A stretch of DNA of 64,000 nt from NCBI RefSeq assembly GCF_001697225.1, contig NZ_CP014671.1, positions 2,976,001 through 3,040,000 of the forward strand, read 5' to 3'. The stretch is from Immundisolibacter cernigliae (GTDB taxonomy: Bacteria; Pseudomonadota; Gammaproteobacteria; Immundisolibacterales; Immundisolibacteraceae). Position numbers and translations under genes: made by a program. Shown piece by piece: positions 1-64,000 of this stretch; positions within the stretch are counted from its first letter, which is position 1, and every line of letters starts with the position of its first letter. Under the pieces are notes generated by a model that worked only from the letters and a program-made list of their open reading frames with translations, searched no databases and had not been told where the DNA came from.

Positions 1-821
1 AGCGACCATTCGCCGCTGCCGATGCGCGCGCCGGCCACGGTCAGCTCGAAGCGGCTGGCGTCCGGTGTGAGCGGCGTGGCCTGCCAGTCGCCGCTGGGCC
101 CGAAGCGTGTCACCGGTGTCCAGCAGCCGCGCTCCAGAAGCCGCGCCAGGTTGGCGTCGGCGGCGTTCACGATCAGCCGCCCGTTCCCCGGCACGCCGCG
201 CAGCAGCTGGTGGAACTGCCACTCGATGGCGGCCAGGTCCGGGTAGATGTCGGCGTGGTCGAATTCGAGGTTGTTCAGCACCGCCGTGCGCGGCCGGTAG
301 TGCAGGAACTTGGCGCGCTTGTCGAAAAAGGCCGTGTCGTACTCGTCCGCTTCCACCACGAACGGCCCGCTGCCAAGACGCGCCGAGACGCCGAAGTTCT
401 GCGGTACGCCACCGATCAGAAAGCCCGGCGTGAGGCCGGCCCGATCCAGAATCCACGCCAGCAGGCTGGCGGTGGTGGTCTTGCCGTGCGTGCCGGCCAC
501 CGCCAGCACGTGCCGGCCGGCCAGCACCTGCTCGCCCAGCCACTGCGGGCCTGAGATGTAGGGCAGGTCGGTGTTCAGGATGTGCTCGACCAGCGGGTTG
601 CCGCGCGACAGGGCGTTGCCGATCACGCACAGGTCCGGCCGGGGCGTGAGCTGCGCCGGATCGTAGCCCTCCTGCCAGGCGATGCCGGCGGCGTCGAGTT
701 GCTCGCGCATCGGCGAGTAGACGCCGCTGTCGCAGCCGCTGACTCGGTGGCCCAGTGCCTTGGCCAGCTGCGCCAGGCCGCCCATGAAGGTGCCGCCGAT
801 ACCAAGAATGTGCAGGTGCAT
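1..821 (-). CDS. mpl: UDP-N-acetylmuramate:L-Ala-gamma-D-Glu-meso-DAP ligase Mpl (3' end off the window)
   Basis: Cytoplasmic Mur-family ligase that reattaches recycled murein tripeptide to UDP-MurNAc. The first 273 codons are present and the gene runs off the left edge. The protein starts MHLHILGIGGTFMGG, which is the glycine-rich nucleotide-binding start of the MurC/Mpl family. The ATP-binding P-loop AGTHGKTTTAS lies near residue 110, and the metal-site region VEADEYDTAFFDKR follows. HILGIGGTFMGG rather than the MurC-type start favours Mpl over MurC. The ATG at 819-821 overlaps the stop of the upstream membrane-protein gene in a TGATG junction, so the two are probably translationally coupled. 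No anomaly is visible in the part shown. Confidence 0.93.
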   Translation of the reverse strand, partial: MHLHILGIGGTFMGGLAQLAKALGHRVSGCDSGVYSPMREQLDAAGIAWQEGYDPAQLTPRPDLCVIGNALSRGNPLVEHILNTDLPYISGPQWLGEQVLAGRHVLAVAGTHGKTTTASLLAWILDRAGLTPGFLIGGVPQNFGVSARLGSGPFVVEADEYDTAFFDKRAKFLHYRPRTAVLNNLEFDHADIYPDLAAIEWQFHQLLRGVPGNGRLIVNAADANLARLLERGCWTPVTRFGPSGDWQATPLTPDASRFELTVAGARIGSGEWS

Positions 822-1327
822 CAGGAAAGCAGTCCGAACAGGTGGCCGAGCCCGAAGTAGGCGGCGAAGAAGAAGCCCAGATTGACCAGCACGCTGCCGG
901 GCACCGGAATGTCCAGCGCCAGGCGCAGGATGTGCACCGACACCGCAAAGCTCCACGCCACCAGCGCCAGAATCAGCAGGCCGAGGCCGTTTTCCGGCCG
1001 CGCCAGGGCGGTCAGCGGCAGCGACAGGGCGTTGAACGCCACCCCGACCAGCAGCAGTGCGGTCAGCGTCTGCACGAACCGGGCCGGCCGGCGGCGGACG
1101 GCGAGGGACACATAGACCAGCAGCGCCATCAGGGCCGCTTCGGTGGGACCGTAAAGCAGGGCTCGCGACGCCGGCATGGCAAACGCGGCCAGTGCGCTGC
1201 CCAGCAGGGCGTAGGGAATGAGCGCCAGCAGCAACAGGGTGGGCGAGTAGGGCACGTCCTGCGGCCCACGCCGCAGGCGCAGCAGATCCCCCACCAGCTC
1301 GGCCAGTGCCCGCCAGGGCGGGCTCAT
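821..1327 (-). CDS. small integral membrane protein, YIP1-like
   Basis: A protein of about 168 residues starting MSPPWRALAEL. Four to five hydrophobic segments are visible, for example around LLLLALIPYALLGSALAAFA and FVQTLTALLLVGVAFNALSL, with a short cytoplasmic N-terminus. The pattern resembles small YIP1-type membrane proteins found beside mpl, but no catalytic motif is present and the function is unknown. An earlier in-frame ATG at 1346-1348 would add seven residues (MRRHAGA) and overlap the upstream gene more deeply; I chose the internal ATG. The stop overlaps the mpl start by one base. Confidence 0.7.
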   Translation of the reverse strand: MSPPWRALAELVGDLLRLRRGPQDVPYSPTLLLLALIPYALLGSALAAFAMPASRALLYGPTEAALMALLVYVSLAVRRRPARFVQTLTALLLVGVAFNALSLPLTALARPENGLGLLILALVAWSFAVSVHILRLALDIPVPGSVLVNLGFFFAAYFGLGHLFGLLS

Positions 1328-1776
1328 TGCGCCGGCGTGCCGCCGCAATGTTTGCGGATGGCGGCTTCCAGATCGCGCATTTTCTGCAGCCGCTGCTCAC
1401 CCGTGTACCAGTTGCCATCGGCGTCGCGGATGCGCTGCGCCGCCTGCATGGCATCGTGCTGCCGGCGTGCGGCGGCGCACTCGGCGGCGCGCTGTTTTTG
1501 CTCGGCCGCGGTCTTGGCTTGCGCTTCCTTGGCCAGGGCACGTTCCTCGGCGGCCTTTTCGCTTTGGGCGCGGATGGCTTCGAGTTTGGCGTTGGCTTCG
1601 TCCGGCGACAGATCGCTGGGCGGCGGTGGCTCGACGATTTTTTCCGCGCCGCTGGCCGGCGGCCGGTCGCCGTAATGCGTGCGGCCCTGGGCGTCGGTCC
1701 AGCGGTAGATGTCGCCGGCCTGGGCGGCGCCGCCCAGCAGCAACAGGAACAGCGGCAGGAGCCGGGCAGGGTGCAT
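1324..1776 (-). CDS. DUF4124 domain-containing periplasmic protein
   Basis: A 150-residue protein with a clear signal peptide (MHPARLLPLFLLLLGGAAQA). The short DUF4124 signature IYRWTDAQGRTHYGDRPP follows, then an Ala/Glu/Lys-rich segment (about residues 55-110) that should form a charged coiled coil. DUF4124 proteins are exported proteins of unknown role, common in gammaproteobacteria. It lies eight bases downstream of the secretin-domain gene and overlaps the next membrane-protein gene by a few bases, so it belongs to the same minus-strand operon ending in mpl. A longer reading frame exists upstream but runs antisense-like through the preceding gene; the signal peptide fixes the start. Confidence 0.8.
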   Translation of the reverse strand: MHPARLLPLFLLLLGGAAQAGDIYRWTDAQGRTHYGDRPPASGAEKIVEPPPPSDLSPDEANAKLEAIRAQSEKAAEERALAKEAQAKTAAEQKQRAAECAAARRQHDAMQAAQRIRDADGNWYTGEQRLQKMRDLEAAIRKHCGGTPAQ

Positions 1777-1784
1777 GCGGCGGG

Positions 1785-2621
1785 TCACGGTGCGAGCTCC
1801 ACTTTGATGGCGATGCGCCGCGCGCTGCGGCCGGTTCGGGCCGTAGACGCTAGCACGCCGCGTTCGCTTTCGCCCGAGGTGGTGACCTCGCCGCCCAGCT
1901 CCAGCCACTGCCCGAGCGGCCCGTGCAGCTGCGTCTGGGCGACCTGGAACGCCACCACGCCGGCTTCGGCCAGTTGCTGCGACTGCGGCGATATATCGAG
2001 CGTCACGCCGCCGGCGCCGAGCCGGGCCAGCACCTCGAAGCCGCTGCTCACCTCGCGGTATTCCGTGCACATGCGGCGGCCGCCGTAACTGTCCTCGCAG
2101 ACGCTGTCGAAGGGGGCGATCAGGCCGACCGCGATGCGCGCCGGGCGGCCTTCTTGCGCCAGCACGGTCTGCTCGCCGGATTCGTACTGGCGGCCCTGCG
2201 GATCGGTGCCGTACTCGCCGATGCCGCGGTAGCGCGCCAGGGCGCCGCTGCCGGCATCCGACGGGCTGACGACGACCCGCGCCTGCTCATCGCCAACATC
2301 GGCGCTGACGCCGGCGGCGTTCATGCGGTCCTCGGCAAACAGTTGCTGGCGCACGGTGATGCGCAGCTGGCGCGGCGCGCGGTCCAGCTCGGCCACGGTG
2401 GCGCGCAGCTGCTCCAGGCGCGCCGGTTCCACGTTCAGGATCAGCGTAAAACCGTCGCCGGTGACGCTTTCCTGCGGCCCGAGCAGGGGTTGCAGCACCT
2501 GCGCCATTTCGGCCGCGGGGCGCTGCTGCAGCGGGATGGTCGCCAGTTGCGGGCGGGCCGGCGCGCCGGCCGGCAGCAGCGCGACGGCAATCAGCGGCAG
2601 CAGGGCGCGCAGCCGCCTCAC
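1785..2621 (-). CDS. exported protein with secretin N-domain-like fold, no secretin barrel
   Basis: A 278-residue protein starting at GTG (VRRLRALLPLIAVALLPAG), with a signal peptide. Residues about 25-95 (IPLQQRPAAEMAQVLQPLL...VAELDRAPRQLRITV) match the NolW/secretin N-domain pattern that in GspD/PilQ-type secretins precedes the pore. The remainder is beta-rich, but no C-terminal secretin signature is seen. The GTG overlaps the upstream stop in GTGA, supporting coupling. It could be a stand-alone periplasmic ring-like domain protein; the partner is unknown. The start choice rests on the overlap and the signal peptide, since the open frame extends much further upstream. Confidence 0.7.
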   Translation of the reverse strand: MRRLRALLPLIAVALLPAGAPARPQLATIPLQQRPAAEMAQVLQPLLGPQESVTGDGFTLILNVEPARLEQLRATVAELDRAPRQLRITVRQQLFAEDRMNAAGVSADVGDEQARVVVSPSDAGSGALARYRGIGEYGTDPQGRQYESGEQTVLAQEGRPARIAVGLIAPFDSVCEDSYGGRRMCTEYREVSSGFEVLARLGAGGVTLDISPQSQQLAEAGVVAFQVAQTQLHGPLGQWLELGGEVTTSGESERGVLASTARTGRSARRIAIKVELAP

Positions 2622-3130
2622 AGGCCGAGCCGGCGCAGGTCCGGGTCCGGTTCGCTGTGCAGCCACAGGGCGGCGAAGCGCAGGTTCAGGTCCCTGGCCC
2701 GCGCCGGTTGCTCCAGGCTCGCCTGGGCCGCCAGACGCTCCGGCTGCGGACGTTGCAGATATCCACGTTCGTCGACGGTGAACCAGGCTTCGCCCACCTG
2801 GGCATCCTCGTCGGCCAGGCGGTGCACGGCGACCGAGCTGGTCAGGCGCTGCGCCAGGTTCCACAGGGGGCGTCCCTGGTCGTCGCGTGCCACATCCGCC
2901 GGCACCAGGATTTCCAGGCGTGCGCGCCGGTTGCGCAGCAACAATGTGCGCAGGGCGCCGATCACCGCGTCGTCGGTCAGATAGCGCAGGTCGGCGCGCT
3001 GCGGCAGGATGCGTACCCGCTCGCGCGCTGCTTCCATCAGGCGCTGCGCCACCAGGGTGCACTCGGCGGCGCCTTGCGGGCGCAGGACGGCGCGTGGGTC
3101 GTCGGCTTCGGGCTGCACGGGCTCGGTCAT
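2618..3130 (-). CDS. phospholipase D-like / DUF7931-type protein
   Basis: A 170-residue soluble protein starting MTEPVQPEADDPRAVL. It contains a conserved pattern (residues about 30-140: acyl/regulatory-like helix, LTDDAVIGALRTLLLRNRRARLEILV, FTVDERGYLQRP) resembling a PLD-like fold of the kind catalogued as DUF7931, often fused to or next to GNAT enzymes in gammaproteobacteria. No HKD motif is visible, so catalysis is not claimed. It is the first gene of the minus-strand operon leading to mpl, and its promoter should lie in 3131-3200, opposite the lytic transglycosylase gene. The family assignment is from memory and only moderately sure. Confidence 0.6.
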   Translation of the reverse strand: MTEPVQPEADDPRAVLRPQGAAECTLVAQRLMEAARERVRILPQRADLRYLTDDAVIGALRTLLLRNRRARLEILVPADVARDDQGRPLWNLAQRLTSSVAVHRLADEDAQVGEAWFTVDERGYLQRPQPERLAAQASLEQPARARDLNLRFAALWLHSEPDPDLRRLGL

Positions 3131-3260
3131 GGCCGTTGGCTCAACTGTATGGCATTGCCGGACGATAGTACGTTTGCCGCATTATCGGCGCAGCACGGTT
3201 ATGCTTGACCGAGTCGCGCGTGGTTGCGGTTTCGTCCAGCGGGAGGCGGCGGCAGGTCTT

Positions 3261-3899
3261 ATGTGGCGCTTGTGGATGCTCATGCTCGGGCTGTGCGCGT
3301 GCCAGGCGCCGCGCGCCGAGCTGTTCATGTATCGCACGCCGGGCGGGCACACGGTGTTCAGTGACCGGGTGTTGACCACGCCCGGCTATGCGGCGGCCAA
3401 CCATGCCGCACGGCGCGGTCCGCGCAAGTACGTGGCACCGACGCTGATCGTTCCGACCGTGGCCAGCCGGCCGATCCTGATTGGCCCCGGCCGGCAGGCG
3501 GTCGAGCAACTCATCGATCGCCTGGCGCCGCAATACGCGCTCGATCCGGCGCTTGTCAAGCAGGTGGTGGCCGCCGAGTCGGCCTTTCGCACCGACGCCC
3601 GCTCGCCCAAGAACGCGCAGGGCCTGATGCAGCTGATCCCGGCGACCGCGCGGCGCTTTGGCGTGCAAGATCCCTGGGATGCCGAACAGAACCTGCGTGG
3701 CGGCATGGCCTACCTGAGCTGGCTGCTGGGGCAGTTCCGGGGCGACGTGCGCCTGGCCCTCGCCGGCTACAACGCCGGCGAGGGCGCCGTTGCACGCCAT
3801 GGCGGCCTGCCGCCGTATGCCGAAACGCGCCACTATGTGGCCGGCATCATCGGTCGCTACGGCAAGACCGAGCATCCGTACGTTGTGACCACCGATTGA
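3261..3899 (+). CDS. lytic transglycosylase (SLT domain)
   Basis: A 212-residue exported murein-cleaving enzyme. The N-terminus MWRLWMLMLGLCACQAPRAEL looks like a signal peptide, with a possible lipobox (LGLC). The SLT domain covers about residues 75-205. It shows the catalytic Glu in VVAAESAFRTDA, the GLMQLIP motif and the AGYNAGEGAV motif, the three classic SLT/Slt70-type signatures. A GGGAGG-like site precedes the ATG at 3261. An earlier ATG at 3201 would add 20 residues without a good leader. It is divergent from the DUF7931 gene. Confidence 0.87.
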   Translation: MWRLWMLMLGLCACQAPRAELFMYRTPGGHTVFSDRVLTTPGYAAANHAARRGPRKYVAPTLIVPTVASRPILIGPGRQAVEQLIDRLAPQYALDPALVKQVVAAESAFRTDARSPKNAQGLMQLIPATARRFGVQDPWDAEQNLRGGMAYLSWLLGQFRGDVRLALAGYNAGEGAVARHGGLPPYAETRHYVAGIIGRYGKTEHPYVVTTD

Positions 3900-4049
3900 C
3901 TGGCTGCCAGGCACGCAGCGCACCGGCTGAACCGAGATCCCCGACCGCGGGGTAGCCACCGGCAAGCAGGCAAGCGCCGGGTCTTGTAATCCCAGGCATG
4001 ACGGATCAGGCCGCACACGAACCCGCACCATAAGCGGGCAGGAGGAGCG

Positions 4050-4859
4050 ATGAGTCATACCGAGGCGATGCGCACGCTGGCCGGCGTGCGGGTGAAGCTG
4101 ATGCAGGGCGGCCCACCGCAGCCGGGCGCCGAAACGGTGCTGTTCCTGCACGGCGCGGGCGGCGCCAGCCAGTGGCTGCCGTTCATGGACCTGCTGGCGC
4201 GGGATTTCGACCTGCGGGCGCCCGAACACCCCGGCTTTGGCGATTCGGACACGCCGGCCTGGCTCAGGCGCGTCGAGGATCTGGCCTATTACTACCTGGA
4301 CGTGCTGCAGGAGCTGGATCTGACCGGCGTGCACCTGGTCGGCCACAGCCTGGGCGGCTGGACCGCTGCGGCGCTGGCCATCAAGGACTGCTCGCGCATC
4401 AAATCCCTGACGCTGATTTCCGCCGCCGGCGTGCACGTGCACGGTGTGGCGCGGGTCGACAACTTCATGGGCAACCCGGAGCAGAGCCTGCGGGCGCTGA
4501 TCCACGATCAGGCCGTCGCCGATCAGCTGCTGGCGTTGGAGGTGCCGCCCGAGGAGCGCGAGCGCCAGCTCAAGAACCGCTTCACCACCGCGCGCCTCGT
4601 GTGGCAGCCGCGGTCCTACGATCCGTACTTGCCGCAGTGGCTGCACCGCATCCGCGTGCCCACGCACGTGGTGTGGGGCGAGCACGACCGCCTGTTCCCG
4701 CTGCGCATTGGGCAGGAATACCAACGCCTGATTCCGGGCGCGCGGCTCACGGCACTGCCCGGCTGCGGCCACCTGCCGCCGATCGAGCAGCCGCAGCCGT
4801 GCGCGCAGGCGGTGACGCAGTTCGTGAACGAGGTGTGCACGCAGGAGGGCAGGGCATGA
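4050..4859 (+). CDS. alpha/beta-fold hydrolase
   Basis: A 269-residue cytoplasmic hydrolase. The oxyanion motif FLHGAGG lies near residue 35. The nucleophile elbow GHSLGG gives the catalytic Ser near residue 100, the acid Asp is in GEHDRLFP, and the catalytic His is in GCGHLPP. The family includes C-C bond hydrolases of meta-cleavage pathways and esterases; the substrate cannot be read from the sequence. An AGGAGG-type site precedes the ATG. Its stop overlaps the start of the LLM oxidoreductase in ATGA, so the two are coupled and probably act consecutively, as an oxygenase plus an ester or lactone hydrolase might. Confidence 0.85.
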   Translation: MSHTEAMRTLAGVRVKLMQGGPPQPGAETVLFLHGAGGASQWLPFMDLLARDFDLRAPEHPGFGDSDTPAWLRRVEDLAYYYLDVLQELDLTGVHLVGHSLGGWTAAALAIKDCSRIKSLTLISAAGVHVHGVARVDNFMGNPEQSLRALIHDQAVADQLLALEVPPEERERQLKNRFTTARLVWQPRSYDPYLPQWLHRIRVPTHVVWGEHDRLFPLRIGQEYQRLIPGARLTALPGCGHLPPIEQPQPCAQAVTQFVNEVCTQEGRA

Positions 4860-5998
4860 AGTTCTTCAATTTTCACCTCATGCCCTACGCGGACATGGAT
4901 GTCAGCCTGATCCGCGAACACGGCAGCGCCTGGGTCACGTTCCCGAACCGCCATTACGATCCGAAGGTCGGCGCGGCGCTCTACAACCGGTACCTGGACG
5001 AACTCGAATACGCCGACCGGCTCGGCTTCGACGGCGTATGCGTCAACGAGCACCACCAGACCCCGTACGGCCTGATGCCGGTGCCCGGCGTCATGGCAGG
5101 CGCCCTGGCGCGCAGCGTCAAGCGGGCGAAGATCGCCATCCTGGGCCGCGCCCTGCCGCTGGTGAACAACCCGCTGAACATCGCCGAAGAATTCGCGATG
5201 CTGGACAACATCTGCCACGGTCGCTTCATCGCCGGCTTCGTGCGCGGCATCGGCGCCGAGTACCACTCCACGGGCGTCAATCCGGCCGAGTCGCTGGCGC
5301 GTTTTCAGGAAGCCCACGACCTGATCATCCGCGCCTGGACCGAGCCCGGGCCGTTCGAGTTCGACGGCGAGTACTACCACTACAAGTACGTGAACCTTTG
5401 GCCGCGGCCCTACCAGGACCCGCACCCGCCGGTGTGGGTGCCCTCGCAGGGCTCGGCCGAGACCATCGCCTGGGCGGCCCGCCACCGCTACACCTACTGC
5501 CAGACGCTGGGCGCCATCAAGACCGTGGCCGGTTTTTTCAACAAGTACCGGGAAGAAGCCGACAAGGTCGGTTACGCCGCAACCTGGGACCAGTGCGCCT
5601 GGTCGACCACTATCTACGTGGCCGAGACCGACGAGCAGGCGCTGCGCGAGGCCGGTCCGCACGCCGAGGCGATCCAGAACGAGTTCCTGCGCATGCCGCT
5701 GGAGATGCTGCTGCCGCCCGGCTACACGTCGCTGGAGTCGTTCCGGCACATCCAGCCGGACATGATCGGCAAGCCGCAGACCGTGCGCTCGCTCAACGAC
5801 GCCGGCGTCATCATCATCGGCAGCCCGAGCACGGTGCGCGAGCGCCTGGCTGCCTATCAGGAGCTGGCCGGTTTCAACACCGTGCTGGTCAAGACCCAGT
5901 TCGGCACCCTGCCGGCCGACATGACGCGCCGCAACATGGAGGCGATCGCGCGCGAGGTGCTGCCGTATTTTCAGGAGACCGCGGCCGGCCCGGCGTAG
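4856..5998 (+). CDS. LLM class (luciferase-like) flavin-dependent oxidoreductase
   Basis: A 380-residue member of the bacterial luciferase/F420-type fold. N-terminal FNFHLMPYADMD, the barrel motif FDGVCVNEHHQTPYG, and AEEFAMLDNICHGRFIAGF are typical of LLM monooxygenases. Such enzymes use reduced FMN from a separate reductase, or F420, to oxygenate or oxidise small organics, including Baeyer-Villiger-type reactions. No reductase lies beside it. The ATG at 4856 sits inside the preceding hydrolase stop (ATGA). The substrate is unknown. Its place among Rieske oxygenases supports a catabolic role. Confidence 0.85.
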   Translation: MKFFNFHLMPYADMDVSLIREHGSAWVTFPNRHYDPKVGAALYNRYLDELEYADRLGFDGVCVNEHHQTPYGLMPVPGVMAGALARSVKRAKIAILGRALPLVNNPLNIAEEFAMLDNICHGRFIAGFVRGIGAEYHSTGVNPAESLARFQEAHDLIIRAWTEPGPFEFDGEYYHYKYVNLWPRPYQDPHPPVWVPSQGSAETIAWAARHRYTYCQTLGAIKTVAGFFNKYREEADKVGYAATWDQCAWSTTIYVAETDEQALREAGPHAEAIQNEFLRMPLEMLLPPGYTSLESFRHIQPDMIGKPQTVRSLNDAGVIIIGSPSTVRERLAAYQELAGFNTVLVKTQFGTLPADMTRRNMEAIAREVLPYFQETAAGPA

Positions 5999-6058
5999 CC
6001 GGCCGCGCCGGGCATCCGCGCCGGTCCGGGCCGTGACTGACGCGCGCCGGAGGTGACC

Positions 6059-7372
6059 ATGCGCCGCGAAGAAAACGATCTGCTCACGCGCACCGACGCG
6101 GGCACACCCATGGGCGAGCTGTTCCGGCGCTACTGGCTGCCGGCGCTGACCTGCGATGAACTGCCGCACCCGGATTGCCCGCCGGTGCGCGTGCCGCTGC
6201 TGGGCGAGCGACTGATTGCCATTCGGGACAGCAGCGGCCGGTCCGCCATCCTGCAGGAAGCCTGCCCGCACCGGCAGGCATCGCTGTATTTCGGCCGCTG
6301 TGAAGACGGCGGCATCCGCTGCGCCTACCACGGCTGGAAGTTCGACGCCGACGGACAGTGCCTGGACATTCCGTCCGAACCGGCGGTCAGCCGCGCCCGG
6401 GAACAGATCCGCGTGCAGGCCTACCCGACCCTGGAGCGCGGTGGCGTGGTGTGGGTCTACATGGGGCCACCGGAACTGATGCCCGCGCCGCCGGAACTCG
6501 AATGGGCCACCCTGCCGCCGTACAACCTGTTCGTGACCCGCCGCCTGCAGGAGTGCAACTACCTGCAAACCATGGAAGGCGGCCTGGATTCCAGCCACCT
6601 GTCGTGGCTGCACCGGGGCACCATCAGCAGCGACCCGGTGCTGGGCACGGGCCGGGCCGGCACCGATTCGAGCATCCTGGGCATCATCGCCGCCGATCGC
6701 AACCCGCGCTATGACAGCGTGCGCACGGCCGGTGGGCTGTTGCTGGGCGCGCGGCGGATGGCCGGCGAGGGGCTCTACTACTGGCGCATCACGCAGTTCC
6801 TGATGCCCTGTTTCAACATCATCGCGCCGACTGGCGACCTGACCCTGAACGCCCAGGCCTGGGTGCCGCTGGACGACCACAACTGCTGGTCGTGGGCGGT
6901 GAACTACTACGTCGACAAGCCGCTGGGCGAGGCGGAGCGCGAGGCGATGCGCCGCGGCGGCGGCCTGCACGTGGAATTCGTGCCCGGCACACACCAGAGC
7001 GCCGCCAACCGGGGCAACGACTACCACCTGGACCGGGCGGCGCAGCGCGGTGGCGACAATTTCACCGGCATCCCCAGCTTCGCCATGCAGGACACGGCAG
7101 TGCAGGAAAGCCAGGGCCGCATCGCCGACCGCACGCTGGAACATCTGGTGTCCAGCGATGACGGCATCATCGTCACCCGCCGGTTGTTGCTGGACGCCGC
7201 CCGCGACAATCAGGCCGGCAGGCCGATTCCGGGTCTGGGGCCGCAGACCCAGGCGGTGCGGGCCGGGTCGCTCATCGTGCCGCAAGCGGACCTGAAGCAG
7301 GTCGACACGGCGCCACTGCGACCGCTTGCCCGGGATCAGCGGGACTGGGCTGCCGATGGAAACGCTGAATAA
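6059..7372 (+). CDS. Rieske non-heme iron oxygenase, phthalate-dioxygenase type
   Basis: A 437-residue terminal oxygenase subunit. The Rieske [2Fe-2S] ligands are visible as CPHR (Cys69, His71) and CAYHGW (Cys88, His91). The mononuclear iron site is the DSSHLSWLH segment near residue 180, with a later MQD segment as candidate third ligand. The arrangement and length match single-component (alpha-only) oxygenases of the phthalate 4,5-dioxygenase/vanillate demethylase group, which need a separate reductase. The GGAGGTGACC ribosome site favours ATG 6059 over the GTG at 6053. It is co-oriented with the LLM gene 60 bases upstream. The substrate is unknown. Confidence 0.88.
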   Translation: MRREENDLLTRTDAGTPMGELFRRYWLPALTCDELPHPDCPPVRVPLLGERLIAIRDSSGRSAILQEACPHRQASLYFGRCEDGGIRCAYHGWKFDADGQCLDIPSEPAVSRAREQIRVQAYPTLERGGVVWVYMGPPELMPAPPELEWATLPPYNLFVTRRLQECNYLQTMEGGLDSSHLSWLHRGTISSDPVLGTGRAGTDSSILGIIAADRNPRYDSVRTAGGLLLGARRMAGEGLYYWRITQFLMPCFNIIAPTGDLTLNAQAWVPLDDHNCWSWAVNYYVDKPLGEAEREAMRRGGGLHVEFVPGTHQSAANRGNDYHLDRAAQRGGDNFTGIPSFAMQDTAVQESQGRIADRTLEHLVSSDDGIIVTRRLLLDAARDNQAGRPIPGLGPQTQAVRAGSLIVPQADLKQVDTAPLRPLARDQRDWAADGNAE

Positions 7373-7393
7373 ATCCATCCTGGATTTCTCAGC
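7364..7393. repeat. palindrome between convergent genes
   Basis: An inverted repeat (GCTGA...AAATCCA tcc TGGATTT...TCAGC) spans the stop codon of the Rieske gene and faces the 3' end of the AlkB-like gene. It has no long T tract on either strand, so it is not called a terminator with confidence. It could be a bidirectional terminator or a REP-like element. Confidence 0.5.
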
Positions 7394-7465
7394 GAGCGCA
7401 TCCCTGCGCTGCGGGAAGCGGCGAATACTTCAGCGGTTCCCCAGCCTTGTCGGCTGCCCGCGCGC

Positions 7466-8533
7466 TCAGGCTGCCCAGCCGGCGGCCTGGTTGGCCTGCC
7501 GTGCCAGCTCCTTTTCCTCGGCCGAGGCGAAATGCCGGTCCCAGTACTGCAGGCGCGGCCTGGCAATCAGCCGGTCCCACAGCGGCGGCACGGTGCTGGC
7601 CAGAAAGCACACCAGCAGGCTTGGCATCTGCGGCGCGTCCGGCATCGGCGTCAGCGACACGTAGCTCACGTCCGCGTTCAGGTGGTGCTCGGAATGGGTG
7701 GTGATTTCGTACGCCAGCACGCGGCTTAACGGCCGCAGGTGGTTCCAGGCGTGGTGGGGCCTGATGGGGGCGCCCGGCACCCGCACCAGGCCGTAGTGCT
7801 GCACGTAGTTGTAGTCCGCCATCACCGTGAAGCCGAGCACCCAGGTCAGCAGCAGAATCGGCAGGCCGATCCAGCCGGCCAGATAAACGAAGCCGGCCGC
7901 AAAGCCAAGCTCGAACATCACGCCCCAGAACAGCCTGCCACGCGGCGACCACGGCGATTTGCCGATTTTTTTCAGGTACGCGAATTCAAGCTCGAACGTG
8001 GCGCCGATCTGCGCCACCACCGAGCGCAGCACGAAGCGATACAACGACTCGCCGCGCCTGGGCGTGTCGCCATCCAGCGGCGTGTCCAGATGAATGTGGT
8101 GCACGTGCACGTGCCCAAGGTCGGTAATCGGAATGCCGTAGCAGGTGCCGATCAGGTCCGCCCCGGTGCGGGCCAGCAGCGTCTTGCCGTGCATCAGCTC
8201 GTGCGCCGTGGCAAGGCCAATCAGGCCGTTCCACACGCCCACCGACAGCACCCCGCCCAGAATGTGCCAGCCGCCGATGGCGCCGCTGCCAAGCTGCCAT
8301 CCAAACACCATCCAGAACGCCAGCAGCGCCGGATAGTGCAGGTACGGCAAGGCGCGGACCATGGCGGGGTAGTGGATGTTGCGGCGCCGATAGTCGCGCG
8401 GCAGGGCGCTGTCCAGCAGTGCCAGCAGCAGAAACAGGCCGACGCCGGTCCAGGCGCCGATGCCGCCCACGGCAAGACCCGCCGTGGCGATGGCGATGAC
8501 CAGCAGGCTGGTGCAGTAGCGAAGGGTGTCCAT
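7466..8533 (-). CDS. AlkB/XylM-family membrane di-iron hydroxylase
   Basis: A 355-residue integral membrane monooxygenase. Histidine clusters are visible in order: HELMH, then HVHHIH followed by DTPLDGDTPRRGES, then NYVQHYGL, and finally THSEHH. This set and spacing are the alkane hydroxylase AlkB / xylene monooxygenase XylM pattern binding two irons on the cytoplasmic face. About six transmembrane helices surround them. A GGAG site precedes ATG 8533. The enzyme would oxidise terminal alkyl or benzylic methyl groups. No rubredoxin or reductase gene is adjacent. It is divergent from the dioxygenase alpha gene, with a 218-bp shared regulatory region. Confidence 0.88.
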   Translation of the reverse strand: MDTLRYCTSLLVIAIATAGLAVGGIGAWTGVGLFLLLALLDSALPRDYRRRNIHYPAMVRALPYLHYPALLAFWMVFGWQLGSGAIGGWHILGGVLSVGVWNGLIGLATAHELMHGKTLLARTGADLIGTCYGIPITDLGHVHVHHIHLDTPLDGDTPRRGESLYRFVLRSVVAQIGATFELEFAYLKKIGKSPWSPRGRLFWGVMFELGFAAGFVYLAGWIGLPILLLTWVLGFTVMADYNYVQHYGLVRVPGAPIRPHHAWNHLRPLSRVLAYEITTHSEHHLNADVSYVSLTPMPDAPQMPSLLVCFLASTVPPLWDRLIARPRLQYWDRHFASAEEKELARQANQAAGWAA

Positions 8534-8751
8534 ACCGTTTCTCCTCTCACGAGCACCGAACGATCGAGCCCGGACCAATCCGACCCGCCAGCCGGTCGCG
8601 GCGGGGAAGTCTACGGCTGATCCAACATCGGCGATGGCCAGGCATGGCTGCCGGCACCGGGCGGACTGGACTAACATGAACGGGCGTTTGGCAACTCGCG
8701 GTTGTGCCGGCATGCAAGAGGCCGCGCGCCGCAGCCCACGGAGGGGATGCA
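8534..8751. promoter_or_regulatory. divergent control region between AlkB-like and dioxygenase genes
   Basis: This 218-bp gap must hold both promoters. An imperfect dyad GGCAAC-tcgcg-GTTGTGCC at 8690-8708 is a candidate operator. TAACAT at 8672-8677 is a possible -10 for the plus-strand gene. Both are weak by eye. Confidence 0.3.
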
Positions 8752-10068
8752 ATGGCAAACAGCGGACTCGATCTGGCGGCGCTGGTCGACGAACAGCGCG
8801 GCCTGGTCAGCATGAAGGCCTACGCCGACCAGGACGTGTTCCGCATCGAGCAGGAGCGCGTTTTCGGTCGCGCCTGGCTGTACGTGGGGCACGAATCGGA
8901 AGTGCCGCGCAACGGCGACTACGTGACGCGCCAGATGAGCCAGGACCCGGTCATCCTGGTGCGCGACAACCACGGCAAGCTGCGCGTGTTCCTGAACATG
9001 TGCCCGCACCGGGGCGCGCTGATCCTGCGCAGCGAGGCCGGCAACGCGCCCAGTTACGTGTGCCCGTACCACGGCTGGACCTACGAGAACACCGGTCGGC
9101 TGCTGGCCACCTGCCACGCGGCGGGGCTCTACGAGGGCCTGGACACGCAGCACAAGCAGCGCCTGGTCGAGGCACGCGTGGACAGCTACGCCGGGCTGGT
9201 ATTCGCCACCTTCAACGAGGCGCTGGGCAGCCTGGGCGACTACTTGGGCGACGCGCGCTGGTACCTGGACCTGTACCACGCGCGCACGCCGGGCGGCATG
9301 GTGGTGCTCGGCCCGCCGCACAAGTGGGTGGTCAACGGCAACTGGAAACTGGGCGCCGCCAATTTCGGCGCCGATGGGCCGCACGCCACCAAGGTGCACG
9401 GGCCGATCTCACGCCTGTCCTTCGGCGACTTCGAAGGCGCGCAGGAGGCCCTGTTCCAGGCGCTCGAACACGGCCCGGCCATCGTCATGGGCAACGGTCA
9501 TAACGGCACCACCTCGCTGTCGCCGGAGCCGATTCCGGAATTCCTGGGCCGCCCGCCCGAGTGCGTGTCGCTGTACCACCAGGCGCTGTCGCCGGGGCAG
9601 GTGAAAATCGTGGCGCGCAATTTTGCCGGGGTGCAGACCATCTTCCCGAATTTCTCGTCCGTGGAAGGCCCCGGCCGCACCGATCTTGCCCAGCCGCCAG
9701 CCTGCTTTCTGAACATCCGCGTCTGGCAGCCGATCGCGCCCGACCGCACCGAAATCTGGGGCTGGTTCCTGGCCGAGAAAGAGGCCAGCGAGGAATGGAA
9801 GGCCATGACCATGCGCTCCGGCCTGCGCACGTTCAGTTTCGCCGGCACCTTCGACCAGGACGACGCCGAGGTGTGGGCGTCCATCGGCTGCGCCACGCGT
9901 GGCGCCGTGGCCCAGCGCGAGGCGGCCAGCTTCGAGATGGTCCAGCACTACCGGGGCCAGCTGGTCACGGACTATCCGGGGCCGGGCAAGGTCTACCCCA
10001 CCATCTGGTCGGAGGTCGGGGAGTTCGAAATCCTGCGGCACTGGTACCGCCTGATGAACACCGCCTGA
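8752..10068 (+). CDS. aromatic ring-hydroxylating dioxygenase, alpha subunit
   Basis: A 438-residue catalytic subunit of an alpha/beta ring-hydroxylating dioxygenase. The Rieske ligands are CPHRG (Cys84, His86) and CPYHGW (Cys104, His107). The catalytic iron ligands lie in NFGADGPHATKVH (Asp208, His211, His216). The usual family pattern is AE(N/Q)F..D.YH....H; here the Glu is Ala and D-x-Y-H is D-G-P-H, so the substrate pocket may be atypical. A GGAGGGG site precedes ATG 8752. An upstream ATG at 8704 would add 16 unlikely residues. The beta subunit follows after 14 bases. Ferredoxin and reductase are not in the window. Confidence 0.92.
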   Translation: MANSGLDLAALVDEQRGLVSMKAYADQDVFRIEQERVFGRAWLYVGHESEVPRNGDYVTRQMSQDPVILVRDNHGKLRVFLNMCPHRGALILRSEAGNAPSYVCPYHGWTYENTGRLLATCHAAGLYEGLDTQHKQRLVEARVDSYAGLVFATFNEALGSLGDYLGDARWYLDLYHARTPGGMVVLGPPHKWVVNGNWKLGAANFGADGPHATKVHGPISRLSFGDFEGAQEALFQALEHGPAIVMGNGHNGTTSLSPEPIPEFLGRPPECVSLYHQALSPGQVKIVARNFAGVQTIFPNFSSVEGPGRTDLAQPPACFLNIRVWQPIAPDRTEIWGWFLAEKEASEEWKAMTMRSGLRTFSFAGTFDQDDAEVWASIGCATRGAVAQREAASFEMVQHYRGQLVTDYPGPGKVYPTIWSEVGEFEILRHWYRLMNTA

Positions 10069-10082
10069 AGGAGGGCCGGCGC

Positions 10083-10613
10083 ATGGAAAAGCACGCCACC
10101 GGCGAGCCGGTCGACGACCGCGAATACCGCCAGATTCATGAGTTTCTGGACGACGAAGTGGAAGCCCTGGACAGCCGCGACTACGACGGCTGGCTGGCCA
10201 TGCTGACGCCGGACATCCGCTACGTGGCCCCGCCGCGCGGTTTTTACGAGCGCGGACGCGAACGGCGGATTGGTCTTGAAAATCCGTACCTGGACGAGAC
10301 CATCGGCAGCCTGCAGATCCGCATCAACCAGCAGAAAGAGGCCCTCAACACGGTGGCGGAAAACCCGTACACGTTCGTGCGCCGTTTCGTGACCAGCGTG
10401 CGGGCACGGCGCGGGCAGGTAGCCGGCGACTACCGCGTGGTCAGCAACGCCCTGGTGGTGCGCACGCGGCCCACCGACCAGGTGCCGCAACTGGTCAGCG
10501 CGCGCCGTGACGACGTACTGCGCCGCGTGGATGGCCAGCTCAAACTGGCTGCCCGCACCATCTACTTCGACCACAACGTGTTCCACACCGGGAACCTGGC
10601 GTTTTTTGTCTGA
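10083..10613 (+). CDS. aromatic ring-hydroxylating dioxygenase, beta subunit
   Basis: A 176-residue small subunit of the SnoaL-like/cystatin fold (residues about 15-170: FLDDEVEALDSRDYDGWLAM, then IRYVAPP, ending FDHNVFHTGNLAFFV). Beta subunits build the alpha3beta3 hexamer and tune substrate preference. The gene is 14 bases behind the alpha gene in the same direction, so it is co-transcribed. GGAGGGCC precedes the ATG. The length is normal for the family. Confidence 0.92.
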   Translation: MEKHATGEPVDDREYRQIHEFLDDEVEALDSRDYDGWLAMLTPDIRYVAPPRGFYERGRERRIGLENPYLDETIGSLQIRINQQKEALNTVAENPYTFVRRFVTSVRARRGQVAGDYRVVSNALVVRTRPTDQVPQLVSARRDDVLRRVDGQLKLAARTIYFDHNVFHTGNLAFFV

Positions 10614-10694
10614 GGCCACGGCGACCAAGTCGGAACCCGCCGTTTGGACTCGCGCCGCAGTTTGGGTCCGATTGGAAAGCGGTAAGCCGTAATC

Positions 10695-11075
10695 GGCCAT
10701 GCACTACTGGTAACTTCCAGCACCAGGCAGAAGGGCCGCCGAAGGTGCGGGCGCGGCCGCCGGCACCGGGATTGAGCGGCCACGGCGCCGCGGCGCATTC
10801 TTGCAATAGGCGCTGGCTGTGACCGTAGAGCACGGCTCGGGCGCCGGGCTAAGCGGCGCGCAGGCGAAGATGGCGGCGGGCGGCGTTCTGTGGGTGGCGG
10901 TGTTCCACCACCCGCGAGCCGCTGGGCGGGGGCACTTCCAGCAGGTCCGGCAGGGCGGCCAGATTGGCTGCAGCGCCCAGCCACTTGCCCGGTACGTCGT
11001 TGTTGCCGCGTACGGCAAGCACCCGTCCGGCCGCCACGGCGTCAGCCTGCGTCAGGAAAGCTGCCGGCCGGAGGC
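10695..11075 (-). pseudogene. YfcE/MJ0936-type metallophosphoesterase remnant
   Basis: Read on the minus strand this stretch encodes recognisable pieces of a small calcineurin-like phosphodiesterase: VLAVRGNND, then VVEHRHPQNAARRH, then VLYGHSQRLL, NPGAGGRARTFGGPS and, in a shifted frame, CLVLEV. The N-terminal metal-binding third is absent, an in-frame TAG stop sits at 10849-10851, the usual HGH is HRH, and a one-base shift occurs near 10730. The gene is therefore dead. It lies just downstream of the BLUF gene, whose 3' end probably marks where the N-terminus was lost. Confidence 0.78.
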
Positions 11076-11081
11076 CGCCCC

Positions 11082-11510
11082 TCAGCCCGTCCGCCCGACG
11101 ATCTGCGCCGTGGCCATCAGTTCCTCCAGCAGCGCCATGGCCGCGCAGCCGGGCGTGACGAACGGGTCCAGCTGCGGCTTCTCGGAGTACTTGAGCAGGA
11201 TCGACGGGTTGACCTTGTGCAGGTTGACCTGGCCCATGGTCCAGCCGGCGAAGCGGCGCTCGGTGATTTCCTGGTAGTGGAGCAGGGTGACCGGGTCGTG
11301 GCGGGCGTCGCGCACGATGCGGTTGTAGAGCGTGTTCACGGCCTCCCGGCCGCCCTCCAGTACCTGCATGTAAACGTCCCCGCCATGGCACAGGATGCCG
11401 GTAATGCCCAGGGCCGGGTTGTTGCGGCGGGATTCGGCCAGGATGGCGTCCAGGGTGTCCTGGGTCACCGGGCCGCTGGCGCGGCTGGCATAGAGCAATC
11501 GAACGAGCAT
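11082..11510 (-). CDS. BLUF-domain blue-light photoreceptor
   Basis: A 142-residue protein consisting of one BLUF domain and a short tail. Expected flavin-site residues are present: Tyr7 in LLYAS, Asn30/Asn31, Gln49 in YMQVLEGG, and the Trp90/Met92 segment FAGWTMG. BLUF proteins bind FAD and rearrange hydrogen bonding around Tyr and Gln under blue light. There is no fused output domain, so it must signal to a partner. It lies 13 bases downstream of folE on the same strand, so the two are likely co-transcribed. The roughly 45-residue tail (KVNPSILLKYSEK...) may be the partner-binding surface. Confidence 0.92.
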   Translation of the reverse strand: MLVRLLYASRASGPVTQDTLDAILAESRRNNPALGITGILCHGGDVYMQVLEGGREAVNTLYNRIVRDARHDPVTLLHYQEITERRFAGWTMGQVNLHKVNPSILLKYSEKPQLDPFVTPGCAAMALLEELMATAQIVGRTG

Positions 11511-11523
11511 GGTGAACCTCTGG

Positions 11524-12237
11524 TCAGGACCCGTTGCGGCGCAGCAGGGCCAGGAACTCGCGCCGCAGGCTGGCGTCGGTCAGGAATACCCCGCGCATGA
11601 CGCTGTTGATCATCTGTGAATCCGTGTCCTTGACGCCGCGCCACTGCATGCAGAAATGATCCGCCTCCATGACGATGGCCAGGCCGTCCGGCTGCATGCG
11701 CTCCTGCAGCAGGTCGGCCAGGCGCGTGACGGCCTCTTCCTGGATTTGCGGGCGGCTCATTACCCAGTCGGCCAGGCGCACGTACTTGGACAGGCCGATC
11801 AGATTGGAGTGTTCGTTCGGCATGATGCCGATCCACACTTTGCCGATGATCGGGCAAAGATGATGCGAGCAGGCGCTGCGGATGGTGATCGGCCCGACGA
11901 TCATCAGCTCGTTCAGGCGCTCAACGTTCGGGAACTCGGTCACATCCGGCGCCGCGCGGTAGCGGCCGCTGAAGACCTCATTCAGGTACATCTTGGCCAC
12001 CCGGCGGGCAGTCTCGCGCGTGTTGTGGTCGCTGTCGGTGTCGATCACCAGGCTGTGCAGCACCTGCGCCAGCTTGTCCTCGACCTCGGCCTGCAGCAGC
12101 TGCAACTCGCCCGGCTCGATGAAGGCGGCGATGTTGTCGTTGGCGTGAAAACGCACCCGAGCGCGTTCCAGGCGTTGGCGGATGCGGTCCGAAACCGACT
12201 GCGCGGCCGCGGCGGAAGGTGACTCTGGCTGATTCAT
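11524..12237 (-). CDS. folE: GTP cyclohydrolase I
   Basis: A 237-residue enzyme making 7,8-dihydroneopterin triphosphate from GTP, the first step of folate and pterin synthesis. The catalytic zinc ligands are visible as CSHHLCP and the later Cys of FCMQWRGV. The QEEAVTRLADLL segment and GLAIVMEADHFC are typical of FolE. ATG 12237 gives MNQPESPS; upstream frame continuation runs into arfB antisense and was rejected. The gene precedes the BLUF gene by 13 bases in an apparent operon. Confidence 0.93.
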   Translation of the reverse strand: MNQPESPSAAAAQSVSDRIRQRLERARVRFHANDNIAAFIEPGELQLLQAEVEDKLAQVLHSLVIDTDSDHNTRETARRVAKMYLNEVFSGRYRAAPDVTEFPNVERLNELMIVGPITIRSACSHHLCPIIGKVWIGIMPNEHSNLIGLSKYVRLADWVMSRPQIQEEAVTRLADLLQERMQPDGLAIVMEADHFCMQWRGVKDTDSQMINSVMRGVFLTDASLRREFLALLRRNGS

Positions 12238-12348
12238 TGGGGGAACCGGGGCGATGACCTGATGCGGCGATGCTAAACCGAATCGCCGGCACCGACGCAC
12301 TGCGCCGGCAAGGCAAAATGGCTCTTGCCCAGCCGACCGAGCCTTCCC

Positions 12349-12756
12349 ATGGACCTCACGCCCGATCCGCGCGACCTCGAATTCCAGTTCATCCGCGCCA
12401 GCGGTCCCGGCGGGCAGAACGTGAACAAGGTGTCCAGCGCCGTGCAGCTGCGCTTCAACACGCGCGGCTTTACCGAGCTGCCGGATGCCGTGCGCGAGCG
12501 CCTGACGCGCCTGGCCGGGCGGCGGCTGACGGCCGACGGGGTGCTGATTCTCGAAGCCCAGCGCTTTCGCACCCAGGAGCGCAACCGCGCCGATGCGTTG
12601 GCGCGCCTGGCTGCGCTGCTGGATGCGGCTGCGACTGCGCCCAAGCCGCGGCGCTCGACGAAGCCGTCGCGCGCCCAGCGCGAGCGACGCCTGGAAAGCA
12701 AGCAGCACCAGGGCGCCGCCAAGTTGCGACGCCGCCGGCCTGACCTTAACGAGTGA
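12349..12756 (+). CDS. arfB: ArfB/YaeJ-type alternative ribosome-rescue peptidyl-tRNA hydrolase
   Basis: A 135-residue protein with the release-factor catalytic motif GPGGQNVNKV near residue 20, in an RF-1 domain lacking codon-recognition domains. It ends in a long basic tail (about residues 100-135: PKPRRSTKPSRAQRERRLESK...) that in ArfB enters the mRNA channel of stalled ribosomes. This architecture separates ArfB from true release factors. It is divergent from folE. The trans-translation genes smpB and ssrA are also in this window, so this cell would have both rescue routes. Confidence 0.92.
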   Translation: MDLTPDPRDLEFQFIRASGPGGQNVNKVSSAVQLRFNTRGFTELPDAVRERLTRLAGRRLTADGVLILEAQRFRTQERNRADALARLAALLDAAATAPKPRRSTKPSRAQRERRLESKQHQGAAKLRRRRPDLNE

Positions 12757-12857
12757 CCGGTTACGCGGCCGTTTGTGAGAACATTTGCTGCCAGTCCCGC
12801 CCCGTCTTGCGAGCCGTCGATTCCATTGGCGCTTTCGGCGGCGCGGGGACGCACGTC

Positions 12858-12886
12858 GCGATCAATGGCTGCAAGCCATCGATCGC
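12858..12886. repeat. hairpin downstream of arfB
   Basis: GCGATCAATGGCT-gca-AGCCATCGATCGC pairs at 12 of 13 positions with a 3-nt loop. There is no U tract on either side. It stands immediately before the larger REP-like palindrome and together they form a BIME-like block. The rest of 12757-13060 holds only these repeats and the thiolase ribosome-binding site. Confidence 0.55.
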
Positions 12887-12895
12887 GTAAGCCAC

Positions 12896-12969
12896 CGGAA
12901 AACCGTGGGAGCCCGGCTGTGCCGGGCGATGATCGCGCAGCGAAGCTGCGCTCCACAAGGTTTTTCCGG
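12896..12969. repeat. REP-like composite palindrome, copy 1
   Basis: Nested symmetry is visible. The outer arms are CCGGAAAACC / GGTTTTTCCGG, the next are GTGGGAGC / GCTCCAC, and inside are two small hairpins CCCGGC-tgt-GCCGGG and CGCAGC-gaa-GCTGCG. This is the architecture of REP elements of the GTGGGAGC type in gammaproteobacteria. Related cores occur at 19791-19822 and, inverted, at 49405-49450. Confidence 0.7.
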
Positions 12970-13060
12970 CGGCGGGTGCTGAGAAGTCCAGGCCTGCCCC
13001 GGTGGAAACCGGGGATGGGTTTGTTCAGCGCTCCCATATCGCCCCGCGAGGAGACCTGCC

Positions 13061-14269
13061 ATGCCGGAAGCCTTTATCTACGACGCCGTGCGCACGCCGC
13101 GCGGGCGCGGCAAACCCGACGGTGCGCTGCACCAGGTGCCGCCGATCCGCCTCGCCACCACGGTGCTGAACGCCCTGCGCGAGCGCCTGCAGCTGGACAC
13201 CGCCAACATCGACGACGTGATCCTGGGCGTGGTCAGCCCGGTCGGCGAGCAGGGCTCGAACATCGCCCGCGTGGCGGCCATCGACGCCGGCTATGCCGAA
13301 ACGGTGGCCGGCGTGCAGGTCAACCGCTTCTGCGCCTCCGGTCTGGAAGCGGTCAACATGGCTGCCGGGCAGGTCATGGCCGGCCAGTCGGACCTGGTAG
13401 TCGGCGGCGGCGTGGAATCCATGTCGCGCATCCCGATGTCGTCGGCCGGCGGTGCCTGGTATGCCGACCCGCAGGTGGCCTTCCACAGCCATTATGTGCC
13501 GCAGGGCATCTCGGCCGACCTGATCGCCAGCCTCTACGGCTACTCGCGCGCCGACGTGGACCGCTTTGCCGTGCAGTCGCAGACGCGCGCCGCGCAGGCC
13601 TGGGAAGAAAAGCGCTTCGCCCGCTCGGTGACGCCGGTGTACGCGGTCGATGGCGTGGCGCTGCTGGATCACGACGAACACCGGCGGCCGGGCACCAGCG
13701 TGGAGAGCCTGGGCAAGCTGCCGGCCTCGTTCGAGAAACTCGGCGCCGATTACGGCTTCGACGCGGTAGCGCTGCAGCGCTATCCGGAACTCGAACGTAT
13801 CGAGCACGTACACCACGCCGGCAACTCGTCCGGCATCGTCGACGGCGCCGCGGCGGTGCTGGTCGGCAGCAAGGAAATCGGCGAGCGCCTTGGCCTGAAG
13901 CCGCGCGCGCGCATCCGGGGCTTCGCCTCCATCGGCAGCGAGCCGACCATCATGCTGACCGGCCCGGCGCCGGCCACGCAAAAGGCGCTCAAGCGCGCCG
14001 GCATGAGCCCGGCCGACATCGACCTGTACGAGGTCAACGAGGCCTTCGCGGCGGTGGTGCTGCGCTTCGCCGACGTGGTTGGCGTGCCGATGGACAAGAT
14101 CAACGTCAACGGCGGCGCCATTGCGCTGGGCCACCCGCTGGGCGCCACCGGCGCCATCCTGATCGCCACCGTGCTCGACGAACTCGAACGGCGCAATCTG
14201 GGCACGGGTCTGGTGACGCTGTGCATCGGTGCCGGCATGGGCACCGCCACCATCATCGAACGGCTGTAA
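13061..14269 (+). CDS. acetyl-CoA C-acyltransferase (thiolase)
   Basis: A 402-residue degradative-type thiolase cleaving 3-ketoacyl-CoA with CoA. The nucleophile Cys91 sits in NRFCASGLEAV. NEAFAAV, the catalytic His in GHPLGATG, and the second Cys in LCIGAGMG are all present. GAGGAGACC precedes the ATG. It is followed 10 bases later by the FadB-like fusion gene, giving a beta-oxidation operon. The insert near residues 125-145 is short, so specificity cannot be read from the sequence. FadA, PaaJ or PimB-like roles are all possible. Confidence 0.93.
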   Translation: MPEAFIYDAVRTPRGRGKPDGALHQVPPIRLATTVLNALRERLQLDTANIDDVILGVVSPVGEQGSNIARVAAIDAGYAETVAGVQVNRFCASGLEAVNMAAGQVMAGQSDLVVGGGVESMSRIPMSSAGGAWYADPQVAFHSHYVPQGISADLIASLYGYSRADVDRFAVQSQTRAAQAWEEKRFARSVTPVYAVDGVALLDHDEHRRPGTSVESLGKLPASFEKLGADYGFDAVALQRYPELERIEHVHHAGNSSGIVDGAAAVLVGSKEIGERLGLKPRARIRGFASIGSEPTIMLTGPAPATQKALKRAGMSPADIDLYEVNEAFAAVVLRFADVVGVPMDKINVNGGAIALGHPLGATGAILIATVLDELERRNLGTGLVTLCIGAGMGTATIIERL

Positions 14270-14279
14270 GGAGAGCGCG

Positions 14280-16406
14280 ATGATCGACTACCGCGTGGAC
14301 GGCGACGGCATCGCCGTCGTCACCTGGAACGTTCCCGGCTCGCCGGTGAATACCCTCAACGATGCCGCGACGACTGCCTACGTGGCGGCCGTGGACAAGG
14401 CGCTGGCCGATCCGGCCGTCAAGGGCATCGTCGTCACCAGCGCCAAGAGCGACTTCATCGCCGGCGCCGACATCAATGACTTCCTGGCCGACCGCAGCGT
14501 GGCGGGACTCGAAGCCGGCAGCCGCGCCATCAACCGCGTGTTTCGGCGCCTGGAGACGGCCGGCAAGCCGATGGTCGCGGCCATCAACGGCACGGCGCTG
14601 GGCGGCGGCCTGGAACTGGCGCTGGCCTGCCACTACCGCATCGCCGCCGACAGCCCTAAAACCCGCATCGGCCTGCCGGAAGTCACGCTGGGCATATTGC
14701 CGGGTGCCGGTGGCACGCAGCGCCTGCCGCGGCTGATCGGCGTGCGCGCGGCGGTGCCGCTGCTGGTGGAAGGCACGCGCCTGCCGGTGGCCGATGCGCT
14801 CAAGCTGGGCATCCTCCATGCCGTGGTGCCGGCCGCTGAGTTGCTGCACAAGGCCAAGGCCTGGATTCTGGCCGGCGGCAAGGCCGAACAGCCCTGGGAT
14901 CGCAAGGGCTTTCGGGTGCCCGGCGGCAACCCCGGCGATCCGGGCGTGCAGGAATTCCTGTCGGTGGTCATCGCCAAGGTGCACGAGCGCACCGCCGGCA
15001 ACTACCCGGCGCCGATCAACATCCTGTCGTGCGTATACGAGGGCATGTCCTCGCCGATCGAAGTCGGCACCGACATCGAGAGCCGCTACTTCGGCGTGAC
15101 GGCCGCGACGGTGCAGGCGGAAAACCTGATCCGCAGCGGCTTCCTGGCCCTGAACGACGCCCGCAAGCTCAAGCGCCGTCCGGCCGGCGTGCCCAAGGCC
15201 GAATTCCGCAAGGTCGGCGTGCTGGGCGCCGGCCTGATGGGCAGCGGCATCGCCTACGCCTGTGCCAAGGCGGGCCTGGACACCGTGCTGCTGGACCGCG
15301 AACCGGCAATGGCCGAGCGCGGCAAGGTGCACAGCGACAAGCTGCTGACGCGCGAGGTCGAGCGCGGCAAGCTGGATGCCGCCGGCCGTGAGGCGACGCT
15401 GGCCCGCATCACGCCGACTGTCGATTACGCGGCGCTGACTGGCTGTGACATCGTCATCGAGGCGGTGTTCGAACAGCGCGACATCAAGGCCGAGGCCACG
15501 CACCGCACCGCCGAGGCGACCGGCCCCGACATCCTGTTCGCGTCCAATACATCCACGCTGCCGATCTCCGGGCTGGCCGAGCACTGGCCGCGGCCGGACA
15601 ACTTCATCGGCCTGCATTTCTTCTCGCCGGTGCACCGCATGGCGCTGGTCGAGGTCATCCGTGGCCGGCAGACCTCCGAAACCTGCCTGGCGCAGGCGCT
15701 CGATTTCGTGGCGCGCATCGGCAAGACGCCGGTGGTGGTCAACGACAGCCGCGGCTTTTTCACCAGCCGGGTGTTTGCGACCTATTTCGAGGAAGGCATG
15801 GCCCTGCTGGCCGAGGGCGTGAACCCGGCACTGATCGAAAACGCCGGCCGCCAGACCGGCATGCCGCTCGGTCCGCTGGCGGTGGCCGACGAGGTGGCGC
15901 TGGACCTGGTGCACAAGATCATCGTGCAGACGCGCGCCGATCTTGGGCCGAGCTACACGCCGCCGGTGTCGGCGCCGGTGATCGAGTTGTTCGTGGAAAA
16001 ACTCGGCCGGGTCGGCAAGAAGGCCGGCAAGGGCTTTTACGACTATGCGGACGGTCAGCGGCGCCTGTGGCCGGGTCTGGCCGAGCATTTCCCGCGCGCC
16101 GCCCGGCAGCCGGACGTGGGCAGCGTGAAGCGGCGCCTGCTGCACATCCAGTCCGTGGAGGCCGCGCGCTGTCTGGCCGAAGGCGTAGTGGAGAGCACGA
16201 CCGACGCCGACGTGGCGTCGCTGCTGGGCTGGGGTTTCCCGGCCTGGGCCGGCGGCGTGCTGTCGTACGTGGACACGATCGGCGTGGACCGCTTCGTGGC
16301 CGAGTGCGAGGCGCTGGCGGCCAGCGTCGGGCCGCGTTACGCACCGCCGGACATTCTCAAGCGCCTGGTCGGAACCGGCACGCAGCTGCGCGCCGCCGGC
16401 CGCTGA
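14280..16406 (+). CDS. bifunctional enoyl-CoA hydratase / 3-hydroxyacyl-CoA dehydrogenase (FadB/FadJ-like)
   Basis: A 708-residue fusion enzyme. The crotonase domain (about residues 1-190) shows FIAGADI and GTALGGGLELALACHYRIA. The dehydrogenase NAD-binding domain starts near residue 310 (VGVLGAGLMGSGIA), followed by NFIGLHFFSPVHRM and the two C-terminal 3HCDH domains (about 490-700). It hydrates enoyl-CoA and oxidises the 3-hydroxyacyl-CoA. An AGGAGAG site precedes ATG 14280. It sits between the thiolase and the BadI-like gene, completing a beta-oxidation set. Confidence 0.93.
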   Translation: MIDYRVDGDGIAVVTWNVPGSPVNTLNDAATTAYVAAVDKALADPAVKGIVVTSAKSDFIAGADINDFLADRSVAGLEAGSRAINRVFRRLETAGKPMVAAINGTALGGGLELALACHYRIAADSPKTRIGLPEVTLGILPGAGGTQRLPRLIGVRAAVPLLVEGTRLPVADALKLGILHAVVPAAELLHKAKAWILAGGKAEQPWDRKGFRVPGGNPGDPGVQEFLSVVIAKVHERTAGNYPAPINILSCVYEGMSSPIEVGTDIESRYFGVTAATVQAENLIRSGFLALNDARKLKRRPAGVPKAEFRKVGVLGAGLMGSGIAYACAKAGLDTVLLDREPAMAERGKVHSDKLLTREVERGKLDAAGREATLARITPTVDYAALTGCDIVIEAVFEQRDIKAEATHRTAEATGPDILFASNTSTLPISGLAEHWPRPDNFIGLHFFSPVHRMALVEVIRGRQTSETCLAQALDFVARIGKTPVVVNDSRGFFTSRVFATYFEEGMALLAEGVNPALIENAGRQTGMPLGPLAVADEVALDLVHKIIVQTRADLGPSYTPPVSAPVIELFVEKLGRVGKKAGKGFYDYADGQRRLWPGLAEHFPRAARQPDVGSVKRRLLHIQSVEAARCLAEGVVESTTDADVASLLGWGFPAWAGGVLSYVDTIGVDRFVAECEALAASVGPRYAPPDILKRLVGTGTQLRAAGR

Positions 16407-16432
16407 ATTCACCCCTCATCAGGAACCATTTC

Positions 16433-17218
16433 GTGGACTACCAAGACCTTCTTTACGTCGAACAGGACGGCGTCGCCACCATCACCATCAACCGGCCGGA
16501 GGTCTACAACGCCTTTCGCGCCCAGACCGTGGAAGAGCTCATCCACGCCTTCCAGCGCGCCGGCTGGAACCCGGACATCGGCGTCATCGTGCTGACCGGC
16601 GCTGGCGACAAGGCGTTCTGCACCGGCGGCGACCAGAAATCCCATGCCGGCAGCTACGGCGGGCGCGGCACCATCGGCCTGCCGGTCGAGGAGCTGCACA
16701 CCGTCATCCGCGACGTGCCCAAGCCGGTCATCGCCCGCGTGCAGGGCTTCGCCATCGGCGGCGGCAACGTGCTGGCGCTGCTGTGCGACCTGACCATCGC
16801 CTCGGACAAGGCCCAGTTCGGCCAGGTCGGCCCCAAGATGGGCTCGGTCGATCCAGGCTACGGCACCGCCTATCTGGCGCGCGCCGTCGGCGAGAAGAAG
16901 GCGCGCGAGATCTGGTACCTGTGCCGCCGCTACAAGGCCGACGAGGCCGAGCGCATGGGCTTAGTCAACAAGGTGGTGCCGCACGAGGAACTGGACGCCG
17001 AAGTGGCCGCCTGGTGCGCCGAGATCATGGCCAAGAGCCCGACCGCGCTGGCCATCGCCAAGCGTTCCTTCAACGCCGACAGCGAGCACATTCGCGGTCA
17101 GGCATCCATGGGCCTGCAGGCGCTGGCGCTGTACTACGAGACCGACGAATCGAAGGAAGGCGTGCGCGCCTTCAACGAAAAACGTCCGGCCGAGTTTCGC
17201 AAGTTCCACAAGAAATGA
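16433..17218 (+). CDS. badI: BadI-like 2-ketocyclohexanecarboxyl-CoA hydrolase (crotonase family)
   Basis: A 261-residue crotonase-fold protein starting with GTG (VDYQDLLYVEQDGVATI). It carries long stretches typical of BadI from Rhodopseudomonas: FCTGGDQKSH, VGLP-type EELHTVIRDVPKPVIARVQG, FGQVGPKMGSVDPGYGTAYLAR, GEKKAREIW and the C-terminal YETDESKEGVRAF. BadI opens the cyclohexane ring of 2-ketocyclohexanecarboxyl-CoA to pimeloyl-CoA. MenB (naphthoate synthase) is the nearest alternative. The neighbours (thiolase, FadB-like) fit ring opening followed by beta-oxidation. An AGGAA site lies 9-13 bases upstream of GTG. Confidence 0.82.
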   Translation: MDYQDLLYVEQDGVATITINRPEVYNAFRAQTVEELIHAFQRAGWNPDIGVIVLTGAGDKAFCTGGDQKSHAGSYGGRGTIGLPVEELHTVIRDVPKPVIARVQGFAIGGGNVLALLCDLTIASDKAQFGQVGPKMGSVDPGYGTAYLARAVGEKKAREIWYLCRRYKADEAERMGLVNKVVPHEELDAEVAAWCAEIMAKSPTALAIAKRSFNADSEHIRGQASMGLQALALYYETDESKEGVRAFNEKRPAEFRKFHKK

Positions 17219-18090
17219 CCCAACCGGACGCTCCCGACTGGTTCTGCGAGGCGGTCGGCACCCCGGCCGACGCCCACTGGGTGCAGGTCGCCGGCTGCAG
17301 CATTCACTACCGCCGCTGGGGCGAGTCCGGCCCGCCGCTGCTGCTGGTGCACGGCGGCGGTGCGCACAACCACTGGTGGGACTTCATCGCGCCGTGGCTG
17401 GCCACCGATCACCGCGTGGCGGCCATGGACCTGTCCGGCATGGGCGAGAGCGGCCGGCGCGAGCAATACTCGCTGGACGATTTCGCCGCCGAGGCGATCG
17501 GCGTGTGCGAGGCGGCCGGCTTCGGTCCGGACGTGACCCTGGTCGGCCACAGCCTGGGCGGGGCGGTATGCCTGCGCGCCGCCGCCAGCCAGCCGGAGCG
17601 GGTCGGCGGCCTGGTGATGGCCGACTCGCCGATCCGCCCGCCGGGCTATCAGTTCCCCGGCACCGCCCGCAACCCGCTGCGCCAGCCGCGCCGCGACTAC
17701 CCGGATTTCGACAGCGCCCTGGCGCGCTTTCGGTTGATTCCGGAGCAGCCCTGCGACAACGCCTACATCCTGGACTACATCGGTCGGCATTCGATCATCG
17801 AAACGCCCGATGGCTTCTGGACCTGGAAGTTCGACGATCGCGGCCTGGCCCACATCAAGGTCGGCGAACAGGCGGAGGAGCTGCGCCAGCTGCGCTGTCG
17901 CATCGGCATCCTGTACGGCGAGAAAAGTGCCCTGTTTCCGCCCGAAGTGCGCCAGTACGTGCACCAGCTGGTGGACCGCCGCGGCCCGGTGTCGGCCATC
18001 CCGGAGGCCTACCACCACCTGTTCCTGGACCAGCCGCTGGCCTTCGTGGCGGCGCTGCGCATCCTGCTGGCCGACTGGCACGCACTGTGA
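17215..18090 (+). CDS. alpha/beta-fold hydrolase
   Basis: A 291-residue hydrolase. It shows LLLVHGGGAHNHWW (oxyanion region, about residue 40), the nucleophile Ser in VGHSLGGAV (about residue 110), and a late catalytic His in EAYHHLFLD. The ATG overlaps the BadI-like stop in ATGA, so it is the last gene of the acyl-CoA operon and may act as a thioesterase or ring-product hydrolase. The substrate is unknown. Confidence 0.86.
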   Translation: MTQPDAPDWFCEAVGTPADAHWVQVAGCSIHYRRWGESGPPLLLVHGGGAHNHWWDFIAPWLATDHRVAAMDLSGMGESGRREQYSLDDFAAEAIGVCEAAGFGPDVTLVGHSLGGAVCLRAAASQPERVGGLVMADSPIRPPGYQFPGTARNPLRQPRRDYPDFDSALARFRLIPEQPCDNAYILDYIGRHSIIETPDGFWTWKFDDRGLAHIKVGEQAEELRQLRCRIGILYGEKSALFPPEVRQYVHQLVDRRGPVSAIPEAYHHLFLDQPLAFVAALRILLADWHAL

Positions 18091-18115
18091 GACGCGCCGA
18101 CGCCCAATCGCAGGC

Positions 18116-18145
18116 AAAAAAAACCCGGCCAAGGGTGGCCGGGTT
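18116..18145 (-). terminator. intrinsic terminator of downstream unit
   Basis: On the minus strand, AACCCGGCC-loop-GGCCGGGTT (plus 18122-18145) is followed by eight T (18116-18123). This is a strong Rho-independent terminator. Confidence 0.85.
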
Positions 18146-18235
18146 AAAAGGATAACCCGCTCAGGGAGGGGAAGCGGGCGATACCTCGCAGAGGTCTCGT
18201 TGGTTAAGACCGGGGCTGACACCGGAAAGTTTCAC
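18116..18235 (-). ncRNA. candidate small RNA B (downstream unit)
   Basis: Minus-strand unit starting near GTGAAACTTTCC (18235). It can form GGTCT-taaccaacg-AGACC or the alternative ACCTC-tgc-GAGGT. A 6-bp hairpin CCCGCT/AGCGGG (18156-18178) then carries an 11-nt C-rich loop containing CCCCTCCC, and a perfect 9-bp terminator stem with eight T ends the unit. The C-rich loop is complementary to Shine-Dalgarno sequences, as in known anti-SD sRNAs. The transcript boundaries are inferred and no promoter is certain. Confidence 0.5.
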
Positions 18236-18314
18236 GGTCGACCAGAATTGTTTTCGATGGCCGCCACGGCGCGTGGCTAAGCTTGATGTCGGACATGCGC
18301 CGCCGATCGCAGGC

Positions 18315-18344
18315 AAAAAAAACCCCGGTCACGAGTGGCCGGGG
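18315..18344 (-). terminator. intrinsic terminator after rnfH
   Basis: Minus-strand CCCCGG...CCGGGG stem (plus 18323-18344; one C-A mismatch near the loop) followed by eight T at 18315-18322. It would end the ratA-rnfH transcript. Confidence 0.8.
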
Positions 18345-18439
18345 CTAGAAGGGAATAAACCCGCTCAGGGAGGGGAAGCGGGTGATACCTCGCAGAGGTC
18401 TCGTTGGTTAAGACCGGCCCACGCCAGGGAAAGTTTCAC
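18315..18439 (-). ncRNA. candidate small RNA A (rnfH-proximal unit)
   Basis: The same architecture as the downstream unit: GTGAAACTTTCC at 18428-18439 (overlapping the rnfH stop), the conserved block with the GGTCT/AGACC stem, the C-rich-loop hairpin at 18360-18382, and a terminator with eight T. Because it begins inside the rnfH stop region, it could be an mRNA 3'-UTR processing product rather than an independently initiated RNA. Confidence 0.5.
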
Positions 18440-18726
18440 CGCCCGCCAGACTTTTTTGCGTTGGTCGCCGCGCGTTGGCGTCGCGCTGTTTTCGGGTCCA
18501 CCTGCAGCGGCAGGTACAGCTCCAGCCGGTCGCCATCGGCGAGCGGCGTGTCCGTGCCGACGGTCCGTCCGAACAGGCCCAGCGTCCGGCCTTCGGTCAG
18601 CGCCAGATCGAAGGCCGCAAGTGCATCGCGGGCCGTGGCGCCGACTGGCAATTCAGCCTGAATGATCCGGTAGTCGGCCCCGTCCGGGCAGGCAATCTCG
18701 ACCCGGATCAGCTCAGCGGCGGCCAT
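18436..18726 (-). CDS. rnfH: RnfH family protein (UPF0125)
   Basis: A 96-residue ubiquitin-like beta-grasp protein. [28 protein letters not shown] and the central [25 protein letters not shown] match the RnfH/UPF0125 family, followed by a basic tail ([10 protein letters not shown]...KKSGGR). Its role is uncertain; it is the frequent partner of ratA in gamma- and betaproteobacteria. The ATG at 18724-18726 lies inside the 3' end of ratA (14-base overlap). The C-terminal codons and 3' UTR are duplicated downstream. Confidence 0.9.
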
Positions 18727-19171
18727 GCAGCGCATCCGCGCGGCGACAGAACGAATCCACCAGCCCATCCGCCACCACGCCCAGTACCGGGCCCAGCGCC
18801 ATACCCAGCAGCCGGCCGGCCAGTGCGTAGGCGATGTGAAAGCCGACCCGCGTCTGCGGCCGTGCCGCGGCTTCCCCAAGGTCATCGAAGGTCCAGACGG
18901 CGTGAAAGCGGCTGAACGGCCCTTCCACCAGGCGCAGCTCCACGCGCCGATGCGGTTCGAGCAGATTGCGAGTGGTGACACGCTTGTGCAGCCCGGCCAT
19001 CGCCATGTCGAGGCTGGCCAGCATGACCGAATCATCCTGCTGCAGCACGCGAGCCGACGCACACCAGGGCAGGAACTGCGGATATGACTCCACATCGTTC
19101 ACCAGGCTGAACATCTCCTCGGCCCGATGCGCCACCACCACCGACTTGCGTATTTCCCGAACCGCCGACAT
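18713..19171 (-). CDS. ratA: RatA-type coenzyme Q-binding START-domain protein
   Basis: A 152-residue START/SRPBCC protein starting [37 protein letters not shown], the standard N-terminus of the RatA/Coq10 family, ending near [24 protein letters not shown]. Coq10 homologues bind ubiquinone; E. coli RatA was reported as a toxin acting on the 70S ribosome. It is divergent from smpB, as in Pseudomonas and relatives. A TATCAT-like -10 lies about 50 bases upstream on the minus strand. Confidence 0.92.
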
Positions 19172-19303
19172 CCGCCCTCGTACCCTCGTTGCGCGGCGAC
19201 CATGCCACCGGCGCATGATAGCGGACCGCTCCGGCTGGCCCCCGGCGCGGCGCCGATCGGCCATCCCCTACAATGCCCGCCCGCTCCTGTCCGCGATCCG
19301 CCC
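19172..19303. promoter_or_regulatory. divergent ratA / smpB promoter region
   Basis: TACAAT at 19269-19274 is a good -10 for smpB, about 30 bases before its ATG. TATCAT on the minus strand near 19215-19222 is a candidate -10 for ratA. No convincing -35 boxes are seen. Confidence 0.4.
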
Positions 19304-19771
19304 ATGTCCAGCGCACCTTCCGCCACCATCATCGTCAACAAGAAGGCGCGCTTCGACTATCACCTCGAAGACCGCTTCGAGGCCGGCATCGCGCTCGAAG
19401 GCTGGGAGGTCAAGAGCCTGCGCGCCGGGCGCGTGCAGCTGGTCGACAGCTACGTGATCATCAAGAACGGCGAGGCCTTCCTGCTGGGCGCCATCATCAC
19501 GCCGCTCCCCACCGTCTCTACCCACTACGTGCCCGAGCCGCGGCGCACCCGCAAGCTGCTGCTGCACCGCGAGGAGCTGAACAAGCTGATCGGCGCCGTC
19601 GAGCGCAAGGGTTACACCCTGGTGGCGCTGGCCATGTACTGGAAGCGCGGCAAGTGCAAGGTGGAAATCGGCCTGGCCAAGGGCAAGCAGACGCACGACA
19701 AGCGCGACAGCGAGCGCGACCGCGACTGGCAGCGCGAGCGGGGGCGGATACTGAAGTCGTCCAAGCGTTAG
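19304..19771 (+). CDS. smpB: SsrA-binding protein SmpB
   Basis: A 155-residue trans-translation factor. It shows [49 protein letters not shown] and the basic tail [20 protein letters not shown], which threads the ribosome channel. It binds the tRNA-like domain of tmRNA; the ssrA gene is 131 bases downstream in the same orientation. ATG 19304 fits the family start (about 155-160 residues). Confidence 0.96.
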
Positions 19772-19790
19772 GGAGATGCCGTCGGAACAC

Positions 19791-19822
19791 TGTGGGAGCC
19801 CGGCCGTGCCGGGTGATGATGG
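19791..19822 (+). repeat. REP-like palindrome, copy 2
   Basis: TGTGGGAGCCCGGCCGTGCCGGGTGATGAT core between smpB and ssrA, closely matching the core of the copy at 12905. The distal half is eroded (GGCGCG...GGGCGCGG). Confidence 0.6.
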
Positions 19823-19902
19823 CGCGTTTCCTGGGCGCGGAAAATGTTTCGCCTGGCCGGGAACCGCGACCAGGCGTACCATGTCTTACACACCGATCAC
19901 AT

Positions 19903-20261
19903 GGGGGCGACCTGGCTTCGACGTGGGTTGCGAAACCTGAGGTGCATGCCGAGGTGCAGTGACCTCGTAAATCACTCTGCAAAACTTTAGTTGCCAACGA
20001 CGACAACTACGCACTCGCTGCTTAAAACCCAGTAGGGTGCCGTCTGACCGGATGTGCTTGTGCGTTCGGGGTTCAGGCGTCGACACACACAAGCTCGCGG
20101 CAAGGCAGGCCTGGGGCCGACCCGCTAAAACCTTTCAGGATCGCTGGCTGTTTTCCCTGCCCGTCGGGTAGCAGTCGGCTAAAACAATAGACTGGGATAA
20201 GCATGTAGAGCCAACGGCAGAGGACTTGCGGACGCGGGTTCGATTCCCGCCGCCTCCACCA
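19903..20261 (+). ncRNA. ssrA: tmRNA (transfer-messenger RNA)
   Basis: A 359-nt RNA. The 5' end GGGGGCGACCTGGCTTCGACG and the 3' end GTTCGATTCCCGCCGCCTCCACCA pair as the tRNA-like acceptor stem (GGGGGCG with CGCCTCC, CCA encoded). The tag reading frame at 19993-20025 encodes ANDDNYALAA then TAA. Pseudoknot-forming segments lie between 20030 and 20200. It rescues stalled ribosomes with SmpB. The 3' end is a common integration site for genomic islands, and lower-GC DNA begins just downstream. Confidence 0.97.
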
Positions 20262-20268
20262 ATAACGA

Positions 20269-20298
20269 AACCCCAACCGTTCTCGGTTGGGGTTTTTT
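20269..20298 (+). terminator. ssrA intrinsic terminator
   Basis: Perfect 11-bp stem AACCCCAACCG-ttct-CGGTTGGGGTT followed by a T run (20293-20298). The stretch from 20300 to 20551 holds no gene I can recognise. Confidence 0.92.
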
Positions 20299-20551
20299 CT
20301 TGCCCGATCGCGCCGGTTCCCGCGTGTTGTTGGGGGTTCCTGCGGAAGCCTGCGGACTTCGCCAGCCGCCCGAATCGTCCGCTCCAGGCCACATTCCACT
20401 CTCTCCCGGCCATTCCTCGCTCCGGCCTTGCTCCCTGAAACTGACCCGAAGTCCGCAAAGGCCGCGACCGCACCCATTACAGATCAATGGGTTACGAGCG
20501 GACGAATCAAGCGGTTGGATTGGGGTATTGGCAGGTAACCATCGGGTCGCA

Positions 20552-20914
20552 CTACAGTGTCGGACCATTGTCTCGCCGACGCTCACCCATGCGCCTCCCA
20601 ACCGAAACCCCGATAGCAACGGCTGAAAGTTTCAGGTACGTCATCAGGCCTTCACCGGCCAGGTCATTTAACCATTGAGGTTGCGTCGGAAATGCTCCAC
20701 CTAGCGCAGCAACAAGGCAAGCAAGGGCGGCGAAAGCAAACCCCCATAGCAGTCCATGACGCCAGGCTACCAGGGCCGTAGCGAAGGCGTACGGAAATAT
20801 AGAACGAACAGGTGACCCGCCCAAAACACTCCATGCGAGAACGGCCAACAACACCCCGATCGCCACGAGCAAGTTGCGAGACACAAGGTTTCGCCTTAAC
20901 AAGTAAGTGCGCAT
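20552..20914 (-). CDS. small hypothetical membrane protein
   Basis: A 120-residue protein (MRTYLLRRNLVSRN...). Three to four hydrophobic segments are visible (LLVAIGVLLAVLAWSVL; FPYAFATALVAW; GLLWGFAFAALACLVAALGG; LKLSAVAIGVSVG), ending in a basic tail. AAGGAGAG lies upstream of the ATG. I recognise no family. It opens the lower-GC block next to ssrA, so it is probably island cargo. Confidence 0.6.
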   Translation of the reverse strand: MRTYLLRRNLVSRNLLVAIGVLLAVLAWSVLGGSPVRSIFPYAFATALVAWRHGLLWGFAFAALACLVAALGGAFPTQPQWLNDLAGEGLMTYLKLSAVAIGVSVGRRMGERRRDNGPTL

Positions 20915-20966
20915 ACCAATTCAACTCTCCTTGGATTTAGACATTCGTCATGCATCTTCCGACGGG

Positions 20967-21170
20967 TCATTTGGATAAGGGGGGCGTCCGACTCTCGAGT
21001 GCCGTATCGATCCAAGACTGAAGCTCACTCCAGCAAAAGCGCCAGACTCCGCCAAGCTTGAAGGCGGGCAACTTGCCCTCTCTAACAAGGCTGTAGACAG
21101 TTCGCGGCGTCACTTTCAGGTAGTCGGCGACCTGTTCAAGGGTAAGAATTTCCAGCATCTGTTCTTTCAT
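20967..21170 (-). CDS. excisionase-like helix-turn-helix DNA-binding protein
   Basis: A 67-residue MerR/AlpA-type single HTH protein: LTLEQVADYLKVTPRTVYSLV with REGKLPAFKLGGVWRFCWSEL matches the HTH_17/excisionase family. ATG 21170 was chosen because the sequence further upstream (48 codons) has no family resemblance; a second in-frame ATG four codons later is possible. It is divergent from the P-type ATPase gene and could either regulate it or be a leftover recombination directionality factor. Confidence 0.75.
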   Translation of the reverse strand: MKEQMLEILTLEQVADYLKVTPRTVYSLVREGKLPAFKLGGVWRFCWSELQSWIDTALESRTPPLSK

Positions 21171-21259
21171 ACAACTCTGATGTGCATTGACTAACACGCT
21201 GTGGGTTTGCCGGCGACTTTCGCGCACTCTCAGCCCCCCGAAGTTCTCAAGGAGTATCG

Positions 21260-21292
21260 AAGATGGTAGAATTTTCCTAGATTTTCCATCTT
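21260..21292. promoter_or_regulatory. dyad in HTH / P-ATPase divergent region
   Basis: AAGATGG (21260-21266) and CCATCTT (21286-21292) form a 7-bp inverted repeat with a 19-base AT-rich spacer that contains two related TAGA-ATTTTCC half-sites. It is a possible operator for the neighbouring HTH protein or part of the ATPase promoter. Confidence 0.3.
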
Positions 21293-21365
21293 TCTGTGAC
21301 TGACCGCAAGTCATCAGGTTTCAGTGCTCGCAAGCTCACAGATTGGCAACAAGGGAAAGGAGCCT

Positions 21366-24110
21366 ATGACGAATCCGACATCCGAAGATCGTTCACCAGC
21401 ATGGCACAACTTGTCCGTAGAGCATGTTGGTGCTCACCTGGAAACCAGCTTGACCGGCCTGGATGAGAACGAAGCACAAGGGCGTCTTGCAAAGCAAGGC
21501 CCCAATCGACTGCCTGAAGCTGCGCGCCGATCCGCTGTGGTGCGCTTCCTGCTCCATTTCCACAACGTGTTGATCTACGTTTTGATTGGCTCAGCAGCAA
21601 TCACTGCATTTCTCGGGCATTGGGTTGATACGGGTGTCATCCTGGCGGTGGTGATTGCCAATGCGGTGATTGGATTCGTGCAGGAGGGCAAAGCTGAACA
21701 AGCCATGGACGCGATACGCCACATGCTGGCCCCTCGCGCCAACGTCATTCGCAATGGCACACGCATCAGCATTGCCGGAGAGCAGCTTGTGCCAGGCGAT
21801 GTGGTGATACTGGAGGCAGGCGACAAGGTGCCTGCCGACATGCGCCTGTTCACTGCGCATGGTGTGTCCATTCAAGAGGCCATCCTGACGGGCGAATCCG
21901 TACCTGTCGAGAAAAACACCCACACCGCCGCAGAAGACGCTGCGCTGGGGGATCGCACCTGCATGGCGTTTTCCGGCACCTTGGTCACCAGCGGCCAGGC
22001 TAAGGGCGTGGTCGTCGCCACCGGCGCCCATACCGAGATCGGGCACATCAGCGGCTTGCTGTCCGAGGTGCAGACCCTCACCACCCCCTTGGTCAAACAG
22101 ATGGGGGCGTTTGCCCAGTGGCTGACCGTATTCATCTTGCTGATTGCGGTGCTGTTGCTGGTCTATGGCTACTTCGTGGGTCATCATGAATTTTCCGAAC
22201 TGTTCATGGCGGTGGTCGGCCTGTCGGTGGCGGCCATTCCCGAAGGCCTTCCCGCCGTGTTGACCATCACACTGGCCGTGGGTGTGCAGGCCATGGCGCG
22301 AAGAAATGCAATCGTTCGTCGTTTGCCCGCTATAGAAACCTTGGGCTCCGTATCGGTCATTTGCACCGACAAGACCGGCACTTTGACCCGCAACGAGATG
22401 ATGGTGGCATCCGTGCTGACCCACCGGCATCGCTTCTCTCTGGAGGGAGATGGCTATGCCCCTACTGGTGCATTGCGACTTGACGATATAGAGGTGTCTC
22501 CATCAGAGCACCAGGTGCTTGAAGAACTGGCCCATGCTGCCGCGCTTTGCAATGACGCAGCCGTGCACCAGAAAGACGGTGTCTGGCATGTAGAGGGTGA
22601 TCCCATGGAGGGCGCCCTGTTGGCCTTTGCCGGCAAGATGGATATTGATCCACGCAAGACGCAAGCACAGTGGACTCGTACGGATGCCATTCCATTTGAT
22701 GCAAAACACCGGTTCATGGCCACGCTGCATCACGATCATGATTGCCACGCCTTCGTGTTCGTCAAAGGTGCGCCGGAGCGAATAGTGAGCATGTGCCAAA
22801 ACCAGCGCGGTGCAAGTAACCGCACCGAGCCGCTGGACACAGCCTATTGGAACCAAAGCGCGGAAAAAATCGCCGCGCAAGGCCAGCGCGTGCTGGCCTT
22901 TGCCATGCGACAGGTAGCCGCCGAACATACTGTTCTGGAGCATGGCGATGTGGAAGGCCCGCTGACCTTGTTGGGCATGGTGGGCATGATCGACCCGCCC
23001 CGCTCCGAGGCGATTGCTGCGGTGCGCGAATGCCACGGCGCAGGCATCCGAGTGAAGATGATCACCGGAGACCATGCCAAAACTGCTGCCGCAATCGGTA
23101 AGCAGATCGGCTTGCAAAATACCGACACCGTGCTTACCGGGGCGGATCTGGACGCGATGAATGATGGCGCCCTGCAACAAGCCGCGTTGCACTGCGACAT
23201 CTTTGCCCGCACCAGCCCCGAGCACAAGTTGCGGTTGGTGATGGCGCTGCAGGCGCATGGCCTGACGGTAGCCATGACAGGCGATGGGGTCAACGACGCG
23301 CCGGCACTCAAACGCGCCGACGCCGGGATCGCCATGGGGAACAAAGGGTCAGAGGCTGCCAAGGAGGCCGCTGAGCTGGTACTGGCTGATGACAACTTTG
23401 CCTCTATCGTCGCCGCTGTACGAGAAGGTCGAACGGTCTATGACAACATCCGCAAAGTGATCAGTTGGACTTTGCCCACGAACGCTGGCGAGGCAATGAC
23501 CATTGTGGCTGCTCTGTTGTTGGGATTGACCTTGCCCATCACTCCGGTGCAGATCCTGTGGGTCAATCTGATCACCGCAATCACGCTGGGCATTGCCCTG
23601 GCTTTTGAGCCCACAGAGAAGGGCACCATGTTGCGGCCACCGCGCGCGCGCAGCGAGCCGCTATTGAGTGGCGCCCTGGTGTGGCACATCGTGCTGGTAG
23701 CGATTCTGTTTCTGTGTGGGGTCTACGGTATTTACGCCTACGCCATCGATCGCGGTTATTCCATCGAATTGGCCCGTACGCTGGCCGTGAATACGCTGGT
23801 GGTCATGGAGATATTCCACCTGTTCTTTATCCGCAATTTCTATAGCACGTCTTTGAATTGGAAAGCGGTACGAGGCACAAGGGTGGTTTGGGCCGTGGTT
23901 GTCGTCATTACGGCAGCGCAGTTCGCTATCACCTATCTTCCCCCTCTACAGGCAGTGTTCGCGACCGAGTCGGTGCCATTTCTGGACGGGCTATTGGTTG
24001 TTGCCATTGGTGTGGCGCTGTTTGCCATCATCGAAACAGAAAAACAGATTCGGCTTCACCTTCGCGACATCAACGTACGCAACTCGGAGATATTGCGAGC
24101 CAAGGATTAG
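21366..24110 (+). CDS. P-type (P2) cation-transporting ATPase
   Basis: A 914-residue membrane pump. The N-terminal cation-ATPase domain covers residues 12-75. The actuator motif LTGES lies near 175, and the ion-site motif IPEGLP near 291 is typical of P2 (Ca2+, Na+/K+-like) pumps. The phosphorylated Asp is in ICTDKTGTLT (about 335), followed by MITGDHAKTA and GDGVNDAPAL, with six C-terminal helices. It is distinct from heavy-metal P1B pumps (no CPx). AAAGGAG precedes ATG 21366. It starts an operon with two CPA2 antiporters. The ion is not determined. Confidence 0.9.
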   Translation: MTNPTSEDRSPAWHNLSVEHVGAHLETSLTGLDENEAQGRLAKQGPNRLPEAARRSAVVRFLLHFHNVLIYVLIGSAAITAFLGHWVDTGVILAVVIANAVIGFVQEGKAEQAMDAIRHMLAPRANVIRNGTRISIAGEQLVPGDVVILEAGDKVPADMRLFTAHGVSIQEAILTGESVPVEKNTHTAAEDAALGDRTCMAFSGTLVTSGQAKGVVVATGAHTEIGHISGLLSEVQTLTTPLVKQMGAFAQWLTVFILLIAVLLLVYGYFVGHHEFSELFMAVVGLSVAAIPEGLPAVLTITLAVGVQAMARRNAIVRRLPAIETLGSVSVICTDKTGTLTRNEMMVASVLTHRHRFSLEGDGYAPTGALRLDDIEVSPSEHQVLEELAHAAALCNDAAVHQKDGVWHVEGDPMEGALLAFAGKMDIDPRKTQAQWTRTDAIPFDAKHRFMATLHHDHDCHAFVFVKGAPERIVSMCQNQRGASNRTEPLDTAYWNQSAEKIAAQGQRVLAFAMRQVAAEHTVLEHGDVEGPLTLLGMVGMIDPPRSEAIAAVRECHGAGIRVKMITGDHAKTAAAIGKQIGLQNTDTVLTGADLDAMNDGALQQAALHCDIFARTSPEHKLRLVMALQAHGLTVAMTGDGVNDAPALKRADAGIAMGNKGSEAAKEAAELVLADDNFASIVAAVREGRTVYDNIRKVISWTLPTNAGEAMTIVAALLLGLTLPITPVQILWVNLITAITLGIALAFEPTEKGTMLRPPRARSEPLLSGALVWHIVLVAILFLCGVYGIYAYAIDRGYSIELARTLAVNTLVVMEIFHLFFIRNFYSTSLNWKAVRGTRVVWAVVVVITAAQFAITYLPPLQAVFATESVPFLDGLLVVAIGVALFAIIETEKQIRLHLRDINVRNSEILRAKD

Positions 24111-24140
24111 TCATATATCACGCCTGACCGGAGTTACTGA

Positions 24141-25904
24141 ATGCCGCATGACGTCAATTTAATTGCCACTATCGCCGCCGGCTTCGGTCTAGCCATGGTG
24201 TTTGGATTCTTAGCTGCACGGTTTCGGATGCCGCCACTGGTTGGTTATCTTCTTGCCGGCATCATGATCAGCCCCGCCACGCCAGGCTTTGTCGCGGATG
24301 TGGGTCTCGCCGGGCAGCTCGCAGAGATTGGCGTGATGCTGCTCATGTTCGGTGTCGGTCTCCATTTCTCTCTTGATGACCTGATGGCCGTGCGACGTAT
24401 TGCCATCCCGGGCGCTATTGTCCAAATTGCGGCTGCGGTAGCCCTTGGCATGGCGACAGCTTCTTTTTGGGGTTGGAGCATTGGCGCATCCTTGGTGTTC
24501 GGACTTTGTCTCTCTGTCGCCAGTACTGTCGTACTGCTGCGCGCACTAGAGGCCAAGGGACTGCTCAAATCGATCAATGGTCAGATAGCCGTAGGCTGGC
24601 TCATCGTTGAAGACCTTGTGATGGTGCTGGTCTTGGTGCTGTTGCCAGCCCTCGCAGGTGTGTTGACTTCTGCAGGCACATCTTCACAAGCCATTACACC
24701 TACAAACGAAATTTGGCAGGCAGTAGGCATCACGTTGGCGAAAATTTCGGCTTTCATTGTGCTGATGCTGGTCGTGGGACGAAGAGTTCTTCCTAAAGTA
24801 TTGTGGTTGGTCGCACGTACCGGTTCCAAGGAACTCTTCACTTTGACTGTGGTGGCAATTGCCGTGGGAGTGGCTTTTGGTGCCGCAAAACTGTTTGACG
24901 TTTCTTTCGCGCTTGGTGCCTTCTTCGCCGGAATGATGATGCGTGAGTCCGAGTTCAGCCATCGAGCTGCGGACGAGTCCCTTCCGCTGCGCGACGCGTT
25001 TGCGGTGCTGTTCTTCGTATCCGTGGGGATGCTGTTCGATCCGAATGTAATCTTGACTCAACCTGTGAAGTTGCTCGCGGTAGTGGCGATCATCATGATA
25101 GGCAAAACGCTTGCAGCGGTTGTACTAGTTCTTCTTTTTCGCTATCCGCTGAACACTGCCTTAACAGTCGGCGCCAGCCTTGCACAAATCGGTGAGTTTT
25201 CTTTCATCCTGGCCGGTCTTGGCGTCGCACTAGGTCTACTACCGGTCGAAGGACAAAGCCTGGTGCTTGCCGGTGCGCTGATCTCTATAGCCGCCAACTC
25301 AGCCATTTTCGCGGCCATAGAGCCGATGCAACAATGGATTCGGTCGCGATCCGCACTGGCACGCCGACTCGAGCAGAGAGCGGACCCGTTGGCTGAGCTG
25401 CCCATGACTACCGATCAATCATTACTGACGGGGCAGGTGCTTTTGGTGGGTTATGGGCGCGTCGGCAAACGGATTGGCAACTCGTTACGAGAACGACAAG
25501 TTCCCTTCGTAGTGGCAGAGCAGAACCGTGAAGTTGTCGACGCACTAAGGCAGGATGGGATTCCGGCAGTCAGTGGTGAAGCCGCAACCCCTGAAGTATT
25601 GATTCAGGCGCACGTTGCACGGGCTGCGATGCTAGTCATTGCGATCCCGGATACGATCAATGTTCGCAAAATGGTCGAGATTGCTAAAACGCTCAATCCG
25701 TCAATCTCCGTCGTCTTGCGTACACATAATGAGGAAGAAGCAGAACTTCTCAGAAAGGAAAGCCTGGGCACAGTGTTTCTGGGCGAGCACGAACTGGCGC
25801 ATGGCATGACGTCGCACATCCTGCTCCATCTTCAATCTCATGGCAAAGCCGTTCCGGAGCCTGTCGCCGTTACCGCTTACGCGAAGAGCGGAGGCAATGC
25901 TTGA
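24141..25904 (+). CDS. CPA2 cation:proton antiporter with TrkA-N domain (YbaL/KefB-like)
   Basis: A 587-residue protein. About 12 transmembrane helices cover residues 8-395 (Na_H_exchanger fold, with VGYLLAGIMISP and GVMLLMFGVGLHFS). A cytoplasmic RCK/TrkA-N domain follows, with the Rossmann motif LLVGYGRVGKRIG near 435 and a conserved segment around residues 540-560. Such proteins exchange K+ or Na+ for H+ under nucleotide control. It is 30 bases downstream of the P-type ATPase, and its stop overlaps the next antiporter start (TGATG). Confidence 0.9.
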   Translation: MPHDVNLIATIAAGFGLAMVFGFLAARFRMPPLVGYLLAGIMISPATPGFVADVGLAGQLAEIGVMLLMFGVGLHFSLDDLMAVRRIAIPGAIVQIAAAVALGMATASFWGWSIGASLVFGLCLSVASTVVLLRALEAKGLLKSINGQIAVGWLIVEDLVMVLVLVLLPALAGVLTSAGTSSQAITPTNEIWQAVGITLAKISAFIVLMLVVGRRVLPKVLWLVARTGSKELFTLTVVAIAVGVAFGAAKLFDVSFALGAFFAGMMMRESEFSHRAADESLPLRDAFAVLFFVSVGMLFDPNVILTQPVKLLAVVAIIMIGKTLAAVVLVLLFRYPLNTALTVGASLAQIGEFSFILAGLGVALGLLPVEGQSLVLAGALISIAANSAIFAAIEPMQQWIRSRSALARRLEQRADPLAELPMTTDQSLLTGQVLLVGYGRVGKRIGNSLRERQVPFVVAEQNREVVDALRQDGIPAVSGEAATPEVLIQAHVARAAMLVIAIPDTINVRKMVEIAKTLNPSISVVLRTHNEEEAELLRKESLGTVFLGEHELAHGMTSHILLHLQSHGKAVPEPVAVTAYAKSGGNA

Positions 25905-27874
25905 TGGAACATTTTTCCCAAGTGCTGCTCTTGCTGGGCGTCGCCGTGTCGGTTGTTGTTGCATTCAACCGATTCCACATCCCAAGCAGCCTTGGTTACT
26001 TGCTTGTTGGATTGATACTCGGGCCACACACACTCGGGCCTGTGATCGACATCCCGCAGATAAAATCCCTTGCCGAGTTCGGCATTGTGTTTCTTCTGTT
26101 TACGATTGGATTGAATTTCTCGTTGCCGCAAATTCATGCCCTGCGGCATCAAGTCCTAGGCCTTGGCACGGGCCAAGTCCTCTTCACCACCGTCATCGTT
26201 GGTCTGGTCGCTTGGTGGGCGGGGCTCACTCCTGTTGCGGCATTCGTTGTTGGCGCAGTTTTCGCGCAGTCTTCGACAACGATCATTGGCAAGCAACTTG
26301 CGGAGCAAGGCGAGGAAAACAGCCGCCATGGAAAACTCGGGCTTGCGATGTCGGTATTTCAGGATGTCACGGCCGTACCTTTTGTGGTGGTTATCCCAGT
26401 TCTCGGTATGGCCGTGGGCGCAGAACTGGTGCTAGGCGCGTTGGGATGGGCACTCACCAAAGCACTTCTGGCATTCGGTTTGGTTTTCTTTGTAGGTCGC
26501 TGGCTCCTTCGTCCCGTCTTCCATTTCATCGCGGAGCGTCGCTCTGCGGAAATCTTTACGTTGACAGTCCTGCTCGTTGCGTTGCTATCTGCGTGGACGA
26601 CCGAAAGTTTGGGCTTGTCCCTTGCATTCGGCGCATTCTTGGCGGGAATGGTGCTTGGTGAAACAGAGTTTCGGCATCAGGTGGAGTCAACAGTTCGGCC
26701 GTTCAGAGATGTCTTGCTAGGCCTTTTCTTTATTGGGATAGGTATGTTGTTCGACCCGGCGAGCCTTCCTAGTATCTGGCACTGGGCGCTCATCGGAGCC
26801 ATAGTCTTACTAGTAAGCAAGACACTCCTAGTCTCGGCTATGGTGAGGAAAACAGGGACCGACCGGCTAACGGCATGGCGCACCGGATTATTGCTCGCAG
26901 TCGGCGGTGAATTTGGATTTGCACTGTTAGCTATCGCGCTTGCCGCAAATGTGATCGATGTATTCCTGGGCCAGATTGCACTTACGTCTGTACTTTTTTC
27001 GATGATCGCTGGTCCATTTATCATTCGCTACAACCATGCCATTGCTAGCCGACTCACGCGAGACATGCCTCAAGTAGGCGATTCGGGCACAAGTCCGACA
27101 TTACAGCCTGGTACAAGTGCGCAATTGGAGGGGCATGTAATAATTTTTGGCTACGGCCGTATCGGCCAGAGCGTTGCACACCTGCTTGATGCGGAGAGCA
27201 TTCCTTACATTGCGCTTGATCTCGACTCAGCGCGCGTACGCCAGGCTCACGCTGCGGGAGAACCTGTTTTCTACGGTGATGCGACTGATCGCAGTATGTT
27301 GGATTTGCTAGGCCTTGACCGAGCACGGCTCGTCATCATCAGCCACGATGATGTCGCCGCATCCCTGAAGATTCTCGAGTATCTACGTGTGGCCCGACCT
27401 GAACTGCCTGTAATGGTTCGCACGCGCGACGAGAGTCGTGTAGCCGAATTGCAGAAAGCGGGCGCCACTGAAGTTGTGCCTGAAACGCTCGAGGCCGGCT
27501 TGATGATCGCATCGCAATCGTTGCTGTTACTTGATGTCTCGCCATCACAAGTGATGCAACGCATTCAGGAGCAACGATCCGGGAAGTATCGATTGATTCG
27601 TGAGTTCTTCCGGGGCGACACGCTGACTGAGACAGGTACCAATGGCGGCGAAGACCACCTACGTTCATTTGAGATCTCGCCAGACTGTAAATCCATTGGT
27701 AAACAGCTGGCCGAGCTTTACCTGGGTGGCGCCACAGTCACTGCGATTGTTCGATGTGGTGAGCGCCGCGTAATGCCACCATCAGATACACGCATTGCGG
27801 CAAACGACGTTCTGGTGATCTATGGCTCGCTGGAGGAGTTACAGCTTGCCGAGAGAACTATTCTCTACAAATGA
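25904..27874 (+). CDS. CPA2 cation:proton antiporter with TrkA-N and TrkA-C domains (KefC-like)
   Basis: A 656-residue second antiporter. The membrane domain covers residues 4-385 (LGYLLVGLILGP, EFGIVFLLFTIGLNFS). TrkA-N begins near 410 (VIIFGYGRIGQSVAH), and a C-terminal RCK_C domain covers about 560-655 (SISPDCKSIGKQLAELYLGG-like, ending LVIYGSLEELQLAE). RCK_C is absent from its neighbour, so the pair is not a simple duplication. The ATG at 25904 overlaps the preceding stop. It probably works in K+/H+ or Na+/H+ balance with the ATPase upstream. Confidence 0.9.
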   Translation: MEHFSQVLLLLGVAVSVVVAFNRFHIPSSLGYLLVGLILGPHTLGPVIDIPQIKSLAEFGIVFLLFTIGLNFSLPQIHALRHQVLGLGTGQVLFTTVIVGLVAWWAGLTPVAAFVVGAVFAQSSTTIIGKQLAEQGEENSRHGKLGLAMSVFQDVTAVPFVVVIPVLGMAVGAELVLGALGWALTKALLAFGLVFFVGRWLLRPVFHFIAERRSAEIFTLTVLLVALLSAWTTESLGLSLAFGAFLAGMVLGETEFRHQVESTVRPFRDVLLGLFFIGIGMLFDPASLPSIWHWALIGAIVLLVSKTLLVSAMVRKTGTDRLTAWRTGLLLAVGGEFGFALLAIALAANVIDVFLGQIALTSVLFSMIAGPFIIRYNHAIASRLTRDMPQVGDSGTSPTLQPGTSAQLEGHVIIFGYGRIGQSVAHLLDAESIPYIALDLDSARVRQAHAAGEPVFYGDATDRSMLDLLGLDRARLVIISHDDVAASLKILEYLRVARPELPVMVRTRDESRVAELQKAGATEVVPETLEAGLMIASQSLLLLDVSPSQVMQRIQEQRSGKYRLIREFFRGDTLTETGTNGGEDHLRSFEISPDCKSIGKQLAELYLGGATVTAIVRCGERRVMPPSDTRIAANDVLVIYGSLEELQLAERTILYK

Positions 27875-27946
27875 CAGCGGCTTGCGCCATTTTCCACCGC
27901 CCTACACTGAACAAATCACGAACCATCATCGAAAGGAGACTTTACA

Positions 27947-28867
27947 ATGGCCGAACTCAAAAACATCCTGGCTGCCACTGATTTGTCGAGCAATTCGTCT
28001 CAGGCAATCGACAGAGGTTTTTTGCTCGCCAAGGCGAGCGGCGCTCACTTCACCATCATGCATGCGGTTGGCATAGATGCCCTGGCGCCGTTACGTGAGT
28101 TGTTGGGCGACAATGCTGATGCCGTGTCTGAAAAGATTCTGGAGGAGGCGACCGGACGGCTGTCAGAATTTGTGTCCGATTCACCAGTGAAAGACGATGT
28201 TCCTGCAGAACTGCATATCGAGCGAGGTTTGGCAGGCTCAGTGATTCCTGTTTTTGTGGAGAGCGAGGGAACCGACCTTATCCTGTTGGGCGCACACGGG
28301 AGTGGTTTCCTGCAACGTATGCTGCTGGGATCAACTGCATCGCGGCTTCTGCGCAAGAGCAAATGTCCAGTATTGGTGGTTAAGCAGGAAGCTCACAAGG
28401 CATACAAGCGTGTTCTGATTGCTGTGGATTTCTCGCCGGGGTCAGAAGCCACCATTCGAATCGCACGCGAAATTGCGCCGAGTGCGGATATTGTCTTGCT
28501 ACATATTTTTGACGTTCCCTTTGAGGGGAAAATGCAGTATGCAGGCGTGAGTGAGGATTTAATCCATCAGTATCGGATTGAAGCCCGTGCCCGAGCGACA
28601 CAACAGTTGCACGAGTTGGCCGAGTCGACCGGTTTGGCGACCGGAGACTATTCAGGGCTGGTCATTCATGGCGATGCCACCCGCAGTATCATTGAACTTG
28701 AAGAAAAGTATAGGTGCGACCTCGTCGTCATGGGCAAACATGGAACCCATGTCACTGAGGAACTTCTGCTCGGCAGTGTGACAAAGCGAGTGCTTGCAGA
28801 GTCTCGGAGCGACGTGCTCGTCGTAGTCGACAAGCGCCAGCCGGACATTCTGCGTATCACCCCTTGA
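27947..28867 (+). CDS. tandem universal stress protein (UspA family)
   Basis: A 306-residue protein with two Usp domains (about 1-145 and 150-300). Each carries the ATP-binding signature G-2x-G-9x-G(S/T): GAHGSGFLQRMLLGST and GKHGTHVTEELLLGSV. Tandem Usp proteins bind ATP and modulate stress responses, often next to ion transporters. GAAAGGAG precedes the ATG. It lies 72 bases after the second antiporter and closes the stress and ion module. Confidence 0.92.
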   Translation: MAELKNILAATDLSSNSSQAIDRGFLLAKASGAHFTIMHAVGIDALAPLRELLGDNADAVSEKILEEATGRLSEFVSDSPVKDDVPAELHIERGLAGSVIPVFVESEGTDLILLGAHGSGFLQRMLLGSTASRLLRKSKCPVLVVKQEAHKAYKRVLIAVDFSPGSEATIRIAREIAPSADIVLLHIFDVPFEGKMQYAGVSEDLIHQYRIEARARATQQLHELAESTGLATGDYSGLVIHGDATRSIIELEEKYRCDLVVMGKHGTHVTEELLLGSVTKRVLAESRSDVLVVVDKRQPDILRITP

Positions 28868-28894
28868 GTCGGCTGATAACGGCGGTGTCATTTT

Positions 28895-29329
28895 TTACGT
28901 TTGGGCTAGCCGCACCCGCTGCTCATCCCACAGCGCTGGCGGATCAACCGCCAGATCAAACAGCGTGACGTGGTTCGGCAATGCGTCGTCCAGGATGGCC
29001 GCTACGATGTCGGGTGCCAGCGTGGTGAGGTTGACCATCCGGCTGACGTAGCTGTTGTCGATTCCTTCCCGCGTAGCGATCTCCTTCAAGGACTTCGCAT
29101 CTCCTGACTCCAGCATCGCCAGCCAGCGGTGGCCCCTGGCCAGCGCCAGTTGGATGGAGGTCGGCGCCACATCCCACGGTCTGACCGGCGCAGTCTCACC
29201 GTTCGGCAGGGTGACCAGCTTGCGGCCACTGCGGCGCTTGATCTGGATCGGCACCGACAAGGTCAGCCTGCCGTCGCTGGTCTGCAGGATGTCGGGCTCG
29301 CCGGTCTTCTGGATGCGGATGTCGCTCAT
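28895..29329 (-). CDS. HTH protein accompanying a serine recombinase
   Basis: A 144-residue protein starting MSDIRIQKTGEPDILQT. Residues about 75-110 (SLKEIATREGIDNSYVSRMVNLTTLAPDIV) form a helix-turn-helix like those in ParB/KorB-type proteins. Small proteins of this type often follow large serine recombinases in proteobacterial mobile elements. Its ATG overlaps the recombinase fragment stop (ATGA), as expected for the original operon. Codon use returns to high GC. Confidence 0.65.
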   Translation of the reverse strand: MSDIRIQKTGEPDILQTSDGRLTLSVPIQIKRRSGRKLVTLPNGETAPVRPWDVAPTSIQLALARGHRWLAMLESGDAKSLKEIATREGIDNSYVSRMVNLTTLAPDIVAAILDDALPNHVTLFDLAVDPPALWDEQRVRLAQT

Positions 29330-29574
29330 GCCAGCGCTTCCTCTTGTTGCTCGACCGGCTCGGGGCGCAGTTCCAGCACCAGGCGTTCGATGCCGTTGGC
29401 GCGCAGCCGCACTTCGAGATCGTTCGGCGACACGATGACCTTCTCGACCAGCAACTTCACGATCCGGGTCTGTTCGGCCGGGAACAGCTGATCCCAAATC
29501 GCGTCAAGCCGGCTCATCGCCACGGTGATCTTCGCTTCGTCCAAGGTTGGATCGAGCTTGATCGCTTGCGGCAG
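29326..29574 (-). pseudogene. large serine recombinase, C-terminal fragment cut by IS
   Basis: About 82 codons survive: DEAKITVAMSRLDAIWDQLFPAEQTRIVKLLVEKVIVSPNDLEVRLRANGIERL pattern in pieces, typical of the C-terminal end of resolvase/invertase-type large serine recombinases. The catalytic Ser domain is missing. The fragment ends exactly at the left end of the first IS (29575); the nine or so codons before it are IS sequence. It shows that a mobile element was broken here. Confidence 0.75.
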
Positions 29575-29624
29575 TGAACCGCCCCGGCTTTCCCGGAGGC
29601 TCATTCCCTTGAGAGGATAGAGCC

Positions 29625-30844
<1,220 letters not shown>

Positions 30845-30883
30845 CTCACACCAACGAGTCTCCGGGGTTACCGGGGCGGTTCA

Positions 30884-30938
30884 CCAGCGCAATCTGCTGA
30901 AGCAGGTTTTCGAGGGGTTTGTCGGCTGGCTTGGTCAT
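30884..30938 (-). pseudogene. truncated 5' end of an unknown gene
   Basis: On the minus strand, AAGGAGACGCAC-ATG opens MTKPADKPLENLLQQIALV and then runs into the IS right end. The good ribosome site suggests a real gene start cut by copy A. It does not look like a serine recombinase N-terminus, so the two sides of the IS come from different genes. Confidence 0.45.
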
Positions 30939-31056
30939 GTGCGTCTCCTTGTGGCGTCGTGGATGGTGATGGCATGAACGCGCTGTTCCGGAGGGAAGCC
31001 AAGCTCAATCCAGAGGAATGACGATCAAATGATTGAAGGGGCCACCGGTTCTCACC

Positions 31057-31434
31057 ATGGGCATTTCGATACGCGCTTACGCCCGGCACCGTGGCGTGAC
31101 CGACACTGCTGTTCACAAGGCGATTCGCGCCGGGCGCATCACGCCGGAGGCTGACGGAACCATTGATGCCGAACGGGCGGATCGCGAGTGGGCGCGCAAC
31201 TCCGATGTGCCCAAGGCAGGTACCCGCGCCAAGGCGGCCAAGGTGGTCGTGCCGGACGCCAGCACACCGCCGAACGATGGACCTGCCGCCTTACCCACTG
31301 GCGGCACGTCGTTGCTCCAGGCCCGCACGGTCAATGAAGTGGTCAAGGCGCAAACCAACAAGGTGCGACTGGCCCGCCTGAAAGGTGAACTGGTCGATCG
31401 CCCATCAAAGGTGTCGCGCGCGGCGCGGCACTGA
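31057..31434 (+). pseudogene. phage terminase small subunit fragment (Nu1-like), fused by deletion
   Basis: MGISIRAYARHRGVTDTAVHKAIRAGRI is a typical Nu1-type winged-HTH start, and LLQARTVNEVVKAQTNKVRLARLKGELVDR is the conserved middle. After ELVDR the frame changes to PSKVSRAARH-stop, which is out-of-frame terminase large-subunit DNA. The true C-terminal half is missing. The product would be 125 residues. Confidence 0.7.
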
Positions 31435-31952
31435 TCGGGACCCCCACCGCAGTGGATATTTCCAAGGGCGGCAAGAAGCTGCGCCGAGGCATCAAGGTGT
31501 TCTCGGTCGCCGTCGGCATTGCCAAGCTCGAGCTCTACAACAACCTGCGCAAATCGGCGGAGGTGGCCGAGGACGGTATCACCGCGATCTATCCGGCCGG
31601 ATTCATCCATCTGCCACATGTGGACGCGGAGTTCATCCAGCAGCTTTGCGCGGAACAACTCATCACCCGACGCGACCGGAATGGCTTTCCCATCCGGGAG
31701 TGGCAAAAGATGCGCGAGCGTAACGAGGCGCTGGACTGCTACGTCTACGCCCGCGCAGCCGCTTCAGCGGCGGGACTGGATCGCTTCGACGAACGCCATT
31801 GGCGCGAGCTGGAGCGACAACTGGGGATGGCAGATCCGCCCGACCCCGTGACCACCACAACGACTGACGAGGCCACCCAACGCGGTGGCCTCGCCGTTTC
31901 TGGGCCAGGTCGCCGCGCACGCCAGTTGGTGCGCAGCCGCTGGCTCTCCTGA
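31400..31952 (+). pseudogene. phage terminase large subunit (GpA) C-terminal fragment
   Basis: An open frame from the deletion junction reads ...GVARGAALIGTPTAVDISKGGKKLRRGIKVFSV, then YPAGFIHLP, EFIQQLCAEQLI and a C-terminal CYVYARAAASAAGLDRFDERHW. These are hallmarks of the nuclease/C-terminal part of GpA-type large terminases. The ATPase domain is gone. The first ATG is at 31452. It is prophage debris, abutting the broken 3' end of the Fic gene. Confidence 0.72.
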
Positions 31953-32899
31953 TCGACAAAGGACACCTGTCGCTCGTTCAGTGGCGTGGTCGCCCAGCGC
32001 TGCCAGAACCGCGCCTTGGTCAGCACGGCGTCGAGCGTGTGCTGTGCCTGATCGACGGCGCGATGGAGCGTGTCGAGGAACCAGGCAAGCCACTCGGTGA
32101 CATCCATCGACCTTTTTTGCGTCCGCTCCAGGATGTCGTAGTAGGCCTTGCGTTCGCGCTGGATCTGCGCCGACAGGCTGTAGAAGCGTTGCGGGCTGCC
32201 GTCGGCGCGCGCCAGCAGCAGATCGCCGATGGCACGGGCGATACGGCCATTGCCGTCGTCGAACGGGTGCAAGGTGACGAACCACAGGTGACCAAGCCCG
32301 GCCTTGAGCAGCGGCAGGTCGTTCGATGCGCCATTGACCCAGTCGAGGAATCGGCTTGTTTCAGCTTCCAGACGATCGGCCGGCGGCGCCTCGAAATGCA
32401 CCTTCTGGCGGCCGATGGGGCCGGACACCACCTGCATCGGGCCGCTGGCATCGTCGCGCCAGCCGCCAATCTTGATCTTGGCAAGGCCGGAGTAGCCTGT
32501 AGGAAACAGCGCGGCATGCCAGCCGAACAGTCGCTCCCGCGACACCGGTGCCTGACAGTTGGCGGTGGCATCGAGCACCATCTCGACCACGCCCTCGACG
32601 TGCCGATCCACCGGGGCCAGGGCGCCGATGTCCACGCCCAATCGGCGCGCGATGCTCGAACGCACGGATTCGACGTTGAGCTGCTCGCCCTCGATCTCGC
32701 TGGTCTTGACCACGTCTTCGGTGAGCGCGGCCAGGCTGGCCTGATCGCGCAGCGCCATGCCCACGTCGGCCAGACGGCCCATCAAGAGCCCCTGGGCGCG
32801 ACTGACCTCGGCCATAGGGCCAGCCAGTGCTGCCAGGTCGAAGTGCCAGTTCGGCCAGTCGTTGGACTGCCAGATGTAGTTGTAATCGCCGCTATTCAT
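31745..32899 (-). CDS. Fic-domain AMPylation-type protein with replaced C-terminus
   Basis: A 384-residue frame. The first 315 or so residues are genuine: a DUF4172-like N-terminal domain, the inhibitory helix motif TSEIEG (class II Fic, [S/T]xxxE[G/N]) and the catalytic HPFDDGNGRIAR near residue 215. After LNERQVSFV the sequence is antisense terminase DNA, so the normal C-terminal winged-helix domain (roughly 50-60 residues) has been lost and replaced by about 70 foreign residues. The AMP-transfer core is intact but regulation or targeting may not be. The start ATG 32899 fits the family. Confidence 0.8.
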   Translation of the reverse strand: MNSGDYNYIWQSNDWPNWHFDLAALAGPMAEVSRAQGLLMGRLADVGMALRDQASLAALTEDVVKTSEIEGEQLNVESVRSSIARRLGVDIGALAPVDRHVEGVVEMVLDATANCQAPVSRERLFGWHAALFPTGYSGLAKIKIGGWRDDASGPMQVVSGPIGRQKVHFEAPPADRLEAETSRFLDWVNGASNDLPLLKAGLGHLWFVTLHPFDDGNGRIARAIGDLLLARADGSPQRFYSLSAQIQRERKAYYDILERTQKRSMDVTEWLAWFLDTLHRAVDQAQHTLDAVLTKARFWQRWATTPLNERQVSFVDQESQRLRTNWRARRPGPETARPPRWVASSVVVVVTGSGGSAIPSCRSSSRQWRSSKRSSPAAEAAARA

Positions 32900-33036
32900 G
32901 CGGAGATCATGAGCCGCAATCCCCGCATGCGCAAGTTATTCGCCGTAGCATATGCGGTGATAGAGGGCGCCATTCGCCGCCGACAGATACTATGCCTTCG
33001 TGATAGCATCCCGTTACCACAACTGGGAGCCCAGGC

Positions 33037-33369
33037 ATGCGCACAGTGATTGGCATCCGTCCGGCCAAAACCGGCCGTCGGGCAGTCGATGACGCCAGCA
33101 ATCCCACGCCCACCGTCTGGTTCGATTCCTGGCGGCAGATGGCCAGCTTGCTGTCGGACGAAAACCGCGCGTTGCTGCGCCTGATGCGGGAACGGCAACC
33201 CCGCACGGTGCTGGAGCTGGCCGAATGGTCCGGCCGCGCGGCCAGCAACCTGTCGCGCACCCTGCGTCACCTGGAGCGCCACGGCCTGGTCAAGCTGCAC
33301 CGCAGCCCGGACTCTCGCGCCGTGCGCCCGGAAGCGCTGGCCACCGAGTTTCTGGTCGTGCTGGATTGA
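33037..33369 (+). CDS. MarR-like winged-helix DNA-binding protein
   Basis: A 110-residue protein. SDENRALLRLMRERQPRTVLELAEWSGRAASNLSRTLRHLERHGLVKL is a classic winged HTH, as in HVO_A0114-type proteins that act as antitoxins or regulators beside small toxins. GGGAGCCCAGGC precedes ATG 33037. It is divergent from the Fic gene, separated by 137 bases. No complete toxin partner follows, only a 43-codon frame. Confidence 0.7.
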   Translation: MRTVIGIRPAKTGRRAVDDASNPTPTVWFDSWRQMASLLSDENRALLRLMRERQPRTVLELAEWSGRAASNLSRTLRHLERHGLVKLHRSPDSRAVRPEALATEFLVVLD

Positions 33370-33385
33370 GTGGAGGGGAGCAAGG

Positions 33386-33517
33386 ATGGTGTTCGAGGTG
33401 TGTTGCGACGAAGCCAATCCGGATGAATCGAGATTCGTGATCGGTGTGCGCGACAACTTGACCGGAAACCCCTGCTTTCGGTCGGCGCTGCGCCACCGGC
33501 GGAGAGCGTGCTCGTGA
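33386..33517 (+). CDS. 43-residue hypothetical reading frame
   Basis: ATG 33386 with GGAGGGGAGCAAGG upstream opens MVFEVCCDEANPDESRFVIGV and ends after 43 codons. Its position directly after the winged-HTH gene suggests a partner-gene remnant. No family is recognised, and coding potential is doubtful. The remainder to 33686 shows nothing convincing. Confidence 0.3.
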   Translation: MVFEVCCDEANPDESRFVIGVRDNLTGNPCFRSALRHRRRACS

Positions 33518-33686
33518 CGGTCGTCCAGAAAAAACAAAGGCTGCTGATTCGCTACGCGCGTTCAGCGGCCGAGACCCCGACGGGTTCAAAGCCGATAGGC
33601 AGTGAAGTCGGCGCGCGAGCGCATCCCGAATGGCCTGTTTGTCAAGCCAGGCCGGCTTTGGCTCAAGAAAAGCAACGAGACCCTGC

Positions 33687-35390
33687 ATGCCTACATTGAA
33701 CTGGATCGGCAAGGAAGCCGTCGTCAAACACCACAAGGACGTGCCGCTGCGCCTGCTGGAGCCGGTGCCGGAGCTGTCCTGCGGCGCGGCGGATGCCGGC
33801 ACCGAAGGGGGGACGCCGCACAACCTGATCGTGCAGGGCGACAACCTGCACGCGCTGAAAGCCTTGCTGCCGCGCTACGCCGGCAAGGTGAAGTGCATCT
33901 ACATCGACCCGCCGTACAACACCGGCAACGAGGGCTGGGCCTACAACGACAACGTCAACAGCCCCGAGATTCGCAAGTGGCTGGGCGAGGTGGTCGGCAA
34001 GGAAGGCGAGACGCTGGACCGGCACGACCGCTGGCTGTGCATGATGTATCCGCGGCTGGTGTTGCTGAAGCAGTTTCTGCGCGAGGACGGCATTCTTTTT
34101 ATCTCAATTGATGATAACGAAGTGCATAACCTTCGCAGCTTGGTTGAGGAAGTTGGTGGCTTAAATTTTGTCGGCTGTATTGTTTGGGAGCGCAAACGAA
34201 AAGGCTCCCACCTGTCGAAAAAACTAACGAAAAAAACCGAGTACATCCTGGCATATAGCCAGAGAGGTGAAGATATAGAATTAGTCGGGGAAGATGTTGG
34301 CGTGGACGAGGATTTCCCGCTTGTAAAAAGAACCAACGGCATTAAGGATTTACATATCCCAAGCGACAAAATGGGGCCCACACGCTTGCCGGATGGCGTG
34401 TATGCGCAAGGGAGATACGGAAGAGGTGGCACAGCAGTCGAACTTCTATCAGATTTTTCCGTTTACGGTGGGGCCTTTGTCACTGACGTCCATATCCGTG
34501 GCCCTTTCGTTTGGACACAGGAGAACTTGGATCGAGAGCTTGCTTCCGGGGGGCGATGCTTCTTGCGCACAAGGAATATGTCTCTACGTGCAGTGAAGGG
34601 AATAGACAACCAAGGGCAAAAAGGACTGAGCAGCCTGCTTACCAAAGACGTTGGCACTAATGAAGATGCCTCTTCAGAATTGGCCGCGATACTTTCAGCA
34701 GACCTAAATACGGTTTTTCAGTACTCAAAGCCGTCTAGCCTTGTGAAAACATTAATCCGAGCGGCCACCTATTTTAATAAGGATGCGATCATTCTGGATT
34801 CATTCTCAGGGTCCGGGACTACAGGCCATGCAGTCCTCAAGCAAAACGCCGAAGACGGCGGCAACCGTCGCTTCATCCTGGTCGAGATGGACGACAACAT
34901 CGCCCGCACCGTCACCGCCGAGCGCGTGCGCCGTGTTGCCACCGGCTACACCAAAGGCGCCCTCTCCCCCAGCTCCTCTCCCGCAACCGGGCGAGGGGAG
35001 AAGGTGGTCGCGGGTCTCGGCGGCGGCTTCCAGTTCTGCCGCCTGTCCGCCGAGCCGCTGTTCGATGCCGACGGCCAGATCCGCGCCGACGTGCGCTTTG
35101 CCCAACTGGCCGAGTTCGTCTGGTTCGCCGAAACCGGTACCGGCTACACGGGCCAGGCCGATTCGCCGCTGATCGGCGTGCACGAGGGCCGCGCCATCTA
35201 CCTGCTCTACAACGGCATCCTCAAGGACCGTTCGGTGGCCGGCGGGAACGTGCTCACCGGCCCGGTGTTCGACCTGCTGCCCAGGTTCGCCGGGCCGAAA
35301 GTGATCTACGCCGCCGCCAACCGCATGGGCGGGCGCGCCGCGCGCGAGGGCATCACCTTCAAGCAGACCCCGTACGCGCTGGAGGTATAA
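33687..35390 (+). CDS. mod: type III restriction-modification system methyltransferase subunit (Mod)
   Basis: A 567-residue beta-class N6-adenine DNA methyltransferase. Catalytic motif DPPYNTG lies at residues 74-80, and the SAM-binding motif SFSGSGTT near 370, in the IV-before-I order of type III Mod proteins. The target recognition domain lies between them. ATG 33687 (MPTLNWIGKEAV) matches the family; earlier frame sequence does not. The middle of the gene (about 34085-34840) is strikingly AT-richer than both ends. A CCTCTCCC-type palindrome is inserted in frame at 34960-35003. First gene of the R-M operon. Confidence 0.93.
   Translation: MPTLNWIGKEAVVKHHKDVPLRLLEPVPELSCGAADAGTEGGTPHNLIVQGDNLHALKALLPRYAGKVKCIYIDPPYNTGNEGWAYNDNVNSPEIRKWLGEVVGKEGETLDRHDRWLCMMYPRLVLLKQFLREDGILFISIDDNEVHNLRSLVEEVGGLNFVGCIVWERKRKGSHLSKKLTKKTEYILAYSQRGEDIELVGEDVGVDEDFPLVKRTNGIKDLHIPSDKMGPTRLPDGVYAQGRYGRGGTAVELLSDFSVYGGAFVTDVHIRGPFVWTQENLDRELASGGRCFLRTRNMSLRAVKGIDNQGQKGLSSLLTKDVGTNEDASSELAAILSADLNTVFQYSKPSSLVKTLIRAATYFNKDAIILDSFSGSGTTGHAVLKQNAEDGGNRRFILVEMDDNIARTVTAERVRRVATGYTKGALSPSSSPATGRGEKVVAGLGGGFQFCRLSAEPLFDADGQIRADVRFAQLAEFVWFAETGTGYTGQADSPLIGVHEGRAIYLLYNGILKDRSVAGGNVLTGPVFDLLPRFAGPKVIYAAANRMGGRAAREGITFKQTPYALEV
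34960..35003 (+). repeat. CTCTCCC/GGGGAG palindrome inside mod
   Basis: Imperfect hairpin CTCCTCTCCCG-caac-CGGGCGAGGGGAG of the widespread bacterial CCTCTCCC-type repeat. It adds about 15 residues (ALSPSSSPATGRGEK) to Mod without breaking the frame. Confidence 0.6.
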
Positions 35391-35534
35391 ATGAAAAAGC
35401 CTTTCGAGTATTGCCGGGACGAGGATTTGCGCGGCTCGCTGAACGCTTTATTGCGGGCTGCCAGAAAGGCGCAAAATACGGCTTACGCGCAGCGCGGAAT
35501 CATTACTCGCGCGAATGAAGCACTGGAGGTATCC

Positions 35535-35741
35535 ATGAACACGAAAGAATTGATCGACACGGCCCTGAAACTGCCGCCCGACGAGCGTTTCGCGTTGATC
35601 GACGAACTCCTGCACAGCCTCGATCGGCCCGATCCCGATCTGGATCGCATCTGGATCGAGGAAGCCGAGCGACGGCTGGCGGCTTACCGCTCGGGTCGGG
35701 TGCGGGGCATTCCAGCGGAGGACGTCGTAGGGCCGTTCTGA
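35535..35741 (+). CDS. addiction-module antitoxin (Unstab_antitox type)
   Basis: A 68-residue protein: MNTKELIDTALKLPPDERFALIDELLHSLD with the WIEEAERRLAAYRSGRVRGIPAEDV tail is the typical small antitoxin paired with RelE/ParE toxins. CTGGAGGTATCC precedes ATG 35535. An alternative in-frame start at 35391, with a similar CTGGAGGTATAA site, would add 48 residues unlike the family; that segment may be a remnant. The stop overlaps the toxin ATG (TGATG). It sits between mod and res of a type III R-M system. Confidence 0.85.
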   Translation: MNTKELIDTALKLPPDERFALIDELLHSLDRPDPDLDRIWIEEAERRLAAYRSGRVRGIPAEDVVGPF

Positions 35742-36037
35742 TGCGCTTTGAATTTTCACCCGAGGCGCAGGCCGAATTCAGTGATGGCGAAAGCTACTAC
35801 GAACGGCAAGTGCCAGGGTTGGGGGCGCGCTTTCGCGCCGACGTGCGGGATGCCTTGAAGCGCCTGGGCCATTGGCCGCTGGCCGCTCCAGTCGAGCGTG
35901 GCCAGATTCGCCGCATGATCCTGAGCCGCTTTCCATACAAGCTGCTCTATGCGGTCGAGACCGACCATATCTACATCATCGCGGTCGCGCACCTGCACCG
36001 CGCCCCGGACTACTGGATCGAGCGGGACGCACCATGA
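35741..36037 (+). CDS. RelE/ParE-superfamily toxin
   Basis: A 98-residue protein: MRFEFSPEAQAEFSDGESYYERQVPGLGARF and IRRMILSRFPYKLLYAV...IIAVAHLHRAPDYW match ParE-type toxins (gyrase poison or mRNA endonuclease; the exact target is not readable). It overlaps the antitoxin stop by one base and the res start by four bases (ATGA), so the TA pair is hard-wired into the R-M operon. Confidence 0.88.
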   Translation: MRFEFSPEAQAEFSDGESYYERQVPGLGARFRADVRDALKRLGHWPLAAPVERGQIRRMILSRFPYKLLYAVETDHIYIIAVAHLHRAPDYWIERDAP

Positions 36038-38736
36038 CGACCTTTACGCCCAAGGTCTACCAGCAGCAGGTGCTGGGCAGCGTGGAGGCCTACTTCAAGT
36101 CCTGCCACGAACTGCCGTCGCCGTCGATCGCCTTCACCGCCACCACCGAGCGCCTGTGGGGTCGCGGCAATCCATACAACCCGCTATCGGGCTTCCCGGC
36201 CGACATGCCGTACTTCTGCCTGCGCGTGCCCACCGGCGGCGGCAAGACCTGGCTGGCCGCCAGGAGTGTTCAGCTTGCCAACACGCATCTGCTGCGCTGC
36301 GAGCACAGCGTGATCCTGTGGCTGGTGCCGAGCAAACCGATCCGCGAGCAGACGCTGCGCGCCCTGCGCGACCGCCTGCACCCGTACCACAGGGCGCTGC
36401 GCGAGGCCGGGCCAGTCACGGTGCTGGATCTGGACGAGGCCAAGAGCGTCACCCGCGCCACGCTGGATACCTCGACCACGATCATCGTCGCCACCCGGCA
36501 GGCGTTTCAGGTGGAGGACGAGGAATCGCGCAAGGTGTACCAGAGCAGCGGCGCGCTGATGCACCACTTCGAGCACCTGGCGCCGGCCCAGCGGGCGCAG
36601 CTGTTGACCGAGGGCGCGGGCGCCGACCAGACCGTGCCGTGTTCGCTGGCCAATGTGCTGCGGCTGCGCCGGCCGTTCGTGATCGTGGACGAGGCGCACA
36701 ACAGCCGCACGGAACTGGCCTTCGACATGCTGGCGCGCTTTCGCCCCAGCGGCGTGCTGGAACTGACCGCCACGCCCGACCTGGAACGCACGCCGTCCAA
36801 CGTGCTGCACAGCGTCTCCGCCGCCGAGTTGAAGGCGGAGGAAATGATCAAGCTGCCGGTGGTGCTGGAAACCGAGCCGAACTGGCAGCAGTGTCTGGCC
36901 GACGCCATCGGCCGGCGCGAGGCGCTGCAACAGCTCGCCGAGCACGAACAGCGCGCCGGTGCCGCGTACCTGCGCCCCATCGTGCTGATTCAGTCCGAAC
37001 CGCGCCGGGCCGGCGTGGACACGCTGGATTTCGAGCGTGTGCGCAGCGAGCTGATCACCAACCACCGCATTCCGGCGGAGCAGATCGTCGTCGCCACCGG
37101 CGAGGAAAAGGGCCTGGAGCGGATCGACGCCGATTACAAGCTGGGCATTGCCGACCCGGCCTGCCCGGTGAAGTTCGTCATCACGCAGAAGGCGCTGGCC
37201 GAGGGCTGGGACTGCCCGTTCGCCTACATTCTGGTCAGCATGGCCTCGCTGTCGTCGGCCACGGCGGTGGAGCAATTGCTCGGGCGGGTGTTGCGGCAAC
37301 CGGGCGCCAGTCACCGCCAGGCCGGGGCGCTGAATCAGTCCTATGCCTTCGTGGTGTCGCGCAACTTCGCCGAGACGGCGAGTGCGCTGCGTGACCGTCT
37401 GGTAACGGGCGCCGGTTTCGAGCGGCGCGAGGTGGCGGAGTTCGTCACCGCCGCCAAGGACGATCAGGCGCGGCTGGATTGGGAGGGCCACGCCGGGCGC
37501 GTCATGGTGCGGCCGGTGGCGATCACGCTGACCGAGAAACCCGACCTCACGAGCGTGCCCAAGCCGGTGCGCGACAAGGTGAGTTGGGACGGCGAGCGGA
37601 GCACGTTGACCATCAGCAAGCCACTGACGGAGGACGAAACCGAATTCCTCAAAGCGTCGGTCAGGTCGGAAATCGCAGCGGCGGCGATTGTGGAAGCCGC
37701 CCAGATCAGCCGCACCGCGGCCATCGAGTTCTTCCACACGCCGGCCGAACTGGGCGAGCGCTTGCGCGTGCCACAGCTTGCCCTGCGGGTGCAGGGCGAA
37801 CTGCAATTGTTCGACGACCCGGAGGTGCTGGAGTACCCGTGGGACCTGTCGCCCTTCGACGCCAGGCCGACCAACGAGGATCTGCTGGCCCTGGACGGCA
37901 ACCTGAAAGTGTCCGAAGGCGGCGAGATCGACGTGGACGACGCGAGCGGCAAGGTCGTTTCGCGCTTCCTGCCCGATCTGCAACGCGATCTGGGGCTGGT
38001 CTATCAACCCGAGAACTGGGATGAAGTGCGTCTGGCCACCTGGCTGTGCCGCAACCTGCCCGAGCAATCGCTCACCCACGCCAGCAAGCAGGCCTTCGTC
38101 GCCGCGTGGATCACCGATTTGCTGCGCCGGGATGGATTCACGCTGGCGCGCGCCAATCTGCAGAAATTCCTGATCCGCAATCGGCTGGAAGCGCGCATCC
38201 GTGATCTGCGTCGCCAGGCGGTCGGCAAGGCCTTCCAGCAGACGCTGTTCGGCGAGGATGCGGCCTCGCGCGTGGCGGTGACCGATCGATACGCCTTCGA
38301 GTTCAACCCGCACGCCTACGCACCCAGCCGCGAATACGACGGCCGTTTCGGGCACTTCGATTTCCGTCGGCACTTCTACGGCCGCATCGGCGACTTCGAC
38401 AGCAAGGAAGAGTTCGAATGCGCCTGCTGGCTGGACATGCAGGCGCACAAGGGCCGCATCCGGTTCTGGGTGCGCAATCTGGTGCGGCGTGAAGGCAGTT
38501 CGTTCTTCCTGCAGAAGGCTGACGGGCGTTTTTATCCGGATTTCCTGTGTCAGCTGCCCGGCACCGCGGACCAGCCGGGCCCGATCCTGGCCGTCGAGTA
38601 CAAGGGCGCGGATCGCTGGGCGGGAGCCGAAGACGACCGCCTGATCGGCGGCCTGTGGGCGAGTCTGTCCGAGGGGCGCTGCCGCTTCGTGATGGTCAAG
38701 GACAGGCGGTGGGAGTGGATCGAGGGGTGTTTCTGA
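36034..38736 (+). CDS. res: type III restriction endonuclease subunit (Res)
   Basis: A 900-residue helicase-nuclease. Walker A PTGGGKTW lies at residues 66-73, the DEAH box VIVDEAHN near 217, and helicase motif VI as QLLGRVLRQPG. A C-terminal PD-(D/E)xK nuclease (FYPDFLCQL...ILAVEYKG, about residues 833-862) is visible. It cleaves DNA as a complex with Mod after ATP-driven translocation. All motifs are intact, so the system may be active. The ATG overlaps the toxin stop, and the stop overlaps the ATG of a RhuM remnant (TGATG). Confidence 0.92.
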   Translation: MTTFTPKVYQQQVLGSVEAYFKSCHELPSPSIAFTATTERLWGRGNPYNPLSGFPADMPYFCLRVPTGGGKTWLAARSVQLANTHLLRCEHSVILWLVPSKPIREQTLRALRDRLHPYHRALREAGPVTVLDLDEAKSVTRATLDTSTTIIVATRQAFQVEDEESRKVYQSSGALMHHFEHLAPAQRAQLLTEGAGADQTVPCSLANVLRLRRPFVIVDEAHNSRTELAFDMLARFRPSGVLELTATPDLERTPSNVLHSVSAAELKAEEMIKLPVVLETEPNWQQCLADAIGRREALQQLAEHEQRAGAAYLRPIVLIQSEPRRAGVDTLDFERVRSELITNHRIPAEQIVVATGEEKGLERIDADYKLGIADPACPVKFVITQKALAEGWDCPFAYILVSMASLSSATAVEQLLGRVLRQPGASHRQAGALNQSYAFVVSRNFAETASALRDRLVTGAGFERREVAEFVTAAKDDQARLDWEGHAGRVMVRPVAITLTEKPDLTSVPKPVRDKVSWDGERSTLTISKPLTEDETEFLKASVRSEIAAAAIVEAAQISRTAAIEFFHTPAELGERLRVPQLALRVQGELQLFDDPEVLEYPWDLSPFDARPTNEDLLALDGNLKVSEGGEIDVDDASGKVVSRFLPDLQRDLGLVYQPENWDEVRLATWLCRNLPEQSLTHASKQAFVAAWITDLLRRDGFTLARANLQKFLIRNRLEARIRDLRRQAVGKAFQQTLFGEDAASRVAVTDRYAFEFNPHAYAPSREYDGRFGHFDFRRHFYGRIGDFDSKEEFECACWLDMQAHKGRIRFWVRNLVRREGSSFFLQKADGRFYPDFLCQLPGTADQPGPILAVEYKGADRWAGAEDDRLIGGLWASLSEGRCRFVMVKDRRWEWIEGCF

Positions 38737-39013
38737 TGGCTAAGAAACCAACAAGACCCTACCACCACGAGTGTCGATCCGTCCGCTCCTCCGCTGCTGA
38801 TTACCTGACCTTTGTGGCTGCCACCGGGGCGGTGGCGTTGAGGCCGTCTATGCCGACGAGAGCATCTGGCTGACCCAGAACATGATGGGGGTGCTCTACG
38901 ACGTGGAAACACACGCCACCAATTACCAAGTGGTTGCCGACCGGGACGGCAAAAATACCCGGGAGCGCACCCGCGCGGATCGCCGTCGAGTGTCCCAATA
39001 CACAATCTTTTGA
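38736..39013 (+). pseudogene. RhuM-family virulence-type protein, decayed fragment
   Basis: ATG 38736 overlaps the res stop. The frame begins MAKKPTRP and reaches SSAADYLTFVAATG. A frameshift then moves into VEAVYADESIWLTQNMMGVLYDVETHATNYQVVADRDGKN, ending at TGA 39013. SSAAEYLTFVA and VYADENIWLTQ are the RhuM signature. The normal protein is over 300 residues, so this is a frameshifted 5' fragment. Confidence 0.72.
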
Positions 39014-39099
39014 TAGCTTTTGTTCCAGGCTTCTTCATATACTCAACCGGCTTGGCACTCAGGGTGGGGTTGATGCCCCGTCAACAACATAAGGGGTAC
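39014..39099 (+). promoter_or_regulatory. original leader of the TolC-like gene, cut off by the IS
   Basis: AT-rich sequence ending AACATAAGGGGTAC. AAGGGG (39091-39096) would be the Shine-Dalgarno of the TolC-like gene if the IS and one TAC copy were removed, giving AAGGGGTACAGTC-ATG. The promoter probably lies in this stretch. Confidence 0.6.
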
Positions 39100-39149
39100 T
39101 GAACCGCCCCGGCTTTCCCGGAGGCTCATTCCCTTGAGAGGATAGAGCC

Positions 39150-40369
<1,220 letters not shown>

Positions 40370-40415
40370 CTCACACCAACGAGTCTCCGGGGTTACCGGG
40401 GCGGTTCATACAGTC

Positions 40416-41750
40416 ATGAAAACTGTTCGTTCAGCGGCGTTGCTAGGGGCGCTTTCGTTGGTCGGTTCGCCGGTCATCGCTGGCGACCTGTCCGATTCCA
40501 TCCATAAAGCCATCGTGCACAACCCGGACGTGTTGGTCACGCAGGACGACGCGCGGGCCATCGAGCAGGACGTGCGCGAGGCCAAGGCCGGCTACCTGCC
40601 GCGTGTCGATGTGTATGCGGGTGTCGGCGGCGAGAAAAGCGACAACACCTCCACGCTGGCTGCGACCGGCAGACAGGGCTACCGCGGCCTGCATCGGGAA
40701 GAAAGCGGCATCAAGATCACGCAGATGCTGTTCGACGGCTTTTTCACCAAGAACGAAGTAGCCCGCCAGAAGGCCACCCTGCAGGCGGCGTCTTTCCGCG
40801 TGCTGGCGGCCGCCGAGGATGTCGGCCTGCGTGCCACGCAGACCTATCTGGACGTGCTGCGCCGCCAGGAACAGGTGGCACTGGCCAAGGACAACCTCGA
40901 AGCGCATCAGCGCGTGTACGACCAGATCCGCATGCGCAGCGAGCGTGGCGTCGGTCGCACGGCGGATACCGATCAGGCAGCCGGCCGTCTGGCCTTGGCG
41001 CGGGCCAATCTGGAAGCGCAGCAGGGCAACCTGCGCGACGCCGAGATCGCCTATGTGCGGGTGGTCGGGGAAATGCCAGCCGAACTGACCGCGCCGACCG
41101 TGCCTGCGGACAAGATGCCGGCGGATCTGCCGGGCCTGGTGGGCGAGGCGCGGGAAACCCATCCGACGCTGCTGTCCGCGGTGGCTGACATCGACGCCAC
41201 CACAGCCCAGCACGAGCAGGCACGGTCCAATGATTTCCCCCGTTTCGACCTGGAATTGGGCGCCAGCCACAATGACAACATCGACGGCGTGCGCGGTGCG
41301 GACGAAGACCTGATCGCCATGGTGCGGATGAACTACAACATCTATCGCGGTGGCGCGGACCTGGCGCGCAAGCGTTCGACCGCCCATCGCATCACCGAGG
41401 CGAAGAACATCCGTGATCGTGCCGAAGACCAGGTGATCGAGGAAGCCAGCCTGTCCTGGAACGACTACCTGACCGCCCAGACCCGGCTGGAGTTGCTGCG
41501 TCTGCACGCCGACTCCGCCAACGCGACGCGGACCGCGTACCTGAAACAGTTCAACATCGGCCAGCGCACCCTGCTGGACTTGCTGGATACGGAAAACGAG
41601 CGCTTCGTCGCCGAGTCCAATTACATCGATGGCAAGTACCGCCTGATGTACGCCCACTACCGCATCTTCGGCAGCAAGGGCCAGTTGCTGGGCACCCTGG
41701 GCGTGACGCCGCCGGAGTTCGTCGGCGAGGAGTCGAACGGCGGCAGCTGA
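40416..41750 (+). CDS. TolC-family outer-membrane efflux/secretion protein
   Basis: A 444-residue protein with a signal peptide (MKTVRSAALLGALSLVGSPVIAG) and two OEP repeats (about 30-215 and 230-430; ALVHNPDVLVTQ-like start, GYLPRVDVYAGVGGE, then NIYRGGADLARKRSTAHRI and a terminal YRLMYAHYRIFGSKGQLL). TolC/AggA/LapE-like proteins form the outer-membrane channel for type I secretion. No ABC or membrane-fusion partner is nearby. The second IS separates the ATG from its ribosome site. The stretch 41751-41930 shows no gene. Confidence 0.88.
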   Translation: MKTVRSAALLGALSLVGSPVIAGDLSDSIHKAIVHNPDVLVTQDDARAIEQDVREAKAGYLPRVDVYAGVGGEKSDNTSTLAATGRQGYRGLHREESGIKITQMLFDGFFTKNEVARQKATLQAASFRVLAAAEDVGLRATQTYLDVLRRQEQVALAKDNLEAHQRVYDQIRMRSERGVGRTADTDQAAGRLALARANLEAQQGNLRDAEIAYVRVVGEMPAELTAPTVPADKMPADLPGLVGEARETHPTLLSAVADIDATTAQHEQARSNDFPRFDLELGASHNDNIDGVRGADEDLIAMVRMNYNIYRGGADLARKRSTAHRITEAKNIRDRAEDQVIEEASLSWNDYLTAQTRLELLRLHADSANATRTAYLKQFNIGQRTLLDLLDTENERFVAESNYIDGKYRLMYAHYRIFGSKGQLLGTLGVTPPEFVGEESNGGS

Positions 41751-41930
41751 TCGCCGCTGCAGGGTTACGCCACGAGGTGGCCTACTGTCGTTCCGAGCCG
41801 CACCGTACGCGGCTGCGGAGCGAGACGTGGGCCCGAAGATGAAGGCGCGCCCTGGCACAAGAAGCGGTCGGGCCGGGCCCGACCGACCGGAGGAAAAGCC
41901 AGCAAGCGCCACCCCGGATCGGTTCGCACA

Positions 41931-43406
41931 TCAGGCCGTGTCGGGCGCACCGGAGCGCAGCAGCTGCTCGATGCGGTCCAGATCGAGATGCGCCACGCAG
42001 GCATCGGCGAGGCGCTCGATGGCCGCTTCGCGCAGCGCCGCCGGGTCGAGCGGCTGGGGCCGTGCCAAGCCGGCCCAGGCCAGCAGCGCCCGGAGGCTCG
42101 CGGCGGATTCAAACAGGCCGTGCAGATAAGTCGCCAGTATCTGTCCATCCGCGCTGCGGGCGCCGTCGCGCCGGCCATCGTCCAGCCGCACCAGCGGCGT
42201 GTTCAGTGCCGGGCCGTGGCTGATGCCGGCGTGGATTTCGTAGCCGCACACCGGCACATCATCGGGCAGTAGGCGGCCGCTGACATTGGCCAGGCGCTTG
42301 TTTGGCGCCAGCGTGGTGACCAGGTCCAGCAGGCCGAGTCCGGCGCTGCTGCCGGGGGCGCCTTCCACGCCGTGCGGGTCGGCGATTTCCCGTCCCAGCA
42401 TTTGCAGCCCGCAGCAAATGCCCAGCAGCCTGCCGCCGTAGCGCAGGTGGCGGCCGATGGCCTGGTCCCAGCCCTGCGCGCGCAGGAAGGCCAGGTCGGC
42501 ACGCACGTTCTTGGAGCCGGGCAGGATGACCAGGTCGGCCGCCGGCCAGGCGTCGCCGCCGCGCAGATAGCGCAGCGACACCTGCGGATGGGCACGCAGC
42601 GGGTCGAAATCGGTATGGTTGCTGATGCGCGGCAGCAGCGGCACCAGCACCTGAAGCGCACCGTTGACGAAAGCCGTCTGGCCGCTGGCGACGGCGTCCT
42701 CGGCGTCCAGTGCCAGCCCGTGCAGGTAAGGCAACACGCCCAGCACCGGGATGCCGGTCTGGCGTTCCAGCCAGTCCAGGCCGCTTTGCAGCAATGTCAG
42801 ATCGCCGCGAAAGCGGTTGATGACAAAGCCGCGTACGCGCGCCCGCTCGCTGGCCGACAGCAGCGCCAGTGTGCCGACCAGATGGGCGAACACACCGCCG
42901 CGGTCGATGTCGGCGATCAGGATCACCGGGCAGTCGACGGCCTCGGCGAAGCCCATGTTGGCGATGTCGCCGTCGCGCAGGTTGATCTCCGCCGGCGAGC
43001 CCGCGCCCTCGGCGATGATCGCCTGGTACTGCCCGGCAAGGCGTCGGTGCGAGGCCAGTACCGCCTCGCGCAGGCGCGGCTTGAAGGCATGGTAGCTGGC
43101 GGCATCGAGGTTGCCGATCGCCCGGCCGTGCACGATCACCTGCGCGCCGGTGTCGTCGTTTGGTTTCAGCAGCACCGGGTTCATGTCGGTGTGCGGGGCA
43201 AGGCCGGCGGCCTGCGCCTGCAGGGCCTGGGCGCGGCCGATTTCGCCGCCGTCCGCCGTCACGGCGCTGTTGAGCGCCATGTTCTGCGGCTTGAACGGCG
43301 CCACCGCCCAGCCGCGCCGCTGCAGGGCCCGGCACAGGCCGGCCACCAGCGTGGTCTTGCCGGCGTCGGAGGTGGTGCCCTGCACCATCAGGGTCGGGGC
43401 GCTCAT
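41931..43406 (-). CDS. cobQ: cobyric acid synthase
   Basis: A 491-residue amidotransferase that amidates four side chains of adenosylcobyrinic acid a,c-diamide. The N-terminal P-loop-like [12 protein letters not shown] and [12 protein letters not shown], plus a C-terminal class I glutamine amidotransferase domain (nucleophile Cys in [17 protein letters not shown]), are the CobQ/CbiP hallmarks. ATG 43406 overlaps the cbiZ stop in ATGA. Last gene of the minus-strand cobalamin operon. Confidence 0.94.
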
Positions 43407-44038
43407 GGCTTGGCTTGCAGCCCGGCGCGCACCGCGCCGTGGACCGCCCGGGCGATGCGTGCGCCCCACGGCGCGCGCGGCCCGGCAAAGGCCTCGGCCG
43501 GTCCCTGCGGCGGGCACAGGATGCACACCGCGTCGCTGGCGGTGCCGGTGCCCGGCACGCCGGCTTCGAGCAAGGCCTGCGTTTTCGCTTCGGTAACGGT
43601 AACGACGGCGCCGACCAGCGCTGCCGCGCTCAGGCGCACCGGCACCTGTACGACGATGTTGATGGTGCCCGGCCGGGTGGCGCCGGTTGCCGGCACGGGC
43701 GCCGCCGCGGCCCAGATCGGCCAGCTGACGCCGACCGTGGCATCCGCCACCGCGTCCTCATCCGCGCCCCGTTGCCAAGCCCCGACCCGGGCCGCCGTCA
43801 GCAGGCCCAGGCCCCGCCCGGTGCAGGCGCAATCGGCAGCGATGGCGGCCAGGTGCGCGTCCAGGTCCGTGCGCCGGTAATCGGTGTCCACCTGCGCGTT
43901 GATGACCCAGCGGGCGGTGCCGATTCCGCCCCCGACCGGCGCGCTGGCGATGCAGCGTTGCGGTGCATCGAAGCGCCACACCAGGCACGGCTGCGCCGCG
44001 CTGCCGTGCGTGGCCAGCTGCGGGGCGATGGCGTTCAC
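43403..44038 (-). CDS. cbiZ: adenosylcobinamide amidohydrolase
   Basis: A 211-residue enzyme of the CbiZ family, removing the aminopropanol/nucleotide arm from adenosylcobinamide or pseudocobalamin to give adenosylcobyric acid for re-use. [56 protein letters not shown] and [15 protein letters not shown] are all family motifs. CbiZ is typical of archaea and found in some bacteria as a remodelling enzyme. It overlaps both neighbours by four bases. Confidence 0.9.
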
Positions 44039-45045
44039 GGTGCGGCCGCCGTTTGTTGGGCGACGTCGGTCAGAGCCGCGTCCAGCCGCCGCCAGGCGTC
44101 TTCATTGCCGGGCAGGCCAAAGCGCAGGCTCGGCGGATCCTCGAACAACCGGGTGAGGATCCCGCGCCGCGCCAGGGCGTCATGCAGCGCGGCCGCCTGC
44201 CCGGTCGCCACCCACTGAAACAGGGCGCAGCCGCCCGCCGGTCGCAAGCCGTTCCGTTCCAGCAGCGCGCCGAGCCGGGCGCCGTCGTGGATGAGGCGGG
44301 CCCGGGTGGCGTCCTGCCAGGCACGGTCGGTCAGCGCAGCGGCGGCGATGATGCGTGACGGACCGGCCAGCGGCCACGGACCGAGCTTGTCGCGTAGCGT
44401 TTCCAGCAGTGCAGGCGCCGCCAGCACGAAGCCCACCCGCGCCCCGGCGAGTCCGAAAAACTTGCCGAGCGACCGCAGCACCACCAGTCCGGGTCGCCCG
44501 CTGTGCGTGGCGAGGCTGATCTGCGGCGCGGCATCGACGAAAGCCTCGTCCACGACCAGCCAGCCGCCGCGCGCCGCCAGTTGCTGGTGCAAGGCCAGCA
44601 GCGCGTCCGGCGCCCAGGCATGGCCGGTCGGGTTGTTCGGCTGGATGATGACGACCACGTCGCCGCGCGCCGCAAGCCCGGTCACTTCGCTCGCGTCGGG
44701 CGGGGCTACCGGCACGGGCGTGTGCCCGGCGCGCGCCCAGGCGCCGGCGTGCTCGCAATAGGCCGGTGCGAGCACGACCACCCGGCCGGGTGGTCGCAGC
44801 CACGGCAGCGCCTGAATGGCCGCCTGCGAGCCGGCCACCGGCAGGGCGTGCGGCGCCCGGTAACAGGCGCGGGCGGCGGCTTCCAGGCCGTCATCGTCCT
44901 GTGGCAACTGCGCCCAGGCCGCGGCCGGTACCGGCGGCACCGGCCAGCCGTGCGGGTTGATGCCGGTGGACAGATCCAGCCAGCGCGGGGCGGGGATGCC
45001 GTAGCGCTGCGCCGCCGCCCGCACCCGGCCGCCGTGCTCATGCAT
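44035..45045 (-). CDS. cobD: L-threonine-O-3-phosphate decarboxylase (CobD/CobC aminotransferase fold)
   Basis: A 336-residue class I/II aminotransferase-fold PLP protein making (R)-1-amino-2-propanol phosphate for the nucleotide loop. [18 protein letters not shown] and the PLP Lys in [15 protein letters not shown] fit CobD/CobC. ATG 45045 overlaps the cbiB end by eight bases. In aerobic-pathway nomenclature the same protein is called CobC. Confidence 0.9.
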
Positions 45046-45976
45046 GCGGCACCTGCCGGGCGAGCAGTTCCAGCAGCCACAGCCCGAGCAGCCACAGCAG
45101 CACGGTGCGCCCGACCAGCGCCAGCGCGCGCTCGATGTCGTGCGCGTCGGGTGGCGCGCCGCTGCCCAGCGCCGGGCGTTCCTGGCGCTGCCCGCCGTAG
45201 CTGGCCGGCCCGCCGAGACGCACGCCGAGCGCCCCGGCACCGCTCGCCATCACCGGTCCGGCGTTGGGGCTTTTCCAGGCCGGCGCCTGGCGCCGCCAGC
45301 AGCTCAGCGCCAGGCGGCTGCGGCCGAGCAGCGCATAACCGGTGGCCGTCAGGCGGGCCGGCAGGTAATTGAGCAGGTCATCCAGGCGCGCTGCGGCCCA
45401 GCCGAAATCCCGGTAACGGGCGTTGCGATAGCCCCACATCGCGTCCAGCGTGTTGACCAGGCGATACGCCACTGCCCCTGGCGCACCGGCCAGCGCGAAC
45501 CAGAACAGCGCGCCGAACACCGCATCGTTGCCGTTTTCCAGCACCGATTCGACCGTGGCGCCGGCGATGCCGGGGCCATCCAGCGCCGCACAGTCGCGGC
45601 TGACCATGCGCCCGACCTGCGCCCGGGCCGCTGGCAGATCGTCGCGCTGCAGGGCTTGCGCCACCGCTGCTGCGTGCTGGCGCAGGCTGCGATGGCCGAG
45701 CGTCAAATACAGCAGCGCGACGCTCGCTGCCGCACCGATTGGGCCGGGCAGGGCGGCCAGCAGCGCGGCGCCCGCCGTCGCCGGCAGCACCAGTGCCGCC
45801 AGCGCCAGACCGCCGCGCGCCCGCCGGACCGCCGGGCGCGCCCCGGCCGGGCCATAGAGCCGGCCTTCCAGCCACCCCGCCAGCCGGCCGAAGCCGACCA
45901 GCGGGTGCCAGCGGCGCGGCTCGCCCAGCAGCGCGTCGAGCAGGACCGCGGTGCTGGCCAGCAGCGCCGCGCTCAT
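45038..45976 (-). CDS. cbiB: adenosylcobinamide-phosphate synthase
   Basis: A 312-residue membrane protein joining aminopropanol(phosphate) to adenosylcobyric acid. [55 protein letters not shown] and [14 protein letters not shown](R) are CbiB signatures; four or five transmembrane segments are visible. ATG 45976, 43 bases after bluB. Confidence 0.93.
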
Positions 45977-46019
45977 GTCGGCGTCCGGGTGGTGGCGCTG
46001 CGGCGCGGGTGGCGGTCGG

Positions 46020-46673
46020 TCATGGCTGCGCCGGCCAGCGGTTGTCGTGCACCAGCTCGGCCAGCGGCCGCGCCTGGCGCCAGCCGGCCAGTTCCAGCAT
46101 GGGACGTGGATAGAACTGCGCCACCGGCCCCAGGCACAGGATGGCCACCGGCCGCGCGCCGGACGGCAAATGCAGCAGTGCGGCCAGCGCCGTCGGGTCG
46201 AACAGCGATACCCAGCCCAGGCCCAGATTCTCCGCCCGCGCCGCCAGCCACAGGTTCTGGATGGCGCAGGCGACGGACGCCAGCGCCGTTTCCTGCGGCA
46301 GGGTGCGGCGCCCGAACACGGTGCCATCGTCGGGTGCCAGTGCGGCCACCAGCAGCTCGGCGCAGTCGCGGATGCCCTCCACCTTCAGGTGCATGAACGC
46401 GTCGCCACGGTCGCCGAGCGCGGCGGCGGTCGCGGTGCGCTCGGCCTGCACCAGGTCGTAAATGGCCCCGCGCAGGGCGCCTTCGGTGACGCGCACAAAG
46501 CGCCACGGTTGCATCAGGCCGACGCTTGGGGCGGCGTGGGCGGCCTCCAGCAGGCGCGCCAGCACCGCCTCGTCCACCGTGCCGTGGGCGAAATGGCGCA
46601 TGTCGCGGCGGGCATGGATGGCGCGGTAGACGGCGCTGCGCTCGGCGGCGCCAAAGACCTCGGTATCGGTCAT
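46020..46673 (-). CDS. bluB: 5,6-dimethylbenzimidazole synthase BluB
   Basis: A 217-residue nitroreductase-fold enzyme that cleaves reduced FMN to the DMB lower ligand with O2. [39 protein letters not shown] and the [33 protein letters not shown] pattern distinguish BluB from ordinary nitroreductases. ATG 46673 overlaps the cbiA stop by four bases. Its presence means the cell makes its own DMB aerobically. Confidence 0.93.
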
Positions 46674-47962
46674 GGCCGCAGCAGGGCGGCGACGGCGGCC
46701 GGGTTGCTCGGAAAGTAGGCATGCAGGTAGGAAGCGGTAAGCCGGCCGGTCTGGTACACCGCCTCGCCGGGCCGGCCGTCGGCAGTGTGGGCGCGTAGCG
46801 CCGGTTCGAGCGGTGTTTCGGCCCGCGAGTAGTGAAAGGCGTGCCCTCGTAGCTCGCCCTGCGGCAGCGCAAGTGCCTGCCCGCCCAGCGCGCCGAGGCG
46901 GGTTTGCATCACCGTCGTGCCGGGCAGCAGGCCGGCCAGCGCGTGGGCCCGACCATTGATGTCCGTGAGGGTTTCGAACAGCGCCATCATGCCGCCGCAC
47001 TCGGCCAGGATTGGTCGGCCGGCGGCGTGGTGGGCACGCAGCGCATCCAGAAAGCGCCTGTTTTTCGACAGCTGCGCGGCGTGCAGTTCCGGATAGCCGC
47101 CCGGCAGCCACACGGCGTCGCAGGTCGGCAAGGCCTGGTCGGCGAGCGGCGAGAAGAAGGCGAGCCGCGCGCCAAGCCGCGTCAGGCAGTCAAGGTTGGC
47201 CGGATAGACAAAACCGAACGCGGCATCGCGGGCCACGGCAACGCTGATGCCGCCAAGCAGCGACGTTGGTTCGGGCAACCGCGCTTCGGCAAGACTCACC
47301 GCCGGCGGCAGCTGCCCCGCCTGGGCCGAGCCGTGGGCGAGGGCGTCCGCCAGGCGATCCAGACGCTGGTCGAGGTCGGTGATTTCGGACGCCTGCAGCA
47401 GGCCAAGATGCCGTTCCGGCAAGCCGGTCGCGGCATCGCGGGCCAGCGCGCCATACCAGGCAATGCCGGACGGCAGGCTGGCGGTCAACAAATCCGCGTG
47501 ATGCGGACTGCCGACGCCGTTGGCCAACACGCCGGTCAGGTTGACGCCCGCGCCGTAGGTGGCCAGCCCGTGCGCCACGGCGCCGAAGGTTTGCGCCATC
47601 GCCGCGGCGTCGATCACCGCCAGCACCGGCAGGCCGAAGCGGCGCGCGATGTCGGCGCTGGACGGCGCGCCGTCGTACAGGCCCATGACGCCTTCCACCA
47701 GGATCAGGTCGGCCTCGGCAGCGGCCGCATATAGCCGCGCCGCGCCGTCCTCCTGGCCGCACATCCAAAGGTCGAGGCTGTGGACCGGCGCGCCGCTGGC
47801 TGCGGCCAGAATCTGCGGGTCCAGAAAGTCCGGCCCGCACTTGAACACCCGTACCTGCCGGCCGGCCCGCCGGTGCAGGCGCGCCAGTGCCGCGGTGACC
47901 GTGGTCTTGCCCTGACCGGAGGCGGGCGCTGCCACCAGCAGGGTGGGGCAGTGGCGGGTCAC
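46670..47962 (-). CDS. cbiA: cobyrinate a,c-diamide synthase
   Basis: A 430-residue amidotransferase (CobB/CbiA) starting at GTG within the cobO stop (GTGA). The P-loop is APASGQGKTTV, FKCGPDFLDP follows, and a class I GATase-like domain has the nucleophile Cys in AECGGMMAL. It amidates the a and c side chains using glutamine. Full length for the family. Confidence 0.93.
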   Translation of the reverse strand: MTRHCPTLLVAAPASGQGKTTVTAALARLHRRAGRQVRVFKCGPDFLDPQILAAASGAPVHSLDLWMCGQEDGAARLYAAAAEADLILVEGVMGLYDGAPSSADIARRFGLPVLAVIDAAAMAQTFGAVAHGLATYGAGVNLTGVLANGVGSPHHADLLTASLPSGIAWYGALARDAATGLPERHLGLLQASEITDLDQRLDRLADALAHGSAQAGQLPPAVSLAEARLPEPTSLLGGISVAVARDAAFGFVYPANLDCLTRLGARLAFFSPLADQALPTCDAVWLPGGYPELHAAQLSKNRRFLDALRAHHAAGRPILAECGGMMALFETLTDINGRAHALAGLLPGTTVMQTRLGALGGQALALPQGELRGHAFHYSRAETPLEPALRAHTADGRPGEAVYQTGRLTASYLHAYFPSNPAAVAALLRP

Positions 47963-48561
47963 CAGTCGATCCCCGGCTGGGCGCGCACGCCGGCCCGAAA
48001 GGCGTGCTTCAGGTCGCCGATGTCGCTGACCGTGTCGGCGGCGTCGATCAGCGCCTGCGGCGCCGCCCGGCCGGTGACGACCACGTGCTGCATGGGTGGG
48101 CGGGCGGCCAGATCCGCCAGCACCGTCGCCAGATCGAGGTAGCCGTAGCTGAACAGGTAGGTCAACTCGTCCAGCACCACGAGGTTGACGGTCGGATCGG
48201 CCAGTGCGCACGCCGCCGCCGCCCAGCCGGCGCGGGCGGCGGCGATGTCCTGCTCGCGGTCCTGCGTCTCCCACGTGAAACCCGCGCCGCACACCTGCCA
48301 GTCGACACCCGGCTGGCGGCGAAAGAATGCCTCCTCGCCGGTGTCGCTGCGGCCCTTGATGAACTGCACCACGCTGACCTTGTGCCCATGCCCCAGCGCC
48401 CGCGCCAGCATGCCGAAGGCCGAACTGGACTTGCCCTTGCCGGGGCCGGTCAGCACCAGCAGCAGGCCCTTGTCCTGCGCGGCGGCGGCAATGTCCGCAT
48501 CGACCCGCGCCTTGCGCCGCGCCATGCGCGCGCGGTGGCGTTCGGCGCGATCTTCGGTCAT
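47959..48561 (-). CDS. cobO: cob(I)yrinic acid a,c-diamide adenosyltransferase (CobO/BtuR type)
   Basis: A 200-residue ATP:corrinoid adenosyltransferase. The N-terminal basic helix RARMARRKARVDADIAAA, the P-loop LTGPGKGKSSSAFGM, VVQFIKG and LDELTYLFSYGYL are CobO signatures. It adds the upper adenosyl ligand. The 139-base gap upstream (48562-48700) holds GC-rich repeats, including a direct repeat GTGAGCGGCGCCCC and a CCGCCCC/GGGGCGG hairpin, but no gene. Confidence 0.94.
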   Translation of the reverse strand: MTEDRAERHRARMARRKARVDADIAAAAQDKGLLLVLTGPGKGKSSSAFGMLARALGHGHKVSVVQFIKGRSDTGEEAFFRRQPGVDWQVCGAGFTWETQDREQDIAAARAGWAAAACALADPTVNLVVLDELTYLFSYGYLDLATVLADLAARPPMQHVVVTGRAAPQALIDAADTVSDIGDLKHAFRAGVRAQPGIDW

Positions 48562-48700
48562 CGGCAGATTCGGCCCGCGGCCGGGCCTCCTGCTGCGCTG
48601 TGGGCAGTCGTGAGCGGCGCCCCTGTGTGAGCGGCGCCCCCGCCGCGAATCTCCGGTCCGCCCCTTCGGCCAGGGGGCGGGCCTCCCACGTCTTTATCGA

Positions 48701-49276
48701 TCATCGGCGCAGGCTGGCCGGATGGCGTCCGGCCAGCGCCGTGAAGGCGGCGTAGACGATCACTGCCGTGCCCAGGTACAGGGCCATGCCTTCGAGCGCG
48801 TACGGGAAATAGCGCGCCAGCCGGGCGCCGAACTCGGCCAGCGTCGGTGCGGCAAAGCGGCCGGAGAAGAAGTAGAACGCGCCGCTGCTGAGCAGCTCGC
48901 ACAGCGTCGTGCCGACCAGCGCCGAACCGGTGAACGGCAGCAGGCTGCGCGGCGTCGCCCGATGGCGGCGCGCATACCAGCGGCCGGCCGCGTACAGCGC
49001 GCCGTAGGCCGGCAGCAGCGCGACGTACGCCGGGCTCACGCAAAAGGCGCTGACGCCGCCGAAGCTGATGGCGAGGTAATCCACCGTTGCCGCCAGTGCC
49101 AGCAGTCCGGCCAGCGGCAGCCAGCCCGGCAGCAGCGCGCCGGCCAGGAAGAACACCGCCCAGGAGGCATCCGGCAGGTGCAGGGCGCTGGCGAAATGAT
49201 GGCTGCGCGTGGCGATCATCAGGGCGGCCAGCAGCAGGCCGACCGGCAGGGGATGGGGCAGGGGTAGTTTGTTCAT
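48701..49276 (-). CDS. btuM: BtuM-like cobalamin ECF-type S component
   Basis: A 191-residue membrane protein with about six helices. LPDASWAVFFLAG and the Cys79-containing FCVSPAYVALLPAYGALY segment match my memory of the BtuM family, solitary vitamin B12 transporters in which a conserved Cys near position 80 binds cobalt and decyanates the vitamin. It is located between btuB and cobO in a riboswitch-headed cluster, which supports corrinoid import. ATG 49276. No ECF module (ATPase plus T component) is adjacent. Confidence 0.72.
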   Translation of the reverse strand: MNKLPLPHPLPVGLLLAALMIATRSHHFASALHLPDASWAVFFLAGALLPGWLPLAGLLALAATVDYLAISFGGVSAFCVSPAYVALLPAYGALYAAGRWYARRHRATPRSLLPFTGSALVGTTLCELLSSGAFYFFSGRFAAPTLAEFGARLARYFPYALEGMALYLGTAVIVYAAFTALAGRHPASLRR

Positions 49277-49404
49277 GGTTTCGTCTCGGTCAGAGGAGGG
49301 AGAAGGGAAAGGTTGCCACGGGTCTGGTCGGTGTCGGCACAGCCGCCCGGCGCGCGCCGCTTGCTTGCCGGGCGACACCTGCGCTGGGAGCGCCACCCTG
49401 CGCG

Positions 49405-49450
49405 CAGATCGCCCGGCACAGCCGGGCTCCTACAGCACGATCATCGCCCG
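49405..49450 (-). repeat. REP-like palindrome, copy 3
   Basis: On the minus strand TGTAGGAGCCCGGCTGTGCCGGGCGATC plus a flanking GATGATCGTGC arm. It lies between btuB and btuM and reaches the btuB stop at 49441. It closely resembles the cores at 12905 and 19791. Confidence 0.6.
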
Positions 49451-51285
49451 GCTGGCGCATAGCGCACGGTGAACATGGCGTTGCGTCCATCTTCGTTGAA
49501 CAGGCGCGCCGTCTGGTAGTTTTTGTCCAGCAGGTTGGCGAGTTTGCCCTCCAGCGACCAGTCGCGGCGCAGGGCGTAGGCGGCGCGCAGGTCGAGCGTC
49601 ACGTAGCCGCCCAGAGACTGCGTGTTGGCCAGGTCGTCGTAGCGCCGGCTCTCGCCGTAGAGGCTGGTGCCAAGCCGCCAGGCGCCAACGGCGCGGTCGG
49701 CATCCAGGCGCGCCATGAGCTTGGCGCGGCGCGGCAACTGATTGCCGCGGTTGGCGTCGTGGCCGCGGTTTTCCGGATCCAGCGTGCTGAGGTTGCCGGC
49801 CAGGTCCCAGCCGGCGAGCCGGGTCGAGGCGACCAGTTCCAGGCCGCGAATCCGCGCCTTGTCGATGTTCACCGGGTTGAAGCTGGCATCGAAACCGATC
49901 AGCCGGTCGATCTTGGTCTGGTAGGCGTTCACGGACCACGCCAGGGCCGCGTGTTCGCCGGTGAGGCCAAGCTCGAAACTGTCCGACTCCTCGGGCTTCA
50001 GGTTCGGGTTGCCGAAGAACGGGAAATACAGCTCGTTGAAGGTCGGCGCCTTGAAGGCGCTGCCCCAGGCGGCCATCGCGCGCAGGGTCGGGCTGAACCG
50101 ATAGCCCCATGCCACCGAGCCGGTGGTGTGGCCACCGAATTGCTGGTTGTCGTCGCGGCGCGCCGCCAGGGTGATGTCATGCTCGCCAAAGCGGCCCTGA
50201 TACTGGCCAAAGCCGGCCGCGTTGTCGCGCGAGTCGACCAGAAAGGCGGTCGTGCCATCGACGCGGTCGTCCAGCCAGTCGGCGCCCAGCGTCAGGCGCT
50301 GCTGGGCGCTGAGTGCGAAATCGTTCTGCCAGCTGGCGCTGCGCCGCTCGGTGTCGAAGGCGCTGTTGAACGTGCCGTTGTAGAAGTTGTCGCTCAGATC
50401 CCGGCTGCGTCCGCCGGACAGCGACATGCGCCAGAAGGACAGGGCCTGCCAGTTCAGGCGCGCGCCGGCCACGTCCTGCACGAAATCCGTGCTGTTGCCC
50501 GAGAACACGCTGCCGTCGTACTCGTTGTCGCCCTCGCCACGCAGGTAGTGGCCTTCGAGGTCCAGCGTGTCGCTGAGCTTGTAGCCGGCGCGCAGCGAGG
50601 CGCCGGTGTTCCGGTAGCCGTCATGGTCCGGCTCGCTCACGAAGCAGCCGCCACCGGGCGGAAAAGGCAGGCCGTCGCAGGAGTTGAAACCCTGCGTTTC
50701 CAGGTGACTGGCGCCCACATTGAACCAGCCGCGATCGCCGCCGCCGGACAGGCCGGCGCTGTAGTCCTGCGTGGCGTGGCTGCCGCCGCCCAGACTCAGG
50801 CGCGGCGTGAGTGCCCCGCCGCCCTTGCGGGTGAAGATCTGGATCACGCCGCCGACGGCGTCGGCGCCGTACAGGCTCGAGCGCGGGCCGCGCACGACCT
50901 CGATGCGCTCGACCTGGTCGATGGGAATGTCCTGGAACGACGCCGTGCCCAGCGTCGCGGAGCCGACGCGGATGCCGTCGATCAGCACCAGCACGTGATC
51001 GGACTCGGTTCCGCGCAGGAATACCGAGGTCGATTTGCCCAGGCCGCCGTTGTTGCTGAAGCCCAGGCCTGGCACGCCGCGCAGGGCTTCCTGCACGGAG
51101 CTTGCCTGGCGGCGTTCGATCTGGGCCCGGTCGATGACCGTCACCGACGCCAGCGTGTCGACGTTCGACTGCGGCGTGCGTCCGGCCGTGATGTTGATGG
51201 TCAGGGGTGTTTCTTCGGCTGCCTGGAGGCTGGCCGCAAAAAGGGATAGTCCGGCCAGACGGCCGAGCTTGCCTGCGTGGGTCAT
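49441..51285 (-). CDS. btuB: TonB-dependent vitamin B12 receptor BtuB
   Basis: A 614-residue outer-membrane receptor. It has a signal peptide (MTHAGKLGRLAGLSLFAASLQAA), a TonB-box-like TINITAGR, a plug domain (VTVIDRAQIERRQASSVQEALRGVPG, RGPRSSLYGADAVGGVI) and a beta-barrel ending in the terminal Arg/aromatic strand FTVRYAPAGR. The position under a cobalamin riboswitch identifies it as BtuB. ATG 51285 sits 135 bases after the riboswitch B12 box. Confidence 0.93.
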   Translation of the reverse strand: MTHAGKLGRLAGLSLFAASLQAAEETPLTINITAGRTPQSNVDTLASVTVIDRAQIERRQASSVQEALRGVPGLGFSNNGGLGKSTSVFLRGTESDHVLVLIDGIRVGSATLGTASFQDIPIDQVERIEVVRGPRSSLYGADAVGGVIQIFTRKGGGALTPRLSLGGGSHATQDYSAGLSGGGDRGWFNVGASHLETQGFNSCDGLPFPPGGGCFVSEPDHDGYRNTGASLRAGYKLSDTLDLEGHYLRGEGDNEYDGSVFSGNSTDFVQDVAGARLNWQALSFWRMSLSGGRSRDLSDNFYNGTFNSAFDTERRSASWQNDFALSAQQRLTLGADWLDDRVDGTTAFLVDSRDNAAGFGQYQGRFGEHDITLAARRDDNQQFGGHTTGSVAWGYRFSPTLRAMAAWGSAFKAPTFNELYFPFFGNPNLKPEESDSFELGLTGEHAALAWSVNAYQTKIDRLIGFDASFNPVNIDKARIRGLELVASTRLAGWDLAGNLSTLDPENRGHDANRGNQLPRRAKLMARLDADRAVGAWRLGTSLYGESRRYDDLANTQSLGGYVTLDLRAAYALRRDWSLEGKLANLLDKNYQTARLFNEDGRNAMFTVRYAPAGR

Positions 51286-51419
51286 CGGGATACTCCTGCT
51301 CGCGCTCACCCGCGTGAGAGCTGGTTCGGCTTGAAAAAACCGGCAAGCAGGGGAAAACGCGCGGCACGGCGGCCGCAGGGCGGCACAACCCTCCCGGCGC
51401 ATCGCCCACCGCAATGCCG

Positions 51420-51620
51420 ACCAAAGTGCCTCGGGCCGGTCTCCGGACTTGCGAGTGGGGCATGAACCCCGGCTGCGGCGCCTTCCCGTGCCGATGGCAC
51501 AGTGGCATTTCGCCGCAGCTTGACTCGCTTACCGTTGCGGGGGCAGTGCCGGAATTGTTCGTCAGGAACGCACCGGCTTCCCGTTTCATCCCGCAGGCGA
51601 ACGCCTTTGGGACACCACGA
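51420..51620 (-). promoter_or_regulatory. cobalamin riboswitch
   Basis: On the minus strand the class I cobalamin aptamer elements occur in order: GGGAAGCCGGTG, the core GCCCCCGCAACGGTAA, GCCACTG, GGGAAGGCG and the B12 box AAGTCCGGAGACCGGCC. It precedes btuB and should repress it, and possibly the whole cluster, when adenosylcobalamin is plentiful. The B12-box end lies at about 51431-51455. Confidence 0.95.
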
Positions 51621-51720
51621 AGCGGCCGGCATGGTAGGCGGCCGAGGCGGGGGCGTCAACGCGCTGGCGGGCGCATCCGGTCGGCTATCATCGCGGGCAG
51701 GTCACCGGCGGAGAGGGTGG

Positions 51721-52410
51721 ATGGCAATGCTGGCAAGGCTGTGGCGGCGCATCGGCAGTCGGCGCCGCTTGCCGGCATCCGCTCGCGACGTGGACGCGGC
51801 GCAGCTGTTCACGGATTTTTTCCGGCGCAACAAATGGGGTGGCCGGCACTCGTTGTCCGGCACCGGCTCGGACGCCGACCAGACGCGGGTGATCGTGCGG
51901 GAACTGCCGCTGCTGCTGCGGCGGCTGGGCGTGCGCAGCGTGCTGGACGTCCCGTGTGGCGATTTCGAGTGGATGAAGCGGGTCGATCTGACCGGCATCG
52001 AATACATCGGTGCCGACATCGTGGTGCCGCTGATTGATACCAACCGGCGCCGCCGCGCGCGGCCGGGGGTGGATTTCCAGGTGCTCGATCTGACCCGCGA
52101 CCGCCTGCCGGCGGTGGATCTGGTGCTGTGCCGCGATTGCCTGGTGCACCTGTCGTTTGCCCAGGCGCAGCAGGCGCTGGCCAACATTGCCGCCAGCGGG
52201 GCGCGCTATCTGCTGACCACCACGTTTACCGGGCGATCCGAGAATGCCGATATTCCGACCGGCAAGTGGCGTGCGTTGAACCTGCAGCGGCCGCCGTTCA
52301 ACCTGCCGCAGCCGCTTGAACTCATCAACGAACGCTGCACCGAAAAAGACGGCCGCTACGCCGACAAATCACTCGGTCTGTGGCCGGTGGCCGCGCTGCG
52401 CCAAGCGTGA
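51721..52410 (+). CDS. class I SAM-dependent methyltransferase
   Basis: A 229-residue protein. Motif I VLDVPCGDFEWM lies near residue 75, IGADIV near 100 and DLVLCRDCLVHLSF near 135. The N-terminal FFRRNKWGG is typical of a small, uncharacterised methyltransferase group. GGAGAGGGTGG precedes ATG 51721 (ATG 51727 is an alternative). The substrate is unknown. It is divergent from the riboswitch. Confidence 0.8.
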   Translation: MAMLARLWRRIGSRRRLPASARDVDAAQLFTDFFRRNKWGGRHSLSGTGSDADQTRVIVRELPLLLRRLGVRSVLDVPCGDFEWMKRVDLTGIEYIGADIVVPLIDTNRRRRARPGVDFQVLDLTRDRLPAVDLVLCRDCLVHLSFAQAQQALANIAASGARYLLTTTFTGRSENADIPTGKWRALNLQRPPFNLPQPLELINERCTEKDGRYADKSLGLWPVAALRQA

Positions 52411-52452
52411 ACTGCCCCGCCTGCCCGGGCTGCTCCGGGATTCGGGCTCCTT

Positions 52453-53295
52453 TTATTCCGGCACCAGCCAGTCCACCCGGCCCTGGCCGCTGCCGGGGGC
52501 CAGGATGGCCGCCAGTGCGGGCATGGCGGTCGCCATCTGCTGGGCGAAACCCCACGGCGGATTGATCACCAGCACGCCGCAGCCGTGCAGCATGCCGCCC
52601 TGAACCAGCGGCGTCAGGCGCAGCTCCACCTGCAGGATGCGGCGCAGGCCGGCGTCTTTCAGCTGCCGCTTGAGGCCGGCGATGGGGCCCTCGTCCTTGA
52701 GCGGATACCACAGCGCATACACGCCGGTGGCAAAGCGCTTGTGCGCCGCCAGCAGCTCGCGCGGCAGGCGCGGCAGCTCGCCCGGCTGCTCGTAGGGTGG
52801 GTCGATCAGCACCAGGCCGCGGCGCTCGCGCGGCGGCAGATAGGCTTTCAAGGCCTGGTAGCCATCCATCTGCTGCACGGTGATCGGGCCGTGGCCGCGA
52901 CAGGCTTCGCCCAGGGTGGCGAATTCCAGCGGATTGAGCTCGCAGGCGATCAGGCGGTCCTGCGGCCGGGCCACGGCGGCGGCGATCAGCGGCGAGCCCG
53001 GATAACGGCGCAGCGTCCCGTCATTGCCCAGCAGCGGACGGATAACGTTCAGGTAATCGGTCAGCGCGTCCGGCAATGGGCCGGTGGCCTGCCACAGACG
53101 GCCGATGCCGTGCCGGTATTCGCCGGTCTTTTGCGACGGCGGGGCGCCCAGATCGTAGTCACCCGCGCCGGCGTGGGTGTCCAGGAAGCACCAGGCGCTG
53201 TCCTTGCGCGACAGGCCGCGCAGCAGCGCGACCAGGCAGACGTGCTTCATGACGTCGGCAAAATTGCCGGCGTGAAAGGCGTGACGGTAGTTCAT
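52453..53295 (-). CDS. rlmJ: 23S rRNA (adenine2030-N6)-methyltransferase RlmJ
   Basis: A 280-residue protein. The start MNYRHAFHAGNFADVMKH is diagnostic, followed by FLDTHAGAG, the catalytic IDPPYE motif and a C-terminal VLVINPPWG. It methylates A2030 of 23S rRNA. Complete, and transcribed alone. Confidence 0.95.
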   Translation of the reverse strand: MNYRHAFHAGNFADVMKHVCLVALLRGLSRKDSAWCFLDTHAGAGDYDLGAPPSQKTGEYRHGIGRLWQATGPLPDALTDYLNVIRPLLGNDGTLRRYPGSPLIAAAVARPQDRLIACELNPLEFATLGEACRGHGPITVQQMDGYQALKAYLPPRERRGLVLIDPPYEQPGELPRLPRELLAAHKRFATGVYALWYPLKDEGPIAGLKRQLKDAGLRRILQVELRLTPLVQGGMLHGCGVLVINPPWGFAQQMATAMPALAAILAPGSGQGRVDWLVPE

Positions 53296-53376
53296 CGGGG
53301 TGACCGTCCGGGCGGCGGCCGGAAAACGGGCGGCGGAGCCACTGGCCGGACCCCGCCGCCGATCATGCAGATGTGC

Positions 53377-54060
53377 TTATTTCGGCGCGGCGGCGGCGAT
53401 GTCCAGCAGCTCGATCTCGAACACCAGGGTCTGGTTGGGACCGATGGCGCGGCCGGCGCCTTGGGCGCCGTACGCCAGTTCCGGCGGCAGGACGATCTTC
53501 CACTTCGAGCCCTTGGGCATCAGCACCAGCGCTTCCTGCCAGCCGGGGATGATCTGGTTGACCTGGAAGGTGGCCGGTTCGCTGCGCTTGTAGGAGCTGT
53601 CGAACTCGGTGCCGTCCGGCAACGTGCCGCGGTAGTGAACCTTGACCGTGTCGGTGGCCTTGGGCTTGGCGCCCTTGCCCTCGGTGAGGACCTGATACAG
53701 CAGGCCGGTTTCGGTTTTCTTCACGCCCTTGGTCTTGGCGTAGTCGGCCCGAAAGGCGCTACCGTCCTTGGCGTTCTTGTCGCCGGCGGCCTTGGCCTTG
53801 CCTTCCATGTCGGTGCGCAGCTTGTCGAGTGCGGCCTGCAGGGCGGCCGGTTCTGCGGCCGGCTTGGCGCCGGCCAGGGCATCCTTGAGGCCATCCGCGG
53901 CGGCCGCTGGGTCCAGCGGCAGGCCGTCGCGCTTGGCGTTGGCGCCGAACTGGTAGCCGATTGCGTAGGCGGCCTTCTGCTCGTCGGTGGTCAGGGTCGC
54001 CGCGATGGCGGCAGTGGAAAAGATGGCGGCGATGGCCACCGGCAGGGCGGTGCGAAGCAT
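53377..54060 (-). CDS. FKBP-type peptidyl-prolyl isomerase (Mip/FkpA-like)
   Basis: A 227-residue exported protein: a signal peptide (MLRTALPVAIAAIFSTAAIAA), an N-terminal dimerisation helix domain (TDEQKAAYAIGYQFG...), then the FKBP domain (about residues 120-225: VKVHYRGTLPDGTEFDSSYKR, VIPGWQEAL-like IIPGWQEAL, IPPELAYGAQGAG). It folds periplasmic or outer-membrane proteins. ATG 54060 fits the signal peptide. Confidence 0.92.
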   Translation of the reverse strand: MLRTALPVAIAAIFSTAAIAATLTTDEQKAAYAIGYQFGANAKRDGLPLDPAAAADGLKDALAGAKPAAEPAALQAALDKLRTDMEGKAKAAGDKNAKDGSAFRADYAKTKGVKKTETGLLYQVLTEGKGAKPKATDTVKVHYRGTLPDGTEFDSSYKRSEPATFQVNQIIPGWQEALVLMPKGSKWKIVLPPELAYGAQGAGRAIGPNQTLVFEIELLDIAAAAPK

Positions 54061-54202
54061 GGCGTTCTCGGGTTGCGCAGAGGGGGGAACGGCCGGTGGC
54101 CGCGAAAAGGCGCGCCATGATCCCACAACGGCCCTTGCTTGGGGCATCCGCCACCGGCTATAAACCGAGCGGCCGTTTACCCCATCACGAGGAGGGACCC
54201 TC

Positions 54203-55534
54203 ATGGCCAGCTTCACGCCTGCCGATCTGGCGGCCCTGGTCGATGCCGACCACGGCTTGCTTAGCCCGCGCATTTTCCAGGATCAGGCCATCTACCAGCA
54301 GGAGCTCGAGCGCGTGTTCACGCGCTGCTGGCTGTTCCTGGCGCACGAGAGCCAGCTCAAGAACCCGGGCGACTTTTTCGCCACCTACATGGCCGAAGAC
54401 CCGGTGCTGGTGGTGCGCCAGAAGGACGGCTCGATCAGCGCCTTCCTGAACCAATGCCGCCACCGCGGCATGCGCCTGTGCCGGGCCGACAGCGGCAACG
54501 CCAGGGCCTTCACCTGTTCGTACCACGGTTGGGCCTACGACATGGGCGGCAACCTGGTCGAGGTGCCGTTCGAGAAGGAGGCCTACGGCCAGGTGGACAA
54601 GGCGCGCTGGAGCCCGCGCCGGGTGCCGCGGGTGGAGGTCTACAAGGGACTGGTGTTCGGCTGCTGGGACGCCGACGTGCCGCCGGTGGCCGAGTACCTG
54701 GGCGACATGGCCTGGTACGTGGATCTGTTTCTGGACCGCATGCCCGGTGGCACCGAGGCCGTTGGCGGCGTGCACAAGTGGGTGATCCGCTGTAACTGGA
54801 AATTCGCCGCCGAGCAGTTCTGCTCGGACATGTACCACGCGCCGTTCAGCCATTCCTCGCCGGTGCTGGCCAGCCTGCCGCCGGACATCGACCCCGGCCA
54901 GGCAGGCTGGCCGATGAAGGGCAAGCAGTTCAGCTCGGCGCTGGGCCACGGCACCGGGTTTTTCATGGACACGCCCGAGTTCCTGTTCCCGCTGCTGGGC
55001 GAAACGGCGGCCGGTTACTACATGCAAAGCGGCGCCACCGCCGTCACCGAGCGCCTGGGCGAGCTGCGCGGCGTGCGCATGAACGGTGCCCACATGACGG
55101 TGTTCCCGACGCTGTCGTTCCTGCCCGGCATCAACACGCTGCGCGTGTGGCACCCGCGCGGTCCGGACGAGATCGAAATCTGGGCCTGGACGCTGGTCGA
55201 CAAGGCGGCGCCGGCCGAAGTGAAGGAGGCCTACCGCAAGGCCGTGCTGCGCACCTTCTCGCCGGGCGGCATCCTGGAACAGGACGACGGCGAGAACTGG
55301 ACCGAGATTCAAAAGGTCCTGCGCGGCCATGTGGCGCGCCAGCAGCCGTTCAATGCCCAGATGGGGCTGGGCATGGACCGCAGCGACGATCCTGACCTGC
55401 CCGGCCGAATCGGCTACGTGTACGGGGAACTGGCGGCGCGCGGCATGTACCGCCGCTGGGCGCAGGTGATGGGCGCGCAAAGCTGGGCGGAACTGGCCCC
55501 GCGCGGCCTGGGCGCGGTGGCAAGCCATGGATGA
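54203..55534 (+). CDS. aromatic ring-hydroxylating dioxygenase, alpha subunit (second system)
   Basis: A 443-residue subunit. Rieske ligands CRHRG (Cys85, His87) and CSYHGW (Cys105, His108). The mononuclear iron site is the canonical NWKFAAEQFCSDMYHAPFSH (Asp209, His212, His217). Closest in style to toluene/biphenyl/phenylpropionate-type alpha subunits. GAGGAGGG precedes the ATG. It overlaps the beta gene by eight bases. No ferredoxin or reductase is nearby. It differs from the 8.7-kb paralogue, whose motif is non-canonical. Confidence 0.93.
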   Translation: MASFTPADLAALVDADHGLLSPRIFQDQAIYQQELERVFTRCWLFLAHESQLKNPGDFFATYMAEDPVLVVRQKDGSISAFLNQCRHRGMRLCRADSGNARAFTCSYHGWAYDMGGNLVEVPFEKEAYGQVDKARWSPRRVPRVEVYKGLVFGCWDADVPPVAEYLGDMAWYVDLFLDRMPGGTEAVGGVHKWVIRCNWKFAAEQFCSDMYHAPFSHSSPVLASLPPDIDPGQAGWPMKGKQFSSALGHGTGFFMDTPEFLFPLLGETAAGYYMQSGATAVTERLGELRGVRMNGAHMTVFPTLSFLPGINTLRVWHPRGPDEIEIWAWTLVDKAAPAEVKEAYRKAVLRTFSPGGILEQDDGENWTEIQKVLRGHVARQQPFNAQMGLGMDRSDDPDLPGRIGYVYGELAARGMYRRWAQVMGAQSWAELAPRGLGAVASHG

Positions 55535-56063
55535 GGCCTTCCTGCCGGCGCGCGTGGTGCCGGAATTGCAGCAGCAGATCGAACAGTTCCTGTACGCCGA
55601 GGCAGCGCTGCTGGACTCACGCGAGTTCGACGTCTGGCTAACCCTGCTGGCGGATGACCTGCATTACTTCATGCCGACCCGGCGCACCACGCTGCGCCGC
55701 GAGCGCGACCTCGAATACTCGGCCGCCGACGAGGTGGCCCTGTTCGACGAGGACAAGCCCAGCATGCTGGTGCGCGTCCGGCGCCTGAACACGGGCCTGG
55801 CCTGGGCCGAGGAGCCGCCGTCGCGCACCCGGCACCTGGTCAGCAATGTCCGAATTGCGGATCAGGGCAACGGCGAGTACACCGTAAACAGCTACTTCGC
55901 CCTGCATCGCAGTCGCCTGGAGCGGGACGTGGACCTGTTCTACGGCGAGCGCATCGACCGCCTGCGGCGGGTGGACACGCCGTTTGGCTTTGTCATTGCC
56001 AAGCGCACCATTCATTTGGATCAGGCCACCGTGCTGGCGCCGAATCTTTCGATGTTTTTCTGA
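55527..56063 (+). CDS. aromatic ring-hydroxylating dioxygenase, beta subunit (second system)
   Basis: A 178-residue SnoaL-like subunit (IEQFLYAEAALLDSREFDVWLTLLADDLHYFMP, then SRTRHLVSNVRI and YGERIDRLRRV...TIHLDQATVLAPNLSMFF). It structurally complements the alpha subunit overlapped upstream. Normal length. Confidence 0.93.
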   Translation: MDEAFLPARVVPELQQQIEQFLYAEAALLDSREFDVWLTLLADDLHYFMPTRRTTLRRERDLEYSAADEVALFDEDKPSMLVRVRRLNTGLAWAEEPPSRTRHLVSNVRIADQGNGEYTVNSYFALHRSRLERDVDLFYGERIDRLRRVDTPFGFVIAKRTIHLDQATVLAPNLSMFF

Positions 56064-56141
56064 AGGCCCGCAACGGCGCACGCCGGCCGGGTGCGCCGTT
56101 CTTCTTGCCGTGGGCTGGCGGCGAGAGTTTTTGCGCCGGCC

Positions 56142-56732
56142 TTATTTCTGTTTCCAGCCGCTCGAGTCCTGGTACCACCAGCCCGGCTGGGCCTTGGCCA
56201 CCCAGCGCTGCGCGAACACGCTCTGGATCTGCCCTGCCCACTGCGGCTGGCCGTTGGCGTTGGCGATCTGCTGGTACAGGGCCAGGCGGTCGCGGTTCTC
56301 ATCGGCAACCAGCGCCTTGACGGCGTTGCGCTGCGCCAGTGGCACGCCGTTTGGATCGCGCACGGCGACCAGCCCGTCGCCGGTGAGGCCGACAGCGCCG
56401 GAGTCGAAATACGGCTTCAGCGAGCTGAAACGGGCTTCCAGCGAGGCCTTGACGCGCTGCACCTCCGGTGAGGAGATGTCGATGTCCGGCTGCGCGGCAT
56501 GTGCCGGGGAGATCACGAAATCCAGCGTCGCAAACAGGAAGCGCGACGGCAGACTCGATTGCGGCGGCACGACGCTGCCACCGGGCTTGGGCGCGCCCTG
56601 GTCCCAGACCTCATCGATGATGCGATCGGCCGCCTTCTCGGCCGCCGCGGCCGGGAAGTAGACGTTGATCGTGACGCAGGCTGTGCACAGAAACAGTGCC
56701 AGCAGGGTAGGCGCCGAAATTGCCCGTTTCAT
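56142..56732 (-). CDS. DUF1318 lipoprotein (YdbL-like)
   Basis: A 196-residue protein with a lipoprotein-like signal (FLCTAC, then VTINVYFPAAAAEKAADRIIDEVW). DUF1318 covers the mid and C-terminal part (VKASLEARFSSLKPYFDSGAVGLTGDGLVAVRDPNGVPLAQRNAV). In E. coli ydbL follows ydbH, as here. Role in the YdbH system unclear. Confidence 0.83.
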   Translation of the reverse strand: MKRAISAPTLLALFLCTACVTINVYFPAAAAEKAADRIIDEVWDQGAPKPGGSVVPPQSSLPSRFLFATLDFVISPAHAAQPDIDISSPEVQRVKASLEARFSSLKPYFDSGAVGLTGDGLVAVRDPNGVPLAQRNAVKALVADENRDRLALYQQIANANGQPQWAGQIQSVFAQRWVAKAQPGWWYQDSSGWKQK

Positions 56733-56790
56733 GAAAACCTCCGTCACCGCTTGAAAACTACTGCCGAGCGCATCGCCATGGCGATCGCAA

Positions 56791-58806
56791 CTACTGTGTC
56801 TGCGGGCCGCCGGATGCGAGCGCCGCCTCGACCTGTTGTACCAGAGTGTCCCACGACACTTCTCGCGTGTAGCCGACCACGTCAATCCTGGGCAGCAGTC
56901 GCCCCTTGACCAGGTAATAACCGGCCTGGCCATCGTGGGGCGGCGCCGGTTCGATGCCGTCCATCCGGCAGCGTCCGTCGCGCAGCACGCAGCTGATGCC
57001 CATGCGGTCGTAGGAAAAGTCCTTGAAGATGCTCAGGAAGCCGCGCGACAGCAGTCCGGTGGGTCCACCCCCGATGGCGGAAATGTTGTCGATCGCGCGC
57101 TGGGAGATTCGCCGGCGCGAGTCGTCCCCCGGCGTGGAGTGGAAACGCGCATCGAACGCCACCGGCTTCCAGTCCAGCAGCCGCAGGCCCTCGACGTCGC
57201 CATCCAGCCGCCCCGTGATGCGCCCGAAGGAAAACGTGCCGGTGAGCGTTTCAAGATCGATCCGGCGCATGTGTGCGTCCGCCGCCACCCGGGGAAGCAC
57301 TCCGAACGGTTCTATGGCCCGCAGGTTTTCCAGACGGACCGTGCCGTCGAAGACCTGTGCCTCGAGCGCGCCGTCGATGGACCAGACCTCGTTTTGCACG
57401 CGAAGGCCTGGCAACTGCCCACCCAGCGTGCCGCCGAACACCGGCCAGTCCAGCGCCCGGCACAGCGCGGCCAGATCGATCGGCTCCAGCGCTGCGCGAA
57501 AATCGGCGTCCAGCTGCGGCAGTCCGACCTTGCTCAGGGCAAGCCGCTGCACGTGCACCGCCCCTTCGAGCAGCGGCTGTCGCCACGGGGCCAGCAGTTC
57601 GAGGTCGCGGCCCTGCGCCCGGAACGACACTTTGGATGGCCCCAGCGGGATGCGGCCGATGCTCCCCGCGTGCCATTGCAGGGACGACGGTGCAGCACCG
57701 GCGGGTGCCCAGTGCACCTGTCCGTTCAGGTCATCCAGGGAGAGCCCGAGTCGGCCGGCACTGAGCGCAACCCCGGACAGCTCGGCCGTCAGCGCCGTCA
57801 GGCTGCCGCTGCGCAGCGACACACTGCCGCGCGCCGTGCCCTGGGCGGTGAGGCCATCCAGCGGCGTCCCGATTAGAAAGGGCTGGACATCGGTCGCAAA
57901 CAGGGACGCCAGGGCGGGGGCATCGAAGGCCAGTTCAGCGCTTTCCAGCCTCAACCCGGCCTTGCTGATCAGGCCCGTGGCCTCGAGCGTGCCGGCAGTG
58001 CCCTGCCGCAGGTGCAGGCCTTCGATACGCCAATGGTCCTTGGAGTCGAGCGCGACGAGCTCGGCCGTCGTGGGCAGCGCGGTGAAATCCAGAAACAGCG
58101 GTTCCGCGTACACCTGCCCGCCGCGGCCTTCTGCCCGCAAGGTCCACTGCTGCGGCCCGCTGTCCCAGCGCGCACGGGCGTGCGCGGCAAGATTCTCGGC
58201 GGCGTAGCGGCCGGAAGGTTCCTGGTAGCTCAGGGAGCCGGTGCTCATCTCCAAGGTGGCCGTGGTTGTCGCCGGGCCGAGCGTTGCGCGCAGCGTCAGG
58301 TCCACGTTGCCGGCAAACTCCCCGGGCATGGCCTGCCCGAAGGCGGCCGCCAGCTTGCGCAGGTCTTCGGCCTTCTGGCCGTGCACGCGCACCGCAACAT
58401 TCATGTCGGCGGCGGACTGCTCCAGTGTCGCGAGCAGGCCGTGGCGCGGGACTTCGAGCCGGGCACGCCAGCTCTCGGCGTTGCCGAATGCGCCTTCCAG
58501 TGTTCCCTGCAGTCGGCCCCAGCCGGGGATGGTTGCCGAAAATCTGCCGCGCTCGCAGCGCAGTTCGGTCGCCACAAACCGTGTCGAGCAATGCGCCTGC
58601 AGCTTTGTCGCGGCCACGCGTCCCGCCCACTGGACGGTCGCCACATCGAGGCGCAGCGCGGACGGGGACAGATAGGTCAGGGTGATGTTGTCGGCGCGCC
58701 AGCTCGGCCCGGCCAACGCGCCTACATCGACGGTGATTTCCTGCGCCGGCGCGCGTGGCGCAATCGCCCCGAGCCCGGCCAATGACAGAACTGCCAGCTT
58801 TTGCAC
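56791..58806 (-). CDS. YdbH-like AsmA-superfamily phospholipid-transport protein
   Basis: A 671-residue exported protein with an N-terminal signal (MQKLAVLSLAGLGAIAPRAPAQ) and a long beta-rich body. The C-terminal part (about residues 480-640: FGVLPRVAADAHMRRIDLETLTGTFSFGRITGRLDG, LLSRGFLSIFKDFSYDRMGI) matches the YdbH C-terminal region. YdbH, with TamB and YhdP, moves phospholipids between the membranes in E. coli. It is followed 58 bases later by the YdbL-like gene. Confidence 0.82.
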   Translation of the reverse strand: MQKLAVLSLAGLGAIAPRAPAQEITVDVGALAGPSWRADNITLTYLSPSALRLDVATVQWAGRVAATKLQAHCSTRFVATELRCERGRFSATIPGWGRLQGTLEGAFGNAESWRARLEVPRHGLLATLEQSAADMNVAVRVHGQKAEDLRKLAAAFGQAMPGEFAGNVDLTLRATLGPATTTATLEMSTGSLSYQEPSGRYAAENLAAHARARWDSGPQQWTLRAEGRGGQVYAEPLFLDFTALPTTAELVALDSKDHWRIEGLHLRQGTAGTLEATGLISKAGLRLESAELAFDAPALASLFATDVQPFLIGTPLDGLTAQGTARGSVSLRSGSLTALTAELSGVALSAGRLGLSLDDLNGQVHWAPAGAAPSSLQWHAGSIGRIPLGPSKVSFRAQGRDLELLAPWRQPLLEGAVHVQRLALSKVGLPQLDADFRAALEPIDLAALCRALDWPVFGGTLGGQLPGLRVQNEVWSIDGALEAQVFDGTVRLENLRAIEPFGVLPRVAADAHMRRIDLETLTGTFSFGRITGRLDGDVEGLRLLDWKPVAFDARFHSTPGDDSRRRISQRAIDNISAIGGGPTGLLSRGFLSIFKDFSYDRMGISCVLRDGRCRMDGIEPAPPHDGQAGYYLVKGRLLPRIDVVGYTREVSWDTLVQQVEAALASGGPQTQ

Positions 58807-58869
58807 GCAGGCATGGTCGCACGTTCCGAAATACTGCCGCCAGCCGGGGCCGCCAGCGTCTCGTGGCCG

Positions 58870-60299
<1,430 letters not shown>

Positions 60300-60303
<4 letters not shown>

Positions 60304-61040
60304 TCCTGCGTGTCGTCGCGCCGCGCGTGCGCAGCGGCAGCGTCATCCGTGCCGGGTGTGACGCCCAGTTCCTGCAGGGCGGCGGTGATCTTGGCCATGC
60401 GCTCCTCGATCGCCTCGATGTGATCGAGCACGGTGTCCAGCGACCGGCTGACCGGGTCCGGCAGGTCGCCGCGCAGGCCGTAGGCGGCAAAGCCGATGCG
60501 GGCGGCCGTCTCACGCCGGCGCTCGGCATCGGCCACCACGATGCGACCGGGGATGCCGACCACGGTGGCGCCGGCCGGTACATCCTTGACCACCACCGAG
60601 TTGCTGCCGACCCGCGCGCCCTGGCCCATGGTGATGGGCCCCAGGATCTTGGCGCCGGCGCCGACCACGACGTCGTTTTCGAGTGTCGGGTGACGCTTGC
60701 CCTTCTCCCAGGTGGTGCCGCCCAGGGTCACGCCGTGGTAGAGCGTGCAGTCGTCGCCGATTTCGGCCGTCTCGCCGATTACCACGCCCAGGCCGTGGTC
60801 GATGAAAAAGCGCCGTCCGATGCGCGCGCCGGGGTGGATCTCGATGCCGGTCAGAAAGCGCGAGAGGTAGGCCACCGCCCGCGCCAGCCAGCGCATTTTC
60901 AGTCCCCACAGCCAGTGCGCCAGGCGGTGCAGCCACAGGGCATGCAGGCCGGGGTAGGTGGTGAACACCTCGAAACGGTTACGCGCCGCCGGATCGCGGG
61001 CGAACACGCAGTCGATGTCTTCTCGCAGGCGGTTCAGCAT
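60300..61040 (-). CDS. cysE: serine O-acetyltransferase
   Basis: A 246-residue left-handed beta-helix enzyme ([48 protein letters not shown]) converting serine and acetyl-CoA to O-acetylserine. It is of the short EpsC/CysE type and carries a C-terminal helical tail. ATG 61040 overlaps the trmJ stop by one base (TGATG). Confidence 0.93.
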
Positions 61041-61783
61041 CAGGGGTCACTCTTGGCATCGGCGGCCGCGATGGCCCGCCCGGTGGCGGACAGAATGCCG
61101 CGCAAAATCTGGATTTCATTCTGGTCCGGCGCCGCGCGGTTGACAAGCGCACGCAGGCGGCGCATGGAGCGCTGCGGATTGTTCGGCAACAGGAAATCGA
61201 GCGCGTTCAGGGTCTGTTCAAGGTGCACGAACAGGCGCTCGACCTCGTCGCGGGTGGCCGGTGGATTGGGGGGCTCCAGCGCCACCGGGACCGCGCCGGC
61301 CTGGCGGTAGATCTCGTAGGCCAGCACCTGCACCGCGGCGGCCAGATTCAGCGACGCAAACTCCGGATTGCTGGGGATGCACACCCGCTGCTGGCACAGG
61401 TCCAGCTGCGCGTTGCTCAGGCCCGAATGCTCCGGACCGAACACCAGCGCCGCTTCGCCGTTGCCCGCGTGGGCGAGAATCTGCCCGGCGCAGGCGTGCG
61501 GGTCCAGTGGCGGCAGTTCGATGCTGCGCACACGTGCGCTGGCGCCGACCACCAGCGTGCAGTCGGCGATCGCCGCCGGCAGGCTGTCGCACACCACGGC
61601 GTCTCTGAGCACCTGATCGGCGCCAGCGGCGCGCGCGGTGGCATCCTCGTGTGGAAAGAATTTCGGCTGTACCAGGTACAGGCGGGTCAGGGCCATGTTG
61701 TGCATGGCCCGCGCCACCGCGCCGATATTGCCCGGATGGGTGGTGCCGACCAGCACGATGCGGATGTGTGAGAGGGCCGTCAT
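61040..61783 (-). CDS. trmJ: tRNA (cytidine/uridine-2'-O-)-methyltransferase TrmJ
   Basis: A 247-residue SPOUT enzyme methylating position 32 of tRNAs. [21 protein letters not shown] and [18 protein letters not shown] are the knot motifs. It is divergent from suhB, the standard gammaproteobacterial arrangement. TAAAAT lies only about 13 bases before the ATG on the minus strand, so the mRNA may be leaderless. Confidence 0.95.
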
Positions 61784-61860
61784 GGGCCGAATTTTAGCGC
61801 CCGGCGGCCAGTGGGCCTGCGGGCTCGCCCGTGGCCGGGCGGTTGGCCACCGGCGCGCGC

Positions 61861-61901
61861 TAAAATCACCGCCCAGTCGTGGCGTGAGCTTCGCGCCACG
61901 A
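61861..61901 (+). promoter_or_regulatory. suhB promoter and leader hairpin
   Basis: TAAAAT at 61861-61866 is a good -10. A perfect 8-bp hairpin TCGTGGCG-loop-CGCCACGA (61877-61884 and 61894-61901) lies in the predicted leader, about 24 bases before the suhB ATG. It may control suhB translation or RNA stability. Confidence 0.4.
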
Positions 61902-61924
61902 CGCTCTTTGCAACGAGTAGTCCC

Positions 61925-62731
61925 ATGTCGCCATTGACCACCATTGCCGTGCGCGCTGCCCGCGCTGCCGGCGATTTCCTGTTGCGCACCGGCGAGCGTT
62001 TGCACGAACTGCGGGTCGAGATGAAAGGCCCCAACGATTTCGTCAGCGAGGCCGACCGCGAGGCCGAGCGGCGCATCGTCGAGATCATCCACCGCGCCTA
62101 TCCGGACCACGCCATCCTGGGCGAGGAAGGCGGTGCCCAGGGCGAGGTCGGCAGCCACGGTGCGCGCTGGATCATCGATCCACTGGACGGCACCACCAAC
62201 TACCTGCACGACCTGCCGTGGTACTCGGTGTCGATCGCGCTCGAAATCAAGGGCCGGCTCGAGGTCGGCGTGGTCTACGATCCGGTTCGCAACGAACTGT
62301 TCGTGGCCGAGCGCGGCAAGGGAGCGCGCCTGGACGACCGGCGCCTGCGCGTCAGTCAGCACACCAAGCTGGCCGGTGCGGTCATCGGCACCGGCTTCCC
62401 GTTCAAGTCGCAGCGCCACCTGGACGCCTACACGGAATCCTTCAAGGCTGTATCGCTGGCCGGTTGCGCCATCCGCCGTGCCGGCTCGGCAGCGCTGGAT
62501 CTGGCCTACGTGGCCGCCGGCCGCTTCGATGGTTTCTGGGAGCTTGGCCTGCAGCCGTGGGACATCGCGGCCGGGGTGCTGCTGATCCAGGAAGCCGGCG
62601 GCGTAGTCACCGACATCCGCGGCGGCGATCAGTTGATGAAGACCGGTAACGTGGTCGGCGGCAACCTGCGCGTGCATCAGGCGCTGATGGACGCCGTGAA
62701 GCCGCACCTGGGGCCGGATCTGCCGGCTTGA
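61925..62731 (+). CDS. suhB: inositol-1-monophosphatase SuhB
   Basis: A 268-residue Mg-dependent phosphatase. GEEGG, DPLDGTTNY and WDIAAG metal-site motifs are present. In E. coli SuhB also serves in rRNA transcription antitermination complexes. ATG 61925 fits the family. Confidence 0.95.
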   Translation: MSPLTTIAVRAARAAGDFLLRTGERLHELRVEMKGPNDFVSEADREAERRIVEIIHRAYPDHAILGEEGGAQGEVGSHGARWIIDPLDGTTNYLHDLPWYSVSIALEIKGRLEVGVVYDPVRNELFVAERGKGARLDDRRLRVSQHTKLAGAVIGTGFPFKSQRHLDAYTESFKAVSLAGCAIRRAGSAALDLAYVAAGRFDGFWELGLQPWDIAAGVLLIQEAGGVVTDIRGGDQLMKTGNVVGGNLRVHQALMDAVKPHLGPDLPA

Positions 62732-62808
62732 ATCGCAGGCTGAAGCAAGATCTAAAGGGCTTGTATTAGCCGGCCTATTGGCAAGCCGCAGACCGGTTGC
62801 CGGGCCCT

Positions 62809-63759
62809 TCAGGGCGGCTTTGCCCGGTAAACGGAATCGCCGGGGTGGCCGGCATGCCATGCGAACCAGTATTCGGTCGCCGTCGGTACCGGCTTGCCGT
62901 CGGCGTCGCTGACCAGCGCGCGCTGGTCGGCATAGTTGAAGTCGATGTGATACGTGGCGCCGGCGAATTCGTCCGTGAACGCTGTGTCGTGGGCAGCCAG
63001 TTCCACGAACGGATAGGCCTTGTAGCGGCCCTCATGGCCCAGGACGAGCACCGGCTCCTTCGGGTGATAGCGGTCGTCGCGCGCCGCCAGCGGGAAGCGC
63101 AGCTCGCTGTTGGAGACGTAGTCGGCGTAGGGGTCGCGGCCGTAGGGGCGCTGATGGCCGGTGTCGGCGGTCAGCACTTCGGTTTTCGGGTGGCGCGTCA
63201 GCCAGTCGGCCCAGCTGGTTTCTGTCGCGTCGATGGCCGCCAGCCGCTGGCCCTTGCGCGGTCCGGCAATGGCAAGGCCCTCCAGGGGCAGCCAGAGTGA
63301 CTGGCTGGCGCGGTCGAACAGCACGGTGCCGCTGTTGTAGACCAGCCCGGAAACGCCGAAGCGGTCGGCACCCGCGGCGGAGCGGGCATCGAAGCCCGCC
63401 ACGGTGCCGCTGAGCGGGCTGTACACGAGCACAAACGGCTGCTCGCCGATGCGGTCGTTGAGCACTTCGTGCCAGACCAGCACGCTGCGCGGATAGGCGC
63501 GGGCGACGCCGCCCAGGACCACGCCGACCACACGTTCCTCGAAGCCCATGCCGACTTCGCCGGCCGGTTTGAATTTCGGATTGTTCAGGGCCGGGATGCC
63601 GTCGCGCGGCTGTCCGCCATTGGCCAGGCCGGCCCTGGGCACGGCAAGATCGGTCAGGTCGAAGCCGTTCCAGTCGTCAGCCGGGCTTTCGGCGCGCGCG
63701 ACGAGGCTTGTCGCCAGCAACACGCCCGCCACGAGCCAGCGCCCGGCCGTCACCGGCAT
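62809..63759 (-). CDS. DUF3179 domain-containing exported protein
   Basis: A 316-residue protein with a signal peptide (MPVTAGRWLVAGVLLATSLVARA). The DUF3179 domain fills the rest (GGVARAYPRSVLVWHEVLND, YSPLSGTVAGF, FGVSGLVYNSGTVLFDRASQSLW). The function is unknown. The ATG overlaps the upstream korB stop by one base. Confidence 0.87.
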   Translation of the reverse strand: MPVTAGRWLVAGVLLATSLVARAESPADDWNGFDLTDLAVPRAGLANGGQPRDGIPALNNPKFKPAGEVGMGFEERVVGVVLGGVARAYPRSVLVWHEVLNDRIGEQPFVLVYSPLSGTVAGFDARSAAGADRFGVSGLVYNSGTVLFDRASQSLWLPLEGLAIAGPRKGQRLAAIDATETSWADWLTRHPKTEVLTADTGHQRPYGRDPYADYVSNSELRFPLAARDDRYHPKEPVLVLGHEGRYKAYPFVELAAHDTAFTDEFAGATYHIDFNYADQRALVSDADGKPVPTATEYWFAWHAGHPGDSVYRAKPP

Positions 63760-64000
63760 CAGCGTAGCGCCGCGTTGACGGCGGCCAGCTCCGCCGAGCC
63801 GGGGTTCAGAACCTCGAACGGCAGGCTGTTCAGCGCGGTCGTGTCGGTGCCCAGCATGGCGTGCATTTCGGTCGGCTCGGCGTCCAGGTACAGCAGGCCG
63901 GTCAGCACGCTGCCGTCGGCCTGGTGGCGCTGCAGGTAGTTCATGGCGCCGATGCGGTCGTAGGGGTCGTAGTCGTCTGCCAGTTTTTTCAGGTGCAGCA
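63759..64000 (-). CDS. korB: 2-oxoacid:ferredoxin oxidoreductase beta subunit, C-terminal fragment (edge)
   Basis: The last 79 codons of a gene entering from the right edge. LKKLADDYDPYDRIGAMNYLQRHQADGSVLTGLLYLD...LNSLPFEVLNPGSAELAAVNAAL matches the C-terminus of KorB/PorB beta subunits, which carry thiamine diphosphate and transfer electrons to ferredoxin. The catalytic part is outside the window, so the exact substrate is uncertain. Confidence 0.75.
   Translation of the reverse strand, partial: LHLKKLADDYDPYDRIGAMNYLQRHQADGSVLTGLLYLDAEPTEMHAMLGTDTTALNSLPFEVLNPGSAELAAVNAALR

Follow-up and report, generated by a model that had tools for sequence, protein, structure and literature searches.

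Tandem units behind rnfH

In the window, that is, the whole stretch of 64,000 nucleotides analysed here, ratA and rnfH lie on the minus strand; behind them come two units, each about 125 bp long: copy 1 (18440-18315) and copy 2 (18240-18116). The features of the locus and the evidence for each are as follows.

18436..18726, minus: rnfH (Ub-RnfH), 96 aa (Pfam PF03658, 54.8 bits; sequence)
18430..18437, minus: putative -35 element of copy 1, GAAACTTT (motif match, alignment)
18409..18414, minus: putative -10 element of copy 1, GTCTTA, 15 nt past the -35 (motif match, alignment)
18315..18403, minus: predicted sRNA of copy 1, about 89 nt (RF02837, 53.2 bits at 18315-18385; fold z -3.0)
18384..18402, minus: 5' hairpin of copy 1, GAGACCTC-TGC-GAGGTATC (alignment, fold)
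18360..18382, minus: C-rich hairpin of copy 1, open loop CCCCUCCCU at 18367-18375 (fold, stem extraction)
18315..18346, minus: terminator stem and U8 tract of copy 1 (sequence, fold)
18237..18296, minus: rnfH coding end in a second, drifted copy brought by duplication (local alignment)
18226..18233, minus: putative -35 element of copy 2, GAAACTTT (motif match, alignment)
18205..18210, minus: putative -10 element of copy 2, GTCTTA (motif match, alignment)
18116..18199, minus: predicted sRNA of copy 2, about 84 nt (RF02837, 57.6 bits at 18116-18181; fold z -4.8)
18156..18178, minus: C-rich hairpin of copy 2, open loop CCCCUCCCU at 18163-18171 (fold, stem extraction)
18116..18145, minus: terminator stem (18122-18145) and U tract of copy 2

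The 5' ends of both sRNAs were placed from the promoter position, and the RNAs are accordingly predicted to be about 85-90 nt, instead of the 120 nt or so of the original prediction. A tmRNA gene (19903-20261, plus strand) adjoins smpB, with ratA and rnfH on the opposite strand. Elsewhere, the window holds a cobalamin riboswitch (51417-51623, minus strand; RF00174, 105 bits) and two identical direct copies of 1309 bp (29575-30883 and 39100-40408), each with an ALIL pseudoknot (RF01497). The latter are probably one insertion sequence present twice, and could form the ends of a composite element.

Two minus-strand units with the predicted order of parts are present. They form a direct repeat (18104-18265 versus 18303-18469) of 83% identity over 169 aligned positions, at an offset of about 200-204 bp. 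The tandem duplication takes in the last 57 bp or so of rnfH, of which the TGA stop overlaps the -35 element of copy 1. As had been proposed, the coding end has drifted in the downstream copy: the rnfH coding end can be aligned to the 60 nt that precede copy 2 with a local score of 38, against a shuffle mean of 15.6, and none of 1000 shuffles was as good. A drifted rnfH end is likewise found before copy 2 in a second species of the genus (G001).

The predicted fold of both RNAs starts with a 5' hairpin, continues with a C-rich hairpin whose open loop, CCCCUCCCU, is nine nt long, and ends in a terminator. The folding energy was -33.1 kcal/mol for copy 1 (89 nt; z -3.0) and -37.4 for copy 2 (84 nt; z -4.8), the z-scores being taken against dinucleotide shuffles. 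Together with the repeat, these folds support the proposal of structured sibling RNAs that arose when a stretch including the rnfH coding end was duplicated. The terminator stems do differ and still fold, one outer C-G pair of copy 1 being A-T in copy 2. To call them fully compensated would be wrong because of an internal C/A mismatch in copy 1, which is a C-G pair in copy 2. Alignment of five copies from three species showed the 5' hairpin and C-loop core to be invariant except at one A/G position, unlike the variable linker and flanks, followed by a terminator with partly paired substitutions. This near-invariant core within varying surroundings supports the suggested selection on RNA.

Membership in RF02837 and synteny

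The original prediction treated the RNAs as undescribed. This view fails because both copies exceed the gathering score of the Rfam family RF02837 (anti-hemB; 49.5 bits), copy 2 with 57.6 and copy 1 with 53.2 bits in the covariance-model search, and because a relative is expressed and Hfq-bound: ncS04, the RF02837 member of Burkholderia cenocepacia, is a 105-nt RNA with a mapped 3' end and reported binding to Hfq, and its level showed no significant change in the conditions tested by its authors (PMC5688073). Within the 3.24 Mb genome, the two copies are the only matches above the cut-off. In both, a terminator comes after the C-rich hairpin CCCGC-(CCUCCC loop)-GCGGG, and the positions of the consensus middle hairpin are deleted. 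Since the score passes without that hairpin, the copies are shortened members; as an RNA family they are already known, and the window pair is a shortened and duplicated form of RF02837. The 23-nt hairpin, with C or T allowed at one loop position, was found at no fewer than 120 places (at least 120) in named genomes and, among the matches listed, almost all were betaproteobacterial by record title.

Conservation downstream of rnfH, as anticipated, was observed in the order. A gene of this type stands behind rnfH in all six readable genomes and is twinned in three; this count leaves out G006, where the sequence breaks off, and G005, for which no rnfH was obtained. In the same genus, twins are present in the genome under study (G000) and in G001, and a single gene in G002; the sister genus has twins in G003 and a single gene in G004. 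For another family (G007), an RNA-like unit follows rnfH behind GAACTA-15-GTCTGA. Copies from one genus appear to resemble each other more than they resemble those of another, as separate duplications or gene conversion would produce. Arrays also occur elsewhere in the class: G177 has four copies, G268 at least four, and G113 and G155 have two each. The arrays of at least four C-loop units (L246 in G177:C33 and L250 in G268:C3) have units about 150-340 bp apart, and those of L246 score in RF02837, RF01719 (ErsA) and RF02232 (sX13). At the named betaproteobacterial loci, neither a second core within 1.5 kb nor a nearby rnfH was found.

Promoter motifs and competing readings

Each copy is preceded by GAAACTTT-15-GTCTTA, which is laid out like RpoE/AlgU-type promoters and fits their -35 and -10 elements as recognised by RpoE (sigma-E). 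The elements GTGAAACTTTCC and GGTCT, formerly taken as parts of the RNA, fit the -35 and -10 instead; the GGTCT/AGACC stem is better read as the promoter -10 and then the RNA 5' end. In the five-copy alignment, TGAAACTTTC is invariant, the spacer varies in sequence at constant length, and CCGGTCTTA is invariant; a few variable bases then lead up to the RNA core. A scan for sigma-70 promoters found none. Each copy appears to possess its own promoter of the RpoE (envelope-stress) type. Several points count against this reading: the -35 of the sRNA genes is GAAACTTT, not the usual GGAACTT; in this genus the motif was seen inside rpoE but not before it; the reversed control also matches once; Burkholderia-type members differ in their promoter region; and ncS04 showed no significant change in its authors' conditions.

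The genome encodes rpoE-rseA-rseB and hfq. Across the genome, the pattern AACTTTN{13,16}GTCTNA matches three times, at the two sRNAs and at one site inside rpoE, and the reversed-pattern control matches once. The site inside rpoE (L170; G000:C1:2110041-2110066, outside the window) uses unusual codons, such as TTA ACT and GGT CTT AGC, and its motif is kept in three species of the genus; it is a possible autoregulatory promoter for rseA-rseB. In G000 and G001, the RpoE-type motif was seen only inside the gene and not upstream of rpoE. For three genomes of the sister genus, GAACTTT-14-GTCT was found upstream of rpoE.

The survey was extended to the class Gammaproteobacteria in the GTDB sense, which includes the Betaproteobacteria. 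RF02837 matched in 105 of 274 genomes at E <= 1e-4, with 13 above the curated cut-off, and in one of 14 control genomes, below the cut-off. Flanks were read for 119 matches, five of them from this genus. An RpoE-like promoter was detected within 85 nt upstream in 97 of these (about 4 expected from shuffles), compared with 10 at -285 to -200 of the same matches. The promoters mostly start 46-57 nt before the match, with a GAACTn-GTC spacer of mostly 15. As the covariance model excludes the promoter, this evidence is independent of the search itself. Among weak matches below 30 bits from this genome and its relatives, only one of 27 had the promoter. The ErsA locus found in the class carries GAACTTC-15-GTCATA upstream, a layout like that of the window promoters.

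Members from Burkholderia, Paraburkholderia and Pandoraea (L048-L127) show a conserved TGGTATAT at the place that the RpoE-type promoter occupies in other Betaproteobacteria, as though the sigma factor of the family had been exchanged in these members. For the 57 entries not of the Burkholderia promoter type, a -35-like element lay within 120 nt in 43 (background 0.06), mostly at -47 to -54; nine entries come from this genus, so that the count for named loci is 34 of 48. A C-rich hairpin was present in 102 of the 119 matches, where 67 different stems were seen, and in 25 of 115 when the flanks were shuffled; the count leans to paired stems because the matches were found with a structure model. 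In nearly all cases the loop contains CUCCC, near-constant while the stems vary. When 25 diverse matches were aligned with MAFFT, RNAalifold mispaired this hairpin, since loop lengths differ, and was set aside; stems were therefore extracted directly. The same design of putative promoter plus loop recurs across the class.

The original prediction derived the RNAs from the rnfH 3' UTR. This holds in that the duplication carried the rnfH end, and finds no support as a plain 3'-UTR reading, each copy having an RpoE-type promoter. That the RNAs are processed or terminated ends of rnfH mRNA, made without promoters of their own, is unlikely: copy 1 does start at the rnfH stop codon with a terminator behind it, the GGTCTT/GAGACC stem can form in full-length copy 2, and RNase E processing makes the active S17S of B. 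pertussis (PMC11722255), but the -35 and -10 blocks are invariant around a variable spacer in both copies, and the same promoter precedes most class-wide matches, although these lie in places other than behind rnfH.

A -35 element of the AAC type is common to many ECF groups, and the genome has at least one further ECF-like sigma factor (76 bits). Independent sRNA genes under such a factor, outside the envelope-stress response, could therefore be imagined; this reading is equally improbable, as the GTCTTA/GTCATA -10 and its spacing agree with what is seen at the sister genus's rpoE promoters and at the ErsA locus. Each unit lies behind a gene and ends in a terminator, but that they are structured rnfH terminators and nothing more is very hard to credit, because the core and not the terminator is invariant between species, the loop is near-constant above varying stems, and one member of the family, ncS04, is expressed as an sRNA (PMC5688073).

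Proposed action and related sRNAs

We consider it probable that the locus contains two tandem RF02837 sibling sRNA genes with their own RpoE promoters, making RNAs of about 85-90 nt under envelope stress, of which the CCCCUCCCU loop blocks Shine-Dalgarno sequences. Release of RpoE under envelope stress would switch on both genes, and each promoter would give a terminated RNA with a short 5' hairpin, the C-rich hairpin and a U-tailed terminator. The open loop would pair with GGGAGG-like Shine-Dalgarno regions of target mRNAs and block their translation, probably assisted by Hfq sitting at the U tail. With the same loop in both, two copies would mainly provide higher dose and robustness.

That a C-rich loop of this kind pairs with Shine-Dalgarno sequences was already proposed, and the nine-nt open loop agrees with it. 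The pairing most likely follows the characterised cases of S17S (PMC11722255), ncS27 (PMC5688073) and sX13, the last without Hfq (PMC3771888). A target scan with the pattern CAGGGAGGN{3,11}ATG gave 12 sites, and its reversed control gave 0. The twelve start sites with CAGGGAGG are no more than suggestive. Several of the ORFs are very short, and the others have no common theme, including an NnrU protein, a Rieske dioxygenase subunit, and membrane and exported proteins. Since Shine-Dalgarno-like sequence is in any case expected before starts, no target is claimed.

In the literature examined, no regulator or function is attached to anti-hemB, and a limited search of open-licence literature found no paper that gives RF02837 an RpoE-type promoter, joins it to ErsA and sX13, or names sX13 and ErsA together. 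Since most scored matches of the class have an RpoE-type promoter in the same position, a directly testable regulator is at hand, and this class-wide pattern is the part worth following. The single, double and four-copy arrays of related genomes also form a natural series on why sibling sRNAs persist.

Among the closest known RNAs is anti-hemB (Burkholderia RNA 7): in the C-rich hairpin, 22 of 23 positions agree with the form that is commonest among the betaproteobacterial matches listed. The window copies differ in lacking the middle hairpin, in their tandem arrangement and in their position behind rnfH; Burkholderia-type members have another promoter region, whereas the window copies have the RpoE-type. 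For the double-hairpin "toxic" sRNAs of RF02278 (ncS27) and the Bordetella pertussis S17S, the likeness lies in the CU-rich loop directed to the ribosome-binding site and in the two-hairpin shape (PMC5688073, PMC11722255); the window copies score 28.7 and 20.5 bits in RF02278 (cut-off 50). S17S is made by RNase E processing (PMC11722255), a difference from the window RNAs, and was likened by description. Tandem homologous sRNAs are also described for NmsR of Neisseria meningitidis, with unpaired CU-rich stretches against ribosome-binding sites, and for CcsR1-4 of Rhodobacter (cuckoo RNAs), which differ in sharing a transcript with a DUF1127 gene, driven by an RpoHI/RpoHII promoter (PMC5688073, PMC10253847); this likeness too is one of description.

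ErsA of Pseudomonas aeruginosa (Pseudomon-1, RF01719), which depends on sigma-22 (PMC7565897), resembles the window copies, as read at the ErsA locus found in the class, in promoter layout, C-rich loop and terminator, and differs in sequence and hairpin order. Neither copy matches RF01719 (cut-off 50 bits) up to E = 1. Across the class, this model found one true ErsA and one sub-threshold overlap; identity with ErsA was therefore rejected, and kinship is kept as a possibility. The sX13 RNA of Xanthomonas (RF02232) shares the C-rich loops, which pair with G-rich motifs near start codons independently of Hfq (PMC3771888); copy 1 reached only 20.3 bits in RF02232 (cut-off 50). Promoter and loop design altogether link RF02837 to ErsA and perhaps to sX13, each studied in one lineage. 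We tentatively suggest, as an idea that may well prove too broad, that RF02837, ErsA, sX13 and many unnamed matches all belong, as branches, to a single old superfamily of sRNAs in the Gammaproteobacteria (GTDB sense), with an RpoE-type promoter and a CCTCCC-loop hairpin as its defining features. Such a superfamily would give the envelope-stress response a general RNA arm, and would have been amplified into tandem arrays repeatedly.
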